From NCBI RefSeq assembly GCF_001586275.1, contig NZ_CP014545.1, positions 372,001 to 436,000 on the forward strand: a DNA stretch of 64,000 nt. Reading direction: 5' to 3'. Under the pieces are notes generated by a model, which saw only the letters and a list, made by a program, of their open reading frames with translations, searched no databases and had not been told where the DNA came from. Below, piece by piece: positions 1 to 64,000 of the stretch. The translations under genes and the position numbers were made by a program. This DNA comes from Sphingorhabdus sp. M41 (GTDB lineage Bacteria; Pseudomonadota; Alphaproteobacteria; Sphingomonadales; Sphingomonadaceae). Each line of letters starts with the position of its first letter. The first letter of the stretch is position 1.

Positions 1-1397
<1,397 letters not shown>

Positions 1398-1456
1398 TTA
1401 ATTCCTCTTGGGCTTTCGCCCACATTTGAAATGCTGGGTGGTTTGAAGCTAGGGCT

Positions 1457-5854
<4,398 letters not shown>

Positions 5855-6050
5855 ATAATTTTGCCTTCTCGCCATCGCCGGAAAACCGGCGGAAAATCAA
5901 TTTATGGAGGCGCTTCAAGACAACAAAAGCCGCATGTCTCCCAAAGTGGGAAACTGCAGCTTTTTAGCGTCCTGAAAACCGTGCAAATTTCATTTCTTCT
6001 GGCGCGCCGCGCGACTGCACGCCCTGTCTCGAAATCTGTGGTGAGAGCGG

Positions 6051-6079
6051 GATATAGGGATATGTTGGATTTCGGTCAA
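6051..6079 (-). promoter_or_regulatory. Candidate sigma-70 promoter for rpoBC
   Basis: Read on the minus strand, TTGACC (6079-6074) and TATATC (6056-6051) are separated by exactly 17 bases. The site lies about 200 bases before the rpoB ATG and between the sulfatase stop and rpoB. It is the best hexamer pair in this 279-base gap and fits an rpoBC unit that no longer depends on the rplJL promoter. This is pattern recognition only; no transcription start is known. Confidence 0.5.
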
Positions 6080-6133
6080 GAGCGCGTGTCGGAGATTGTC
6101 TCCGCCAATGGCGCCCTGATGCCTTGACGGCTT

Positions 6134-8113
6134 TCAATTCTGTTTCGAGTCTGCTCTGTTTTGCCATCTAGCTGATCCCCAAATGCGGATCAGGCGGTCT
6201 ACACGTTCCCTGAAATCTCCAGTCAGACTGCGAGCATTGGCGCATTGCTTCTTCTCGACCATGCAGGCCTCGCCGGTGTCGAGCCGCAAAGACGTAATGT
6301 TCGATGCGCCTTCAGCAATGCCGATCTGCGTGGGGCGTTCGAGATCGCCGACCGTCATCAGCACCGGTTTTGCCGCGATATGCGGTTTTTCAGCTTTGAG
6401 CAGCGACAATATGATGGCGCGATAATCGCTCATGCCAATGGCGCCGTCGGTTGTTAAGCCTGGGCGGTTGGTAACCAGAAAAGTACCGTTCTGGCGGACA
6501 TTGATATGATGGCCATGGCCCAGGAAGCCGTCTTCAAACAGGTCTTCGCCATGATCGCCGGTTATGACAACCACGCTATTGTCCCATATGCCATCCCGCT
6601 TCAGCCGGGAAACCAGTTCGCCCAGCTGCTGGTCCGAATAATGGACCGCGTTCCAGTAGGTCTGCTGCAGCCGGTCCCGATTGCCGGCGTTGATTTCGGA
6701 CCGGGGCAAAGGCCGGTCGGTCAGGTTGAGCGGCATTCCCATGTGATAATAAGGGAAATGCGGTGACTGGAAATTGAAATAGAGAAATTGCGGCTGGGCC
6801 CATTTTGAGGGCCGCTGATAGTGGTCCGCAAAGGCGTTCAGAATATGCTTCTCGTCGACAAGGATCGAGCCTTGCGCGCCATTGCTGAAAGCGCGCTGAT
6901 CTTTCAGCTTTTCTCCATCGATGAAAATATCGGCATTGTCGCGCATGCCAACGGTTTCTGAAATATCACCAAAATCTTCCGGCTGGCCGGAGAAAACGGC
7001 AATTTCATAGCCGCTGGATTTGAGCTCGCGGAACAGCGAGGGAGAGCCTTTTTCCGGTTGCAGGGCACCGCCAAACAGGGATTTGAGCGATGCGGTGGTA
7101 AAGCCGACATGGCTGAAGGTTGGCGAGATAATGCTGCCGGTTTTTGCAATGGCTTCGAGATTGGGCGCCACCGGCGTGCCGTTGATTCGCTTGCCGATCG
7201 CGTCATATCGGGCGCTTTCCATCACAATCAGGATGAGGTGAGGGCGTTTGCCCGATATCAGGGTGATGGGCGGTTGTGGGACCATCGGCACCAGTTGCAG
7301 ATCGCCGCCATAGCCATCCTCGTCGATCCCGTTTCCCGGTATGTCCAGTGCCAGCGGATAGCGCGAGCTGTTGAACGGGTGCCGGTCCGGCATGCTGGAG
7401 ATCCAGCCATAGCCGTCATTGTCGAAATCGGTAATCTTGTCGGCAGCCTCTGTGAACAGGCCCCAGGCGAGCGTGCGGTTCAGGCCATTTTGCGCGTCCG
7501 TCGAAGCTGCGGGAACCGCAATGGCAAGTGCCAGGGTCGAGACAGTTAGTCCGATGGCCAAGCGGCCATAAGCTGGCCATGTGACATGACTGGCGCGGAC
7601 CGGGAATGTGCGGGCTAGCTTCCGGAAGACATGAATATAGGCGATCAGACCGAGAGCCAGTCCGGCAATACCGATGAAAATTTCGTTGGAGACAAATAAT
7701 ATGGCGTCGGTCAGGCTGCCGCCGCCTAGATTGGCCATCAGGGCAAAGCTCATCGTGTCACTGAAATATTGGTGCAGCTGAAATGTCACGGTGAGCAGCA
7801 ACACATAGGTTGCGGCGACGATGGTCGCCAGAAAATACAGGGGCGGCCAGGACTTGGTGTTTCTGAAAAGCCGGACAATGACCCACCAGATAGCCAGGAT
7901 CAGCAGCGCCATCGAACTAATATAGCCGAGCAGGAAAATGAACCGCTCGGTAAGCGTGTCAACCGCCTGCGACTGGCCAAAACCGCCGGTAAATAATCCA
8001 TATTTACGGTCTGTAAGGGCGAGTTCCAGCACGCCAAGAACGCCCATAAGAGCGAGGATCACGCCGCAGGGCAATTTCCGCAGCATGGCGCTTTTGGTGA
8101 AAAAGTCTTTCAT
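6134..8113 (-). CDS. Membrane-anchored sulfatase-family / LtaS-like hydrolase or transferase
   Basis: A 659-residue inner-membrane protein with about five N-terminal membrane segments (residues 1-210) and a periplasmic alkaline-phosphatase-superfamily domain. The metal-binding parts are visible: LILIVMESARYD near residue 300, the FTTASLKSL segment expected to carry the Thr/Ser nucleophile, and GDHGEDLFEDGFLGHGHH near residue 520. This family includes phosphoglycerol and phosphoethanolamine transferases acting on lipids or glycans; the substrate cannot be told from sequence. Between membrane and catalytic parts there is an acidic stretch, DFDNDGYGW and later PGNGIDEDGYGG, resembling calcium-binding repeats. 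The start has only a weak ribosome site. It stands alone, upstream of the rpoB promoter. Confidence 0.8.
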   Translation of the reverse strand: MKDFFTKSAMLRKLPCGVILALMGVLGVLELALTDRKYGLFTGGFGQSQAVDTLTERFIFLLGYISSMALLILAIWWVIVRLFRNTKSWPPLYFLATIVAATYVLLLTVTFQLHQYFSDTMSFALMANLGGGSLTDAILFVSNEIFIGIAGLALGLIAYIHVFRKLARTFPVRASHVTWPAYGRLAIGLTVSTLALAIAVPAASTDAQNGLNRTLAWGLFTEAADKITDFDNDGYGWISSMPDRHPFNSSRYPLALDIPGNGIDEDGYGGDLQLVPMVPQPPITLISGKRPHLILIVMESARYDAIGKRINGTPVAPNLEAIAKTGSIISPTFSHVGFTTASLKSLFGGALQPEKGSPSLFRELKSSGYEIAVFSGQPEDFGDISETVGMRDNADIFIDGEKLKDQRAFSNGAQGSILVDEKHILNAFADHYQRPSKWAQPQFLYFNFQSPHFPYYHMGMPLNLTDRPLPRSEINAGNRDRLQQTYWNAVHYSDQQLGELVSRLKRDGIWDNSVVVITGDHGEDLFEDGFLGHGHHINVRQNGTFLVTNRPGLTTDGAIGMSDYRAIILSLLKAEKPHIAAKPVLMTVGDLERPTQIGIAEGASNITSLRLDTGEACMVEKKQCANARSLTGDFRERVDRLIRIWGSARWQNRADSKQN

Positions 8114-8200
8114 CCGCTTGTGTCTTGAATCCCGCCTGTCATCCGAGCTGGAGAGCTAGCAGAAGCGGGTAAAAGGCAGGTTAAGCACAATTCATCCTGT

Positions 8201-8812
8201 TTATGCTGACTGTGCCGAAGCCTGGCCCTCGCCGAAATCCGTCATCAAGATTACGTTTCTGACCTTATCGAGCTCATATTCGATCTGGCCGTCCAGGATC
8301 AGCATCGCCAGCCCGTGGACCAGCGACCAGGCGTGGAGTGCGGCGGTGGCTCGTTTCTCTAATGACATGTCCTCGGGCATCATCGCTGTGATCCCGGCAC
8401 GGAGCTGGAAGAAGGCTTCGCCCATCGCGCTAGGGTCGTCGGCGGCGAGATCGACCTTGCCGACACGATTGTAGATCAACCGCAGCAAGGCGGGGTTTTC
8501 TACCGCCCATTTGACATAGGTAACGCCGACCTCGCCGAAGCCGTCGCGGCCGCCGCCCGCCGCTTTGGCGGCTTCCGCCTGGTTCCGGCCCAGCCGGTTG
8601 AGGCCTTCCAGCGCCAGAGCGTCGAGCAGGGCATCCTTGTTCGGGAAATGGCGGTAAAGTGCGGTTGCCGAGACTCCGAGATCGCGGGCAAGCGCACGCA
8701 ATCCTAGATCCGGCTGTTCCTGACTCGCCAGCCGTTCCATCCCCATTTGCAGCGCCGCCGCGCGCAAGTCACCATGGTGATAAGGTGCGTTCATTGGAAG
8801 AATTGGAAGCAT
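8201..8812 (-). CDS. TetR/AcrR-family transcriptional regulator
   Basis: A 203-residue repressor-type protein. The N-terminal helix-turn-helix contains LGVSATALYRHFPNKDALLDALA (residues about 50-70), the classic TetR recognition helix followed by the YRHFxxK signature. The rest is an all-helical ligand-binding domain of the WHG type. The ATG at 8812 is preceded by GGAAGGTGGAAC, so it is preferred over the internal ATG six codons later, which has no ribosome site. It is divergent from a small membrane protein and a carotenoid oxygenase, which are the likely targets. An inverted repeat lies in the shared intergenic region. The ligand is unknown. Confidence 0.88.
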   Translation of the reverse strand: MLPILPMNAPYHHGDLRAAALQMGMERLASQEQPDLGLRALARDLGVSATALYRHFPNKDALLDALALEGLNRLGRNQAEAAKAAGGGRDGFGEVGVTYVKWAVENPALLRLIYNRVGKVDLAADDPSAMGEAFFQLRAGITAMMPEDMSLEKRATAALHAWSLVHGLAMLILDGQIEYELDKVRNVILMTDFGEGQASAQSA

Positions 8813-8842
8813 GTTCCACCTTCCGGAAGACTCATGTTGACA

Positions 8843-8870
8843 CTGTTAGCATTGTTTGACATGTTAACAG
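8843..8870. promoter_or_regulatory. Candidate operator between TetR and the carotenoid oxygenase unit
   Basis: The arms CTGTTA (8843-8848) and TAACAG (8865-8870) form an inverted repeat with a 16-base spacer. It is flanked and overlapped by two TTGACA hexamers (8837-8842 and 8856-8861). A TetR dimer bound here could block transcription on either side. Arm length is short, so this is a candidate only. Confidence 0.4.
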
Positions 8871-8917
8871 CATAAACATCGCGAGTCGATTTGCCAAGCC
8901 GGAAGGGACCGCCACCA

Positions 8918-9286
8918 ATGTTAATTTACGCGATCATCGTTGCCGTGTTGGGAGTGATTGTTGCAATCGCCCACTCGGTGCTCGGCGAGCGGGTGATACT
9001 CGGCCCGCTTTATCGCGAGCCGACAAATGGTCTGCTGGCCGCGCGAGCGATGCGAGACATTATTCGGGCGGTCTTTCATATTCCGTCGGTCGCGTGGGCG
9101 CTGCTCGGCATTGCGGTGCTACTCAACCGCATGCAGGCCGGCAGCGATCTGCTGCCGATCAGCGCGGCGATTATTTTCGCGCTGTCCGGCATCGGCAATC
9201 TCGCTGCGCTGCGTCGGCCCCATCCCGGCGGTCTCATATTGATGGCAATGGCAACTGCCACAATCGCCGATATCCGTTTCAACTAG
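8918..9286 (+). CDS. Small integral membrane protein, unknown function
   Basis: A 122-residue protein with four predicted hydrophobic segments: an N-terminal MLIYAIIVAVLGVIVAIAHS helix, then VAWALLGIAVLL, ISAAIIFALSGI and LILMAMATATIA. The ATG at 8918 is preceded by GGAAGGG with suitable spacing and is preferred over an upstream TTG. It sits 11 bases before the carotenoid oxygenase and is very probably co-transcribed with it. I do not recognise the family; a role in membrane delivery of a hydrophobic substrate is conceivable but is inference only. Confidence 0.8.
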   Translation: MLIYAIIVAVLGVIVAIAHSVLGERVILGPLYREPTNGLLAARAMRDIIRAVFHIPSVAWALLGIAVLLNRMQAGSDLLPISAAIIFALSGIGNLAALRRPHPGGLILMAMATATIADIRFN

Positions 9287-9297
9287 AGGAAAATGCC

Positions 9298-10740
9298 ATG
9301 GCTTCTGTAATCGAAAAAACCATCCGCGCCGCCGTTACGCCCGTCATGGGCGCGGTATCGAATTTCAACCGCAAGCGGCTGGAGGCTCCCGAGGGCGGCC
9401 ATCCCTATCTGACCGGTGTCCACAAACCGATGACCGAGGAACTGACGCTGGCCGATCTGCAGGTCGACGGAGAAATTCCGGTGCAGCTTGACGGGCGCTA
9501 TCTTCGTATCGGTCCCAATCCGGTCGATAGCCCGGACGAGGCCAGCTATCACTGGTTCTCCGGCGACGGCATGGCCCATGGGGTGCGGATTGCCGAGGGC
9601 AAGGCCGAATGGTATCGCAACCGCTGGGTCCGCTCGAACAAGGTCAGCGATGCACTGGGAGAAGAGCGCAAGCCCGGCACCCGCAAGCCGCGTTCGGACA
9701 ATGCCAATACCAATATTGTCGGCATCAACGGCCGGACGTTCGCGATTGTCGAAGCCGGTGCTTTTCCGGTCGAAATGTCTGCAGAACTGGACACTATTGC
9801 GCATAATCCGTTCGATAATACGCTAAATCATTCCTTTTCCGCCCATCCCCATCTCGATCCGGCGACCGGAGAGATCCATGCGATCTGCTATGATGCGCCG
9901 GTGATGGACACGGTCTGGCACGTGGTGCTCGACAAGGATGGCAAGGTCCGGCGCGAGGAACGGATACCGGTGCGGCAGGGCCCGTCGATCCACGACTGCC
10001 AGATCACCGAAAATCATGTGCTGGTCTTTGACCTGCCAGCGACTTTCTCGATGAAGCGCCTGCTGGCCGGCTATGCCTTTCCCTATGACTGGAATCCTGA
10101 ACATGGTGCCCGCGTCGGCCTTTGCCCGCGCGAGGGTTCGGGCAAGGAGACGATCTGGTGCGATCTCGATGAGCCTTGCTATGTCTATCACCCCGCCAAT
10201 GCGTTCGAGACCGAAGATGGCAAGGTCATTGTCGATGTTGTGGTCCACGAAAGCACTTATGCACGCTCCACTTTCGGCCCCGGCGGCAAATGGTCGCGGC
10301 TGGAACGCTGGACCGTCGATCCGGTAGCCAAGAAAGTCGACCGCAAGATTCTCGATGACCGGGCGCAGGAGTTCCCGCGCTATGACGAGCGGCTGACGAG
10401 CAAGCCCTATCGCTATATTTATGACATCGCGACGGCAGACCGTCCCGATGCGCTCGATATGGCGGGAACCGAATTGTTCAAGCATGATCTGCAAGGCGGC
10501 GACAAGCTGGTGCGCGATTTTGGTGCAGACCGTCACCCGGGAGAATTTGTCTTCGTACCCCGGTCGCCGGATTCGGCTGAAGATGGAGGCTGGTTGATCG
10601 GTCTGGTGATCGACATGAACAAGGAAACCACCGAGTTGCACATCCTCAACGCCGATGATTTTCTCGGGGCGCCACAGGCGGTCATTCATCTGCCCCATCG
10701 CATTCCGCCGGGATTCCACGGCAACTGGGTGGCGGGTTAA
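9298..10740 (+). CDS. Carotenoid / stilbene cleavage oxygenase family protein
   Basis: A 480-residue member of the carotenoid cleavage dioxygenase family (retinal pigment epithelium membrane protein fold), which uses a non-heme iron held by four histidines to split a C=C bond. Candidate ligands are H183 (SAHPH), H232 (SIHDCQ), H298 (VYHPAN) and H474 (PGFHGNW at the C-terminus). The early YLRIGPNP and WFSGDGMAHGV segments are typical. AGAGGA upstream supports the ATG at 9298. It is co-directional with a small membrane protein and divergent from a TetR regulator. It converges with a desaturase gene, leaving only five bases between the two stops. The substrate could be a carotenoid or a lignin-type stilbene; sequence alone does not decide. 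Confidence 0.9.
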   Translation: MASVIEKTIRAAVTPVMGAVSNFNRKRLEAPEGGHPYLTGVHKPMTEELTLADLQVDGEIPVQLDGRYLRIGPNPVDSPDEASYHWFSGDGMAHGVRIAEGKAEWYRNRWVRSNKVSDALGEERKPGTRKPRSDNANTNIVGINGRTFAIVEAGAFPVEMSAELDTIAHNPFDNTLNHSFSAHPHLDPATGEIHAICYDAPVMDTVWHVVLDKDGKVRREERIPVRQGPSIHDCQITENHVLVFDLPATFSMKRLLAGYAFPYDWNPEHGARVGLCPREGSGKETIWCDLDEPCYVYHPANAFETEDGKVIVDVVVHESTYARSTFGPGGKWSRLERWTVDPVAKKVDRKILDDRAQEFPRYDERLTSKPYRYIYDIATADRPDALDMAGTELFKHDLQGGDKLVRDFGADRHPGEFVFVPRSPDSAEDGGWLIGLVIDMNKETTELHILNADDFLGAPQAVIHLPHRIPPGFHGNWVAG

Positions 10741-10745
10741 GCCGC

Positions 10746-11600
10746 CTAGCGCAAATCCCCTTCAAACCGGCAACCGCGCGCCTCCAATATCGGTCGCAAT
10801 TCGCGAAAGGCCTTGGGCGTGTCGGTTAGCGGGATGAACGGGTGGAGGTGGTGGATCAGGTGATATTGCATGCCCATGGATGCGATATTACCGACCCGGC
10901 TTTTGAAAAACTTGGCATTGTCATAGCGCCCCTGTTTGACCGCTGGGTGATGCGGGGCCCAGCTAAAGAAAAACTGGATATAGGCAATGCCGATATGGCG
11001 CGGTGCCCACCACAGCAGCGCAGCCTCTATCGCATAGCCGTTCCATGCGAGCGCGAATAAGGCAGCGAAGAAGCTGAGCTGATAGAGCGCGCCGTCGACC
11101 AGCACATCGGATCGACCGATTTTCTCCAATATATAGCCATAGCCGCGCAGCACGCCGCCCTTGCCGCGCTGCCTCTGGACAAAGCTTTGCCAGATCGCGT
11201 CCCACGGGCCTTTCGACTGGGTAGTGATGTCGGGGTCATGCTGCGGATGATTGACATGTTTGTGATGTTCGAAATGGGTGAGTTTCTGGATGCGATAGGG
11301 CATGGCCATGGGCAACAGGCTCAGATGGCCAACCAGTTCATTCAGCCAGCGCAGCCTCTGACCGGGTCTGGCAATCATGCCGTGGACCGCTTCATGCGCG
11401 GGCAGGAAACAGGCCATCACGTTGACGCAGGCAATCGGGAAAGCAATCCACAGCGGCAATATGTCGAGAAAAACCAGCGGCCAGAGCGACAGCCAGATGA
11501 GCAAATTGCCCAAGCCCCAGACCACCACTTCCCACGGAAAGCGATCGGCATATTTGCGGGCGATCAGACGTTCCTGTTTGCGCAGTTCCGCTTCCGTCAT
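10746..11600 (-). CDS. Membrane fatty acid desaturase / carotenoid hydroxylase-like di-iron enzyme
   Basis: A 284-residue integral membrane di-iron oxygenase. All three histidine boxes are present: HEAVHG (about residue 70), HFEHHKHVNH (about 110) and HLIHHLHPFIP (about 245), with paired membrane helices between them. This pattern covers fatty acid desaturases and the CrtW/CrtR-like carotenoid enzymes. The neighbouring cleavage oxygenase hints at a carotenoid link but does not prove it. The ATG at 11600 overlaps the stop of the upstream small membrane gene as ATGA, which suggests translational coupling. Confidence 0.85.
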   Translation of the reverse strand: MTEAELRKQERLIARKYADRFPWEVVVWGLGNLLIWLSLWPLVFLDILPLWIAFPIACVNVMACFLPAHEAVHGMIARPGQRLRWLNELVGHLSLLPMAMPYRIQKLTHFEHHKHVNHPQHDPDITTQSKGPWDAIWQSFVQRQRGKGGVLRGYGYILEKIGRSDVLVDGALYQLSFFAALFALAWNGYAIEAALLWWAPRHIGIAYIQFFFSWAPHHPAVKQGRYDNAKFFKSRVGNIASMGMQYHLIHHLHPFIPLTDTPKAFRELRPILEARGCRFEGDLR

Positions 11601-11812
11601 GGTCTGGCCCAAATCCAGCTACCCCTGAAAAACGCGATCAGGCCCCAGGTGCCGCCAACGATCAAGCCTAAAGTCAGGGTTGAGAGGCCGAGCGGTTCTC
11701 GCCAACCCATTTTGTCCATGATCTGCGCAAAAAGCGGCCCAAAGAACAAAAAACCGAACAAAATCGGCATAAAATGCAGGATTTTCTTTACGACAAATTC
11801 AAGTGCTGGCAC
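11597..11812 (-). CDS. Small membrane protein coupled to desaturase
   Basis: A roughly 71-residue protein with two hydrophobic segments (ILFGFLFFGPLFAQIM and LTLGLIVGGTWGLIAFF). I favour the GTG at 11812, which has GGGGG eight bases upstream; a TTG at 11875 would add 21 residues. Its TGA overlaps the desaturase ATG (ATGA), which is the main evidence that it is translated. No family is recognised. Confidence 0.6.
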   Translation of the reverse strand: MPALEFVVKKILHFMPILFGFLFFGPLFAQIMDKMGWREPLGLSTLTLGLIVGGTWGLIAFFRGSWIWARP

Positions 11813-11881
11813 GCGGATGGCCCCCGAATATTGAGCGACCGGCTGTTTGTGGAGAAGTTCGCGACGGCTTGTCAATTATAA

Positions 11882-12568
11882 TCATAGCAATTCGATAAAC
11901 CGCGCAGCTTCAGTGGCGGCTCGATTTGCCGCCCGTTCCAGATTGGCATGGAAGTCTCCCGAACTGTCGCTGTTGGCGCCGTCGGTCACTGCCTTGATCC
12001 CGGCCCAGGGGATGTCGAGCAGCGCTGCAATCTGGGCTACCGCCGCAGTCTCCATATCCACCAGATCGGCTTTGAGCGTGTCGCGCAGATAGCCGGATCG
12101 CTCGGGGCATTTCACAAAACAGTCGGCGGTCGCGATCCGCGCCTGCGGCAGAGCAAGGGCTTCCGGCATCGGATGGGACAGGAAAGGTTGCCAGTCAGAC
12201 GGGCCGATGGGCCAGGCGCCGGCGTTATAATGGGTGAATCCGTCATGCTCTCCGAATTTCTCCAGCGTGCCATAGTCGGCCTGCAAGGACTCGTTGAGAT
12301 AGAAACAGTCCGCCTGATTGCTGCTGACATGGCCGGCGGTGCCGATCACCAGCAGCAGGTCCGGGCGGAAATGGCTGTGCATATAGAGGGCCGCTGCTCC
12401 GGCGTGGACCTTGCCGATGCCGGAGCAGAGGATTGAAACCTGCTTTCCGCCATGTTCGAGCTGGCGAATTTCGCCCAGCGGGCTGGCGACCCGCGTTACC
12501 GGATGGTCGCGCCGGAAGGCATCGGCCTCGTCCTGCACACCGGTGATGATGGTGACATGTTCAATCAC
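11882..12568 (-). CDS. 5'-methylthioadenosine / S-adenosylhomocysteine nucleosidase-like phosphorylase
   Basis: A PNP/UDP-family nucleosidase of about 228 residues that probably hydrolyses MTA or SAH, releasing adenine. SILCSGIGKVHAGAA and LLLVIGTAGHVS match the family core, and VDMETAAVAQIA carries the substrate-binding glutamate. ITDGAN-type VTDGANSDSSGDF provides the catalytic Asp region. The GTG at 12568 lies inside the last codons of apt, so the two genes overlap by eight bases; a TTG at 12574 is the alternative. Coupling to apt makes biological sense because APT converts the released adenine to AMP. Confidence 0.82.
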   Translation of the reverse strand: MIEHVTIITGVQDEADAFRRDHPVTRVASPLGEIRQLEHGGKQVSILCSGIGKVHAGAAALYMHSHFRPDLLLVIGTAGHVSSNQADCFYLNESLQADYGTLEKFGEHDGFTHYNAGAWPIGPSDWQPFLSHPMPEALALPQARIATADCFVKCPERSGYLRDTLKADLVDMETAAVAQIAALLDIPWAGIKAVTDGANSDSSGDFHANLERAANRAATEAARFIELL

Positions 12569-13100
12569 CGGCAAAGGCCATCAATGCCATCGGTTTCACC
12601 CCGGCTGCGGCGAGCTTCTGCGCGCCGCCGAGATCGGGCAGATCGACGATGAACAGCGCCCGGTCCACGACCGCGCCCTGTCCCCGTAACAGCTTGATTG
12701 CCGCCATCGCGGTGCCGCCGGTGGCGAGCAGGTCATCGACCAGCAACACCCGCTGCCCCGGCCGGATCGCGTCGACATGCATTTCGATCCGGTCGGTGCC
12801 ATATTCCAGCGCATAGTCGATATATACTGATTTCCCGGGCAACTTCCCCGGCTTGCGCAGCATGACCTTGCCCTTTTCCAGCGCATAGGACATCGCCGCC
12901 GACACGATGAAACCGCGTGCCTCGATGCCCGCGATCAGGTCGAAACTGTCCGGATCGACCAGTGCAATCATCCGGTCGATGGTCCGGCGAAAGGCCGGTC
13001 CATCGAGCAGCAGAGTCGATACGTCGCGAAACTGGATGCCCGGTTTTGGATAGTCGGGGATGGTGCGCACGTGCGCGGCTAGATCATCATTGTCGGTCAT
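12561..13100 (-). CDS. apt: Adenine phosphoribosyltransferase
   Basis: APT of 179 residues, making AMP from adenine and PRPP in the cytoplasm. The start region IPDYPKPGIQFRDVSTLL and IEARGFIVSAAMSY are typical, and the PRPP loop VLLVDDLLATGGTA is intact at about residues 118-131. It leads a two-gene purine-salvage unit with the nucleosidase, which overlaps its 3' end. Its family length and motifs are normal. Confidence 0.95.
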   Translation of the reverse strand: MTDNDDLAAHVRTIPDYPKPGIQFRDVSTLLLDGPAFRRTIDRMIALVDPDSFDLIAGIEARGFIVSAAMSYALEKGKVMLRKPGKLPGKSVYIDYALEYGTDRIEMHVDAIRPGQRVLLVDDLLATGGTAMAAIKLLRGQGAVVDRALFIVDLPDLGGAQKLAAAGVKPMALMAFAGD

Positions 13101-13151
13101 GCGCGGGGTTCTATAGCGGCGTGGAGCCGCTGCAAGGAAAAAGGCTCTTGA

Positions 13152-13682
13152 TCACATTTTCATGGCGTAGCGACGACGGGGATCGCCTTTGGCCAAATAG
13201 CGCGACACGAAAAACATCGCGACCGCCAGGATCGCCAGATTGGTGCCGATGAAGCTCAGCCAGAATTGCGATGGTGTCAGCGCGCTCACGAGCCCGAAGC
13301 GGGGATTGGTCGAAAGCTGGCTGAAGCCGGCCATCAGCAGCCCTGCATAAGAGAAAGCGAAGCGGATCTGGTGATTGCGCAGCCATGCCGGATCGCGCGT
13401 CTTGCGCCATTTGAACAGGGCGAATATCCCCACAAAAGCACTGACTCCGCCGACCAGGATGAACAGGTGGAAAAAGCCCCAGCCGCTTTCGCCAAATTCC
13501 AGGACGGTCGCCGGCACGAATATGACTATGCTGGTGGTGATCATCATCGCTGCGACATAAATGCAGGCCCAGAGCCGGTGGCGGATGTCACCCTTGGGCA
13601 GCGAGAAGACGACCATCCCGGTGACAATCGCGACGACAGCAGCGATCACATGAATTTGAATGAGTAGCGGAAATATGAACAT
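13152..13682 (-). CDS. DUF2306-family membrane protein
   Basis: A 176-residue membrane protein with four or five hydrophobic segments, beginning with LLIQIHVIAAVVAIVTGMVVF followed by a KGDIRHRLWACIYVAAM stretch typical of DUF2306. GGAGG six bases before the ATG at 13682 supports the start. The function of the family is unknown. It is the first gene after the rplL terminator and probably has its own promoter. Confidence 0.75.
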   Translation of the reverse strand: MFIFPLLIQIHVIAAVVAIVTGMVVFSLPKGDIRHRLWACIYVAAMMITTSIVIFVPATVLEFGESGWGFFHLFILVGGVSAFVGIFALFKWRKTRDPAWLRNHQIRFAFSYAGLLMAGFSQLSTNPRFGLVSALTPSQFWLSFIGTNLAILAVAMFFVSRYLAKGDPRRRYAMKM

Positions 13683-13868
13683 CCGGTGCCTCCGATACAG
13701 GTCGCGATCAATAGGACGCAGAATATACCGGAAAATAATTTAGTCAAAGTGGGCAGATGAAAGATCCCGGAAATGCGGAGGGTTGCCGGCAAAAGCGCGG
13801 GCTGGGTGGCTAAGGGTCAACCCTGAATCAAATATGTGCGCTGAACATCAGGCAATCTCGAAAACCAT

Positions 13869-13903
13869 AAAAAAGGGGCGGCTTCCGAACCGGAAACCAC
13901 CCC
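13869..13903 (-). terminator. Rho-independent terminator of rplJL
   Basis: On the minus strand a 13-base-pair stem (13903-13891 with 13887-13875) with a three-base loop is followed by six Us. Two positions pair only as G-U in the minus-strand RNA and would be A-C mismatches on the plus strand, which fixes the direction. It ends the rplJ-rplL transcript about 25 bases after the rplL stop, so rpoB is not simply read from the rplJ promoter. Confidence 0.85.
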
Positions 13904-13928
13904 AAATTTTTGCAATAAACCGTCAGGC

Positions 13929-14300
13929 TTATTTGAGTTCGACGGTACCGCCGGCTGCTTCGATCTTCGCTTTGATGTCTTCAGCTTCGGCTTTGTTAAC
14001 GCCTTCCTTGATCGCCTTAGGCGCGCCTTCGACGAGGGCTTTGGCATCGGTGAGGCCAAGAGCCGTGATCGCACGGACTTCTTTAATCACCTGGATTTTC
14101 TTGCCGCCGTCGCCGGTCAGGATTACGTCAAATTCGGTCTGCTCTTCAGCAGCTTCGCCAGCGGCAGCCGCTGGACCAGCAACTGCAACAGCAGCAGCAG
14201 CAGAAACGCCCCACTCTTCTTCAAGTGCCTTGGACAGTTCAGCCGCTTCCATGACGGTGAGTTTCGAAAGTTCTTCGACCAGTTTTGCAATATCAGCCAT
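13929..14300 (-). CDS. rplL: 50S ribosomal protein bL12 (L7/L12)
   Basis: A 123-residue stalk protein that recruits translation factors to the ribosome. The N-terminal dimerisation segment ([20 protein letters not shown]), an Ala-rich hinge (residues about 36-52), and the C-terminal factor-binding domain with [16 protein letters not shown] and [13 protein letters not shown] are all intact. It follows rplJ by 42 bases and is closed by a strong terminator. Confidence 0.98.
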
Positions 14301-14342
14301 TTTAAATACGCTCCAATTTTCTAAATATTTGAAAAGTTAAAT

Positions 14343-14855
14343 TCATTCACCCGTAGCAGCATAAGCGCTGGTTACGCGTGCAACACTGGTCGCCGGCTCG
14401 ACGAGAACCCGTGCGATTTTGGTTGCTGGTGCCTGAAGCAGTCCAACAATCGTTCCGCGCAGTTCGTCAAGCGAAGGCATGGATGCCAGTGATTTAATGC
14501 CAGCTTCGTCAAGAAGGGTATCGCCCATTGCGCCGCCAACGATTTCCAAACGTTCGTTGGTTTTTGCAAATTCCACTGCGATTTTTGCAGCGGCCACCGG
14601 ATCATCCGATGTGGCAAGCGCGACCGGACCCGTCAGCATATCTGCTATCGGGGCATAGTCGGTTCCTTCCAGAGCCAGCTTGGCAAGGCGGTTTTTAGAG
14701 ACTTTGAAGCTTGCGCCTTCGTCCCGCATTTTCGTCCGCAGCGCCGTTGATTGCGCAACAGTCAGACCCAGGTTGCGTGTTACCACGACCACCCCGGCCT
14801 GCTTGAAAATAGCGTTCAGAGCGACAACCGCTTCGGTCTTTTGACCACGATCCAT
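14343..14855 (-). CDS. rplJ: 50S ribosomal protein uL10
   Basis: Stalk-base protein of 170 residues that binds 23S rRNA and carries L7/L12 dimers. It starts [14 protein letters not shown] at 14855 with AAGGAG six bases upstream; in-frame codons further upstream are not preferred. [32 protein letters not shown] is typical. The C-terminal helix that binds L12 is present. Unusually, rplA does not lie directly upstream: a transglutaminase gene and a 472-base control region intervene. Confidence 0.97.
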
Positions 14856-14908
14856 ATTTTGCTCCTTCACGTGGATGAGGGCCGAAACCCACATCCGATT
14901 CTAGTTAT

Positions 14909-14987
14909 CGTCATCCTGAACTTGTTTCAGGACCCCCCGGAGGCAACGTGCTTCCGTGAGAGATGCTGAAACAAGTTCAGCATGACG
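14909..14987. repeat. Dispersed inverted repeat, copy 1 (family A)
   Basis: Perfect 15-base arms CTGAACTTGTTTCAG (14916-14930) and CTGAAACAAGTTCAG (14966-14980), extended by CGTCAT and ATGACG after one mismatch. The central loop of about 35 bases differs from copy 2 at 40159-40236 although the arms are identical. It lies in the rplJ leader, between the L10-leader element and the gene. Probably a non-autonomous extragenic repeat. Confidence 0.85.
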
Positions 14988-15075
14988 AGCGAAAGGACTG
15001 ATCGAAACCAATCCTGTATAATCCGAAGGGGGGTTTTGGTCGCTCTGCCGCGTTGGAAAACGCTGGCTGCGTGCC

Positions 15076-15160
15076 CGTGTGTCTCCACACGAAAAAACTG
15101 ATCCCCGTCTAGGCTGGAAATTAAGAGGGCCAAATTACCCTCACCCGCTGTCTCGGACGG
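15076..15160 (-). ncRNA. Probable ribosomal protein L10 leader (autoregulatory 5'UTR)
   Basis: On the minus strand GTCCGAGAC then GCGGGTGAGGG (15158-15138) and AGACGGGGATC (15110-15100) can close a helix (CCGTC with GACGG). Inside it GAGGG and CCCTC form a hairpin. A following CGTGTG-GAGA-CACACG hairpin lies at 15091-15076. Position and wording resemble L10 leaders I know from alphaproteobacteria, where L10(L12)4 represses its own message. A covariance-model search was not possible. The rest of the 14856-15327 gap holds the family A repeat and a weak promoter candidate; I see no gene in it. Confidence 0.55.
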
Positions 15161-15202
15161 AAATTGTGATTCTTTTGACGGAAGCACAATTTGTAGGGGA
15201 GC

Positions 15203-15229
15203 CATTAACGGGTGGGGCGGGGATGTCAA
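15203..15229 (-). promoter_or_regulatory. Weak promoter candidate for rplJL
   Basis: A perfect TTGACA (15229-15224, minus strand) lies about 45 bases before the leader helix. The best partner, TTAATG (15208-15203), is at 15-base spacing and matches poorly, so only the -35 element is convincing. Its position directly upstream of the L10-leader element is what makes it worth listing. Confidence 0.35.
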
Positions 15230-15327
15230 GGGGTGAGGCCTTATCTCGCTATGATCAACTGGTCGCCAATATTGTCAGAGTCGACTGCAGCCAGCACGTC
15301 GTCAGCAATGGGGTCGAATGGACAATT

Positions 15328-16107
15328 TCAAACCCGCGCCACCTGCACCCGCTGCTTGACCATATTCAGGCTGCCGAAGGCGGTGAGGAAGGAGACATCG
15401 GTGGCGTCGCGGCCGATGCCGATGACCGCCATGTCCGATGCTCGCGCCATGCCGGTGGGGTCGATCAGGTGCCAGCGGCCATCGAGGAAGACTTCCGGCA
15501 CGGCGTGGAAATCCTGCGGCTGGACATCGGGGGCATAGGTGCTGGCAAAGCGGGCCGGGATATTGGCGGCGCGGGTCATGCTGATCATGATATGGGCATA
15601 ATCGCGGCAGACGCCCTTGCGCGCGGCAAAGCTTTGTTCGGCATTGCGGTTGGCATTGTCGACATCGGATCCATAGGTCATGGTCCGGCCGATATAGGCG
15701 GAAATCGCTGCCACAAGCGGCCCGCCGCACAGACCGGCAAATTCGCTGCTGACCACCTGGTCGAAAGCGTGGACGGAGCAATAGAGCGAGTTGAACAGAT
15801 AGGGCACGGCTTCACCCGGCAGGTCAGGCAGGGCGGTTGCGGGCAGGGTGGTGAAATCCGGATCGCTGCGATTGATTGCGACCTGTGCGCTATAGGCGAG
15901 GGTCAGCTGCTCCTGCTGCGTGGTCCATAGCCTGGTGCCGATGCCATCATGGGCGGGGACGATAGTCTTGCTGCCAGACGGACCGATGTCAATATTCGTG
16001 TCGGTGAGGATCTGGTCGGACGTCGCTGCCGCCTCGACCTGGACCAATATCGTGCAGGGCGCGGCGAGGCGGTAGGTCAGGTCCGCGCTGATCTGCAAGT
16101 GGGTCAT
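15328..16107 (-). CDS. Transglutaminase-like cysteine peptidase family protein
   Basis: A 259-residue protein with a bacterial transglutaminase N-terminal beta region followed by the transglutaminase core. The catalytic triad is visible: C167 in GVCRDYAH, H201 in DFHAVPEV and D216 in IDPTG. Such bacterial proteins are mostly peptidases or amidases of unknown target. The ATG at 16107 has AAGGA five bases upstream. It sits between rplA and rplJ on the same strand, only about 30 bases past the rplA terminator. It therefore depends on read-through or on a promoter hidden in that short gap. No signal peptide is seen. Confidence 0.85.
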   Translation of the reverse strand: MTHLQISADLTYRLAAPCTILVQVEAAATSDQILTDTNIDIGPSGSKTIVPAHDGIGTRLWTTQQEQLTLAYSAQVAINRSDPDFTTLPATALPDLPGEAVPYLFNSLYCSVHAFDQVVSSEFAGLCGGPLVAAISAYIGRTMTYGSDVDNANRNAEQSFAARKGVCRDYAHIMISMTRAANIPARFASTYAPDVQPQDFHAVPEVFLDGRWHLIDPTGMARASDMAVIGIGRDATDVSFLTAFGSLNMVKQRVQVARV

Positions 16108-16136
16108 ATCGGTCCTTATAGAAAATATGGCGCATG

Positions 16137-16167
16137 AAAAAAGGCCGGGATTGCGCCCGGCCTTTTT
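16137..16167 (-). terminator. Rho-independent terminator after rplKA
   Basis: Stem GGCCGGG/CCCGGCC (16143-16149 with 16156-16162) is flanked by a run of six A on the left and five T on the right, so it can work in either direction. It lies 52 bases after the rplA stop and separates rplKA from the transglutaminase gene. Confidence 0.8.
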
Positions 16168-16219
16168 CTAATAGCTTTGCATGTCATCCCCAGCTTTTGC
16201 CGGGGCGACGGGAGGCGAA

Positions 16220-16921
16220 TCAGGCGCCTTCAATCTCGCCGAGATCAACCTTGAGGCCTGGGCCCATGGTTGTGCTCAGACCGACTTTGCGGACATATTT
16301 GCCCTTGGCACCGGCTGGTTTCGCCTTGACGACAGCGTTTACGAGCGCGTCGAAATTCTTGCGCAGATCGGCTTCGGAGAAGCTGGTCTTGCCAATGCCA
16401 TTGTGGATGATACCGGCTTTTTCAACGCGATATTCAACCTGGCCGCCCTTGGCGTCCTTGACCGCTTGGCCGACATTCGGGGTAACCGTGCCGAGCTTCG
16501 GGTTAGGCATCAGGCCTTTTGGACCAAGTACCTTGCCGAGACGACCGACGAGGCCCATCATGTCCGGTGTTGCAATGATGCGATCATAGTTGAGATCGCC
16601 GCCCTGCATGGCTTCCATCAGATCTTCAGCACCAACCGTATCGGCGCCCGCTGCCTTTGCTTCGTCTGCTTTCGCATCCTTGGCAAAAACCGCGACGCGG
16701 GTTTCCTTGCCCGTGCCGGCAGGAAGCGAGATCACGCCGCGGACCATCTGGTCAGCATGGCGAGGATCAACACCAAGGTTGATCACGACATCCAGAGTTT
16801 CGTCAAATTTGGAAGTGGAAGCGAGGCCTTTCAGCGTCTTGATTGCTTCATCGATGCTGTACAGTTTTTCACGATCGACTTTTTCGTTGATCGCCTGCAT
16901 TTTTTTGGAGAGTTTCGCCAT
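16220..16921 (-). CDS. rplA: 50S ribosomal protein uL1
   Basis: A 233-residue L1 stalk protein. [19 protein letters not shown] opens the protein, with GGAGGG eight bases before the ATG at 16921. [23 protein letters not shown] and [25 protein letters not shown] are diagnostic. It lies four bases downstream of rplK and is its operon partner. Confidence 0.98.
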
Positions 16922-16925
16922 GTTC

Positions 16926-17357
16926 TTATCCCTCCACCACATCTACGCCCATCGAGCGTGCGGTGCCTGAAATGATTTTCATGGCTTGTTCAATGCTGTT
17001 GGCATTGAGGTCGGCCATTTTCGTTTCGGCGATTTCCTTGATCTGCGAAGACTTGATCGATCCGCCAGAGACTTTGCCTGGTTCGCTGGAACCTTTTTTC
17101 AGCTTGGCGACCTTCTTGATCAGGTAGCTGGCTGGTGGTGTCTTGGTTTCAAAGGTAAAGCTGCGATCGCCATAGACCGTAATCTTGGTCGGGATCGGCG
17201 TGCCTTTTTCAAGCTTGTCCGTAGCCGCGTTAAACGCCTTACAGAATTCCATGATGTTAACGCCGCGCTGACCCAATGCTGGGCCGATTGGCGGGGATGG
17301 ATTTGCAATACCGGCAGGTACTTGCAAATTGATGTAGCCATCAATTTTCTTAGCCAT
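16926..17357 (-). CDS. rplK: 50S ribosomal protein uL11
   Basis: A 143-residue L11, part of the GTPase-associated centre. [40 protein letters not shown] carries the proline-rich hinge; [13 protein letters not shown] and [13 protein letters not shown] follow. The ATG at 17357 has AAGGA seven bases upstream. Between rplK and the upstream GNAT gene are 181 bases containing two small hairpins (17427-17442 and 17456-17476), possible leader structure. Confidence 0.98.
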
Positions 17358-17538
17358 TTGGCTGTCCTTTTCTTTCTGTTTCCGTCGTTGCCAAAAGCTT
17401 GGACGGATCAAATTAAGTGGTCAGACAGAGACGGATGTCTCTTCCCACGATGGAATTATCGCTTTTTTCGCGATAACGCGGGCCGCATAAGCGAAGTGCG
17501 GCGGATTGGCAAGCGATTCGAAAAACGGACCGAAACTC

Positions 17539-18066
17539 TCAATCGCGGAGAATCAGCCGATACAGAAGTTCCGGATCACAATGATCACCGACCATGAAAA
17601 TTGTATCGGCAATATGCTCAAAGCCATAGCGGTGATAAAAGGACTGTGCGCGGAAATTTTCGGCATAGACGCTAAGGATGATCTCCCCGCAGTGGCGCTC
17701 GCGGGCCTGCGAGATGACCCAGTCCATAAACTGCCCGGCCAGACCTGTTCCAAACTGGCTGTTATCGAGATAGAGTTGCGACAATTCGATCGCGCTGGCC
17801 TTGCCCGGATCATAGTCCAGGCCGATTTTGGTGGAAATCTTGCAATAGCCGACCAAGGCGCCGCTGGCCTCATCTTCAGCCAGACGATAAATGGTGTCGG
17901 CGTCGGCTATGTTGGCAGTGATGCGGGCTTCCGAGTGCGTCTGCTCCAGAAAACTGGCCAGATCGTTGCTCGAATAAAGATTTCCGAAAGCACTGGTGAA
18001 CGTGGCTTTACCCAGCTTCGCAAGCGCCTCAACATCTTGAGGACAAGCAGGGCGGAGCCGGATCAA
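17539..18066 (-). CDS. GNAT-family N-acetyltransferase
   Basis: A 175-residue acetyltransferase of the GNAT fold. The N-terminal IRLRPACPQDVEALAKL and the acetyl-CoA-binding/C-terminal YAENFRAQSFYHRYGFEHI are typical. The substrate (protein N-terminus, amine or antibiotic) is unknown. No ATG is available; the likely start is the TTG at 18066, giving MIRLRPA. It lies 15 bases after the nusG stop and is probably co-transcribed with secE-nusG, an unusual guest in this conserved operon. Confidence 0.82.
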   Translation of the reverse strand: MIRLRPACPQDVEALAKLGKATFTSAFGNLYSSNDLASFLEQTHSEARITANIADADTIYRLAEDEASGALVGYCKISTKIGLDYDPGKASAIELSQLYLDNSQFGTGLAGQFMDWVISQARERHCGEIILSVYAENFRAQSFYHRYGFEHIADTIFMVGDHCDPELLYRLILRD

Positions 18067-18081
18067 CTGTGAGAGCCAGTG

Positions 18082-18618
18082 CTAGCTGATCAGGTCGACT
18101 TCGCCAAAGTCCAGTTCGACCGGGGTTGCGCGGCCGAAGATGGAGACGGAAACCTTGACCTTGTTCTTGTCGAAATCCAGTTCCTCGACAATGCCGTTGA
18201 AGCTGTTGAACGGGCCGGATTTGACCTTGACCTCGTCGCCAATTTCATAAGCAACCGTGATCCGTTCCTTCGGAGCGTTGGCCGCTTCTTCCTTGGTGTT
18301 GAGAATGCGGGCCGCTTCGGCTTCGCTGATTGCCTGGGGCTTGCCGCTGCTGCCGAGGAAGCCGGTTACCTTGGGCTGGTTCTTGACCAGGTGATAAACA
18401 TCATCGGTCATTTCCAGCTTGGCCAGAACATAGCCGGGGAAGAATTTCCGCTCCGACTGGATCTTCTTGCCGCGCTTGACTTCGGTGATGGTTTCGGTCG
18501 GGACTTCGATATCCTCGACCAGTTCGGTCAGGCCGAGACGCTTGGCGTCCGCCTCAATGGCTTCCTTGACCTTGTGTTCAAAGCCCGAATAAGCGTGAAT
18601 GATGTACCAGCGTGCCAT
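18082..18618 (-). CDS. nusG: Transcription termination/antitermination factor NusG
   Basis: A 178-residue NusG. The NGN domain begins [18 protein letters not shown] and contains [20 protein letters not shown]. The C-terminal KOW domain carries [22 protein letters not shown]. It couples RNA polymerase to ribosomes or Rho. It is 31 bases downstream of secE, as in most bacteria. Confidence 0.98.
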
Positions 18619-18649
18619 GCGAATAACCTAAAAAATCTGAGTGGGGCGT

Positions 18650-18844
18650 TTATGCAAGGCTGAGAAGCCAGGCTACAATCCCGTTAAAAACCGAATCAAC
18701 GCCGAGAAAAAACAGGCCGAGTATCGTGGTCATGATCAGCACGAGGATCGCCGTACGGACGGTCTCCGGCCATGTAGGCCAGACGACCTTATTGGTCTCG
18801 GCCTTGACCTGATTCATGAATTCGCCTGGATTGACTTTCGCCAT
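18650..18844 (-). CDS. secE: Preprotein translocase subunit SecE
   Basis: A 64-residue single-span SecE with the conserved cytoplasmic segment KAETNKVVWPTWPETVRTAILV followed by one transmembrane helix. It stabilises SecY in the Sec channel. The ATG at 18844 (MAKVNPGEF) has AGGGAA upstream. In most relatives tRNA-Trp lies just upstream; here a 3.4-kb block separates them. Confidence 0.95.
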   Translation of the reverse strand: MAKVNPGEFMNQVKAETNKVVWPTWPETVRTAILVLIMTTILGLFFLGVDSVFNGIVAWLLSLA

Positions 18845-18988
18845 GCTTGATTCCCTAAACTTTCTCGCCGGTTTCCACATAAACTCCGGGTGTCAGTCAT
18901 TTGACTGTGTTCGGATATATGCATGGTTTCGGAAAGAACCAGCCCTTTATACCCAGATTCCCGGATTCGCAAGAAAAAGAACGGGATT

Positions 18989-19564
18989 TTACCGGACAGT
19001 CGCCGCTTCGATCAGCGAGCCTATCCACGGGAGATGCTCGCGGCCGACAAAAAGCTGGTCTGCAATGACATAAGAAGGCGATTCGAAAATTCCGGATTCT
19101 TCTGCTTTGGCGCGGATGGATAGCAGCTTTTCACGGGCCGATACCATGTCGGGCGGAGCCAAGCCGAGAGAGGAAAGCAGCGACGCGACCACCGCTTCGT
19201 CATCCAGATCTGCCTGCTCGGTCCAGTAAGCGTCAAAAGCAGCGCGGAGGAACGGGACCGGGTCGCCGTCCATGTCAGCCAAGGCGGCGAGGGCGGTTTC
19301 GCTACCTGCCGCTGTTACGGCAAATCGCATCGTCCGTCCCTGAACCGCCGCATAATGCAAATGCATGTCTCTCTGGGCGATCGCACGGACGCGGCGGTGT
19401 CGTTCGCCGACCGTCTCGTCTGCTTGTTCTTCGGGAATGGAAAAGGGGCGGACCGAGAAGGGTAGCCATTCTATCTGCACGCCGGTTTTGCTGGCCAGAG
19501 CCAATGTCGGTTCGAGCGCAAGGAAGGATCCGGGTGACTTGAAATCGATGAAGATGCTCAGCAT
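18989..19564 (-). CDS. DsbA-family / HCCA-isomerase-like protein, second copy
   Basis: A 191-residue thioredoxin-fold protein with the DsbA helical insertion. Instead of a CXXC motif the N-terminal strand reads DFKSPGSFLALEP, as in glutathione-dependent 2-hydroxychromene-2-carboxylate isomerase and kappa GSTs, where a serine activates glutathione. PSYVIADQLFVGREHLPWI is the cis-proline and C-terminal part. It is shorter than its neighbour and its ATG overlaps the neighbour's stop (ATGCTGA), so the two are translationally coupled. Probably isomerase or GST-like rather than a disulfide oxidase. Confidence 0.8.
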   Translation of the reverse strand: MLSIFIDFKSPGSFLALEPTLALASKTGVQIEWLPFSVRPFSIPEEQADETVGERHRRVRAIAQRDMHLHYAAVQGRTMRFAVTAAGSETALAALADMDGDPVPFLRAAFDAYWTEQADLDDEAVVASLLSSLGLAPPDMVSAREKLLSIRAKAEESGIFESPSYVIADQLFVGREHLPWIGSLIEAATVR

Positions 19565-20250
19565 GGCTGTGCCTCCATGGCGTCAAATTCGTACGCGATA
19601 TCGGGTGCCGGACCTTTCCGCCCTTCCAGATGCCAGCGGACATAAGGCAGAAGCTCGCGGCCGAACAGGATCGTGCCGTCAAGAACATAGGTCGGTACGC
19701 CGTAGATGCCGCTCGGGTGGAGCTGCGACTGCAGGGCGTCATGCGCGGCGCGGCCTTCGCCTTGCTGGAAGGCGGCAAAGCCGGTCGAGTCGATGCCTGC
19801 CTGCTCCAGACAGGTTTCGACTATGGCGACATCTTCTATATCCAGCTCCCGCCGCCAGAAAGGCGGATAGACCGCTTCGAGATAATCCCCGAGCCGGTCG
19901 CGGGCGGTCTGCATGGCCCAGGATATCCCGATATTGGCGATCGAGGAATCCCAGATCTTCTCGGTGCCCTTGAGCATCAGTCCCTGACGCTCGGCATAGC
20001 GGCGCGCATCGCGATAGGCATATTTGATCCCGACCCACTGGCTGGCACTGCGGTTGCTTTCAACGACCTTGCCCTTGCTCTTGCGTGCTGAACCGAGATA
20101 GCTCGGGATATCGAGCGTCAGGGGCCGCCAGTCAAAACGCATAGCCAGAGATTTTTCCAGCGCCAGCGTCGGCCGGATGGCGGCAAAGGCATAAGGGCTC
20201 TTGATGTCGACATAGACGATCAACGGTGCGTCACTCTCCAAGGCTTTCAT
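19558..20250 (-). CDS. DsbA-family / HCCA-isomerase-like protein, first copy
   Basis: A 230-residue thioredoxin-fold protein with DIKSPYAFAAIRP at the position of the active-site loop (Ser instead of CXXC) and GIYGVPTYVLDGTILFGRE with the cis-proline near the C-terminus. This matches the HCCA isomerase/kappa-GST branch. The ATG at 20250 has AGGGAG six bases upstream. It follows the PhyH dioxygenase by 23 bases and overlaps the second DsbA-like gene, giving a three-gene operon under the 46-bp palindrome. Confidence 0.83.
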   Translation of the reverse strand: MKALESDAPLIVYVDIKSPYAFAAIRPTLALEKSLAMRFDWRPLTLDIPSYLGSARKSKGKVVESNRSASQWVGIKYAYRDARRYAERQGLMLKGTEKIWDSSIANIGISWAMQTARDRLGDYLEAVYPPFWRRELDIEDVAIVETCLEQAGIDSTGFAAFQQGEGRAAHDALQSQLHPSGIYGVPTYVLDGTILFGRELLPYVRWHLEGRKGPAPDIAYEFDAMEAQPC

Positions 20251-20273
20251 AATGGTCTCCCTTGGATGATGGC

Positions 20274-21155
20274 TCAATCTTTCGACAAAATTCTGCTCGG
20301 GTGCATGCCATCGACATAGCCCATGAAGGGCGGGTGGATATTGTAGCCCAGCAATTCCTGCACCCGTTTCGGGAAGCGCGCCACTTTTTCAGGCGATACC
20401 GCGAGCAATTGCTGTTCCAGCGGACGGCACCAGCCCTTGCAGAATTGCGGTGTCACGATCAGGCGGGGAACATCGGAACTGTTGCCGCCACCGCGATGCC
20501 ATAAAGTCCCCTTGGCGATCATCAGTGAACCGGCCGGCATGGTCGCCTTGATCATGTCGGGATGGTCATCCTTGCTGCCGGCTTTTTTGTCTGTGACGCC
20601 CGTCTTGAAATCGGAACCGCGATTGGCGCCGACCGGCTGTTCGTTGCCCCATTTGTGGCTGCCGGGGATGATTTCGGTGGCGCCATTGGTCTCGGTCGTG
20701 TCGCTGATCGACCAGAAAGTCGACAGGCTGAGCGGGTCGCGCGGCCGGGCCAGCCCGCAATGGCTGTCATCGAAATGCCAAGGCTGAACGGTTTCGCCGG
20801 GATGCAGGTTGATCGCCAGGCAGGCATAGAGCAGGCAGCTTTCGCCCAGCTCCCGTTCGGCAAAGGCCAGTTGCAGCGGATGGGAAATCAGGTCGGCAAA
20901 GACCGGGTCCTTGTCGAGCATCCCGTAAATGCGATTGGACTGGTCGCCTTCAAAATTGTTGCGGCCGCGGATGTCGGCATCGATCCATGGCTTGAGCGCT
21001 GCGCGCTGTTGTTCCAGCTGCCCGGAGCTCAGGACATCGGTGAAGATGACATAGCCATCCTCCTGATACTGTTCCCAGGCATCATCAAAACTGCGGTCAT
21101 TGAAATAGCGGCTAAGGTCAGTCGCAGGTGATTCAATCTTGCTTGCTACATTCAT
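20274..21155 (-). CDS. Phytanoyl-CoA dioxygenase (PhyH)-family 2-oxoglutarate/Fe(II) oxygenase
   Basis: A 293-residue non-heme iron oxygenase. The iron ligands appear as H127 and D129 (WHFDD) and H220 (LWHRGGG), with R231 placed to bind 2-oxoglutarate. The family hydroxylates CoA esters and many small molecules; the substrate is not evident. The ATG at 21155 (MNVASK) has AAGGAG seven bases upstream and is preferred over an in-frame start 60 bases earlier. It is first in the operon with two DsbA-like genes, divergent from a TetR regulator across a large palindrome. Confidence 0.85.
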   Translation of the reverse strand: MNVASKIESPATDLSRYFNDRSFDDAWEQYQEDGYVIFTDVLSSGQLEQQRAALKPWIDADIRGRNNFEGDQSNRIYGMLDKDPVFADLISHPLQLAFAERELGESCLLYACLAINLHPGETVQPWHFDDSHCGLARPRDPLSLSTFWSISDTTETNGATEIIPGSHKWGNEQPVGANRGSDFKTGVTDKKAGSKDDHPDMIKATMPAGSLMIAKGTLWHRGGGNSSDVPRLIVTPQFCKGWCRPLEQQLLAVSPEKVARFPKRVQELLGYNIHPPFMGYVDGMHPSRILSKD

Positions 21156-21187
21156 CGGTTCGCTCCTTGATTCGCTATCCGGATTAT

Positions 21188-21233
21188 CTCTAACTGCCAT
21201 TTGAATTGAATTCAATTCAAATGGCAGTTAGAG
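21188..21233. promoter_or_regulatory. Perfect 46-bp palindrome, probable TetR operator
   Basis: The half-site CTCTAACTGCCATTTGAATTGAA (bases 1-20 of it at 21188-21207) is followed directly by its exact reverse complement, centred on GAATTC at 21208-21213. All 23 pairs match and there is no spacer. It lies between the PhyH operon and a divergent TetR gene. On the minus strand GATAAT (21188-21183), a 5/6 match to a -10 element, directly abuts and shares one base with the palindrome, so binding would cover the PhyH promoter. It could also form a cruciform. Confidence 0.75.
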
Positions 21234-21311
21234 GGGGGTGGACAGGACGAACCAAGGAGACTGGAAATCGCCGGGGACAACAGGACAGCCCATGGCTCTG
21301 ACCGCAAAGTT

Positions 21312-21875
21312 TTGCGTGCCGCCAAGATATTGGCCGCTGCAGAAATGTTGTTGCGCGAAGGGGGCGGGGAACTTGAAATGGGGCAGGTTGCCGAGAAGGC
21401 CGGCGTGTCGGTCGGGCTCGCCTACCATTATTTCGGCTCCAAATCCGGCATGCTGGGCGCGATAATCCACGCGTTTTACGATCGCTATAATCAGGTGGCG
21501 AACCAGTATATCGATCCGGATATCAAATGGGGTGTACGCGAGAAAAGCCGCTTAATGGCCGTGGTCGAATTTCTCTACAATGACCCGATGGCTCCGGTCA
21601 TTCTCGGCAAGATGGCCCGGACCAACCAGGTCGCGGCGGTTGAATCCGCTCGTCATGAAGAAATGATCGAAATGGCAATCCGCAACATCCGATCGGGCAT
21701 CAAGCGGGGTGATATCGGTTCCCATATTGATCCGACCATCGCTGGCGCAGCCATTACCGGTGCGATACGCAGCGGAATCATGCACGCCATGGGCATGCAT
21801 CCGCGGCCGGATCCGGCCAAGCTGACGCACCAGATATGGGGGATGATTGCCGGGGCGCTCGATATCGAGCGATAG
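21312..21875 (+). CDS. TetR-family transcriptional regulator
   Basis: A regulator of about 187 residues with the TetR helix-turn-helix MGQVAEKAGVSVGLAYHYFGSKSGMLGAIIHAF. The start is uncertain: the first canonical codon is the TTG at 21312, but homology-like sequence (SDRKVLRAAKILAAAEMLL) extends further upstream. The only good ribosome site (AAGGAGA at 21254-21260) is positioned for an ATC codon at 21267. The gene is divergent from the PhyH operon and likely binds the 46-bp palindrome, repressing both sides. Ligand unknown. Confidence 0.85.
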   Translation: MRAAKILAAAEMLLREGGGELEMGQVAEKAGVSVGLAYHYFGSKSGMLGAIIHAFYDRYNQVANQYIDPDIKWGVREKSRLMAVVEFLYNDPMAPVILGKMARTNQVAAVESARHEEMIEMAIRNIRSGIKRGDIGSHIDPTIAGAAITGAIRSGIMHAMGMHPRPDPAKLTHQIWGMIAGALDIER

Positions 21876-21878
21876 TCG

Positions 21879-22268
21879 TCAATAGCGTTCGATCAGATCC
21901 CACTTGTTGCCGAATGGATCGCGCCACTTCACAACCATGCCATACGGCTCCTCGCGCGGTTCCTCGAGGAAAGCGATGCCGGAGCGCTGCATGATCGCAA
22001 AATCCGTTTCGAAATCATAGGTTTCCAGAAACAGGAACACCCGGTCCCCGGCCTGTTCGCCGATCACTTCTTCCTGGGCCTCGTTGGAGGCGCGGGCGAG
22101 CAGCAGTCGGGTTTCGGTGCTGCCCGGAGGCGCCACCAGAACCCAGCGCTTGTCTTCGGACAGCTCGGTATCTTCGATCAGTTCGAATCCCATCAGCCCG
22201 ACATAAAATTCGATAGCCTGATCATAGTCAGGAACGATCAGGCTGATGGCGGCAATGAACTGGGGCAT
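21879..22268 (-). CDS. VOC-family (glyoxalase-like) protein
   Basis: A 129-residue single-domain vicinal-oxygen-chelate protein. It begins MPQFIAAISLIVPDYDQAIEFYVGLMGFEL, the usual paired beta-alpha-beta opening, and ends VVKWRDPFGNKWDLIERY, the family C-terminal signature. The reaction is unknown. It faces the TetR gene with only three bases between their stops and sits just downstream of tRNA-Trp on the same strand. Confidence 0.85.
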   Translation of the reverse strand: MPQFIAAISLIVPDYDQAIEFYVGLMGFELIEDTELSEDKRWVLVAPPGSTETRLLLARASNEAQEEVIGEQAGDRVFLFLETYDFETDFAIMQRSGIAFLEEPREEPYGMVVKWRDPFGNKWDLIERY

Positions 22269-22295
22269 GAAGATTTCAATTATTGATGGGAAAAA

Positions 22296-22371
22296 TGGCA
22301 GGAGTGCACGGACTCGAACCGTGGGCCCTCGGTTTTGGAGACCGATGCTCTACCAACTGAGCTACACTCCT
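22296..22371 (-). tRNA. tRNA-Trp (anticodon CCA)
   Basis: A 76-base cloverleaf on the minus strand. The acceptor AGGAGTG pairs with CACTCCT; the D arm contains GTAGCTCAGTTGGTAGAGC. The anticodon stem encloses CTCCAAA, giving CCA. The T arm contains GGTTCGAGTCC and the 3' CCA is encoded. This tRNA normally precedes secE; here it is 3.4 kb away. Confidence 0.97.
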
Positions 22372-22614
22372 GCACGGGCCGTATCACCCTTGCGAAACAG
22401 CCGGTTCGCGCGCCTTAGCGTCCCGTGACGCTTTCGGCAAGCGTGATTGTTCCCCGGGAAGTCAAATCGCACCATAGTTAAATTTCACCGACCCGTTGTT
22501 TACCTTAGGAGGAAAGTGGGGATTTACCCGTCGGGTCGAAACAGGTTCTGTCGCGGTTTCTTCATCGGCCAGGGAAGCGATCGCCATAGCGAAGCGCACG
22601 CTAAGGAGACAGAA

Positions 22615-22983
22615 ATGACAGATTCACTGGTTCACAGCTCACCGATTTCCGCCGGCCATAACCCGGCTGCAATGCCATATGGTATCGCACAGGGAGCAGA
22701 CCGATGTGCCCTTCGGCACCAGATCTCGATCCCGGCCAAAATGCGATTTTCCTGTTCCAGCAGCTTCCCGGTGCAAGTGACCGATATGTCGGTCGCCGGA
22801 TATACGTGCGATGCCCTGCAGACCGCCCATCCCGGTACCTTGTGCTGGCTGACATTGCCGGGGCTCGGCGCGCTCGAAGCCGAGGTTGTCCGCCGCGACA
22901 ATCAAGGAATCGGCTGCTCGTTCAAAAACCTGCTCAATCCGGCGGTATTGGATCATTATATCGCAAAATATCGGATGGCCTAG
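22615..22983 (+). CDS. PilZ-domain protein
   Basis: A 122-residue protein with one PilZ domain. RCALR (an RxxxR match) and DMSVAGY (the D/NxSxxG motif) are the two c-di-GMP contact motifs, and GIGCSFKNL is the usual last strand. Small single-domain PilZ proteins relay c-di-GMP to motility or envelope functions. AAGGAG six bases before the ATG at 22615 fixes the start. A GGDEF-EAL enzyme is encoded at 33.6 kb, but no direct link is visible. Confidence 0.78.
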   Translation: MTDSLVHSSPISAGHNPAAMPYGIAQGADRCALRHQISIPAKMRFSCSSSFPVQVTDMSVAGYTCDALQTAHPGTLCWLTLPGLGALEAEVVRRDNQGIGCSFKNLLNPAVLDHYIAKYRMA

Positions 22984-23065
22984 ATAGCGCCTAGCATTTT
23001 ATCGCCTTTTCCGGAGGGGGTGACTGCTGCTAATGTCATGATCCAATTCCGGTCCGGAGGACGAT

Positions 23066-23614
23066 ATGACAGATGCTGGCGCTCCCATAACCGACAAACC
23101 CGAACCGCTTAAAGTCTTGCGCATTTTCCGGGGCAAGGACGCGCCCAGTCTCGATGAGGCCGGGCATATGTCTTATGCTGACGACGATCCGGTGATCCTG
23201 AACGGTGCGGCCAAGCTTGGCGAAGCCGGCATAGGTGAAGGGGCTGTGCTCAAATGCCTGTTCAGCGGCTTTGGTTTTTCGCTCCACTATGTCTGGTTCA
23301 AGCCCGGCTATCCGCTGCCGCTGCACAGCCATGACAGCGACTGTCTCTATTATCTGATCAGCGGGGATATCCGTATGGGCACGGAAGAAATGGCCGCGGG
23401 TGACGGTTTTTTCCTGCCCGCCGGCACGCCCTATACCTATACAATCGGCGACGAGGGCGTCGAACTGCTCGAATTCAGAACGCAGGAAGATTTCGACATC
23501 CGGTTCAAGGGCAAGACCGACGCCTATTGGGAGAAGATGCTCGAAAAGCTGCGCGCCGAGCAGCCGAAATGGAAAGAGGCGCTGCCCCCGGTCAGGGACT
23601 ATCGCAACGCCTGA
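23066..23614 (+). CDS. Cupin-domain protein
   Basis: A 182-residue single cupin. The first cupin motif is PLHSHDSDCLYYLISGDIRMG and the second is GDGFFLPAGTPYTY, giving potential metal ligands H-H and E/D replaced in part by D and Y. The C-terminal tail is rich in charged residues. It may be a small dioxygenase, isomerase or sensor. GGAGGA lies upstream of the ATG at 23066. It converges on a Rieske oxygenase gene with a tandem repeat filling the gap. Confidence 0.75.
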   Translation: MTDAGAPITDKPEPLKVLRIFRGKDAPSLDEAGHMSYADDDPVILNGAAKLGEAGIGEGAVLKCLFSGFGFSLHYVWFKPGYPLPLHSHDSDCLYYLISGDIRMGTEEMAAGDGFFLPAGTPYTYTIGDEGVELLEFRTQEDFDIRFKGKTDAYWEKMLEKLRAEQPKWKEALPPVRDYRNA

Positions 23615-23644
23615 TCAAGGGCCTGATCCAGCGCCTGATCCGGG
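23609..23644. repeat. Three 12-bp tandem repeats between convergent genes
   Basis: GCCTGATCAAGG, GCCTGATCCAGC and GCCTGATCCGGG follow one another without gaps. The first unit contains the stop codon of the cupin gene and the last ends at the base before the Rieske stop codon. Confidence 0.8.
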
Positions 23645-24865
23645 TCACTCGGCTGCCTGCAATTGCGGTGCGAAGATACGGTCCAGTTCGGCATCATCCG
23701 CCTTGGTCAAACGGTCGACCCATTGGTGGAAGGCCTGTCCGCCGCCTTCGTTACGGCCAAACCAGACCTTGTCGATCAGGCCGGATTGCAGCGATTCATG
23801 CTGGCGTTTTCCGGTCTTGTAATCTTCTTCGGCGACAACGACTTCCAGAAAGTCAAACTGCTCCCTTGCGCCCTGACGGACAGCATCATCGGTTGGCGCA
23901 TGTTCCATCACGTAAAATTGCGTGGTGAAACTTTCGCCGACGGTTTTGCCGGGGAAGAGCTGCGATATCATCGCCCCGCGCCCGCCGCCGCCATAGAAGC
24001 TGGCGATCGAGATATGCGGAAAGATCGTCCAGACGCCCTGTAACAGCGCGTCGATCGGCCAGTCCTTTTCATCCATTTCGGTGAGATCGAGCTGTTCGTC
24101 GCTGCCGGTTTTCTGGATGAATTTCGATGGCGAGGACAGGCGCTGATGCGGTCCCCAGGAGAAATAATTGGCGCGGTTGAAAAAATCCGCGCCGAACGTG
24201 TCCTTGTGCAGCACCGGCAGATGGTAAAAGTCGAGATAGCCGTCATAGGCGGTTTTCCAGTTCGGCCCCGGAATCGTCCGCTGGTCGAACAGGTGCCAGC
24301 TGTCGAAGCCGAAATGTTCGAGCAGGCTGTCATAACCGCAGAGATAGGATTCGATATCCAGCGTGCTGTCCGGGTCGAGCGTTGCCCAGATCAGGCCGGC
24401 GCGTTCCAGCGTCGGGAATTTCTGCAGGCAGAAGGCGGCCTTGTCGACCGTGCCGAAATCTTTCGGAGAGGCAATCGCCAGCAGGTCACCATCATTCTTG
24501 AAGGTCCAGCCATGATAGCCGCAGGTGAAGCGCGACGCCTTGCCGCTGCCCTGGGCCACCGGATTGCCGCGATGGGTGCAGCTGTTCAGGAACGCCTGCG
24601 CGGTGCCGTCTTTCTGGCGCGTCATCAATACCGGGATGCCGGCCATTTCCATCGCCTTGTAACAGCCCGGTTCCGGCAGTTCGCAGGATGGCGCCATCAT
24701 CAGCGGCAAGCGTTTGAAGATCAGATTTTTCTCGCGCTCGAACCGTGCTTCATCAGTATAGTCGGATGCGGGCACGGCGACCACGTCACCGACCAGCTCC
24801 ATTGTATCCGCCTTGCCATGCTCAACCAGTGAGCGGGTCATTTCCAACAATTGCTGCCGCGACAT
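23645..24865 (-). CDS. Rieske non-heme iron oxygenase, alpha subunit
   Basis: A 406-residue oxygenase component. The Rieske cluster ligands are C96, H98 (CTHRG) and C115, H118 (CGYHGW). The catalytic iron is expected at H215 and H220, with bridging D212 (LDFYHLPVLH). Such enzymes hydroxylate or demethylate aromatic or aliphatic substrates using an external ferredoxin/reductase, none of which is nearby. GAGGAGAG precedes the ATG. It is longer than naphthalene-type N-terminal halves but complete. Its neighbours (cupin, DUF454 protein) do not reveal the substrate. Confidence 0.88.
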   Translation of the reverse strand: MSRQQLLEMTRSLVEHGKADTMELVGDVVAVPASDYTDEARFEREKNLIFKRLPLMMAPSCELPEPGCYKAMEMAGIPVLMTRQKDGTAQAFLNSCTHRGNPVAQGSGKASRFTCGYHGWTFKNDGDLLAIASPKDFGTVDKAAFCLQKFPTLERAGLIWATLDPDSTLDIESYLCGYDSLLEHFGFDSWHLFDQRTIPGPNWKTAYDGYLDFYHLPVLHKDTFGADFFNRANYFSWGPHQRLSSPSKFIQKTGSDEQLDLTEMDEKDWPIDALLQGVWTIFPHISIASFYGGGGRGAMISQLFPGKTVGESFTTQFYVMEHAPTDDAVRQGAREQFDFLEVVVAEEDYKTGKRQHESLQSGLIDKVWFGRNEGGGQAFHQWVDRLTKADDAELDRIFAPQLQAAE

Positions 24866-24917
24866 TTTTCTCTCCTCAGATTCCGGCAGAGATTATCAGA
24901 TTCGAAAAATGCGGGAA

Positions 24918-25313
24918 CTATTCTTTCTGCGAAGGGGTACGCGTTGAGGATATTCCGGACACGGGCTCGTTTCGGGTCCAGATCCAGCTGCCACTGATCA
25001 GCGCCGCGGCAATCGGTACGAGATTCCAGGGCAGTTCGACAAACAGCAGGGCGATCACACAGCTGACGGCAAAAGCGATCGTCGCCGACCATTTGCCACG
25101 CCGGCTAATCGCCCGCCGCTCGCGCCAGTTTTTGATATGATGGCCAAAGACATGATGATCGACCAGCCAGGCCTCCAGCCGCGGCGAACTATTGGCGAAA
25201 CAGAAGGCGGCGAGGATCATGAACGGCACTGTGGGCAGCAGCGGCAACAAGACGCCAATGCCGCCGAGCGCCAGTGAAGCAAGGCCTGCTACGAGATAGA
25301 ATTGCCGTTTCAT
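24918..25313 (-). CDS. YbaN/DUF454-family membrane protein
   Basis: A 131-residue inner-membrane protein. The opening LVAGLASLALGGIGVLLPLLPTVPFMILAAFCFANSSPRLEAWL is the DUF454 signature (two helices around a GxxLPLLPTVPF loop), followed by HHVFGHHIKNWRERRAIS and two more helices. The function of the family is unknown. The start at 25313 has only a weak ribosome site. It lies 71 bases downstream of nhaA on the same strand. Confidence 0.8.
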   Translation of the reverse strand: MKRQFYLVAGLASLALGGIGVLLPLLPTVPFMILAAFCFANSSPRLEAWLVDHHVFGHHIKNWRERRAISRRGKWSATIAFAVSCVIALLFVELPWNLVPIAAALISGSWIWTRNEPVSGISSTRTPSQKE

Positions 25314-25384
25314 GCCTGCGCTCTATCATGGTTTTTATGGAATGCCGACAGATTCGATATGGCGGTGTTGACACGAGGGAAAGA

Positions 25385-26578
25385 TCAAGCCGGCTTTGCC
25401 ATAAGGGCCGGATCGGGTGACGAGGCAAAGCGCAGCAGGCAATATCCGAGCAGGCCTGAAATTACCGAACCGCTGATCACGCCGAGCTTGACCGTTTCGA
25501 TCTGCTCCGGATCGACAAAGGCGAGATTGCCGATGAACAGGCTCATAGTGAAGCCGATGCCGGTCAGGCAGGCGAGGCCGTAGAGCTGCAGCCAGCTGAC
25601 ACCGGCGGGGCGCTTCACCAGACCGACTCTGGTCGCCAGAAATATGAAGCCGAACACGCCAAGCTGTTTGCCGACCACCAGTCCGGCAGCGATGCCGAGC
25701 GCAAGGGGTGCCATCAGATCCGTAATTTTCAGTCCGGCGAGGGAAACACCGGCATTGGCAAAGGCGAATATCGGCAGCACCAGAAAGGCGGTCCAGGGGT
25801 GCAGGAAATGTTCGAGATGTTTTAGCGGAGAGCTGCCATCCTTTGCGTTCAGCGGAATTGCCAGCGCAGCAATCACTCCGGCCAGCGTAGCATGGACACC
25901 GGATTTCAGGACGCATATCCACAGGAATATTCCGACCAATATATAGGGTGCGGTCCGGATCACCCCCAGCCGGTTCATCGCGAACAATAATATGGTTCCG
26001 CCACCGGCCAGCAACAGCGAGAAGCTCGATACTTCGGCGGTATAAAACAGGGCGATGATGATGATTGCGCCAATATCGTCGATAATCGCGATCGCGAGCA
26101 GCAATATTTTCAGTGAGACCGGTGCTCTTTTGCCAAGCAAGGCGAGTACGCCCAGAGCAAAGGCGATATCGGTCGCCGCCGGGATCGCCCAGCCGTTGAC
26201 ATTCTCCGGCACGGTCCAGTTGAAATAGAGGAACACCAAGGCGGGGAGAGCCATGCCGCCAACCGCTGCAATGGCTGGGAGCGAGGCTTGCTCGATCGTC
26301 GACAGCTGCCCCTCGAGCAGCTCGCGCTTCACTTCCAATCCGACCAGAAAGAAGAAGATCGCCATCAGCCCGTCGTTGATCCACAGCGACAGCGGCTTGG
26401 CAATTTCCAGGGCGCCGAATTGCACGGCAACCGGTATGTTCAGGAAAGCCAGATAATAGGGATTGAGGGCGCTATTGATGGCGACCATGGCTGCCATGGC
26501 CGCGCAGAATAATATGATGCCTGCGCTGGTTTCTTGCGCAATAAATTCCTGCAGGGCAGCGCCGGCCTTTTTTACCAT
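25385..26578 (-). CDS. nhaA: Na+/H+ antiporter NhaA
   Basis: A 397-residue antiporter with about twelve membrane segments, exchanging protons for sodium in pH and salt homeostasis. DIAFALGVLALLGKRAP and AIIDDIGAIIIIALFYT contain the paired aspartates of the ion site; SGVHATLAGVIAALAIP and TGIGFTMSLFIGNLAF are typical. I choose the ATG at 26578 (MVKKAGAALQEF); an open frame extends 73 codons further upstream, but it overlaps a small gene and has no family match. Confidence 0.95.
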   Translation of the reverse strand: MVKKAGAALQEFIAQETSAGIILFCAAMAAMVAINSALNPYYLAFLNIPVAVQFGALEIAKPLSLWINDGLMAIFFFLVGLEVKRELLEGQLSTIEQASLPAIAAVGGMALPALVFLYFNWTVPENVNGWAIPAATDIAFALGVLALLGKRAPVSLKILLLAIAIIDDIGAIIIIALFYTAEVSSFSLLLAGGGTILLFAMNRLGVIRTAPYILVGIFLWICVLKSGVHATLAGVIAALAIPLNAKDGSSPLKHLEHFLHPWTAFLVLPIFAFANAGVSLAGLKITDLMAPLALGIAAGLVVGKQLGVFGFIFLATRVGLVKRPAGVSWLQLYGLACLTGIGFTMSLFIGNLAFVDPEQIETVKLGVISGSVISGLLGYCLLRFASSPDPALMAKPA

Positions 26579-26663
26579 AAGACAGTCATCCTCGTCTGAA
26601 AAATCGGGGCGGTAGCAATTGAGGATATGCTGCCGCCCCAGTTGTGGGGGAAGGAAAGGTGAT

Positions 26664-26843
26664 TCAGACGGCTTGGCTCGCCTGACCGCGTCGAATACCG
26701 CGCTGATGGTTGCGGATGCGTTCGGCCAGGCTGCGCTGCAATATCTTAAGGGCGCGCATCTGCTCGCTATCGTCGTGACCAGACGCGATCTGGTCACTCA
26801 ATTTGCGATGTTTACGGATCAGGCTGTTGGTATATTGTTCCAC
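26664..26843 (-). CDS. Small basic helical protein, 59 residues, GTG start
   Basis: A GTG at 26843 with AGAGGA six bases upstream opens a 59-codon frame ending at 26664. The predicted protein (VEQYTNSLIRKHRKLSDQIA at the start) is highly charged and helical: KHRKLSDQIA, then an acidic turn, then ALKILQRSLAERIRNHQRGIRR. The helix-turn-helix hairpin pattern recalls the YdcH/DUF465 type, but I cannot confirm this. It lies between nhaA and the divergent LysR gene. Confidence 0.55.
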   Translation of the reverse strand: MEQYTNSLIRKHRKLSDQIASGHDDSEQMRALKILQRSLAERIRNHQRGIRRGQASQAV

Positions 26844-26967
26844 GGCTTATCCTCTTTCTATCGTGCATCTGCATCGACAGAGTTGATATGAGGCGAAGTG
26901 CGTGATAAGTACAATCGAATGAAATCGTGACAATCGATAGACTATTTCTATAGGATGCTATTGCGCT

Positions 26968-27873
26968 ATGCCCACTTTACGCCAGTTTGAATATCTCGTC
27001 GCGGTTGCCGACCAGGGCCATTTCGGCAAGGCTGCGCAAGCCGCCGGCGCGTCGCAGCCCACCTTGAGCCATCAGTTGCGGACCCTGGAACAAAGACTGG
27101 GGGTGACACTGGTCGAACGGCGAACCCATGGCGCCGAACTGACTCCGGTGGGCCGGGAAATTGCTGCTCGCGCGCGTCAGGTTCTGGTCCAGGTGAAGGA
27201 TATCCGTGATCTGGCGGAACGGGCGAGCGACAGTCTGGCGGGGATATTGCGCTTTGGCGTTTCGCCGACCCTGGGTCCCTATCTGATGCCGCCGGTGATT
27301 GCGGCTCTGCACCGCAGCCGTCCGGACCTGCGCTTTTACATGCGCGAAGGCATACCCGATCTGCAGGCGATGGAATTGACCAAGGGCTCGATCGACATGC
27401 TGCTCGGGCCTTTGCCGATCGAGGGCGAAAACCTGCATATCGAACCGTTGTTTCGCGAACCGCTGATGCTGGTCGCGCCACCGGATCATCCGCTTGCCGC
27501 GCGGCAGGATCTGGTGCTTTCCGACCTCGCGGGATTACCGGTGCTGAGCCTCGACCGCCGGCATCATCTCCATCGCGACGTGGCGCGTCAGTGCCAGCAG
27601 CATGACATGAACCTGCTGCGCGACTATGAGGGCACCAGCCTCGACAGCGTGCGGCAGATGGTGGCTTCGGGACTGGGGCTGGCGATTTTGCCGGAACTCT
27701 ATGTGCGTTCCGAACTGGCTCGCGGCGGAGATGTCGCCCTGCTTGAAGTCGAAGGCTGGTCTGTGACCCGCAGTATTGGGGCCGCCTGGCGCACCAATGC
27801 CGGTTTTGCCAGCGAATATGCAGCGATTGCAGAAAAAATTGCCGATGAGGCCCGTGTGTTGATGGCCGATTGA
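26968..27873 (+). CDS. LysR-family regulator, OxyR-like
   Basis: A 301-residue LysR protein. The helix-turn-helix covers residues 1-60 (PTLRQFEYLVAVADQGHFGKAA, ASQPTLSHQLRTLEQRLG). The effector domain resembles OxyR, including TSLDSVRQMVASGLGLAILPE. In OxyR two cysteines (199 and 208 in E. coli) sense peroxide. Here the corresponding segment is DRRHHLHRDVARQC, with only C209 present and histidine where the peroxidatic cysteine should be; it is the sole cysteine of the protein. So it is an OxyR relative that probably does not use the disulfide switch. It is divergent from the small GTG-start gene and nhaA. Confidence 0.85.
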   Translation: MPTLRQFEYLVAVADQGHFGKAAQAAGASQPTLSHQLRTLEQRLGVTLVERRTHGAELTPVGREIAARARQVLVQVKDIRDLAERASDSLAGILRFGVSPTLGPYLMPPVIAALHRSRPDLRFYMREGIPDLQAMELTKGSIDMLLGPLPIEGENLHIEPLFREPLMLVAPPDHPLAARQDLVLSDLAGLPVLSLDRRHHLHRDVARQCQQHDMNLLRDYEGTSLDSVRQMVASGLGLAILPELYVRSELARGGDVALLEVEGWSVTRSIGAAWRTNAGFASEYAAIAEKIADEARVLMAD

Positions 27874-27936
27874 GGGATGGCGATCTTTGTCTATTTCCAT
27901 CTGGGCGAATGGGGTTGATCGGGTTATTCGCTATTC

Positions 27937-28794
27937 ATGACTATTAATCTGGACCTTTTGATAAAAGCCTATGCCTCGGGAATCTTCCCGATGGCCGATG
28001 CCCGAGATGACCCGGATACATTCTGGGTTGAGCCCAAAACGCGTGCTATCCTCCCGCTCGACAATTTTCAAATGTCGCGCTCGCTCCGCAAAACCATCCG
28101 ATCGGACCGGTTTCGGGTTTCCTCCGACAGCGCCTTTGCCGAGGTGATCAAGATTTGTGCCACAGAAGCGGCCGATCGCAAGGAAACCTGGATTAATGCC
28201 GAGATCGAAGAGGCATTCAACAATCTCCACCAGCTGGGCCATGCGCATAGTGTCGAATGCTGGCTGCGAGACAAGGAAACCGGAGAGGAGAATCTGGTCG
28301 GCGGTCTTTATGGTCTGGCAATTGGCGGTGCTTTCTGCGGCGAAAGCATGTTTTCGCGGGCCAGCGACGCATCAAAAGTAGCTTTGGCGTGGCTGGTAGC
28401 CCGGTTGAAAGTCGGAGGATTCTCGCTGCTCGATTGCCAGTTCATGACGGATCATCTGGCGTCATTGGGCGCTATTGAAATAAGCCAGGAAGCCTATCTG
28501 GATGAACTCAGAAAAGTAAGAGGCTATGCGCCGTCTTCGGACTCGGCGATCAGGTCACCGATCAAATCTGCCGGTGCGTTATTTGGTGAAGGGGACGGCC
28601 TGGCTGCTGGCGCCGGTTTGGGCGCGGGAGCAGCAGGGGCTGCGGTTTCCGGCACAGTTGCGTTCGGTGCGCTTGATACACTATTGGCAAGATTGGATGA
28701 GGATGTTCGCGGAGCGGTTGGATTGACCGCATCTTCGGAGGGCTCCTCTTCGCCCGGGAAGCTCATTGCGCAGCTTTTGACCCAGACATCATAA
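27937..28794 (+). CDS. aat: Leucyl/phenylalanyl-tRNA-protein transferase with read-through tail
   Basis: Aat adds Leu or Phe from tRNA to N-terminal Arg/Lys of proteins, marking them for ClpAP. The core (residues 1-about 195) is complete: YASGIFPMAD, FWVEPKTRAILPLD, SVECWLRDKETGEENLVGGLYGLAIGGAFCGESMFSR and DCQFMTDHLASLGA. After residue about 196 the frame continues for 90 residues of Gly/Ala/Ser-rich sequence (AAGAGLGAGAAGAAVSG) unlike any Aat. This part lies entirely antisense to the DUF2155 gene. The total of 285 residues compares with about 234 in E. coli. Confidence 0.93.
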   Translation: MTINLDLLIKAYASGIFPMADARDDPDTFWVEPKTRAILPLDNFQMSRSLRKTIRSDRFRVSSDSAFAEVIKICATEAADRKETWINAEIEEAFNNLHQLGHAHSVECWLRDKETGEENLVGGLYGLAIGGAFCGESMFSRASDASKVALAWLVARLKVGGFSLLDCQFMTDHLASLGAIEISQEAYLDELRKVRGYAPSSDSAIRSPIKSAGALFGEGDGLAAGAGLGAGAAGAAVSGTVAFGALDTLLARLDEDVRGAVGLTASSEGSSSPGKLIAQLLTQTS

Positions 28795-29270
28795 ATCGGA
28801 TGCTCTACAACATTCAGCGAAGGTGATTCCCGAAACAGCCAGCCGGAAAAAACCCGTTTCCACTGATCTTCACCCGATCGAGTGGAGGGGCGATCGTTGA
28901 CCAGAAGCTGGACGAATGCACCCTGCTCGGGAGTCAGTTCCCATGGCGCCGTTCTCTCACAGGCCCGCAAGCGGACAATTGCACGTCCGATACGGACGGA
29001 CTGACCCGGCCGCAGCTCAAGATCCCGCGTGAGACCGTTGCGTTTGTTGAGAAAGCCGAGCGTGGCGACCCGTTCCGCCATTGGTGTACCAATTTGCTCG
29101 GTCACCGATGCGACCAGATCGCCATCGGTTGCGGCGAGCTCGCGTTTTTCGGCCGCCTGGCCGGTCGCATGTTCATCGACCTTGTCGCTGCTGAACCAGC
29201 CGCAGCCAGTCAGCAGAAAGGTCGCCGCTAGCATCGAAAAGGAAATGGATTGGCGCGTCATGCCTGTCAT
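28524..29270 (-). CDS. DUF2155-domain lipoprotein
   Basis: A 248-residue envelope protein. The N-terminus ends in a lipobox (LLTGC, Cys at residue 23), so a lipid-anchored form is likely. The DUF2155 domain covers about residues 75-171 (ATLGFLNKRNG, FSGWLFRESPSLNVVEHPIYDVWVKSC). The last 75 residues are a Pro/Ala/Ser-rich tail (APAAPAPKPAPAARPSPSP). That tail and the last 12 core residues are encoded opposite the 3' part of aat. Its ATG overlaps the NDUFA12 stop (ATGA). Association with NDUFA12 and aat is conserved in alphaproteobacteria as far as I know; the role is unknown. Confidence 0.83.
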   Translation of the reverse strand: MTGMTRQSISFSMLAATFLLTGCGWFSSDKVDEHATGQAAEKRELAATDGDLVASVTEQIGTPMAERVATLGFLNKRNGLTRDLELRPGQSVRIGRAIVRLRACERTAPWELTPEQGAFVQLLVNDRPSTRSGEDQWKRVFSGWLFRESPSLNVVEHPIYDVWVKSCAMSFPGEEEPSEDAVNPTAPRTSSSNLANSVSSAPNATVPETAAPAAPAPKPAPAARPSPSPNNAPADLIGDLIAESEDGA

Positions 29271-29674
29271 TCCGCTTCGGCGGGGTTCCAGGGTTCATAA
29301 TCGCCAGTTGCCGGAGCGCGGTGACCGCCTGCTTCCAGCGCACCTGCCGGTCGATAGGCTTGCGCGGTACCGGTCAGGTTGCCGCTCGGTTCTTTTTCCC
29401 AGATGCGGGCTTGCGGCAGATGGCTTTCCGGTATTTCGTCATAGCTGTGATGGAGCCAGCCATGCCATTCTGGCGGCACCCGGCTGGCGTCATTGGCACC
29501 ATTGTAGATGACCCAGCGTTGTCCTGCAGGGTGGCCGGCGCCAGCTTTTTTTGCCTGGAAATAGATATTGCCAAACACGTCCTCGCCGACACGCTTGCCA
29601 TTGCGGGCGCTGAACAGGGAGGTGCCGATCGTCGCGCCGTCCCACCAAGTGAATATTTTCGCCAATATGCTCAT
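29267..29674 (-). CDS. NADH:ubiquinone oxidoreductase subunit NDUFA12 (B17.2-like)
   Basis: A 135-residue accessory subunit of complex I, found in mitochondria and alphaproteobacteria. GTSLFSARNGKRVGEDVFGN and QRWVIYNGANDASRVPPEWHGWLHHSYDEIP are the family hallmarks. It would sit on the matrix/cytoplasmic arm of the respiratory complex. It is translationally coupled to the DUF2155 gene downstream. Confidence 0.93.
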   Translation of the reverse strand: MSILAKIFTWWDGATIGTSLFSARNGKRVGEDVFGNIYFQAKKAGAGHPAGQRWVIYNGANDASRVPPEWHGWLHHSYDEIPESHLPQARIWEKEPSGNLTGTAQAYRPAGALEAGGHRAPATGDYEPWNPAEAE

Positions 29675-29755
29675 GCCGTTCGCTTAGCCCCGCAGCCATG
29701 CGCTCCGCAATGAAAAAATGTCAAATGTGGCGGATGTCGGAAGAAGCAGGGATAC

Positions 29756-30259
29756 TCATTGCCAGGCAACGGTGTCACCTGGCTTTATACCCAGTTCCGC
29801 TGCCCGGCCGGCGGCGATTTCGAGCACTGTGGCAATGGGTTCATTGGAGCGTACCGGCGCGAGCGAATAGGGTATCGTGTCGGCTGCAATTGATTCGATA
29901 GTCCCGTTCCTGCGGATGAAGATAATATCGAGCGGAATCACCGTGTTCTTCATCCAGAAACTTGCGACGCGGTCCTCGGTGAACGGGAAAATCATGCCCT
30001 TGTCAGGGGCCAGCCGGGTCCGGAACATCAGGCCCTGAGCCTGCTGTGCGCCACTCTCTGCCACTTCTACTATGAAAGCATGTGTCGCGTCCGTCGTCCG
30101 AATGCTCAAAGCCACCTGATTGAGGCCAGCTTCGGAGACAGGCAGTTCGTTTTGGACGCTGGTTGCGGTGGTTTCGCTCGACCGCCCTTGACAGCCGGAC
30201 AGGCCGACAACCGAAAACAGCATCAGGGGAAGCGCGACCGCTTGTGATATCTTCAACAT
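29756..30259 (-). CDS. DUF192-family lipoprotein
   Basis: A 167-residue protein with an N-terminal signal and lipobox (LSGC, Cys at about residue 23). The DUF192 domain follows: VEVAESGAQQAQGLMFRTRLAPDKGMIFPF, SFWMKNTVIPLDIIFI and NEPIATVLEIAAG. The family function is unknown. It is the second gene after the cold-shock protein, 17 bases apart; this pairing of a cold-shock and a DUF192 gene recurs in alphaproteobacteria as I know them. Confidence 0.85.
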   Translation of the reverse strand: MLKISQAVALPLMLFSVVGLSGCQGRSSETTATSVQNELPVSEAGLNQVALSIRTTDATHAFIVEVAESGAQQAQGLMFRTRLAPDKGMIFPFTEDRVASFWMKNTVIPLDIIFIRRNGTIESIAADTIPYSLAPVRSNEPIATVLEIAAGRAAELGIKPGDTVAWQ

Positions 30260-30276
30260 CTGGATGAGCTTCTGTT

Positions 30277-30897
30277 CTAGTTCGACGGGGGCTGGCAGAC
30301 TTGCACGGCCATATGGCCGCGGTTGCCGTCTCTTATGCGGGCCAGCAATTGTTGGCCCGGAACGACCTCGATAATGCCTGCGTCCCGAAGCGTTTCCATA
30401 TGGAGGAAAATATCGCCGTCAAAATCGTCGCTCACCAAAAAGCCATAGCCTTTAGCGCGGTTAAACCATTTTACCTCTGAGTCGATGAATGTAGAATTGT
30501 CGTCGACAATATGGATGGGCTGCCGGGCGCTAGACGCTGTTGACGCTTCATTTCGCGGTCCGCACTTGGACAGGTCAATATCGAGAATTCTGGTGGCCTG
30601 CAGCCCCTTGGGTGCGACGGCATATTCACAGGTGACGATTGCCATCTCGGGCAATTCCCGTGTGCCGAGGGATTCCAGCAGACTCCAGTGAACCAATATG
30701 TCCGATTGTGGGGTGGAGTCATTATCGGATGCTTCATTATGGTCCGGAACGATGAAACCAAAGCCGCGATGACTGTCGAACCATTTTACGCGACCTGTAG
30801 CGCGCAGCAATTCACCATTGGTTGATGCATGATCGTCATCGCTGGCATGGGGCGCGTGACTATCCGCAGGGTCAGGTTCCGCAAATAAGCTTGCCAC
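30277..30897 (-). CDS. Cold-shock protein with two cold-shock domains
   Basis: A 206-residue protein containing two CSDs: [18 protein letters not shown] with [10 protein letters not shown] (about residues 33-80), and [18 protein letters not shown] with DIFLHMETL (about 140-185). The RNP1 (GFGFI, GYGFL) motifs are intact; the RNP2-like motifs (ILVHW, DIFLH) deviate slightly. The linker and N-terminus are acidic and low complexity. It binds single-stranded nucleic acid and may act as RNA chaperone or regulator. The GTG at 30897 has GGAG seven bases upstream. An AT-rich 5' region with a promoter candidate precedes it. Confidence 0.9.
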
Positions 30898-30973
30898 GAT
30901 GTATCTCCGAACAAAACTAAATCAAATCAAAAGTCTAAATATTTCGAGTCGCAGCGCGGGATATATCATAATT

Positions 30974-31001
30974 AATATAAACTTGCGATTCTTGACGTCA
31001 A
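30974..31001 (-). promoter_or_regulatory. Candidate promoter of the double cold-shock gene
   Basis: On the minus strand TTGACG (31001-30996) and TATATT (30979-30974) are 16 bases apart in a strongly AT-rich stretch. The resulting 5' untranslated region would be about 70 bases, a length common for cold-shock messages. Confidence 0.5.
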
Positions 31002-31053
31002 AAAGACTTATTTACTCCAAAATGGGGAGATTTCCGCTCCAAATTGGGTTAAA

Positions 31054-31683
31054 TTATTCTTCGGCTGCGATCTCTTCGCCGGGTTTGGCGAAGACAAAAC
31101 GAGAGGCAAGGTCCAAATCATGGCCGGCGCGCAAGAAAGCCTGCAATTGCTTGCGGCACTTATCGTCTGCCTGCTGGGCTTCGGCATAGGGACCAATTCT
31201 TCGTTTGCGCGCAAATTTATCGGCGGCGGCCCATTTGTTCGACTCACTGGCCTCAAACGCCTCGCGCCCGTCCGCTTCGCTGATGCCCGCCTGGTACAGC
31301 GCATGCTCGACGCGGCGGGCTCCATAACCCCGGCGGGTGAGGGCCGAAGCTTTGTTCTGAGCGTATAAAGCGTCATCAATATAGCCCCGTTCCGCGAAAC
31401 GCTCGACCAGCTGGTCAACGGCAGGAGGGGCTGCATCATCCCATTCTCTCTCGCGAATTTTGCGGTGCAGATAATCCGCCAGTTTTTTCCGGCTCGTTGC
31501 ATATCGCTCGACATAGCGTATAGCCAGCCGATGCAAGCTCTCCTGATCTAACGTTTTAACGCTGTTTTTCAACGGTTTGACCTTCAACTGTGATGTCTGC
31601 CCTTTTTGTGCCACAGTCGGGTCGAAATTTAAACGCCAGAGGTAATCAATGACGGCGGTAAATGCGGTTAAAAGGGAGGTCAT
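31054..31683 (-). CDS. recX: RecX-family regulatory protein
   Basis: A 209-residue RecX-type protein, mostly helical with three-helix repeats: LAIRYVERYATSRKKLADYLHRKIRE, VERFAERGYIDDALYAQNKASALTRRGYGARRVEHALYQAGI and KFARKRRIGPY. RecX modulates RecA filaments. recA is not adjacent, which is common in alphaproteobacteria. The start at 31683 is uncertain because the first 40 residues are not conserved-looking and no strong ribosome site is present; a GTG further in (before AQKGQTSQL) is an alternative. Confidence 0.78.
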   Translation of the reverse strand: MTSLLTAFTAVIDYLWRLNFDPTVAQKGQTSQLKVKPLKNSVKTLDQESLHRLAIRYVERYATSRKKLADYLHRKIREREWDDAAPPAVDQLVERFAERGYIDDALYAQNKASALTRRGYGARRVEHALYQAGISEADGREAFEASESNKWAAADKFARKRRIGPYAEAQQADDKCRKQLQAFLRAGHDLDLASRFVFAKPGEEIAAEE

Positions 31684-31758
31684 TCAGACCACTTATCCCA
31701 TTACCGAACGAGAAAGATTGATTTTAGGAAGGCTGGACCTCCCGGAAATGGATATTGG

Positions 31759-33489
31759 ATGACCGAATTGACACCAACCCCGACTTTGGATGAACTCCCT
31801 CGTCGCTTCTCTGATTTTGATACATTGGGGAGTGCGCTGGACTATGCGTCCCAAGGACAAAAGGGTTTCAACTTTCATGACGCCCGGGCGTCGCTTGTCC
31901 GGGTTTATCCGTTCAGCGAATTGCGAGAAGATGCGCTGGCGTCGGCAAAAAGATTGATCGCGGCCGGTATAAAGCCCGGCGACCGTGTGGCGCTGATTGC
32001 AGATACGGAACCGCAGTTCTGCGCGCTATTTTTTGGTGCCGTCTATGCCGGAGCGCTGCCGGTTCCATTGCCATTGCCAACCTCTTTTGGCGGCAAGGAA
32101 AGCTATATTGACCAGATCGGCGTGCAGCTGGACAGCTGCGACCCTGCTTTGTTGCTCTTCCCCGACGAGATTGCGGAATTGGCGGGTGCGGCAGGCCGGT
32201 CCCGGTCCATTCCGATCTCCGGCTGGGACGCTTTTGCGCAGCAGGATGTTCCGGACGTGCCATTGCCCGCAGCCAGCAGCAGCGATATCGCCTATTTGCA
32301 ATATTCCAGTGGCTCGACCCGGTTCCCGCATGGTGTTGCCGTCACGCATAAGGCGTTGCTGCACAATCTGGGCTCTCATGCTCATGGCATGCTGATCAAC
32401 AGCACGGATCGCTGCATTTCCTGGCTGCCCTTCTATCATGATATGGGGCTGGTAGGCTGCTTCCTGTCAATGGTCGCCAATCAGGTCTCGACCGATTATC
32501 TCAAGACTGCGGACTTTGCCCGGCGACCTTTGTCATGGCTGGACCTGATCACCCGCAATCCGGGTACGTCCTGCAGCTTTTCGCCAACATTCGGCTATGA
32601 AATTTGCGCGCGTCGCATCGGCAGCCAGTCCAATGTCCAGGAGCGGTTCGATCTTTCGCGCTGGCGGCTGGCGGGCAATGGCGCGGACATGATCCGGCCC
32701 GACGTGATGCAGCGGTTTACCGATGCTTTCGCGCCTGCAGGATTTGATGCCAAGGCCTTCCTGCCGAGCTATGGTCTTGCCGAAGCAACGCTGGCCGTCA
32801 CATTGATGCCATCGGGCGAAGGCATGGAAGTGGAACTGGTGGAAGAGACCGAGCTTTCCGGCGAGAAAAAGAGTGATGGTAGTCGCCCGAAGCGTTTCCG
32901 CGCGATCGTCAATTGCGGCAAGCCCGTGCGTGATACCTTCCTGGAAATCCGTGAGGAAAATGGAGCGGTGCTGGCTGACAAAACCATCGGCAAGGTCTGG
33001 ATGAAGGGACCGGCGGTGATGGAAGGCTATTATCGCGATCAGGAGGCGACCGATGCCTGTCTGGTCGACGGCTGGCTCGATACCGGCGACATGGGCTATC
33101 TGTCGAACGGCTATCTTTACATCGTTGGCCGCGCCAAGGACATGATCATCATCAACGGCAAAAATCACTGGCCGCAGGATATCGAGTGGGCTGTCGAACA
33201 ATTGCCTGGCTTCAAGGCCGGAGACATAGCCGCTTTCGCGATCACCACACCGGGCGGGGAAGAAACACCCGCCGTACTCGTTCAATGTCGGACTTCGGAT
33301 GAGATCGAGCGTCTGCGCCTGTGGAACGAAATCAGGGAAAAGGTGAGGGCGATTACCGGCATGAATTGTGTGATCGAGCTGGTGCCCCCTCGTACCTTGC
33401 CGCGTACAAGTTCCGGCAAGCTGAGCCGCGCAAAGGCCCGGAACCTCTACCTTTCCGGTGATATTCAGCCATATGCCGTGGCCGCCTGA
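31759..33489 (+). CDS. Fatty-acyl-AMP ligase (FAAL/FadD32-like)
   Basis: A 576-residue adenylate-forming enzyme. YLQYSSGSTRFPHGVAVTH is the ATP-binding A3 motif, SYGLAEATLAVTL is A5, GWLDTGDMGYL is A7 and GRAKDMIIINGKNHWPQDIE is A8. LPRTSSGKLSRAKAR carries the C-terminal lysine. The FAAL-type wording (WLPFYHDMGLVGC) points to activation of fatty acids as acyl-AMP for transfer to a carrier protein rather than to CoA. No polyketide or peptide synthetase is nearby, so its product may feed lipid or secondary metabolism elsewhere. It stands alone. Confidence 0.88.
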   Translation: MTELTPTPTLDELPRRFSDFDTLGSALDYASQGQKGFNFHDARASLVRVYPFSELREDALASAKRLIAAGIKPGDRVALIADTEPQFCALFFGAVYAGALPVPLPLPTSFGGKESYIDQIGVQLDSCDPALLLFPDEIAELAGAAGRSRSIPISGWDAFAQQDVPDVPLPAASSSDIAYLQYSSGSTRFPHGVAVTHKALLHNLGSHAHGMLINSTDRCISWLPFYHDMGLVGCFLSMVANQVSTDYLKTADFARRPLSWLDLITRNPGTSCSFSPTFGYEICARRIGSQSNVQERFDLSRWRLAGNGADMIRPDVMQRFTDAFAPAGFDAKAFLPSYGLAEATLAVTLMPSGEGMEVELVEETELSGEKKSDGSRPKRFRAIVNCGKPVRDTFLEIREENGAVLADKTIGKVWMKGPAVMEGYYRDQEATDACLVDGWLDTGDMGYLSNGYLYIVGRAKDMIIINGKNHWPQDIEWAVEQLPGFKAGDIAAFAITTPGGEETPAVLVQCRTSDEIERLRLWNEIREKVRAITGMNCVIELVPPRTLPRTSSGKLSRAKARNLYLSGDIQPYAVAA

Positions 33490-33577
33490 ACCAGGTTATC
33501 TGATTCTAATCGGGCTTCGCAAAAAAATTTAAGCCGATCCTTACTTTTCGCTAAGAATTTCAGCGTAGGGACGACCG

Positions 33578-35947
33578 GTGTTAAAAACTATTGCTCAATC
33601 CGGTTTGCCGCGGGAAATTCCGCTTAGCGTTTTACTTGGCCTGTCCGACCCTGATGGCGTTGATTGGGGCCGTATTCGTGCGCTGCAGTTCAGTGGCAAT
33701 AATCAGCATGGTTTGCTGAAGATTGTGGCAGCGATCGTGTGTGGTCTGCTGATTGTCCAACTGGGTGTTGGCCATGTCAATATTCTGCTTCTCGGTCTGT
33801 GGCTCGCGGGTTTGTCAGCGTTATATATCTACGCCCATCTGCTGTATCGCAAGCAATCGGCTTGGCAGCGGAAAACAATCAATCGCTCGGACATGAGTTT
33901 ATTTTATCTCATTTCCCTGGTCGGTGGATCGCTGTGGGGCGCCGGTTTTCTGCTTTTTGCGTTCAGCACAGACCTGATGACGATGATACCGGTATGGGCG
34001 ATGATCATCTGCCTGATGGTGGGGTCTGCAATGCTGTTGTCAAATATGCCGCTGAGCAGCATTTTATTCATCTCGGCGGCCGGCGCCGCAACGATTATTG
34101 GCTGGCTTTATATCGGGAGCTACCATTTGGCTTTGGCCTCGCTGGCAATCGCGGTCTTGTTGATTTCCGGATGCCTGATGACCGGCCGGTCATTCATTGA
34201 CAGGAGAGTCGCAGAAGCCAGCCTCAGCGAGAAAAGTGAAGTGGTCAGCCTGTTGCTCAAGGAATTTGAGGATACGGGCGCGGACTGGCTGTGGCAGACT
34301 GATACGTCGCGCCGCATAACGCATGTTTCACCGCGGTTTGCCCACGCCATCGGGCAGCCACCGGAGGAGATCGAGGGCAAGCCGTTCCTGCAACTGGTCG
34401 CGGGTGAAGCCTGGGATAGTGGAAAATTCTCGACCGCTTTGCACGAACTGGCGGACAAGCTGAAACGCCGTGATAGTTTCAGCAACATGCTGGTACCGGT
34501 CCAGATCAATGGGGAAAATCGCTGGTGGGAATTGTCCGCTTCGCCGAAACTCGACGATAGTGGCGCCTTTCATGGGTTCCGCGGTGTCGGGTCGGACATT
34601 ACTGAGCAGCGTGAATCGGCTGACAAAATCTCGCATATGGCCAGATTCGATACGCTGACCCGCTTGCCCAATCGCCTGCAGCTGACCGATGCGGTCATAA
34701 AAGCGATGCAGGCGGCTGAAAAATGGAACGGCCGTTGCGGCTTCATGATGATCGATCTCGATCGCTTCAAGGCGGTGAACGATACGCTGGGCCATCCGGT
34801 GGGCGACCGGTTGCTGGCACGCGTGTCCGATCGCCTTCGCTCGATCATGACCGACAACGAGCTGTGCGGTCGTCTAGGTGGCGATGAATTTGCCATCGTG
34901 ATCAAGGAGGCCAGCGACACGCAATATATGGAATTGCTGGCCAAAAAGATCATCGACACTCTGTCCCGGCCTTATGAAGTCGACCAGCATACACTTTACA
35001 TCGGCGCCAGTGTTGGCACTGCGATCGGTCCCCGTGACGGACGTACGGTCGAAATGCTGATGCGCAGTGCCGATCTCGCGCTCTATCGTTCGAAGGACCA
35101 GGGCGGCGGCGCATTCACCCATTATGAGCCGCAACTCCACGTCCAGGCGGAAGAGCGCCGGGTAATGGAAATTGCCCTGCGCAAGGCGCTGGAGAATGAC
35201 GAGCTGTCGCTGAACTATCAACCCGTGGTCAGTGCTGATTCGGGTGGGGTCGTCGGGTTCGAAGCGCTGCTGCGCTGGACCAGCCCGGAATTTGGTATTG
35301 TATCGCCGGCCAAATTCGTGCCGATAGCGGAAGATGCGCGCCTGATCGTCTCGATTGGTGAATGGGTCATGCGGACCGCGTGCAAGGAAGCCATGGCGTG
35401 GCCATCCACGGTCAAGGTTGCGGTCAATGTTTCAGCCGACCAGCTGACCGAAGTGAATTTCCTCTCGATGGTCGTGTCTGCACTCGAGGACAGCGGACTT
35501 CCTCCGAACCGTCTCGAGATAGAAGTAACCGAAAGCATTTTCATGCACGAGGGCAATGGTGCTGCAGAAGTGCTGGATCAAATCATTGCTCTGGGCATCA
35601 ACCTGTCGCTTGATGATTTTGGTACCGGCTATTCCTCGCTCGGCTATCTGCGCAAAACGAGATTCACGACGATCAAGGTGGATCGCAGCTTTGTTCAGGG
35701 TGCTGCCAAAAACGCACCCGAGAGCCTCGCCATCATTCGCGCGGTGGTTGCTATGGCAGACGCCCTGGGCATGTCGACGACCGCCGAGGGTGCGGAGACG
35801 GAAGAAGAAGTAAACATGATCAAAAAGCTCGGCTGTCGCAAAATCCAGGGCTATTATTTCGGTCGTCCGATGGTCGCCGATGATGCCAAGAATCTGTTCG
35901 GCATATTTGAGCCCGGGCAATTGGCATATGGTCAAAAGTCCGCCTGA
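33578..35947 (+). CDS. Membrane GGDEF-EAL protein with PAS domain
   Basis: A 789-residue c-di-GMP enzyme. The N-terminal 220 residues contain about five membrane helices. A PAS domain follows (residues about 235-345, ADWLWQTDTSRRITHVSPRFA to FRGVGSDITEQ). The GGDEF domain has an intact RLGGDEFA at about residue 433, and the EAL domain an intact FEALLRW near 561 with DDFGTGYSSLGYL. Both synthesis and hydrolysis are therefore possible. The start is a GTG at 33578. A PilZ receptor gene lies 11 kb upstream. Confidence 0.93.
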   Translation: MLKTIAQSGLPREIPLSVLLGLSDPDGVDWGRIRALQFSGNNQHGLLKIVAAIVCGLLIVQLGVGHVNILLLGLWLAGLSALYIYAHLLYRKQSAWQRKTINRSDMSLFYLISLVGGSLWGAGFLLFAFSTDLMTMIPVWAMIICLMVGSAMLLSNMPLSSILFISAAGAATIIGWLYIGSYHLALASLAIAVLLISGCLMTGRSFIDRRVAEASLSEKSEVVSLLLKEFEDTGADWLWQTDTSRRITHVSPRFAHAIGQPPEEIEGKPFLQLVAGEAWDSGKFSTALHELADKLKRRDSFSNMLVPVQINGENRWWELSASPKLDDSGAFHGFRGVGSDITEQRESADKISHMARFDTLTRLPNRLQLTDAVIKAMQAAEKWNGRCGFMMIDLDRFKAVNDTLGHPVGDRLLARVSDRLRSIMTDNELCGRLGGDEFAIVIKEASDTQYMELLAKKIIDTLSRPYEVDQHTLYIGASVGTAIGPRDGRTVEMLMRSADLALYRSKDQGGGAFTHYEPQLHVQAEERRVMEIALRKALENDELSLNYQPVVSADSGGVVGFEALLRWTSPEFGIVSPAKFVPIAEDARLIVSIGEWVMRTACKEAMAWPSTVKVAVNVSADQLTEVNFLSMVVSALEDSGLPPNRLEIEVTESIFMHEGNGAAEVLDQIIALGINLSLDDFGTGYSSLGYLRKTRFTTIKVDRSFVQGAAKNAPESLAIIRAVVAMADALGMSTTAEGAETEEEVNMIKKLGCRKIQGYYFGRPMVADDAKNLFGIFEPGQLAYGQKSA

Positions 35948-35962
35948 GCGGGCGTTCCGAAT

Positions 35963-36694
35963 CTAGTTTTTTGCCAGTCGTTTTTCAATGCCGCGCCAGA
36001 TTCGGGCATAGGCCTGGGCGGCGGGGCTGCGCGGTGCGAAACTGCCGACCGGTTTCTGCAATTTGGTCATATGTTCAACGGCGCTCGACATCGGGATGAC
36101 CGGCCATTTCGGTTTCCGAAGCAAGCCCTGATTGTGGATGGAGCGCCGTCGATCAACCATTGTATATACCGGCAGCAAGGGCGCATGTTTTTTGCCGCTG
36201 CTGTTCAGGAATATCTGGACATCGGTGAGCGCGCGTTCCGAGAGCGGGGACGGGATTGTCGGTACAATCACGATATCGGCGTTGCGCAAGATCTGTTCGC
36301 TCGTTTCCGTCAGACCCGGCGGGCAATCGAGGATGATCCGGTCATAATCCTTGCCCATTTGCTTGAGCAATTTTCCGAGATGCCGCTTCTTGTTGATCTG
36401 GAAGAACAGCCGGTCGAGCCCACGTAGCGACACATCCGCAGCCAGCAGGTCGAGATTGGCTATTTCCGTATGCTTGATCAATTTATCCGGTTTGACATTG
36501 CCGGCGACCATTGCGCGCGCGAGGTCCTTTTTCATCTGGTCGCCCTTGAGAATGAACGAAGCCGCTCCTTGCGGATCAAGGTCCCAGAGCAAGGTCCGGC
36601 GCGAGCTGTTCACAGCGCTGTTCCAGGCGAGATTCACAGCCGTGCAGCTTTTGCCAACGCCGCCCTTCATGCTGTAGACTGCGATTACCGCCAT
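35963..36694 (-). CDS. ParA-family ATPase (MinD/ParA-like)
   Basis: A 243-residue deviant Walker ATPase. KGGVGKS at residues about 10-16 carries the signature lysine; LLWDLDPQGAAS and IILDCPPGLTETSEQ are the other nucleotide motifs. No parB or parS lies nearby, so it is not a plasmid partition pair; it may position a protein complex. It ends 15 bases from the convergent GGDEF-EAL gene. The arsC-like gene lies upstream on the same strand with 47 bases between the genes. Confidence 0.85.
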   Translation of the reverse strand: MAVIAVYSMKGGVGKSCTAVNLAWNSAVNSSRRTLLWDLDPQGAASFILKGDQMKKDLARAMVAGNVKPDKLIKHTEIANLDLLAADVSLRGLDRLFFQINKKRHLGKLLKQMGKDYDRIILDCPPGLTETSEQILRNADIVIVPTIPSPLSERALTDVQIFLNSSGKKHAPLLPVYTMVDRRRSIHNQGLLRKPKWPVIPMSSAVEHMTKLQKPVGSFAPRSPAAQAYARIWRGIEKRLAKN

Positions 36695-36741
36695 TATCTT
36701 TCCCGCGTCGTTTCATTCCAATCCGCTGGAACAATTTCGTG

Positions 36742-37092
36742 CTAGAGCAGCTCTTGCACGATTTCCTGCGGTCGACACAGTCTGACCCCCTTGTCGGTCT
36801 CGACCAGCGGCCGGTTGATCAAGATTGGCTCTTGAGCCATGGCATCCAGAATCTGATCGGCCGTCGCGTCGTCCTTCGTCAACCCCAGCTCCTCAGCCGG
36901 CGAACCGCGCACTCTTAAGCCTTCCTGGGGGGTCATTCCAGCATCGCGGTAAAGTTGTTCCAGCTTGGCACGACTGGGCGGATTTTTCAGATATTCGACT
37001 ACGGTCAGATCAACTCCGGGCGCTTCTTCCAATATCGCCAATGTCTTGCGTGATGTGCCGCATTTCGGATTGTGCCAGATTGTTGCCTTCAT
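36742..37092 (-). CDS. arsC: ArsC-family arsenate reductase (glutaredoxin-linked type)
   Basis: A 116-residue ArsC/Spx-fold protein. The catalytic cysteine is in HNPKCGTSRKTL near the N-terminus; RVRGSPAEELGL and ILINRPLVETDKGVRLCRP supply the basic residues that bind the oxyanion. The ATG at 37092 has GGGAGAG upstream. It is not part of an ars operon here (no arsB, arsH or arsR), so it may be a housekeeping ArsC-like protein, which is frequent in alphaproteobacteria. Confidence 0.85.
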   Translation of the reverse strand: MKATIWHNPKCGTSRKTLAILEEAPGVDLTVVEYLKNPPSRAKLEQLYRDAGMTPQEGLRVRGSPAEELGLTKDDATADQILDAMAQEPILINRPLVETDKGVRLCRPQEIVQELL

Positions 37093-37181
37093 GATTCTCT
37101 CCCGATTCTTCAATAGAGTCTCATAAACACGAATTGGCCGAAGGGTTCAAAGAAAACCCAACCGCTCCGAGCTTGTGTGTT

Positions 37182-37202
37182 GCATATGAAAACCATTCGC
37201 AT
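37182..37202. promoter_or_regulatory. Candidate Fur box upstream of siderophore receptor
   Basis: GCATATGAAAACCATTCGCAT (read on plus) is an imperfect dyad; its complement ATGCGAATGGTTTTCATATGC resembles Fur boxes of the GCGAATGATTTTCATTTGC kind. It lies 48 bases before the GTG start of the TonB-dependent receptor, where iron repression is expected. Confidence 0.45.
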
Positions 37203-37249
37203 TAGCAGCGCGGTTGTTCAATCCAGTTTTCATATCAGGTAGATTCTCT

Positions 37250-39460
37250 GTGAATATTGTTCCGCGCCGTTCTTTGCGCTTCTGCGTTTCTGTCAGCCTC
37301 GCCGCGATTGCAGCGAATCCAGTCCCCGTCGATGCTGCAGAGGCGTTGGAAGACGGCTTTGCAGATGATCAGGAGATTATCGTCACCGGTGAAAAGGAAG
37401 GCTATGTTGCGATCAGCAGCGCGGGCTTGAAAACCGACACGCCGCTGATCGATACACCGCAGACCGTCTCGGTCGTTACTCGCGAGCAGCTTGACGACCA
37501 AGCACTTCAGGATATTGGCGACATTCTCCGCTACACGCCGGGTGCATCGATCGGGCAGGGTGAAGGCAATCGCGACCAGATCACCATCAGGGGACAGAAT
37601 AGCACCGCGGATTTCTTCGTCGATGGCATTCGCGACGACGTCCAATATTTCCGGCCGCTCTACAATATCGAGCGAGTCGAGATTCACAAAGGTCCCAATG
37701 CGATGATCTTTGGCCGCGGCGGCGGTGGCGGGATCATCAACCGGGTGGTCAAATCACCGATTGCCGATCGCCAGTTTGGCGAAGCAACCGCAAGTGTCGA
37801 CAGCTTCGGCGCATTTTATCTTTCGGGTGACCTCAATCTGCCGGTGGGTGAATCAGCTGCTTTCCGCCTCAACGGTCTGTATGAGGAATTCAACAACCAT
37901 CGTGATTTTTACGATGGTCGCCGGTTCGCCATCAATCCGACCTTCGGCGCCGAATTGGGCGACAAGAGCCGGGTTATGCTATCCTACGAATATGTCGACG
38001 ATGACCGCGCAGTAGACCGTGGCAATCCGGCGGAACTGCGCGCTCTGGGCGATGACTGCTCGTTTGCCGACCCTTGCGGCCCGCTGACCGGCTATCACGA
38101 TACATTATTCGGGCAGCCCGGCACCAATCGCACGACGCTGCAGGCGCATGTCGTCAAGCTGCGCGTGGAACATGATTTCAGCGATGATCTGCGTTTCAGC
38201 ACGACCACGCAATATGGTGATTATGACAAGCTCTATCGCAACGTCTATCCGGTCGATGCGCGCAGCAACGACATCCGGCTGACGCCGGCCGCCAATTCCG
38301 TCACCCTCGACGGTTATGTCGACACGACCGACCGCGAGAATTTCATCACCCAGGGCAATCTGTTGTGGACGGGCGACACCGGGGCTTTTGACCACAGCCT
38401 GCTACTCGGTTATGAATATGGCGAGCAGAAATCCGCCAACGCCCGGCGGGATATATTATTTGATAATAACGGAGATGGATTGCTGGACTCAAGTGTTTCG
38501 ATTCCGAATTTACCAAATGATGATGACCAAACCACTGTCTCACTGACAGATCCGATTGTGACGCCTATATTCGGCTTCCCCGCCTTCAGCCGCAGCACTG
38601 TTTCCGACCTGAAGTTCCTGTCGCTTTATGTGCAGGACCAGATCAGCATCGGCGATCATTTCGAGATTATCGGCGGTGTACGTTTTGACCGGTTCGATCT
38701 GGATGTGAACGATATCCAGAGCAGCCTGCTGCTCAGCCGGACCGACGAGAAATTCTCGCCGCGTTTTGGCGCGATATACAAACCGCAGGAGAATATCTCG
38801 ATCTATGCGAGCTATGCGAAGAGCTTTCTGCCACGTTCGGGCGACCAGTTTCTGACGCTCACTCCGAACAATGCCAATCTGGCGCCGGAAACTTTCGAAA
38901 ATCACGAGGTCGGGGTAAAATGGGATTTGACACAGGCGCTCAGCCTGACCGCTGCCCTGTTCCGTCTCGACCGCGACGATCAGTCGATCCTGCTCGATAA
39001 TCAGGGCAACACCACCCTGTCCGGTTCCAGGACCGAAGGCGTCGAGTTCCAGCTCGTCGGCAAGCTGACCGAGCAATTGCAGATCAACGCAGGCTATAGC
39101 TATCTCGACGGCCAGCAGCGCAACGCAACTACCGTAGGCGGTCAGGAATTGCGCCTGTTCCAGGTGCCGGAACATATGGTCTCGTTGTGGACAAAATATG
39201 ATTTCACCCCCCAATTTGCTGCCGGTGTCGGGGTGACCCATCAATCAAGCCAGTTCGCCACCAACGACAATACGGTCCGCATCCCGGCATTCACCCGGGT
39301 CGATGCTGCGCTCTATTATGATGTCAGCGAGCAGGTGCAATTGCAGCTCAACGTCGAAAATCTGTTCGACGAGACTTATTATCCGTCGGTCCATAATAAT
39401 GACAATATTTCAACCGGCGAACCGCTGAATGCGCGGCTGACCGTGAAATTTGGTTTTTAG
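37250..39460 (+). CDS. TonB-dependent siderophore receptor
   Basis: An outer-membrane receptor of about 736 residues. The N-terminus is a signal peptide (VNIVPRRSLRFCVSVSLAAI, cleavage near AEA). The TonB box-like segment is EIIVTGEKEG. The plug domain has DTPQTVSVVTREQL and FVDGIRDDVQYFRPLYNIERVEIHKGPNAMIFGRGGGGGIINRV, the phrase typical of catecholate receptors such as Fiu. It ends in a beta-barrel closing with an aromatic residue (TVKFGF). I prefer the GTG at 37250 over a TTG 12 codons upstream. A candidate Fur box precedes it. Confidence 0.92.
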   Translation: MNIVPRRSLRFCVSVSLAAIAANPVPVDAAEALEDGFADDQEIIVTGEKEGYVAISSAGLKTDTPLIDTPQTVSVVTREQLDDQALQDIGDILRYTPGASIGQGEGNRDQITIRGQNSTADFFVDGIRDDVQYFRPLYNIERVEIHKGPNAMIFGRGGGGGIINRVVKSPIADRQFGEATASVDSFGAFYLSGDLNLPVGESAAFRLNGLYEEFNNHRDFYDGRRFAINPTFGAELGDKSRVMLSYEYVDDDRAVDRGNPAELRALGDDCSFADPCGPLTGYHDTLFGQPGTNRTTLQAHVVKLRVEHDFSDDLRFSTTTQYGDYDKLYRNVYPVDARSNDIRLTPAANSVTLDGYVDTTDRENFITQGNLLWTGDTGAFDHSLLLGYEYGEQKSANARRDILFDNNGDGLLDSSVSIPNLPNDDDQTTVSLTDPIVTPIFGFPAFSRSTVSDLKFLSLYVQDQISIGDHFEIIGGVRFDRFDLDVNDIQSSLLLSRTDEKFSPRFGAIYKPQENISIYASYAKSFLPRSGDQFLTLTPNNANLAPETFENHEVGVKWDLTQALSLTAALFRLDRDDQSILLDNQGNTTLSGSRTEGVEFQLVGKLTEQLQINAGYSYLDGQQRNATTVGGQELRLFQVPEHMVSLWTKYDFTPQFAAGVGVTHQSSQFATNDNTVRIPAFTRVDAALYYDVSEQVQLQLNVENLFDETYYPSVHNNDNISTGEPLNARLTVKFGF

Positions 39461-39478
39461 ACATTACGAGGAACTTGT

Positions 39479-39498
39479 GCCCCGGCGAAGGCCGGGGC
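39479..39498. repeat. GC-rich hairpin repeat after the receptor gene
   Basis: GCCCCGGC-GAAG-GCCGGGGC forms an 8-bp stem with a four-base loop, 18 bases after the receptor stop. The CCCCGGCGAAGGCCGGGG wording is a dispersed extragenic element in many sphingomonads as I know them; only one copy is seen here. Confidence 0.55.
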
Positions 39499-39557
39499 CC
39501 ATCTCGGCACGGTACGGCAAACTGACAAGAATTCACGATATCGACCGCTCGGCTTGA

Positions 39558-39578
39558 GAAGGCTCCGCCGGAGCCTTC
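39558..39578. terminator. Hairpin between convergent receptor and 2Fe-2S genes
   Basis: GAAGGCTCC-GCC-GGAGCCTTC is a perfect 9-bp stem with a three-base loop. There is no U-run, so termination efficiency is doubtful, but its place between two convergent genes fits a shared terminator. Confidence 0.4.
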
Positions 39579-39607
39579 GTCGCCTGCGCCCTTCGCGGGT
39601 GAACAAC

Positions 39608-40147
39608 TCATTTTTGGGGCGTCAGCGCCGGCACCGCCTTGGCGGCGTCTTCCGGATCAATCCCCGGTGGCGGGGCGGCGCTGAGTACCGCTTCGCCGCG
39701 GGCCACGCGCCCGGCGCGCTGGATTGCTTCGCGGATGCGCGGATAGGTGCCGCAGCGGCAGATATTGGTGATTGCCTCGTCGATCGCGGCTTTCGACGGA
39801 TTGGAATTTTTCTTCAGCAGAACCGCTGCTGCCATTATCATGCCTGACTGGCAGAAACCGCATTGCGGCACATTTTCCGCTGCCCAGGCCTGCTGCACCG
39901 GATGGCTGCGATCGCGCGACAGCGCTTCGATCGTGGTAACAAAACGGCCTTCGAGCTCGCCAATGGTGACTAGACAGGAGCGGATGGCCTCGCCGTCGAC
40001 CTCAACCATACACGCCCCGCAATCACCGGTGCCGCAGCCATATTTCGTGCCAGTCAGATTGGACGCATCGCGCAGCGCCCAGAGAAGCGGCGTATCCGGG
40101 TCCATCCGGTACCAGACCGGCCGGTCATTGACGGTAAATTTGGTCAT
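39608..40147 (-). CDS. Aldehyde/isoquinoline dehydrogenase small subunit (two 2Fe-2S clusters), orphan
   Basis: A 179-residue xanthine-oxidase-family small subunit, IorA-like. The plant-type cluster cysteines are in YGCGTGDCGACMVEVDG with a fourth in RSCLVTI; the second cluster uses PQCGFCQSGMIM and NICRCGTY. It passes electrons from a molybdopterin large subunit to an acceptor. No large subunit is encoded beside it on either side, which is unusual because these subunits normally form one operon. The C-terminal tail is longer than usual. Confidence 0.88.
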   Translation of the reverse strand: MTKFTVNDRPVWYRMDPDTPLLWALRDASNLTGTKYGCGTGDCGACMVEVDGEAIRSCLVTIGELEGRFVTTIEALSRDRSHPVQQAWAAENVPQCGFCQSGMIMAAAVLLKKNSNPSKAAIDEAITNICRCGTYPRIREAIQRAGRVARGEAVLSAAPPPGIDPEDAAKAVPALTPQK

Positions 40148-40158
40148 AGGACTCTGCT

Positions 40159-40236
40159 CGTCATCCTGAACTTGTTTCAGGATCTCCTGACACTGACTTA
40201 TGCAATAAGAGATGCTGAAACAAGTTCAGCATGACG
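40159..40236. repeat. Dispersed inverted repeat, copy 2 (family A)
   Basis: The arms CTGAACTTGTTTCAG and CTGAAACAAGTTCAG with flanking CGTCAT and ATGACG are identical to copy 1 at 14909-14987; the loop differs. It fills the gap between the orphan 2Fe-2S subunit gene and the aldolase gene. Confidence 0.85.
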
Positions 40237-40247
40237 AAACCAGACTT

Positions 40248-41012
40248 TCACTCCCGCCAGCTTTTGTCTTCGCGATCGACCAGCCGCACCATCGCGTCAA
40301 ATTCCGGGACGCCCTGTTGCAGGGGATCAATCGAGGCCTGCGACAGATTTTCCAGATGCTTCCTGATCACCTCTTCGCCGATCATCACCGGTTTGCCCAT
40401 CGCCAGCGTCTGCATCTGGATTTCGCAGGCGCGTTGCAGCACCCAGTGGTTGAGGAACGCCTCTTCCAGCGTCCGGCCCATCACCACCGGGCCGTGATTC
40501 TCGAGCATCATCATCCGCTTCTTGCCGAGGCTGGCGAGGAAACGCGGGCCTTCGTCTTCGTGCACGGTAATGCCTTCGAACTTGTGGTAGGCGAGGCGCG
40601 GGACGATCGCGGCAGCGTAGAAATTGATCGGCTGCAGGCCGCCTTCGACTGAGGATACCGCCATGGTCGCGGTGGTATGGGTGTGGATGATTGCATGGAC
40701 ATCGGGCAGTTCGCGGTGGAACAGGCTGTGCTGGGTGAAGCCGGCCTTGTTGACCGGGTAGGTCGAGCCATCGAGCGTGTTGCCGTCGATATCGATCTTG
40801 ACCAGAGTCGAGGCGGTGACCTCGCTGAAATGCAGGCCATAGGGATTGATCAGAAAGGCATCATCCTCGCCCGGAACCTTCAGCGTGATATGGTTGAAGA
40901 TCATCTCGTCCCAGCCGAGATAGGCGAAAATCCGGTAGCAGGCGGCGAGCCGCTGGCGCGCTTTCCACTCTTCCTCACTACAGCTGGATTGGATGTTGAT
41001 CGCGGTGGCCAT
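40248..41012 (-). CDS. Class II aldolase/adducin-family protein
   Basis: A 254-residue class II aldolase fold protein. The zinc ligands are visible as HTHTTATMAVSS and a later histidine in MLENHGPVVMG; FNHITLKVPGEDDAFLINPYGLHFSEVTAS is the conserved N-terminal part. The wording is closest to the bacterial adducin-like group, whose substrates are mostly unknown. The ATG at 41012 has GAGGAGAG four bases upstream. No sugar kinase or isomerase partner is nearby. Confidence 0.85.
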   Translation of the reverse strand: MATAINIQSSCSEEEWKARQRLAACYRIFAYLGWDEMIFNHITLKVPGEDDAFLINPYGLHFSEVTASTLVKIDIDGNTLDGSTYPVNKAGFTQHSLFHRELPDVHAIIHTHTTATMAVSSVEGGLQPINFYAAAIVPRLAYHKFEGITVHEDEGPRFLASLGKKRMMMLENHGPVVMGRTLEEAFLNHWVLQRACEIQMQTLAMGKPVMIGEEVIRKHLENLSQASIDPLQQGVPEFDAMVRLVDREDKSWRE

Positions 41013-41215
41013 TTTTCTCTCCTCGACTCGGCTGATATTGTCTGTACCGGCCATATTATAGCAAAGGCCCTGAAACACGAATGCAAAGCTTCTGTCATTC
41101 GCGCAATGAATCGTGTAAATGCTTGCCTAGCTGCCGAGAAATTGATAGGCGGCGCGAGATTGAAGCAGATTGATTCTGCTGCAAACCCTTTTTTTATGGC
41201 TTTTACACCAATATA

Positions 41216-41239
41216 GGCCAGAAGAAATTGCTTCTGGCC
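41216..41239 (+). promoter_or_regulatory. Leader hairpin upstream of rpsU
   Basis: GGCCAGAAG-AAATTG-CTTCTGGCC is a perfect 9-bp stem with a six-base loop, ending 33 bases before the rpsU ATG. There is no U-run, so it is more likely a leader or stability element than a terminator. Whether S21 binds it is unknown. Confidence 0.5.
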
Positions 41240-41272
41240 CGCTACGAAATCTGAACGGAGTTACTCAGTCTT

Positions 41273-41479
41273 ATGCAAATCATGGTTCGCGATAATAATG
41301 TTGATCAGGCCCTTCGGGCGCTCAAGAAAAAATTGCAGCGTGAAGGCGTCTATCGCGAAATGAAGCTTCGTCGCCATTACGAAAAGCCATCCGAAAAGCG
41401 CGCCCGCGAAAAGGCTGCTGCCGTTCGCCGCGCCCGCAAGATGGACCGCAAGCGTATGGAACGCGACGGCCTGATTTAA
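41273..41479 (+). CDS. rpsU: 30S ribosomal protein bS21
   Basis: A 68-residue basic protein: [20 protein letters not shown] then [28 protein letters not shown], typical bS21 of alphaproteobacteria. The ATG at 41273 fits the family N-terminus better than the ATG at 41282. A hairpin lies in its leader. The first FKBP gene starts 36 bases downstream and may be co-transcribed. Confidence 0.96.
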
Positions 41480-41514
41480 GCGCTTCGGCTCCACAATAAC
41501 AAGGTAGCCTGCCC

Positions 41515-42093
41515 ATGTCAGTTACGACGGTTCCGATTCATCCCATCAAAAAGGGCTCGCTGACCAAGATCTGGATCGGTGTGTTGCTGATAGTGGGCGC
41601 TGCATTGCTTCTCGCTTATACGGGAACCCAGAATGTCGTCGTGAATGGCGCGACCAACGAGCAGTTTCTCGCCGCCAATGCTGATGAGGATGGGGTGGAA
41701 ACAACCGCATCCGGCCTACAATATAAAGTGATCAAGCCGGGCGAGGGGCCTTCGCCTGTCGCCACCGATACGGCTCTGGTCAAATATGAAGGCACGTTGC
41801 GCGATGGCACTGTCTTTGATGCTAATGAGCAAGCGCCGATGCCGGTGGGTGCCGTGGTCCCCGGTTTCTCCGAGGCGCTGCAACTTATGCAGAAGGGCGG
41901 CGAATATCGCATCTGGATCCCGTCGGAACTCGCATATGGCGAGGCCTCTCCCGGTGAACAGATTCCGCCTAACAGCCTGCTCATTTTTGATGTGACGCTG
42001 CTCGACTTTATTTCAGCAGCGCAGATGGAAGAGCTTCAACGGCAGATGCAGGCAGAAGGCGCTCCCGGAAACCCACGACTTCCCGGCCAATAG
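41515..42093 (+). CDS. Membrane-anchored FKBP-type peptidyl-prolyl isomerase, copy 1
   Basis: A 192-residue protein with one N-terminal membrane anchor (IWIGVLLIVGAALLLAYTG) and a periplasmic FKBP domain. TALVKYEGTLRDGTVFDANEQ, GAVVPGFSEALQLMQKGGEYRIWIPSELAYGE and PPNSLLIFDVTLLDFI are intact, so prolyl isomerase activity is plausible. It is followed directly by a second, very similar gene; the two domains share a run of 44 identical bases. Confidence 0.9.
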   Translation: MSVTTVPIHPIKKGSLTKIWIGVLLIVGAALLLAYTGTQNVVVNGATNEQFLAANADEDGVETTASGLQYKVIKPGEGPSPVATDTALVKYEGTLRDGTVFDANEQAPMPVGAVVPGFSEALQLMQKGGEYRIWIPSELAYGEASPGEQIPPNSLLIFDVTLLDFISAAQMEELQRQMQAEGAPGNPRLPGQ

Positions 42094-42127
42094 CGACTTT
42101 GGTATAGTGGTTTCTGGAGAGTAGTTT

Positions 42128-42742
42128 GTGACCGATATCGTCACGAATCAGAATAGTCCGAAGCCATCATCGCCAATCAAGCCATTCTTGCTTGGGCTGC
42201 TATCGGGTGTAATTTCGGTGGCCGTGCTTGCCGCCGCAATTCCAGAAAAAACCAGTCCTTCAGAATTTGTCCAGGCAAGTTGGGAAAAGCTGTTTCCGCC
42301 ACCGGGCAATGCAGAATTTCTGACGGAAAATGGAAAACAGGCCGGCGTCGTCACAACCGCATCCGGTCTGCAATATAAGGTGAACAAGCCCGGCAAGGGT
42401 GATTCGCCAACCGCCACTGATACGGCTCTGGTCAAATATGAAGGCACGTTGCGCGATGGCACGGTCTTTGATGCCAACGAGCAGGTGCCGATGCCGGTGG
42501 GTGCCGTGGTGCCCGGTTTCTCCGAAGCGCTGCAGCTGATGCAGAAGGGCGGCGAATATCGTATCTGGATCCCGTCGGAGCTCGCTTATGGTGAAACCTC
42601 TCCCGGACCAGAGCTTCCCGCCAACAGCTTGCTCATCTTTGATGTGACTCTGCTGGACTTTATTTCAGCGGCAAAAATGGAAGAATTGCGTCAGCAGATG
42701 CAGGCGCAGGCTGTTCCCGGCGGACCACCACCCGCTCCTTAA
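42128..42742 (+). CDS. Membrane-anchored FKBP-type peptidyl-prolyl isomerase, copy 2
   Basis: A 204-residue tandem duplicate of the preceding gene. It begins with a GTG, has its own membrane anchor (PFLLGLLSGVISVAVLAAAIP) and an FKBP domain nearly identical to copy 1 from residue about 75 on (TTASGLQYKV, ALVKYEGTLRDGTVFDANEQ). The N-termini are unrelated, so the duplication is conserved only in the catalytic domain. The C-terminus is Gln/Pro-rich. Both should act in the periplasm on outer-membrane or secreted proteins. Confidence 0.9.
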   Translation: MTDIVTNQNSPKPSSPIKPFLLGLLSGVISVAVLAAAIPEKTSPSEFVQASWEKLFPPPGNAEFLTENGKQAGVVTTASGLQYKVNKPGKGDSPTATDTALVKYEGTLRDGTVFDANEQVPMPVGAVVPGFSEALQLMQKGGEYRIWIPSELAYGETSPGPELPANSLLIFDVTLLDFISAAKMEELRQQMQAQAVPGGPPPAP

Positions 42743-42760
42743 CAATCGCCTATATCGGGG

Positions 42761-44851
42761 CTAGGAGCGTTCGGCTTGCGCAACAGCTTCCGATGCGCGC
42801 AGGGCAGATAATATCCGCATCAGATGGTGGACATTGTGCACTTCCAGATCAACGTCGAACGTATGGAACGGGCCGTCGCGATGCGACAGGCGCAGGTTCA
42901 GGATATTGGCATTGTGAAAGCCAAAAATCCCGGCCATTTCAGAAAGCGTCCCCGGCTTGTTGTGAAGGACCACACATAGACGGGCAGCCGCGCCGTCGCT
43001 TTCAGTGCCCCAGCTGAGATCGACCCAGTCGGCATCGACGCCATCGGCCAGACTCTGGCAATCGATGGTGTGCACTTCGACATTCTCGCCGCTCCGCCGC
43101 AGTCCGACAATGCGGTCGCCGGGCACGGGATGGCAGCATTCTGCCAGATTGAAGGCAACGCCCGGGGTCAGGCCCTTGATCGAAATTGCGCGATCCTGTT
43201 CGGGCCATTGCCGTTCGTCATCATTGTCGTGGACGCTACCGGGAATGATCGCTTCCATAACTTCGCGGTCGCTGAGCTGGCGGGTGCCGATAGCCATCAT
43301 CAGATCGTCCGGTTCCTCCATGTTCAGCCGTTTCAGCGCAGCCTTGATTGCGCGCTTGCCGATCTTGCCGGGTAGCCGTTCGATGATTTCTTCATAAAGC
43401 TCGGTACCGATCGCGATCATCTCGTCTCGTTCCTTGAACCGGACATTGCGACGGATTGCCGCGCGCGCCTTGCCGGTAATGACGAACGACAGCCAGCCGG
43501 GTTGCGGTTCCTGTCCCTTGGATTTCAGAATCTCGACGACATCGCCGTTCTGCAGCTGGGTGCGCAACGGTACATGCCGTCCATTGACCTTGGCACCCAC
43601 GGCCTGATTGCCGAGATCGGTGTGCACGGCATAGGCAAAATCGACGGTGGTCGAACCTCTGGGCATCTGCAGCAAGGTTCCCTTGGGGGTGAAGGCAAAA
43701 ATCCGGTCCTGATACATCGCCAGACGGGTGTGCTCGAGCAGTTCTTCCGCATCTTCTGCCTGATCCAGAATCTCGATCAGATCGCGGATCCAGCCAGCCT
43801 GGCCATCGGGTCGATTGCCCTGTTTATAGGCCCAATGTGCAGCGAGGCCGAATTCATTATCCTCGTGCATGCGCTGGGAGCGAATCTGAATTTCCACTCG
43901 CATATTATTGCCATGCATCAATGTCGTATGGATGGAACTGTAGCCGTTTCGCTTCGGTGTGGAGATATAGTCTTTGAACCGGCCGGGGACCATTTTCCAT
44001 TTCTCATGCAATATGCCAAGCGCACGGTAACATTCGGCGCTATTGTCGGTAACCACCCGGAACGCCATGATGTCGGTCAGATGCTCAAAGCTGACGTGCC
44101 GCTCCTGCATCTTGCGCCAGATCGAATAGGGATGCTTTTCCCGGCCACTGACCTCTGCCACCAGACCGCCGCTCTCCAGTGCCTTCTGAATTGACTGGGA
44201 GATTTTATCAACCTGGCCATCGTCGCCTTCCTTGATCGCCTTCAGTCTTTTCGTGATCGTGTCATGGGCCTCCGGTTCCATGTGCTGGAAGGCCAGCAAT
44301 TGCATCTCGCGCATATATTCATACATGCCGATCCGCTCGGCAAGCGGTGCATAAATATCCATGGTTTCATGGGCGATCCGCTGGCGCTTTTCTTCGCTCT
44401 TGATGAAATGCAGCGTCCGCATATTGTGCAGCCGATCGGCAAGCTTGACCAGAAGCACGCGGATATCGTCGGACATGGCCAGCAGGAATTTACGCAGATT
44501 TTCCGCAGCCCTTTCATTGTCGGTCTGCGCCTCGATCTTTGAAAGCTTGGTCACGCCATCGACCAGGCGGGCAATTTCCTCGCCGAATAATTTGCCAATT
44601 TCCTCGGTCGTGGTGAGCGTATCCTCGACCGTATCGTGGAGCAGCGCGGTGACAATCGTTTCCTGGTCGAGTTTGAGGTCGGTCATCAGGCCGGCCACTT
44701 CGATCGGATGACTGAAATAGGGGTCGCCGCTCGCCCGTTTCTGGCTGCCATGTCGCTGCACCGAGAAGACATAGGCGCGGTTGATCAGATCTTCATCTGC
44801 ATCGGGATCATAGGATCGCACCCGTTCCACTAGTTCATATTGCCTGAGCAT
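42761..44851 (-). CDS. Bifunctional (p)ppGpp synthetase/hydrolase (Rsh)
   Basis: A 696-residue RelA/SpoT homolog. The hydrolase HD domain has H48 and H72-D73 (LLHDTVEDT). The synthetase has RFKDYISTPKRNGYSSIHT and RVEIQIRSQRM; TGS (FTPKGTLLQMPRGSTTVDFAYAVHTDLG) and a C-terminal ACT domain follow. In alphaproteobacteria one such enzyme handles both making and breaking ppGpp under starvation. The gene is convergent with the FKBP pair and ends 18 bases from the second FKBP stop. rpoZ, a frequent neighbour, is not adjacent. Confidence 0.95.
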   Translation of the reverse strand: MLRQYELVERVRSYDPDADEDLINRAYVFSVQRHGSQKRASGDPYFSHPIEVAGLMTDLKLDQETIVTALLHDTVEDTLTTTEEIGKLFGEEIARLVDGVTKLSKIEAQTDNERAAENLRKFLLAMSDDIRVLLVKLADRLHNMRTLHFIKSEEKRQRIAHETMDIYAPLAERIGMYEYMREMQLLAFQHMEPEAHDTITKRLKAIKEGDDGQVDKISQSIQKALESGGLVAEVSGREKHPYSIWRKMQERHVSFEHLTDIMAFRVVTDNSAECYRALGILHEKWKMVPGRFKDYISTPKRNGYSSIHTTLMHGNNMRVEIQIRSQRMHEDNEFGLAAHWAYKQGNRPDGQAGWIRDLIEILDQAEDAEELLEHTRLAMYQDRIFAFTPKGTLLQMPRGSTTVDFAYAVHTDLGNQAVGAKVNGRHVPLRTQLQNGDVVEILKSKGQEPQPGWLSFVITGKARAAIRRNVRFKERDEMIAIGTELYEEIIERLPGKIGKRAIKAALKRLNMEEPDDLMMAIGTRQLSDREVMEAIIPGSVHDNDDERQWPEQDRAISIKGLTPGVAFNLAECCHPVPGDRIVGLRRSGENVEVHTIDCQSLADGVDADWVDLSWGTESDGAAARLCVVLHNKPGTLSEMAGIFGFHNANILNLRLSHRDGPFHTFDVDLEVHNVHHLMRILSALRASEAVAQAERS

Positions 44852-44887
44852 GGATAGAAGATGGTGCGCTTTCTGGACCGGGGCAAC

Positions 44888-44952
44888 AAAAAAGAGCGCC
44901 GAAGCGGGCTCTTATATCCGGGGGAACGGAAAAAAAGCTTCGCTTCGGCGCT
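44888..44952 (-). terminator. Terminator of the CC_3452-type gene
   Basis: Arms AGCGCCGAAGCG (44895-44906) and CGCTTCGGCGCT (44941-44952) pair perfectly over 12 bases around a 34-base loop. On the minus strand the stem is followed by CTTTTTTG. It ends the transcript of the gene at 45025-45354 before rsh. The long loop is unusual. Confidence 0.55.
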
Positions 44953-45024
44953 ATGGCTGACCGGCGGGGGCCGGGAATTGGCCCCTATATGGAGCGAGAA
45001 GCCGGTCAGACGGGGATTATTCAA

Positions 45025-45354
45025 TCAGCTGTTGCACTTGGCGATCGCTTCGGAGTCAAAGGCTTCGCCTTTGTAGGCAAAGCTTGCGACCGGCCCGAAT
45101 TCATCGACCAGCTTGGCGCAAATCGTCCGCGGCGCAGAGCTGCTCTGGCTGCCGATACATTCCGTACCGGCGCAGCGAATGACCGCACCTCTGATAATTT
45201 CCTGGGCGGCTTCAACCGGAGCCTGTAATTCTGCCGTATAGGCAACAGCCGGGCCGCGCGCTTCAGCGGTGGTGGCGGTAAACAGGGTGAGGGATGTCAT
45301 CGCCGCAATGCAAAAGATCATTGAAGCGCGAAGGGGGCTTTGGGAGAGAAGCAT
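45025..45354 (-). CDS. CC_3452-family secreted protein
   Basis: A 109-residue exported protein. After a signal peptide (FCIAAMTSLTLFTATTAEA) the mature part reads YTAELQAPVEAAQEIIRGAVIRCAGTECIGS and ends RTICAKLVDEFGPVASFAYKGEAFDSEAIAKCNS, with four cysteines. This matches the small periplasmic family known from Caulobacter CC_3452; no function is established. It is divergent from an HxlR regulator, a likely controller. Confidence 0.8.
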   Translation of the reverse strand: MLLSQSPLRASMIFCIAAMTSLTLFTATTAEARGPAVAYTAELQAPVEAAQEIIRGAVIRCAGTECIGSQSSSAPRTICAKLVDEFGPVASFAYKGEAFDSEAIAKCNS

Positions 45355-45527
45355 GATATTTCCTTTCGTCAGTCTGTTGTCGAGCCATTATTGCGATGGC
45401 CAGAGGGGAGAAATTCATTGTTGCAATATCAGTTGCGAATCACTACCTAGATTAATAGGTTTTAAGTTGCAACTAAAAACTTATATTTTTTTCGCACTTG
45501 CCAAAAAACTGGTTTAGGAATGGGCAC

Positions 45528-46067
45528 ATGGACAAAATCAGAGAAGATCTATCGAGTCTGGCTGGCGGGGAGTGCAGCCTTCCCATATCCTTGGAGGTCA
45601 TCGGCGAGCGTTGGTGCTTCATGATATTGCGTGCTGCGCTCAACGGCGTTGGGCATTTTGAGGATTTTCTGTCCGAAATCGGTATTGCCCGGAACATATT
45701 GGCCAACCGGCTCACCCGGATGGTGGAAGCGGGTATCATGACTCGGCGTCCCTGCGATCATGACAAGCGGAAGGTCGAATATCGGCTGACCGACAAGGGG
45801 CAGGATTTGCTGCCGACAATGATTGCCATGCGGCAATGGGGAGAAAGATGGGAAACCGGCGTTCCGTCTAACCCAATCCTCTGCGATTCACGGGATCGTC
45901 AGCCGATCCGCAAAATCACCATGCGCGCGCATGATGACCGGGTTCTTGAAATGGATGATCTGTGCTGGATCGATGAGTCGGAATTGAAGCCGGATGCCGA
46001 CGGCGCCAACCGCGACGATATGGTGGTTCGCCATCTCAAAGAAATTGGCGAATCGTCAGCGGCTTAA
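45528..46067 (+). CDS. HxlR-family transcriptional regulator
   Basis: A 179-residue winged-helix regulator. ISLEVIGERWCFMILRAALNGVGHFEDFLSEIGIARNILANRLTRMVEAGIM and DKRKVEYRLTDKG are the HxlR core; C53-like Cys (RWCFMIL) could be redox-sensing but this is open. A C-terminal extension of about 70 residues, acidic, is longer than the usual 110-residue HxlR protein. It is divergent from the CC_3452-family gene; the 173-base gap contains AGTTGCAACT (45465-45474) and further GTTGC copies. Confidence 0.85.
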   Translation: MDKIREDLSSLAGGECSLPISLEVIGERWCFMILRAALNGVGHFEDFLSEIGIARNILANRLTRMVEAGIMTRRPCDHDKRKVEYRLTDKGQDLLPTMIAMRQWGERWETGVPSNPILCDSRDRQPIRKITMRAHDDRVLEMDDLCWIDESELKPDADGANRDDMVVRHLKEIGESSAA

Positions 46068-46102
46068 GGGTTTTTGCCGACCGGCCCTATTCGACGCCGG
46101 CG

Positions 46103-46687
46103 CTATTCGACGGTCGCATAAATGCTGTTTATGGGCCGGGCCATGACGCGCCGAACCATCGGCTCGAAAAACTCCAGCGGAGCGGTGTCATAGTTGGCGT
46201 CGAACGCGGTCTGGTCATATTTTGCGCAGAATTCCGCACAATCTTCAAAATGCTCATGACCACGGAACTGTTCGCGCATGTCGCGGTCCTGGCCAAGATA
46301 GTGGAAGAAATAATAGCCCTGGAATATGCCGTGCTTTTCCGTGATCCAGTGGTTCTTCTCGCTGACAAAGGGTTTCAGGATCGCTGCTGCAATATCGGGA
46401 TGGTTATAGGTGCCAAGCGTGTCACCGACATCGTGCAGCAAGGCCATCACGACATATTGCTCGTCCCGGCCATCGCGGTGGGCGCGAGTTGCGGTTTGCA
46501 AACTGTGCTGCATCCGGTCGATGGGAAAGCCGCCAAAATCGCCGTCGAGCAATTTCAAATGATCGAGCACCCGGTCGGCCACCTTGCTGGCAAAGGGACC
46601 AAAATGTCCGCCGATAATCTGCCAGTCTTCCTGGGTGCCCTCTTCCATGGAAGGGAATTTTGCTCGAACTTCGTTGGGACCACCCAT
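46103..46687 (-). CDS. HD-domain protein
   Basis: A 194-residue HD-fold protein. MQHSLQTATRAHRDGRDEQYVVMALLHDVGDTLGTYNHPDIAAAIL contains the H...HD metal ligands, and FRGHEHFEDCAEFCAKYDQTAFD is the C-terminal signature of a small HD group related to PhnZ/myo-inositol oxygenase-like enzymes. It may be a mixed-valent di-iron oxygenase or a phosphohydrolase; the substrate is unknown. The ATG at 46687 has AAGGAGAA upstream. It is divergent from the LytS-type kinase. Confidence 0.8.
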   Translation of the reverse strand: MGGPNEVRAKFPSMEEGTQEDWQIIGGHFGPFASKVADRVLDHLKLLDGDFGGFPIDRMQHSLQTATRAHRDGRDEQYVVMALLHDVGDTLGTYNHPDIAAAILKPFVSEKNHWITEKHGIFQGYYFFHYLGQDRDMREQFRGHEHFEDCAEFCAKYDQTAFDANYDTAPLEFFEPMVRRVMARPINSIYATVE

Positions 46688-46845
46688 GACATTCTCCTTG
46701 GTCTGTTGCCGATCTTCAGCCACATTTCTCTTTTCGGGAATGCAAATATCTTCGCATTTGGGTCGAAAAACGGAGCGTTTGTCGTCTTATTTGTGCAAAT
46801 GATAGGCGATTCTTTCCCAAGCGGCAATGGCCCGCTATAGAAAGC

Positions 46846-48081
46846 ATGATGGCCGTTATGGAAATTCGCCCCCAGCCGTTTTTTGGCAACAAGAACCGCG
46901 CATTCTGGAACCTGCAATCGGCGGGCTGGGCTGGCGCGCTTATTCTGCGCGCGATCGGCGGGATATCGAATGGTCTGCCGCTCAGCTTTCTGGTGCCGGT
47001 CATCATCTCGACCATTACCGGTTATTCCATCTCCTTGTTGCTGTCGGTGGTGTACAAGAATTTGATCCACCGCCGTCCGATTGTCACATGGAGCAGCACC
47101 GCCGTTTTCCTGACGATCGCGGCCGCGCTATATGCCTTCATCGATGCCTGGGTTTTCCTCATCCAGAATCCGACGTCAGAGACGGCGTTCGGTACGTTGT
47201 TTCTGGGCTCATTGTTCCTCGGTATCATGTTGCTGGGTGCCTGGTCGGCGCTCTATTATGCGATCAACTTCTTCCTGCGGGTCGAGGAGCAGAATGACCA
47301 GCTGCTGCAGCTGGAAGCCCAGGCCACTCGCGCCCAGCTGGCGATGCTGCGCTATCAGCTCAATCCCCATTTTCTGTTCAACACGCTGAACAGCATTTCG
47401 ACTCTGGTGCTGCTGCGCCAGACGGAACCGGCCAATGCCATGCTCTCGCGCCTGTCCTCTTTCCTGCGCCATACGCTGGTCAACGAAGTGCACAGCCGGG
47501 TTACTCTGGCGCAAGAGGTTGAAACCCTGCATCTCTATCTCGATATTGAAAAGATGCGCTTCGAAGAACGGTTGCGATCACATTTTGACATCGATCCGGC
47601 CGTACGTGATGCATTGTTACCATCGCTATTGCTCCAGCCGCTGGTCGAGAATGCGATAAAATATGCGGTGACACCGCAGGAAGAGGGGGCCGATATATCG
47701 GTTTCTGCGCATCTCGACGGGGACAAGTTGCGCATAACCGTATCGGATACGGGGCCCGGTAAAATTGGTGCCGCGACCGGAAAATCCGATTCCACGGGCG
47801 TCGGTCTCGGTAATATTCAGGAGCGATTAAACCAGGCCTATGGAGAAGGCGCCATATTTGAAACGCGCTCGTCTCCGGGCGAGGGCTTTTCGGTATTCAT
47901 CGCCTTGCCATTTGAAACGAGAGAACAGATCGAGCGCGAAGCGGCGGATCACTCTGCAACCGACGAACAAGTGAGAAACGAGACTATTTTTGGGGAGCAT
48001 GCATCCAGTGATGACCGTCAGCGGGAGCCGGTGAATGCGCCGGGGATGGCATCATTCCAGCATAAGGATTTGAAAACATGA
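46846..48081 (+). CDS. LytS-type sensor histidine kinase (His-kinase family)
   Basis: A 411-residue kinase with about five membrane helices (residues 20-145) and a cytoplasmic His_kinase domain. LRYQLNPHFLFNTLNSISTL carries the phosphoacceptor histidine; LLLQPLVENAIKYAV is the N box and STGVGLGNIQERLNQAYG the G box. There is no separate sensor domain, so it may sense within the membrane. Its last codon overlaps the response regulator start (ATGA). A C-terminal tail of about 45 residues lies beyond the ATPase. Confidence 0.9.
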   Translation: MMAVMEIRPQPFFGNKNRAFWNLQSAGWAGALILRAIGGISNGLPLSFLVPVIISTITGYSISLLLSVVYKNLIHRRPIVTWSSTAVFLTIAAALYAFIDAWVFLIQNPTSETAFGTLFLGSLFLGIMLLGAWSALYYAINFFLRVEEQNDQLLQLEAQATRAQLAMLRYQLNPHFLFNTLNSISTLVLLRQTEPANAMLSRLSSFLRHTLVNEVHSRVTLAQEVETLHLYLDIEKMRFEERLRSHFDIDPAVRDALLPSLLLQPLVENAIKYAVTPQEEGADISVSAHLDGDKLRITVSDTGPGKIGAATGKSDSTGVGLGNIQERLNQAYGEGAIFETRSSPGEGFSVFIALPFETREQIEREAADHSATDEQVRNETIFGEHASSDDRQREPVNAPGMASFQHKDLKT

Positions 48082-48878
48082 CGATCAAGACGATATTAGT
48101 CGACGATGAAAAGCTAGCGATTCAGGGTCTGCAGATTCGACTCGAAAAATTCGACGATATCGAGATTGTCGATACCTGCCGCAATGGCCGGGAGGCGATT
48201 CGCAAGATCAAGACCTTGAAGCCTGATCTGGTGTTTCTCGATATCCAGATGCCGGGGTTTGACGGTTTTTCGGTGGTACAGGGGATTATGGAGATTGAGC
48301 CACCTCTGTTCATTTTCGTGACCGCCTATTCCGAACATGCCGTCCGGGCCTTCGAGGCCGAGGCCATCGACTATCTGGTGAAGCCGGTCGAGGAAGACCG
48401 GCTGGCCGACGCGATTGACCGGGTGCGCAAGCGCCTCTTGGAAAAGCGCGGCGGCGCTGAGCTTGAAAAGCTTAAAAATGTGCTCAGTGAGGTCGCGCCT
48501 GACGCGATGGCCAATATCGAGGATTCAGACGAGCCGGCGTCCGCGAATCGCTATGAGAAGCTGATCAATGTCAAAGACCGGGGGCAGATCTTCCGCGTTG
48601 ACGTCGATACCATCGAGCGAATCGATGCGGCTGGTGATTATATGTGCATCTATACAGCCGACAATAGTCTGATCCTGCGTGAGACGATGAAAGACCTCGA
48701 AAAGCGTCTCGATCCCCGCCATTTTCAGCGCGTGCATCGCTCGACGATCGTCAATCTGAGTCAGGTCCGCGAGGTGAAGCCGCATACCAATGGCGAATGT
48801 TTCCTGGTGCTGGGTTCCGGTGCGCAGGTAAAGGTCAGCCGCAGCTACCGCGATGTCGTCGCGCGCTTTGTACATTAG
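48078..48878 (+). CDS. LytTR-family response regulator
   Basis: A 266-residue regulator. The receiver domain has VDDEKLAI, the phospho-acceptor Asp in LVFLDIQMPG and the lysine in YLVKPVEEDRL. The LytTR DNA-binding domain (residues about 165-265) contains RIDAAGDYMCIYTADNSLILRETMKDLEKRL and FQRVHRSTIVNLSQVREVKPHTNGECFLVLGSG. It forms a two-component system with the kinase just upstream; targets are unknown. Confidence 0.92.
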   Translation: MTIKTILVDDEKLAIQGLQIRLEKFDDIEIVDTCRNGREAIRKIKTLKPDLVFLDIQMPGFDGFSVVQGIMEIEPPLFIFVTAYSEHAVRAFEAEAIDYLVKPVEEDRLADAIDRVRKRLLEKRGGAELEKLKNVLSEVAPDAMANIEDSDEPASANRYEKLINVKDRGQIFRVDVDTIERIDAAGDYMCIYTADNSLILRETMKDLEKRLDPRHFQRVHRSTIVNLSQVREVKPHTNGECFLVLGSGAQVKVSRSYRDVVARFVH

Positions 48879-48881
48879 AGG

Positions 48882-49340
48882 CTAGTCGCGGCGACTCCGG
48901 AAAAAATCCAACAGTAATTTCGCAGAATTTTCTCCCTCAATTCCGGCATAGACGTCTGGCTTGTGATGGCATGTGGGCGTCTCGAAAAACCGGACCCCAT
49001 TGTCCACAGCGCCGCCCTTGGGATCGTCTGCGCCATAATAGAGCCTGCGAATACGGGCATGAGCGATGGCACCGACGCACATCGTGCAAGGCTCCAGCGT
49101 TACCCACAGGTCGCAATCTTCCAGTCGGTCATTGCCGAGATATTGTGTCGCCTGCCGAATCGCAACGATTTCGGCATGGGCAGTTGGGTCGTGATTGATT
49201 CGGGTGCGATTATGCCCCTGACCAATAATTTTACCGTCCTTGACGATGACCGCACCCACCGGTACTTCATCGACAGCAATTGCCGCATTGGCCAAAGCCA
49301 GCGCATCGCCCATGAAAGAAGTATATTTTGCTGCTACCAT
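48882..49340 (-). CDS. tadA: tRNA-specific adenosine deaminase
   Basis: A 152-residue TadA, which converts A34 to inosine in tRNA-Arg. The zinc and catalytic motif is H55-A-E57 with C85 and C88 (EPCTMCVGAI). KIIGQGHNRTRINHDPTAHAEIVAIRQA is characteristic. It ends three bases from the stop of the convergent LytTR gene and is divergent from rpmB. Confidence 0.93.
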   Translation of the reverse strand: MVAAKYTSFMGDALALANAAIAVDEVPVGAVIVKDGKIIGQGHNRTRINHDPTAHAEIVAIRQATQYLGNDRLEDCDLWVTLEPCTMCVGAIAHARIRRLYYGADDPKGGAVDNGVRFFETPTCHHKPDVYAGIEGENSAKLLLDFFRSRRD

Positions 49341-49492
49341 GGTTGTGAGTTAGCGTGGAAGCGGTCGGAAGGCCATAGTTGACCAGATCGTCGAAAATGC
49401 CTCCGATATGCTTGACGCATGGCCTGATTAGGGTTAGGTGACCGCTCTTTCCCGCTGGGAATCACTCAATAACAAGAAATTGGACTTTTACG

Positions 49493-49783
49493 ATGTCGCG
49501 GATTTGCGAACTGACAGGTAAGACTCGGCTGGTAGGCAATAATGTGTCGCACGCCAAAAACCGGACCAAGAAAACATTTTTGCCCAACCTGCAAAATGTG
49601 ACTCTTTTGTCCGACACTCTCGGCAAGGGCGTGAAACTTCGGGTTTCGACGCACGGCCTGCGTTCGGTGGAGCATGTTGGCGGCCTCGACAATTGGTTGC
49701 TGAAAACCAAGGACGACAAGCTGAGCCTGCGTGTGAAACGCCTCAAAAAAGAAATCGCGAAAAAGCAGGTTGCTACCGCTTAA
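49493..49783 (+). CDS. rpmB: 50S ribosomal protein bL28
   Basis: A 96-residue L28 with the family opening [33 protein letters not shown] and [16 protein letters not shown]. It lies alone and is followed by a terminator that is located inside the 3' end of the convergent esterase gene. A TTGACG at 49412-49417 upstream might be part of its promoter, but no good -10 is seen. Confidence 0.97.
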
Positions 49784-49787
49784 GCGA

Positions 49788-50861
49788 TCAATCTGATTCG
49801 AACGTTGAAAAGCCGGGGCTAGCCTCGGCTTTTTCGTTTTGACGTTCGGGGCCGGACTTTTTCGGGCTGTCTTTTCCTTTCAGCAATCGGAACTTGAAAA
49901 ACAGCGATTCCTGTAACGCGCTGAAATTATCATCCGAAGCTATCCAGACAATAGTCGCTTCTCCGTCCCGCGTGATGGCCAGAGCCTCCATATTATCAAC
50001 CTTCAGCGGTGGCTTCAGCGTGGCGATCGACACGGATGTCGCGACCTTTCCCGGTTGGAAATTCTTGAGCTGCGCGATCGACAATATCGCTGATACCCCG
50101 TCAAATGGCGTAAAGCGCCGGTGCAGCATCAAGGCAGAATCGTCGTCCAGCAATACCGCATCGGTCAACCGATACCCTTTGGGAGGTTGATAGCCGAAAA
50201 CGACCGCTTTGCTTGTCGGCTCGGCAGCATCGCTGTCAAACATAAGGGCCTGATAGCCGCCCTTTGAATATTCTGCGGATTCCGAAAAAACCAGAAAGCG
50301 GCCATCTTTCAGGCGGAGCATAGCCTCCGCTCCTCCATTCTCGGGCCATTTTTGCGCTGCCTTCGAGTAATGCGCCGTTTCCTTGCGTGCGAAAGTCGGC
50401 CCGTAGCGCCAGACACTATGCTGATGCTCGTAGCCAACCCAGAATTGACCGGTCTCGGGATCATGAAGAAACGATTCGGCATCCCAGTTCAATTGGGCAT
50501 ATTCATTGGGCTTGGCCGGGCCTTCAGGCAGTGGCGCAATGAATGGGCGCAGCGCCTGGTTCTTATCTTCATCCAAGGTGAAGCCGACCAAAGTGCCATT
50601 GTCGCTGAGCATCAGGAAACGATTGTCCGGGAGCGCCAACATCGACGATATGCCACCGAATTCGCCATTGTCACTGGTGATTTTCCAGCCGGCGAGAAAT
50701 TCGAGACGACCCACCACGGTCCGTGCCGGATCCCTGGCATCCAGGGCGATCGGTTTCAGGGTGATATATTGGCTGTCGTTTGGCGGCGGCACAGGGCCGC
50801 GAACAAAAGTGACCGGCACCAGAAAGAAGAAGAGCGACAAACATGCAAACAAGCGGGGCAT
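49788..50861 (-). CDS. Phytase-like esterase family secreted protein
   Basis: A protein of about 357 residues with an N-terminal signal peptide ([21 protein letters not shown]). The mature part has the beta-propeller-like phrases [44 protein letters not shown] and [24 protein letters not shown], typical of the group called esterase-like activity of phytase. The enzymatic reaction is not well established. I choose the ATG at 50861; a TTG 30 bases upstream is unlikely. Its last 15 or so codons contain the rpmB terminator. Confidence 0.8.
49808..49834 (+). terminator. Rho-independent terminator of rpmB
   Basis: AAAAGCCGGGG-CTAG-CCTCGGCTTTTT forms a stem of seven GC-rich pairs (one G-U) extended by A-U pairs and ends in a U-run, 25 bases after the rpmB stop. 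It lies within the coding sequence of the convergent esterase gene. Confidence 0.75.
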
Positions 50862-50962
50862 GCGCCGCGCATAACCGATTCGTCGCTCCAAACATATTCT
50901 ATTCTGGACGCTCGGGCGCGACCTGCGCTAGACGCCGACCAAATAGTCAGGAAAGCGCGATT

Positions 50963-51670
50963 ATGAAAAAAGTTTACCCCGATGCGGCCGCCGCCCTCGA
51001 CGGCCTATTATTCGATGATATGCATCTTTGCGTGGGTGGTTTTGGCCTCTGCGGCATCCCGGAAAGGTTGATCGACGCGATTCAGGAGGACGGGGTCAAG
51101 GGACTTACCATCGCTTCCAACAATGCCGGAATTGACAATGAAGGTCTTGGCAAATTGTTGCGCTCGCGACAGGTCAAAAAAATGATCTCCTCCTATGTCG
51201 GCGAGAACAAGGAATTCGAACGGCAGTTTCTGTCAGGCGAGCTGGAAGTGGAATTCTGCCCGCAGGGAACCCTGGCCGAACGGTGCCGAGCGGGTGGCGC
51301 GGGCATTCCGGGCTTTTATACAAGGACCGGTGTTGGCACGCAGGTGGCCGAGGGAAAAGAACACAAGGATTTCGATGGCGAAACCTATATTCTCGAGCGG
51401 GGTATTTTTGCAGATGTCTGCCTGATCAAGGGCTGGAAAGCGGACAAGGCGGGCAATCTGATGTTCCGCAAGACCGCGCGCAATTTCAATGCGCCGATGG
51501 CGACGGCAGGCAAGATTTGTGTCGCCGAGGTTGAGGAGATTGTCGAAGTCGGTGAACTGGATCCGGATTGCATCCATTTGCCGGGCATTTATGTCAAACG
51601 CCTGATTAACGGCGCGCCCTATGACAAGAAAATCGAATTCCGCATGACCCGGGAGCGTGAAGACGCCTGA
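50963..51670 (+). CDS. 3-oxoacid CoA-transferase subunit A
   Basis: A 235-residue alpha subunit of succinyl-CoA:3-ketoacid CoA transferase type. [21 protein letters not shown] carries the GGFGLCG loop; [30 protein letters not shown] and [20 protein letters not shown] are diagnostic. It moves CoA between succinyl-CoA and acetoacetate or another oxoacid. AGGAAA precedes the ATG at 50963. Its TGA overlaps the ATG of an HAD lipoprotein gene (TGATG), which separates it from subunit B. Confidence 0.93.
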
Positions 51671-52614
51671 TGGCTCGGCTTCGCCTATCTCTGATTGCTT
51701 TGGCCACGCTGCCGTTGCTGTCCAGCTGCGTCGCCGCACTGGTGCCACTGGCTGCTTTGGGAGGCCTCGGCAAGCATGAGATTGATCGCGCCAAGGCGAG
51801 GCGGGAACTGGTCTCGTCCGGTGCCATCGATCTATCGGCACCGGTTGGTAAGGTCACGCTACAATCGGACGGCAGCGCGGCAAATGCATTGCCCAAGACG
51901 GAAAAGAAATTTTCCGGGCAAGGCGGCGCCTTTGAAACCGTCGAAGTCGACCTTGATGGCGAGGCCAAGGATTATATCTCACAATATTTTCAGCCTGTCG
52001 GTCCGCATTCTTCCCCTTATGCCGAGTTTGCGGCTCACGCTCTGAAACAATCGGCCAGACAGGAAGCCGGAGAAGGCGTCGTATCAGTGGTGCTGGTTCC
52101 ACGGGTCGATATTTTCAAACCGGAAACCATGGGTTGCGCTGGCAAGCCGTTGGCTGTGGCCATCGATCTTGATGACACGGTCGGTGGCGACTGGATGGAA
52201 GCGGAGACGCTTTACCGGCAAAATGGCCTGATAGAAGTGCTGACCAGCCTGCGAGCTGCAAACATCAGCGTGATCTGGTTGTCCGACCAACCGGTTGCGG
52301 CATCCGAGAAAATCTCCGCGATCCTCAACGAGGCGGGCTTCTCGCAATCGGATTCGGATGATTTCCTTTTCCTTGACCGGGGTGGAGATGATCGCAAACA
52401 GGTCCGGCGTTGGGATGCCGCGCGCAACTATTGCATCGTTGCCATGGCAGGTGACGACCGCGCGGATTTCGACGAGCTCTATGCCTATTTGCGCAATCCA
52501 GACGGCGCGATCACGCTGGAAAATATGTTCGGTAACGGCTGGTTTCTGACACCGCCTCCTCTGGTGGAAGCGACGGAAGCAAAGGCCACACAGTCAGATG
52601 ACAAAGAAGGATAA
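51670..52614 (+). CDS. HAD-superfamily (acid phosphatase-like) lipoprotein
   Basis: A 314-residue envelope protein. The N-terminus is a signal with lipobox LLSSC (Cys20). The HAD core lies at about residues 155-290: [12 protein letters not shown] gives the DxD nucleophile pair, VIWLSDQP motif II and [13 protein letters not shown] the metal-binding acidic motif. This resembles class B/C acid phosphatases, though the fit of the N-terminal region is poor. It is inserted between the two CoA-transferase subunit genes, overlapping subunit A by one base and ending two bases before subunit B starts. A role for a surface phosphatase in ketone metabolism is not obvious. Confidence 0.8.
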
Positions 52615-52616
52615 AT

Positions 52617-53258
52617 ATGCCCTGGACTCGCGATGAAATGGCCGCTCGGGCGGCAAAGGAACTGCATGACGGCTTTTACGTGAACCTCGGGATCGGCATT
52701 CCGACGCTGGTCGCCAACCATATCCCACCGGGCGTGGAGGTCACCTTGCAAAGCGAGAACGGTATGCTCGGTATTGGACCGTTTCCCTATGAGGAGGAAA
52801 TTGATCCCGACCTGATCAACGCCGGCAAACAGACGATCAGCGAACTGCCCTCGTCGAGCTATTTCAGCTCGTCCGACAGCTTTGCCATGATCCGCGGCGG
52901 ACATATCGATCTGACCGTATTGGGCGCGATGGAAATTGCGGAAAATGGCGATATTGCCAACTGGATGATCCCCGGCAAGATGATCAAGGGCATGGGTGGC
53001 GCAATGGATCTGGTTGCCGGTGTGAAGAAGATCATCGTCGTGATGGATCACTGCGCCAAGGACGGCAGTCCGAAGTTCATTCCCCAATGCACCTTGCCGC
53101 TGACCGGTACCAATGTCGTCGATATGATCATCACCGATCTATGCGTGTTCCAGCGCCCCGACCATGACAGTCCGTTCCGGCTGATCGAACTGGCTCCGGG
53201 AGTCAGCGCCGAGGATGTCGCGGCGAAAACCACAGCGGCTTATGAAATAGCATTATAA
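52617..53258 (+). CDS. 3-oxoacid CoA-transferase subunit B
   Basis: A 213-residue beta subunit with the catalytic glutamate in [12 protein letters not shown], the residue that forms the CoA thioester. [33 protein letters not shown] and [17 protein letters not shown] are typical. Together with the A subunit it completes the enzyme. The upstream neighbour is the HAD lipoprotein rather than subunit A. Confidence 0.94.
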
Positions 53259-53268
53259 GATACTGAAC

Positions 53269-54543
53269 GTGAAAAGATATTTGGCGCTACTATTCGGGCT
53301 GGCAGGTCTGTTGCTCGTCGGATGGTATGGTTATCGCGCTCTTGTCGACCAGCAAAGCGGGTTTCCGCTGCCGCTGCAGATCAAAGCAGAAGGCGAAAAC
53401 AAGCTACCAGTCGAACCTGACGACTGGCAGGGAAAGATTGCCTATCGTGATCTCGATCGCGACTTCACGCTTCTGGCGGCGCAGCCGGAAATGGCCGGGC
53501 TTGCGGTCGCGATCGTGGAGGAAGGTGAACTCCGTTTCATTGGTACTTATGGTGTAAGCGACAAAAGCAGCGGCCGACGCGTAATGCCGGATACGGTGTT
53601 CCGCTGGGCCTCGGTTTCAAAAGGCGTGGCGGGTTCGCTTGCCGCAAAATTGTCGACAGAAGGCAAGCTCAATCTTAACACCCCGCTGAGCGCCTGGCAC
53701 TCGTCACTCAGGCTGCCTGGGGGAGCGGAGTCGCAGATAAACTTGGCAGAGCTCCTGTCGCACCGAACTGGTCTTACCAAAAACGCCTATGATACGAAAC
53801 TGGAAGATGGTCAGGATCCCGGTCTGCTCCGCTCGCAACTCGGCGTAGCCCCATTGCAATGCGTGCCGGGCACCTGTCACAGCTATCAGAATATTGCCTT
53901 TGATGCGGCGAGCGAGATCCTGGGACAGACTGCCGGAACCCTATATTCTGACGCGGTGCAAAAGCAGCTGTTCAAGCCGCTCGGCATGAAAAGCGCGCAA
54001 TTTGGCATGGTCGGCCTGACCGGCGCGAAAAGATGGGCGCGACCCCATCGCGGTGATGAAGTGCGAACGCTGTCGGAATCCTACTGGCGGGTTCCCGCAG
54101 CCGCCGGCGTCAGCAGCGATATTGTCGATATGGCGCGCTGGCTGCGCGCGCAAATGGGCGAGAATAAGGATGTCCTGTCTGATGAGACATTGGCATTGGC
54201 CCATGCGCCGCTGGTCCGGACCAGGCGTCCCTATAGCGGCGATCTCGCCCGCGCACTCGGCGAGCCATCCTATGGTCTCGGTTGGCGCAGCTTTACCTAT
54301 GCAGGCCGACAATTGGTCGGGCATAGCGGTGCGGTGGATGGGTTTCGCTCGACATTGATCTTCGACCCGGCCGCGCACACGGGCGTGATTGCGATGTGGA
54401 ACAGTGGTTGGGGACGCCCGTTCCGTCTGCCATTTGCGGTGCTGGACAGCTATTATGGACAGTCCGGCAATAAGTGGCTCAATCTGTCGGACTTGCCCCC
54501 GCCCAAAGTGCCTGCGGCCCCTTCGTCTCAATCGAATAAATAG
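53269..54543 (+). CDS. Serine hydrolase of the beta-lactamase (class C) family
   Basis: A 424-residue protein with an N-terminal hydrophobic segment (LALLFGLAGLLLVGWYGYRAL), probably a signal anchor. Active-site motifs are S115-V-S-K118, YQN (in CHSYQNIAFD) and HSG (LVGHSGAVDGF), as in penicillin-binding proteins and class C beta-lactamases. The role may be peptidase, esterase or amidase. It starts with GTG, 11 bases after the CoA-transferase B stop. Its end overlaps the convergent TIM-barrel gene by 16 bases. Confidence 0.87.
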   Translation: MKRYLALLFGLAGLLLVGWYGYRALVDQQSGFPLPLQIKAEGENKLPVEPDDWQGKIAYRDLDRDFTLLAAQPEMAGLAVAIVEEGELRFIGTYGVSDKSSGRRVMPDTVFRWASVSKGVAGSLAAKLSTEGKLNLNTPLSAWHSSLRLPGGAESQINLAELLSHRTGLTKNAYDTKLEDGQDPGLLRSQLGVAPLQCVPGTCHSYQNIAFDAASEILGQTAGTLYSDAVQKQLFKPLGMKSAQFGMVGLTGAKRWARPHRGDEVRTLSESYWRVPAAAGVSSDIVDMARWLRAQMGENKDVLSDETLALAHAPLVRTRRPYSGDLARALGEPSYGLGWRSFTYAGRQLVGHSGAVDGFRSTLIFDPAAHTGVIAMWNSGWGRPFRLPFAVLDSYYGQSGNKWLNLSDLPPPKVPAAPSSQSNK

Positions 54544-55325
54544 CGGCTGCCCGTGACGGCGCGCTGAGCCCATGGCTTCGCGGATGATCTTGCCGGATTG
54601 GCGAAGTTAGGCACTTCAATGTCGATATCGACATGAGGCCCTAGCAAGGCGACCATTTTTTTTAGCGGAAAGACTCCTTCACCGGGGATCATCCGGTTCA
54701 TCGCTTCATCCAGATAATTCTTCGACAATCGGAAATCCGGCCCGTCGCACAGCTGTGCATAGCCGATGGTCGCCGGATCTATCGCCTGCAACTGTTCAAG
54801 CGTGCCGCCGGTACGGAAGAGGTGCAGAGCATCAATCGCGATCTTCAGATTGGGCTGATCCACTCTGTCATGCAAGGCAATAGCGTTCGCCAGGCTGTTG
54901 CAACCGGCAGCAAAACCGGTGAACTCCAGGCCGACTTCCAGTTCGTGATCCAGAGCGATTGTGCATAATTTTGTTAACTGATCTTCCGCGCGCGGCTTAG
55001 CGGATTCGTGGATATGGGTCACCACGCGTTTCGCACCCAATTTAGCGGCAAGACTGATGCCGGGAAGATATTGTGCAACATCAAGTTCCGCCATCACTGG
55101 AAAATATTCGGCGTTGATGATCCGCACATCATGGTGGCGAAGCAGGCGCTTGAACGACGGTGCGGCTGTTGGATCAACCACCGGGAACATGTCCCGACCA
55201 TTTGCATCAAGCGGTGTGCTGGTGAACAGGCAGACGCCGTCAAGCCCGGTTTCGGCGGCGAAGCGCACAAGATTGTCCGGTCCGCCCTCCGTCATCGTTA
55301 TCTGGTGCAATGCCAGTTTGCGCAT
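54528..55325 (-). CDS. Sugar phosphate isomerase/epimerase-like TIM-barrel protein
   Basis: A 265-residue xylose-isomerase-like TIM barrel of the AP endonuclease 2 superfamily. Candidate metal and sugar contacts are HIHESAKP, LEFTGFAAG, IAIDALHLFRTGG and DIEVPNF. Such proteins isomerise sugars, inositols or hydroxy acids; nearby genes do not reveal which. Its 3' end overlaps the convergent hydrolase by 16 bases. Confidence 0.82.
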   Translation of the reverse strand: MRKLALHQITMTEGGPDNLVRFAAETGLDGVCLFTSTPLDANGRDMFPVVDPTAAPSFKRLLRHHDVRIINAEYFPVMAELDVAQYLPGISLAAKLGAKRVVTHIHESAKPRAEDQLTKLCTIALDHELEVGLEFTGFAAGCNSLANAIALHDRVDQPNLKIAIDALHLFRTGGTLEQLQAIDPATIGYAQLCDGPDFRLSKNYLDEAMNRMIPGEGVFPLKKMVALLGPHVDIDIEVPNFANPARSSAKPWAQRAVTGSRYLFD

Positions 55326-55473
55326 GGCTCGACCCTAGAACAGAAAGAGCCTCTCTTGCCACCGGATTCAGGGCCGCGCGGCTAGTCAATCTGCTAGGCT
55401 GTATCATATCATGGCCTGTCTATGTATCCCATGAAAAAGCCGATCACAGAATCGCGCAAAGAGGACAGTATAT

Positions 55474-57060
55474 ATGACCGAAGAAGAAATTATTTCCATT
55501 GGCGACGTAGTGCGATTTCAGGCGCAGGAACAGCCGGATGCGGTGGTCTTCACGTTTGAAGGTGACGAGATGACCTATGCCGCGCTGGATGCCGGCAGCA
55601 ACCGGGCGGCGCAGGCCCTGTCGTCCAAAGGGGTCAGCAAGGGCGACCGGATCGCTTATATGGGGAAGAACAGCCATCTCTATTTTGAAATCTTGGTCGG
55701 TGCGGCCAAGCTGGGCGCGGTCATGGTGCCGGTCAACTGGCGACTCGCTCCGCCCGAAGTCGCCTATGTCCTGAATGATTGTCAGGCTAAAATATTGTTC
55801 GTCGGCCCGGGTTTTGATGATCTGGCTGGCAAGATCGAAAAGGATCTGGATCACGTCCAACTGATATTGGGTAGCGAGAAAGCGGAGGGGGATTATCCCG
55901 GCTATCCTGCCTGGCGCGATGGTTTCGCTGACGAGGATCCGATGGTTGTCTGCGCGGAAGACGATGATGCCCTGCAGCTCTATACGTCGGGCACGACCGG
56001 TCATCCCAAGGGGGCGATCATGACCAATGGCTCGATCTTTTCTTCGCGCAGCGCCGGAATCGCCGAAGAGGATATGATGGACTGGCAAAAGCCGGTCCCC
56101 GGTGAAATCACCTTGCTCGCCATGCCCTGCTTCCATATCAGCGGCACCGGTACCGGGCTGGCAGTGATGTACACCGGCGGCAGCGCCATTGTGCTGCCGG
56201 AATATGACCCGACCCAGGCACTGGACCTGATTGCGGAATATAATATCTCGAAGATCTTCATGGTCCCGGCGGCGATTCAGATATTGCTCAATCATCCGCG
56301 GGCCAGGGATGTCGATTTCTCCAATCTCAAATATATCACCTATGGCGCTTCGCCGATTCCGCTCGAGCTGATGAAACAGGCGATGGATGTGCTCGGTTGC
56401 GGCTTTGTCCAGATGTACGGCATGACCGAAACATCGGGTACGATCACCACGCTCAATCCTGAAGATCATGATGTGAACGGCAACGAGAGAATGCGCTCGG
56501 TCGGTACGCCGCTTCCTGGTGTCGAGATCAAGATCATCGATCCGGAAAGCGGAGAGCCTTTGCCGCCACGCACGATCGGCGAAATATCCACCCGGTCGGC
56601 CAAGAATATGAAGGGCTACTGGAACCGTCCGGAAGCCACGGCCGAAACGATCGATGGCGATGGCTGGCTGCGTACCGGCGATGCAGGCTATCTCGACGAA
56701 GAGGGCTATCTCTATATCCAGGACCGGCTGAAGGACATGATCATTACAGGCGGTGAAAATGTCTATCCAGCGGAAGTCGAGAATGCGCTCTACGCCAATC
56801 CAAAGGTCGCCGATGTAGCGGTGATAGGCGTACCCGATGAAAAATGGGGCGAGGCGGTAAAGGCCTGCGTCGTCGTCAAGGCGGGGCAGGAACTGACCGA
56901 GGCCGAGCTGATCGCCGATGCGCGGACCCGCATTGCCGGTTACAAATGCCCGAAGTCGATCGATTTCATCGATGCCCTGCCGCGCAATCCCTCGGGCAAG
57001 ATCTTGCGCAAGGACCTGCGCGCGCCTTATTGGGAAGGCAAGGACCGGGCGGTCAACTGA
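55474..57060 (+). CDS. Acyl-CoA synthetase (AMP-forming)
   Basis: A 528-residue adenylate-forming ligase. LYTSGTTGHPKGAIMTN is the ATP motif; QMYGMTETSGTIT, GWLRTGDAGYLDEEGYLYIQDRLKDMIITGGENVYPAEVE and NPSGKILRKDLR with the catalytic lysine follow. The class activates fatty or aromatic acids as CoA thioesters. AGAGGA eight bases before the ATG supports the start. The enoyl-CoA hydratase gene lies downstream, with a dispersed repeat between; together they suggest CoA-based degradation of an organic acid. Confidence 0.93.
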   Translation: MTEEEIISIGDVVRFQAQEQPDAVVFTFEGDEMTYAALDAGSNRAAQALSSKGVSKGDRIAYMGKNSHLYFEILVGAAKLGAVMVPVNWRLAPPEVAYVLNDCQAKILFVGPGFDDLAGKIEKDLDHVQLILGSEKAEGDYPGYPAWRDGFADEDPMVVCAEDDDALQLYTSGTTGHPKGAIMTNGSIFSSRSAGIAEEDMMDWQKPVPGEITLLAMPCFHISGTGTGLAVMYTGGSAIVLPEYDPTQALDLIAEYNISKIFMVPAAIQILLNHPRARDVDFSNLKYITYGASPIPLELMKQAMDVLGCGFVQMYGMTETSGTITTLNPEDHDVNGNERMRSVGTPLPGVEIKIIDPESGEPLPPRTIGEISTRSAKNMKGYWNRPEATAETIDGDGWLRTGDAGYLDEEGYLYIQDRLKDMIITGGENVYPAEVENALYANPKVADVAVIGVPDEKWGEAVKACVVVKAGQELTEAELIADARTRIAGYKCPKSIDFIDALPRNPSGKILRKDLRAPYWEGKDRAVN

Positions 57061-57098
57061 TCGAGAATGACCGGATGTTGCACGTAGCGCCGTTCCTG

Positions 57099-57144
57099 CT
57101 GAGCCTGTCGAAGCATTGGGCCAGGCGCCCTTCGACAGGCTCAG
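57099..57144. repeat. Dispersed inverted repeat (family C)
   Basis: CTGAGCCTGTCGAAG and its reverse complement CTTCGACAGGCTCAG form a perfect 15-bp stem with a 16-base loop, flanked by GTTC and GGCGAAC. This wording is widespread as an extragenic repeat in sphingomonads to my knowledge. It sits between the acyl-CoA synthetase and hydratase genes and may act as a weak terminator. Confidence 0.8.
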
Positions 57145-57174
57145 GGCGAACAGCAAATGGATGGGAGTGATGCT

Positions 57175-57918
57175 ATGACGAATCTCGTATTGCGGGAAGA
57201 TCAGGATGGCTGGGCGCTGTTGACGCTGAACCGTCCCGACAAGCTTAACTCCTTGACTGTTGCGATGTTCAAGGAGCTGCGCGGTCATGTCGAGGATCTG
57301 CGGAAAGATGAGAATATCGGCTGTGTAGTGCTGCGCGGCGCAGGCAAATGCTTTTCGGCGGGCCACGATCTGGGCGACATCGCGGAGGGCGAAGCGGTGC
57401 CGTCGCGCGGCTGGCATTCGGAAACCCTGCGGATGCTGGAAAAGCTGCCCAAGCCAGTGATCGCGGCGGTGCACGGCCATTGCTATACCGGGGCGCTCGA
57501 AGTCGCGTTGGCGGCAGATTTCATTCTGGCAGCGGACAGCGCGCGGTTTGGCGACACCCATGCCAAATGGGCGCTGACTCCGGTCTGGGGGATGAGCCAG
57601 CGCCTGCCGCGCCGGGTCGGTATTGCGACCGCCAAGCGACTGATGTTTACCGCCGACATGATCGACGCCGAAGAAGCGGTGCGCATCGGACTGGCAGAAT
57701 ATGCGGTGCCGCTCGATCAATTTGATGCCGAGATCGAAGCGCTGGCGCAAAAGATTGTCGCCAATTCCGGCTTCTCGCACGCGGCGAACAAGCGTCTTCT
57801 GGAGGCCACCGATGGTGGCCCGCTCGATGCAGGGCTGCAATGGGAAGTGATGGAGAGCGAAGGCCATGGCCCCGATATGCATCAGCGGATCCGGGCGTTC
57901 ACTGGCAAGGGCAAATAG
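57175..57918 (+). CDS. Enoyl-CoA hydratase/isomerase-family protein
   Basis: A 247-residue crotonase. LTLNRPDKLNSLTVAMFKEL, VLRGAGKCFSAGHDLGDIA (oxyanion hole), and HGHCYTGALEVALAADFILAADSARFGDTHAKWALTP are typical. Where many hydratases have a catalytic Glu in the GAG-G-E segment the second acid here is E in GALEVALA. GGGAG precedes the ATG at 57175. It works on the CoA ester made by the upstream synthetase, as inference from the order of genes. Confidence 0.9.
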   Translation: MTNLVLREDQDGWALLTLNRPDKLNSLTVAMFKELRGHVEDLRKDENIGCVVLRGAGKCFSAGHDLGDIAEGEAVPSRGWHSETLRMLEKLPKPVIAAVHGHCYTGALEVALAADFILAADSARFGDTHAKWALTPVWGMSQRLPRRVGIATAKRLMFTADMIDAEEAVRIGLAEYAVPLDQFDAEIEALAQKIVANSGFSHAANKRLLEATDGGPLDAGLQWEVMESEGHGPDMHQRIRAFTGKGK

Positions 57919-57999
57919 GCGCGGTTGGTATCAGCGGTCTATCCGGCGCACAGGCTGCATAGCCACGCGCCGGATATTCATATTCGTCGTACTTGCCAG

Positions 58000-58758
58000 C
58001 TAGAACTGGACCCGTTTAGTGAAGCCGCCGTCGATTACCAGATGCGCGCCGGTGGTGTAGCTGGACGCGGGGCTGGCGAGAAAGACGACGCCGCGGGCGA
58101 CGTCATCAGCGGTACCGAAATCACCCAAGGCAAAGCCGGCTTTCGTGCCTTCGTAAAATTCCGGCATGCCCTTCTCGATCTGCGACCAGTTGCCGCCGGG
58201 AAATTTGATCGGACCGGGGGACACCATGTTGACGCGGATGCCCTTGGGGCCGAGCGCCTGGCTGAGCTGGCTGCCATAGGTGATCAGCGCGGCTTTCATC
58301 GCGTTGAACGCCTGTGGGGCGACGAAGGTTTCGAAGGCTGCAGTGGAAGACATGAAGATCACGCTGCCATCGTCGGATTTCTCGAGATAGGGTTCGAGAA
58401 CTTCCATCGCCCTGACCGCGCCGAGGATGTCGGTCTGGAAGGTCACGTCCCAGTCGCCGGTCGCGCCGGCACCGGATGAGCTGACATTGTGGACGAAGAT
58501 ATCGCAGCCGCCGAGATCGCCAGCGGCCTTGTCCAGCCATTTGGCGTAGGCATCAAGATCGGTCATATCGAGCGCATCGGCGAAGACCTTGCCGCCATGG
58601 GCTTCGAGTTCCTTTTTCGCGGTCGCGACTTGCTCGGCATTGCGCGAAAAGAAAGCGACATCAGCGCCTTCCGCTGCAAAATGTTCCAGCGCAGCGCGCC
58701 CGAGGCCACGGCTTCCGCCGGTGAGAATGACTTTCTTGCCCTTGAGTCCTAAATCCAT
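58000..58758 (-). CDS. SDR-family oxidoreductase with Phe in place of catalytic Tyr
   Basis: A 252-residue short-chain dehydrogenase. TGGSRGLGRAAL is the cofactor loop, HNVSSSGAG motif II, and IFMSSTAAF holds the catalytic Ser. The YxxxK position reads FNAMK (F151, K155), so the catalytic Tyr is missing; the codon is clearly TTC. RVNMVSPGPIKFPGGNW follows. Either the enzyme uses another acid or has lost redox activity. GGAGAGAAAA precedes the ATG. It is the last gene of the GST-VOC-ThuA-SDR unit, 32 bases after ThuA. Confidence 0.86.
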   Translation of the reverse strand: MDLGLKGKKVILTGGSRGLGRAALEHFAAEGADVAFFSRNAEQVATAKKELEAHGGKVFADALDMTDLDAYAKWLDKAAGDLGGCDIFVHNVSSSGAGATGDWDVTFQTDILGAVRAMEVLEPYLEKSDDGSVIFMSSTAAFETFVAPQAFNAMKAALITYGSQLSQALGPKGIRVNMVSPGPIKFPGGNWSQIEKGMPEFYEGTKAGFALGDFGTADDVARGVVFLASPASSYTTGAHLVIDGGFTKRVQF

Positions 58759-58790
58759 TTTTCTCTCCTATATGTTTCGTGAAATCGGGG

Positions 58791-59576
58791 TTAGAATTTT
58801 GCTATGGCCGGTTCGCAGCTCCAGCCGATGCCGCGGCGGAGCAGATCATAGATAATCGGCTGCTGCCAGCCGGACCGGTCGACTTCCGGCCACCAGTCGA
58901 GCACTGGCTCCATATCATAATGGCCACGACAATGGCCCATGGTCAGATAGAGCACGGCGCCTTCGCCCATCCGGCGGATATAGAAAACGGGATGGCGGCT
59001 CTTGGGGATGTCGCTGTGGACGAAGCCGCTGATATCGTCGGTGCCATTATATTCGGTGTCGAGCAGCACATCGAGTTCGGCACGGGTTTCGACCAGATAT
59101 TGCTCGTCGACGGTTTCAAAACTGGGGATGCCCTTGACCAAGGGATGATCCGGCTGGGCATTGTCGACGGTAAACGGAATGATCGGCGGGTGGGACAGGA
59201 AGCGGGTACCGAGCGTGTCGGCAAAGACCGGCATTTCATCCGGCGCATCGACCAGACCATTGTCTAGGAATTTCAGAACCGCGTTGGTTCCGTGCAGGGC
59301 AAAATAGCGGCCACCGCCGTTGACGAAATCCTGAATATTTTTCTGTGCTGCATCGCTGGGCTGCAGATCGCAAGTGTAGCTGACCAGAAAATCTGCATTG
59401 CTGATCGCCTCCAGATTTTCATAGTCCTCGAACACGCGCACCCGGATGCGGTCATCCTCGGCGAGCAATTTCATCACTTCGAGCCGGGCGTAATTGATGT
59501 CATGATATTTGCCGGCGGCGACCAGCACGCACTGGATCGGCTTCTGGTCGGGGCGGCGTTCTGGCGCTTCGCTCAT
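58791..59576 (-). CDS. ThuA-domain (trehalose-utilisation-like) protein
   Basis: A 261-residue protein with a class I glutamine-amidotransferase-like fold. KPIQCVLVAAGKYHDINYARLEVMKLLAE and FVNGGGRYFALHGTN are the ThuA core; HPVFYIRRMGEGAVLYLTMGHCRGHYDM is the C-terminal signature with several histidines. The function of ThuA proteins is poorly known (carbohydrate or other small-molecule modification). Its ATG directly follows the VOC stop. Confidence 0.85.
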   Translation of the reverse strand: MSEAPERRPDQKPIQCVLVAAGKYHDINYARLEVMKLLAEDDRIRVRVFEDYENLEAISNADFLVSYTCDLQPSDAAQKNIQDFVNGGGRYFALHGTNAVLKFLDNGLVDAPDEMPVFADTLGTRFLSHPPIIPFTVDNAQPDHPLVKGIPSFETVDEQYLVETRAELDVLLDTEYNGTDDISGFVHSDIPKSRHPVFYIRRMGEGAVLYLTMGHCRGHYDMEPVLDWWPEVDRSGWQQPIIYDLLRRGIGWSCEPAIAKF

Positions 59577-60125
59577 CTATATTTTTCCTATTACTGGATT
59601 TGTCTTGCCATCCCAGTCGAGATGCGCCTGGCGCATGGCGGCGAAGCCATCGCGGCCGGCCTGCGGGATTTGCAAATATTCGATGATCGTGCCCGGGCCA
59701 CCGCCATAATCGGCGTAAAAGGCACCGCCAACACCGCCGGGCAGGCTGACTTCCTGGATCACTTCGCCGCCCGCCTCTTGCGTGAGCGCGCGCGCATAGT
59801 CCAGATCATCTACGATCAGGCAGAGATGCTGCACGCCCTTCAGTCCCTTTTCCCGCCAGTCCCTGAACATCGACGGCGCATCATTATTCGGGCGGATCAG
59901 TTCGACCTGGATATCGCCCCAATAGCCGATCGCCATCGAAAACTGGATATCGGACGCCTCACCGCGATATTTGACATTTTCCACCTCGACTTTCTCGGTA
60001 TGGAAAAACGGTCCCGCGCCCATTTTCTGTGTCCAGTAATCGAGCGCTGCATCATAGTCGTCCGGCACATAGCTGATCTGCATGATCGTGCCGAGCTTGG
60101 CGAGCGAGGCAGGTTTCTCGCTCAT
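59577..60125 (-). CDS. VOC-family protein
   Basis: A 182-residue VOC protein with two beta-alpha-beta-beta-beta halves. IMQISYVPDDYDAALDYWTQKMGAGPFF opens it, IQVELIRPNN closes the first half, and LKGVQHLCLIVDDLDYARAL and GGPGTIIEYLQIP the second. It is close in outline to methylmalonyl-CoA epimerase/bleomycin-resistance proteins; activity unknown. The ATG at 60125 overlaps the GST stop (ATGA). Confidence 0.85.
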   Translation of the reverse strand: MSEKPASLAKLGTIMQISYVPDDYDAALDYWTQKMGAGPFFHTEKVEVENVKYRGEASDIQFSMAIGYWGDIQVELIRPNNDAPSMFRDWREKGLKGVQHLCLIVDDLDYARALTQEAGGEVIQEVSLPGGVGGAFYADYGGGPGTIIEYLQIPQAGRDGFAAMRQAHLDWDGKTNPVIGKI

Positions 60126-60751
60126 TCGCTGTCCTGCCAGACTTTCGAGGATGGCCGCTGGCCGATCCGGTCGACGAATTTCGCCAGATTGTCCGTGCCT
60201 TCGGGCAGCGACCAGCCGACGGTATAGCCGAACTGGATAAAGCAATAGGCGATGAGGTCGGCCATGGTGAATCTGTCCTGGCAGATATAGTCCTTGCCTT
60301 CGAGCTGACCATCGAGCCATTTCCATTTATTGTCGGACATGCGCGACAGATCGGCCGCGCCTTCGGCACCAACCACGTCCATCCTTGGTTCGAACATCGG
60401 CCGGCCGGCGCCGCCGCGGAAGGCAAGTGTCATCGGAACCGCTATTTCCAGATCAATCCGCCGGGTCCACATCCTTACTTCCGCGCGCTCCTGAGCGGTC
60501 GATCCGATCAGCACGGGTTCGGGATGTATTTCCTCGAGATATTCGGCGATCGCCATGATTTCGCTGAGCATGAAGCCATTGTCCAGCTCGAGCACCGGCG
60601 TCGTGCCGAGAATATTCTTGGCCGCAAATTCCGGCTGCCGGTTTTCCGCCGTCAGGATATCGATATGCACACGTTCGACGTCGAGACCCTTCTCGAGAAT
60701 GAACATGCGGATGAAACGGGGGTTGGGACCAAGGCTGGAATAAAGCTTCAC
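60122..60751 (-). CDS. Glutathione S-transferase family protein
   Basis: A 209-residue GST. VKLYSSLGPNPRFIRMFILEKGLDVE begins the thioredoxin-like domain and LGTTPVLELDNGFMLSEIMAIAEYLEE contains the TPVLE and SE glutathione contacts. The helical C-terminal domain ends with QDRFTMADLIAYCFIQF. I take the GTG at 60751 as start because AAGGAG is nine bases upstream. It leads the minus-strand unit with VOC, ThuA and SDR genes, divergent from the Rieske gene. Confidence 0.87.
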   Translation of the reverse strand: MKLYSSLGPNPRFIRMFILEKGLDVERVHIDILTAENRQPEFAAKNILGTTPVLELDNGFMLSEIMAIAEYLEEIHPEPVLIGSTAQERAEVRMWTRRIDLEIAVPMTLAFRGGAGRPMFEPRMDVVGAEGAADLSRMSDNKWKWLDGQLEGKDYICQDRFTMADLIAYCFIQFGYTVGWSLPEGTDNLAKFVDRIGQRPSSKVWQDSE

Positions 60752-60880
60752 TTGAAATTTCTCCTTCGGGACGGATTCGCTTCCATCTCTATCTGATGCA
60801 AGGATACACAGGTAATCGCCGAGTTCTAACCTCTCAAAAACAACAGGCGATGCTGCCAGATTCACTAGTGGCCGAGCCGC

Positions 60881-60907
60881 TTGTTTAGGTTATTTTGATC
60901 GAAACAA
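60881..60907. promoter_or_regulatory. Candidate LuxR-type operator in the Rieske/GST divergent region
   Basis: TTGTTT (60881-60886) and AAACAA (60902-60907) form an inverted repeat with a 15-base spacer, and the left half extends as TTGTTTAGGTT. The repeat upstream of the LuxR gene (TTGTTTGGTT at 63800-63809) is nearly the same half-site. It lies 24 bases before the Rieske start, in a region shared with the GST operon. Confidence 0.45.
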
Positions 60908-60930
60908 AGACGTTTAGTTTTCAGGAGAAG

Positions 60931-62511
60931 ATGATGGTTGAGACTTTAACCGGACATAATCGGTCGAACGGGATTTCCTATACCGAATTGCTGGAAGGCG
61001 ACAAAGTCGCACCACCGGCTATTTTTCTTGAAGAATCGCCGATGGAACCGGGTGTCACCACCGTCGAGGTCAGCCGTTACTGGACCAAGGAAGAGCATGA
61101 TCGCGAAGTTGAACGGCTCTGGAAGCGCGTCTGGCAAATGGCCTGTCACAAGGATGATATAAAGGAAGTTGGCGATACTCATGTCTATGATATTGCCGAG
61201 CTTTCCTATCTGATCGTCCGGGTTTCCGAAGACGAGATCAAGGCCTTTCCGAACAGCTGCATGCATCGAGGGCGGGCGATTTGCGACAATCACAAGAAAG
61301 GCCAGAAGGCGCTGCGTTGCCCCTTCCATGGCTGGTCCTGGGAGCTGGATGGCAAATTGAAGGAAGTGCCCTGTCAGTGGGATTTCCCGTCCGTGACCGA
61401 GGAAACCCACAGCTTGCCGGAAGTGAGTGTCGGTGAATGGGGCGGTTTCGTGTTTATCAACCCGGATCCGAATTGCGAACCTCTGGAAGATTTTCTCGGC
61501 GATATCGACCGCCATTTCCAGATCCCTTTCGAGCGGCGCTATAAAGCTGCGCATATGGTCAAGCGGTTGCCGTGCAACTGGAAAATTGCGCAGGAAGCCT
61601 TCATGGAATCCTATCATGTGGTTGGCACCCATCCGGAATTGATGCCGGCCTTCGCCGACGCGAACAGTAAATATGATGTCTGGCATAATTTTTCCCGGGC
61701 CATGTCGGCCCACGGCCAGCCAAGTCCGCATACCGATCTGGTCAATCCCGATCCCACGGCCTTTCCGGATCAGCAAGCTTTCCAGAGCTTCATCCATCCG
61801 ATCAGCAAGCACAAGTTTGAACGATTGGAAGAGAATCGCGTCAAAGTCTCTCTGCCCAACGGCAAGAGCGGCATTTTCGATATGGAAGCCAATTATATCG
61901 AGGGTGATTTAAAGTCAGCCGATCCGCATATGTGTAACTGGATTGCGGGCAAGATCGCGCCGGCTGATGAAAATATGCCGATGGTCCACAGCGATGTTTC
62001 CCCACATGCCATGCGGGATGAAGCGGCGCAGGCGCGACGCGAGGAAATGCGTCCGACGTGGGGCGATATGGTCGATGATATCAGCGATGCCGATCTGGTC
62101 GATGCGATTTTCTACAGCGTATTTCCAAACATCAGCCCCTGGGCGGATTTCAATCCGATCTTCTACCGGTTCCGGCCCGATGGCGACAACCCGGAGCAAT
62201 CTTTGCACGAGGTCATGTTCATGGTGGCGCTGCCCGAAGGAGCCGAGCGACCCGAACCGGCGAAATGTACCTTTCTTGATCTGCATGATGATTATACCGA
62301 GGCGACCGAGTTCGGCAGTTATCTGAACAAGATTTTCAATCAGGATTATCTCAATCACAAAGCCATGCAAAAAGGCGTCAGAAGCCAGCCGAACGGCGTG
62401 TCGCTATTCGCGCAATATCAGGAATCAAAGCTCCGGCATTTTCACGAGACGCTCAACCTGTGGCTGGATTCCGAGGAGCCGCCAAAAAGTCCGAAGAGAG
62501 TGGCTGCCTGA
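60931..62511 (+). CDS. Rieske non-heme iron oxygenase, alpha subunit, with Glu at the bridging position
   Basis: A 526-residue oxygenase. Rieske ligands are C110, H112 (CMHRG) and C130, H133 (CPFHGW). The mononuclear iron is expected at H229 and H234 (SYHVVGTHPEL). The residue that bridges clusters is aspartate in most family members; here E226 takes its place (MESYH), as in carnitine oxygenase CntA. The C-terminal half is long (about 290 residues after H234). AGGAG precedes ATGATG; I give the first ATG, but the second (60934) has better spacing. No ferredoxin or reductase is adjacent. Confidence 0.88.
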   Translation: MMVETLTGHNRSNGISYTELLEGDKVAPPAIFLEESPMEPGVTTVEVSRYWTKEEHDREVERLWKRVWQMACHKDDIKEVGDTHVYDIAELSYLIVRVSEDEIKAFPNSCMHRGRAICDNHKKGQKALRCPFHGWSWELDGKLKEVPCQWDFPSVTEETHSLPEVSVGEWGGFVFINPDPNCEPLEDFLGDIDRHFQIPFERRYKAAHMVKRLPCNWKIAQEAFMESYHVVGTHPELMPAFADANSKYDVWHNFSRAMSAHGQPSPHTDLVNPDPTAFPDQQAFQSFIHPISKHKFERLEENRVKVSLPNGKSGIFDMEANYIEGDLKSADPHMCNWIAGKIAPADENMPMVHSDVSPHAMRDEAAQARREEMRPTWGDMVDDISDADLVDAIFYSVFPNISPWADFNPIFYRFRPDGDNPEQSLHEVMFMVALPEGAERPEPAKCTFLDLHDDYTEATEFGSYLNKIFNQDYLNHKAMQKGVRSQPNGVSLFAQYQESKLRHFHETLNLWLDSEEPPKSPKRVAA

Positions 62512-62522
62512 CCTTGGATAAT

Positions 62523-62936
62523 ATGTCTGGGGACAATGTCCCGACCGGTTTTGACCGAGCGAGATTTTCCAGCCCGTTTCTGGACATGGCCGGGCCCTAT
62601 TATGTGCGATCCGATGAAGATCGGATTGTCGTGGGGACACGGATCCATAAGGGGCAAATCAACCATATCAATGTTGCGCATGGCGGTGTTCTGGGAACGC
62701 TCGCCGATGTTGCCCTGAGCCTGCAGGTCCACGAAGCCGAGCGGCCCCGTCTGCCGGTCGCGACGATGAATCTGAACACCAATTATCTTGCCGCGGCAAA
62801 ACTGGGCGACTGGGTAGAGGCCTATTGCCTGATCGATCGAATGAGCAAGCGCACCGCTTATTGCAGCGGACGGATTGTCTGCGGCGATGCGGTGCTGATG
62901 ACGATGAGTGCGGTCTTCGCGATATTGCGGAAATAG
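62523..62936 (+). CDS. PaaI-type hotdog thioesterase
   Basis: A 137-residue hotdog-fold thioesterase. NHINVAHGGVLGTLADVALSLQ is the catalytic HGG helix and LPVATMNLNTNYLAAAKLGDWVEAY the beta core of the PaaI/YigI group. It would release free acid from a CoA ester. It lies 11 bases after the Rieske gene, so it is probably co-transcribed; an in-frame TTG at 62514 is an alternative start. Confidence 0.85.
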   Translation: MSGDNVPTGFDRARFSSPFLDMAGPYYVRSDEDRIVVGTRIHKGQINHINVAHGGVLGTLADVALSLQVHEAERPRLPVATMNLNTNYLAAAKLGDWVEAYCLIDRMSKRTAYCSGRIVCGDAVLMTMSAVFAILRK

Positions 62937-62939
62937 ACT

Positions 62940-63752
62940 TTAGTCAGTCGCGCCGAGATAACCCAGCTGGCCGGCCTTGAATATCGTCTGCCCGCGGTTG
63001 ACGCTGTTGAGCTTCTGTCCCGCCCGATTGACATGATAGCGGATCGTCGCGTGGCTGAGCGACAGGATCATGCTGATCTCCTTGTCAGTCTTGCCGATTG
63101 CGGCCCAGTGCAGGCACTCGGCTTCGCGCTTGGACAGGATGCAATTGGCCGGCATTCTATGTTTTTCACGCATGGCAAGCACATAGCCGGTTACGAACCG
63201 TCCGGTGACAATCCCGAAAAAATCGGAATAGAGCCGGTAGGCTTCGGTGAGGTCGGTTATCCCATGTTCCAGCGTCGAGAAGCTGACGGCCGCGATCTGT
63301 CCGAATGGCAAGTGTACGGGAATCAATATGTGGGATTTGGACGTCTGGGACTGAGCGTAGAAATCCTTGAGATCGATCTTGTCGAGATATTCATTCGGCC
63401 AATGTCCGTGAAAACCCTCGGCATTGCACCAGACGGGTTCGCTTTCGTAGCGGCAGGCCCTCGGCAGGGGAGAGCTCAGCGCCAGCCGGGTATCTTCCCA
63501 CCAGCGCTCGCCTTCCGCCACCCAGCCGAACACATCCTTGTTGATCAAATTACCCTCGGCATCGACGAGATGGGCCTTGGATGAAATATCGGCCGATACC
63601 GCTATTCTGAATCCATAGGATTGCGCTATTTTGTGAACAGCCTCGGCAGCGGGACGAATTTCCGCCGGGTTGGTAATGGTTACGCTGTCTACATTTTCAC
63701 GAAATCGTTTGCGACCAATCTCGGGAATCTCGGCAATAAAATTCTCGGCCAT
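62940..63752 (-). CDS. LuxR-family regulator (orphan, with N-terminal sensor domain)
   Basis: A 270-residue regulator. The C-terminal GerE-type helix-turn-helix reads LSKREAECLHWAAIGKTDKEISMILSLSHATIRYHVNRAGQKLN. The first 190 residues resemble the autoinducer-binding domain in outline (KIAQSYGFRIAV, RWWEDTRL, FHGHWPNEY, ILIPVHLPFGQIAAVSF). No luxI-type synthase is in the window, so it may be a solo LuxR or may sense a plant or catabolic ligand. It converges with the thioesterase gene, with three bases between. An inverted repeat lies about 50-75 bases upstream of its start. Confidence 0.85.
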   Translation of the reverse strand: MAENFIAEIPEIGRKRFRENVDSVTITNPAEIRPAAEAVHKIAQSYGFRIAVSADISSKAHLVDAEGNLINKDVFGWVAEGERWWEDTRLALSSPLPRACRYESEPVWCNAEGFHGHWPNEYLDKIDLKDFYAQSQTSKSHILIPVHLPFGQIAAVSFSTLEHGITDLTEAYRLYSDFFGIVTGRFVTGYVLAMREKHRMPANCILSKREAECLHWAAIGKTDKEISMILSLSHATIRYHVNRAGQKLNSVNRGQTIFKAGQLGYLGATD

Positions 63753-63800
63753 CCAGCTCTACTCCTTGCGACGCTTATTATTATTTGCTTTGTGTCGCGT

Positions 63801-63826
63801 TGTTTGGTTTTGTAGTCAACCAAACA
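63801..63826. promoter_or_regulatory. Perfect 9-bp inverted repeat upstream of luxR
   Basis: TGTTTGGTT (63801-63809) and AACCAAACA (63818-63826) match perfectly across an 8-base spacer, giving a 26-bp site. Its position and symmetry fit an operator for the LuxR dimer. A related site lies in the Rieske/GST intergenic region. Confidence 0.5.
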
Positions 63827-63870
63827 TTCCTAACGATAATGACAGGAGTGGCAGAGCCTTCTGGCCCTGG

Positions 63871-64000
63871 TTATTCGATCGTGCCGATCAATTCGCCAAC
63901 CGGATATTCTTCGCCATCAGCCTGGATGATGATCTTCAGTTTTCCGCTTGCCGGCGATTCTACTTCCTGGGTCGATTTCTCATTTTCCAGCGCGTAAATC
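63871..64000 (-). CDS. Lipoyl/biotinyl-domain protein, 3' end only
   Basis: The last 43 codons of a gene that begins beyond the right edge. The visible residues include ENEKSTQEVESPASGKLKII then GEEYPVGELIGTIE, the C-terminal half of a lipoyl domain; the lysine in ENEKST is at the lipoylation position. It could be the E2 component of a 2-oxoacid dehydrogenase or a stand-alone lipoyl protein; the cut does not allow a choice. Confidence 0.75.
   Translation of the reverse strand, partial: IYALENEKSTQEVESPASGKLKIIIQADGEEYPVGELIGTIE

Follow-up and report, generated by a model that had tools for sequence, protein, structure and literature searches.

Mirrored evolution of the arms of a perfect 46-bp palindrome that separates the divergent genes tetR and phyH of Sphingorhabdus sp. 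M41 and its relatives

The window analysed here is a stretch of 64,000 nucleotides from Sphingorhabdus sp. M41 (contig NZ_CP014545.1, positions 372,001 to 436,000 of the forward strand), and all coordinates below are counted from its first letter. Within this window, a gene encoding a TetR-family regulator diverges from a row of genes headed by a PhyH-type dioxygenase gene, and the space between them harbours a long palindrome. A reading of the sequence only, made beforehand, had described this element as a perfect 46-bp palindrome without spacer in a divergent TetR/PhyH setting. Both descriptions are confirmed, as all 46 bp are self-complementary and the domain assignments of the two flanking genes hold. 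The genes and the palindrome are arranged as follows.

18989..19564, minus strand: second DSBA-like protein of the row (PF01323)
19558..20250, minus strand: DSBA-like thioredoxin-fold protein, next in the row (PF01323)
20274..21155, minus strand: PhyH-type dioxygenase, first in the divergent gene row (PF05721, E 1.8e-25)
21188..21233, no strand: perfect spacer-free palindrome of 46 bp, arm 23 bp, centre between 21210 and 21211
21267..21875, plus strand: TetR-family regulator (PF00440, TetR_N DNA-binding domain, E 5.3e-11)

The palindrome is its own reverse complement and ends sharply, with positions 24–30 from the centre unpaired on either side. The chance expectation for an arm of this length in 3.34 Mb is about 7e-8. 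In a 464-kb sample of the chromosome, composed of the window and twenty 20-kb stretches, the runner-up among spacer-free palindromes has an arm of only 10 bp, and the sample gives no sign of a genome that is generally rich in palindromes. Further genomic copies of the half-site, which the sequence-only reading had thought worth looking for, are absent: neither the 21-base half of the palindrome nor its 20-bp core recurs in the genome, even with three mismatches allowed, and a REP-like or mobile palindrome was rejected because the element is present in a single copy at this tolerance.

The locus was compared among relatives represented by one genome per species, 24 loci being readable and 21 of them, with both arms, being analysed. 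Fourteen of these loci have long arms of 20–28 bp (12 in the window's genus and two in genus g61), and seven have short arms of 10–13 bp (six in the window's genus and one in genus g35). The loci of G039, G051 and G409 are readable (arms of 10, 15 and 7 bp, respectively) but too distant for the tree, and were not counted. Also omitted from all counts are G002, whose contig breaks off 12 bases beyond the centre so that the left arm is missing, and the locus on contig C89 of G029, which breaks off 17 bases beyond it.

The innermost part of the palindrome is conserved and can be described by two nested intervals.

21200..21221, no strand: invariant core of the long-arm loci, probable TetR operator, positions 1–11 on each side
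21201-21220, no strand: 20-bp core TTGAATTGAATTCAATTCAA, delimited by conservation and co-occurrence with TetR

Positions 1–10 from the centre are identical on all 42 sides of the 21 loci, and the distribution of this core follows that of the regulator. TetR orthologues with 76–94% identity are encoded in 18 of the 31 other genomes of the genus that were searched, and a perfect copy of the core TTGAATTGAATTCAATTCAA is present in these 18, in the window genome and in none of the remaining genus genomes (19/32). With up to one mismatch allowed, a scan of 396 genomes from the order detected the core in 9. Eight of 397 family genomes yielded the TetR at E 1e-45 or better in a profile search, and all eight contain the core; G409, whose TetR is 49% identical and whose core has one mismatch, falls outside these eight. 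Beyond the genus, the core is located between PhyH-like and TetR frames in G307, G409, G039 and G051, according to our own reading of the translations. The 14 named contigs bearing this TetR come from Parasphingorhabdus and Sphingorhabdus isolates and from bins and assemblies labelled Sphingomonadales or Sphingomonadaceae. Since the same 19 of 32 genomes hold both the core and the TetR, and the PhyH–TetR setting recurs in distant genomes, the core is likely the operator of the neighbouring TetR, and the earlier prediction that the palindrome serves as operator of the adjacent regulator is thus very probably right. In autoregulated divergent operators of the TetR family, tetR is oriented away from its probable target and a conserved palindrome separates the two, an organization that the present locus shares. 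Unlike in usual TetR operators, however, its arms continue beyond the conserved site, and there the two drift together.

Conservation also suggests a pair of promoters at the palindrome, with the following predicted elements.

21206..21211, plus strand: putative -35 element (TTGAAT) of the tetR promoter, conserved, 17 bp upstream of a conserved TA
21229..21234, plus strand: putative -10 region of tetR, starting with the invariant TA at positions 19–20
21210..21215, minus strand: putative -35 element (TTGAAT) of the phyH promoter, conserved
21187..21192, minus strand: putative -10 region of phyH, starting with the invariant TA at positions 19–20

TTGAAT is present on both strands, its two copies overlapping at the centre of the palindrome, and 17 bp further out TA occupies positions 19–20 on 42 of 42 sides in the 21 loci. 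From this arrangement, we infer two back-to-back promoters lying under the operator. A scan of 21100-21330 for the sigma-70 consensus returned no promoter above threshold, and the positions proposed here are therefore those given by conservation only. The GATAAT on the minus strand that had been seen abutting the palindrome does exist, but it shares one base with the palindrome and occurs in only one of the 21 loci.

The start codon of the TetR gene is probably the ATC at 21267-21269, behind a Shine-Dalgarno-like AAGGAG at 21254. An in-frame ATG or GTG occurs at this place in 16 of the 21 orthologous loci and ATC in G000 and G029, while G003, G014 and G012 have none of these codons there and carry an ATG or GTG further upstream. 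In all but one of the 21 loci, the palindrome centre and the phyH start, taken as the first residue of the alignment, are 54–59 bp apart; the exception is G507, where the distance is 1227 bp and an additional gene may be present between the palindrome and phyH. The GLAYHYF segment of the DNA-binding domain is invariant across 18 aligned TetR sequences. Assignment to a named TetR subfamily was rejected, as all 12 NCBIfam matches (BetI, KstR and others) are under their cut-offs, and solved structures are distant from this TetR, the best chain having an E value of 1.1e-9.

Between the core and the invariant TA lies a segment whose letters vary from species to species.

21193..21199, minus strand: left mirrored arm segment, positions 18–12, variable among species and mirroring the right segment in 14/14 long-arm loci
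21222..21228, plus strand: right mirrored arm segment, positions 12–18, with conserved mirror symmetry and variable letters

Positions 1–11 and 19–20 are invariant in the long-arm loci (n=14), among which 12 distinct arm sequences (positions 11–20) are found. In the variable segment, every difference between species appears on both sides, leaving not a single asymmetric cell out of 98, and the asymmetric decay in close relatives that the sequence-only reading had envisaged is not seen in this set. Parsimony on the tree requires at least 28 changes per arm at positions 12–18, identical on the left and the right, although this count is approximate because three nodes in the long-arm clade have a support of only 41–47; a tree-free lower bound is 16 mirrored changes. 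At the same positions of the short-arm loci, 34 of 49 cells are asymmetric, and outside the palindrome, at positions 29–50 of the long-arm loci, the two sides bear no relation to each other, 220 of 308 cells being asymmetric. When the arms were simulated as independent on the tree, with 2000 runs at each of three rates, the number of asymmetric cells out of 98 averaged 40, 58 and 66 and never fell below 10, 30 and 35, respectively. The fastest of these rates, which matches the observed number of changes per site, never gave fewer than 35 asymmetric cells, against an observed zero. The arms therefore evolve as mirror images of each other, more closely than independent mutation allows even by the lowest simulated minimum of 10. 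A comparison over 66 pairs does not clearly mark the arms as a mutational hot spot, the mean pairwise difference being 0.50 at the seven arm positions versus 0.37 at fourfold sites.

The long-arm form appears to be old. A maximum-likelihood tree of tetR and phyH nucleotides, for which G641 was chosen as the root, separates all 14 long-arm loci from the seven short-arm loci by a branch with an ultrafast bootstrap support of 91%, a distribution that a single origin followed by long persistence fits better than repeated recent origin does. The length of the palindrome had been attributed beforehand to either strong selection or recent origin. The second option is not borne out, because the long form is common to 14 loci on one side of the branch, and the pair as such omits a third possibility, the active homogenization of the arms. 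The distance from the ribosomal gene rplA to the palindrome is about 5 kb in the window genome and about 300 kb in G307, and the two are on separate contigs in G507, so that transfer or rearrangement is possible in genus g61, to which G307 and G507 belong.

Some comparisons come close to single events. The sister loci G011 and G028 differ at 2 of 54 positions left of the centre and at 5 of 100 right of it, and four of these seven differences constitute a mirrored tandem change from GG to AA at positions 16–17 of both arms, where their next relative, G024, has GG. G008 has the longest palindrome, with an arm of 28 bp; positions 24–28 of its right arm read ATACC, the same as its own left flank, and its relatives G000 and G004 have GGGGG and CGGCA in their right flanks there. 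Positions 24–28 of G008 were apparently copied from left to right, although this is a single case in which a chance match of five bases is possible. In a distant pair, the arms of G051 match to position 15, and those of G039 are mismatched at position 11 and matched again at 12–15, a contrast that possibly reflects a single correction event.

The mirrored turnover of the outer letters suggests that one half of the palindrome has repeatedly been copied onto the other in DNA replication or repair, and we consider it probable that the core seeds a hairpin around which the arms are homogenized by templated correction. A symmetric TetR operator of 20–22 bp at the centre of two divergent promoters, both of which it would repress, may at the same time nucleate a DNA hairpin. 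The arms of one lineage would have outgrown a length beyond which any mutation on one side is soon either transferred to the other side or removed, whether because the polymerase changes its template to the nascent strand at the hairpin (template switching) or because mismatches are repaired inside the extruded hairpin. Outside the functional core, the two arms would then drift in sequence while remaining perfect mirror images, and flanking bases would sometimes be drawn into the palindrome. The folding energies of 60-base DNA segments do not overlap between long arms (-15.6 to -27.1 kcal/mol) and short arms (-5.7 to -9.4 kcal/mol), which suits a length threshold above which correction becomes efficient. 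This threshold must be assumed, since the loci with arms of 10–13 bp have not been extended, and the process would not be general in this genome, given that the palindrome at this locus is the only long one without spacer in the 464-kb sample. An intermediate with a single mismatch still to be corrected does not occur among the 14 long-arm loci, represented by one genome per species, and the copying step itself is consequently not seen.

Strong selection for a perfect stem could lead to the same end states, and the main rival to templated correction is that the symmetry itself is selected, a supercoiling-sensitive cruciform or hairpin opening or blocking both promoters while selection compensates for mutations in one arm. 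Perfect pairing with free sequence in 14 of 14 long-arm loci is what selection for structure predicts; the stem energies are high, and the element sits over the putative promoters. For nematode inverted repeats, which persist while their sequence changes, Zhao et al. weighed gene conversion against selection and leaned towards the latter (PMC1803023). We nevertheless regard a selected stem as unlikely here. The seven short-arm loci keep the core, the spacing and an orthologous TetR (67–89% identical to that of the window) and manage without symmetric arms, which favours copying. So do the absence of any single mismatch from the 98 variable cells, though a cruciform should tolerate single ones, the abrupt ends of the palindrome at places that differ by species, from 20 to 28 without pattern, and the tandem changes on both arms within one short branch. 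Stepwise compensation would moreover have to pass through a low-fitness intermediate at least 16–28 times. A combined scheme, in which symmetry rather than sequence is the selected trait, the letters count in the TetR core, the arms matter only by forming a perfect stem (cruciform) that governs the state of the two back-to-back promoters, and template switching supplies the symmetric variants, appears rather improbable to us.

Two other explanations have little to recommend them. TetR-family regulators with long operators bound by two dimers are known, QacR being an example, and by this precedent the outer arms would be extra half-sites for two TetR dimers; the sequence-only reading had suggested that the outer parts may be two overlapping operators or bind a pair of dimers. 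In a variant, selection would keep both promoters equal. These ideas are at odds with the 12 differing outer arms in 14 loci whose TetR proteins are 77–94% identical to that of the window, and with the short-arm relatives that lack symmetric outer arms; identical spacers, for their part, are unnecessary for equal promoter strength. We judge these options highly improbable, and equally so the proposal that the palindrome is transcribed and its stem selected as RNA, in an attenuator, a terminator or a small RNA. The mirrored changes do resemble the compensatory changes of RNA stems, but no terminator-like site with a T-tract after the stem was found in 21100-21330, none of the 15 listed Rfam matches (E up to 1) reaches the gathering score, and the element is upstream of the putative start points, at the distance from phyH given above (54–59 bp in 20/21 loci). 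A neighbouring terminator provides a control for RNA selection.

16138-16167: probable rplA terminator with a perfect 12-bp stem, also present in relatives

This terminator was found in 19 of 21 genomes, rplA not being found in G004 and G008. Its GGCCGGG is kept in 15/19, and it has mismatches in 3/19, all of them G-U in the sequences as printed, where the palindrome has none; the control is weak, as 16 of the 19 terminators are perfectly paired, including those of G012 and G641 with changed stems.

Homogenization of palindrome arms by templated correction has precedents. Lavi et al. (2018), on inverted repeats in Proteobacteria, reportedly support preferential correction to perfect repeats. 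In Escherichia coli, template switching renders quasipalindromes more perfect, an established form of correction (Ripley model, thyA hotspot, lacZ reporters; PMC7202029). There too, imperfect repeats are perfected by copying from arm to arm; these are laboratory events in coding genes, whereas the present case concerns a natural operator with at least 16–28 mirrored substitutions across species. RNA hairpins, too, have been proposed to arise and persist through template switching, again with perfect stems and mirrored changes of several bases along a phylogeny (PMC8794818). Its cases are RNA genes, confounded by selection on the RNA, and the stem described here is probably untranscribed, which makes RNA selection a lesser confounder. 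Concerted evolution of the arms is also known from perfect inverted repeats in the mitochondria of nematomorphs, where arm identity is kept while the sequence varies by species, and where a paired substitution separates two individuals (PMC6649704). Those palindromes, of up to 284 bp, are in mitochondrial coding genes, in contrast to the single bacterial intergenic operator considered here, the inner core of which is fixed, presumably by function. Among the matches listed in a literature search of partial coverage, no paper addressed the concerted arm evolution of a bacterial operator, judging by title or the start of the abstract, and none reported this locus by title, most subscription journals being outside its scope.

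The symmetry of palindromic operators is normally credited to dimeric proteins alone, and here it exceeds the conserved site while the letters turn over. The locus thus offers a countable natural record of palindrome-arm homogenization in bacteria, and it cautions that mirrored, or compensatory, changes alone are no proof of a selected structure.

The palindrome may also leave traces in assemblies. Contig C68 of G002 and contig C89 of G029 both end in its interior, as expected if the palindrome breaks assembly. In G029, two contigs carry two versions of the locus with differing arms, which may represent a mixed bin or two copies. Elsewhere in the window, an inverted repeat at 57099-57144 has 15-bp arms (CTGAGCCTGTCGAAG) separated by a 16-bp loop and looks like a dispersed repeat.
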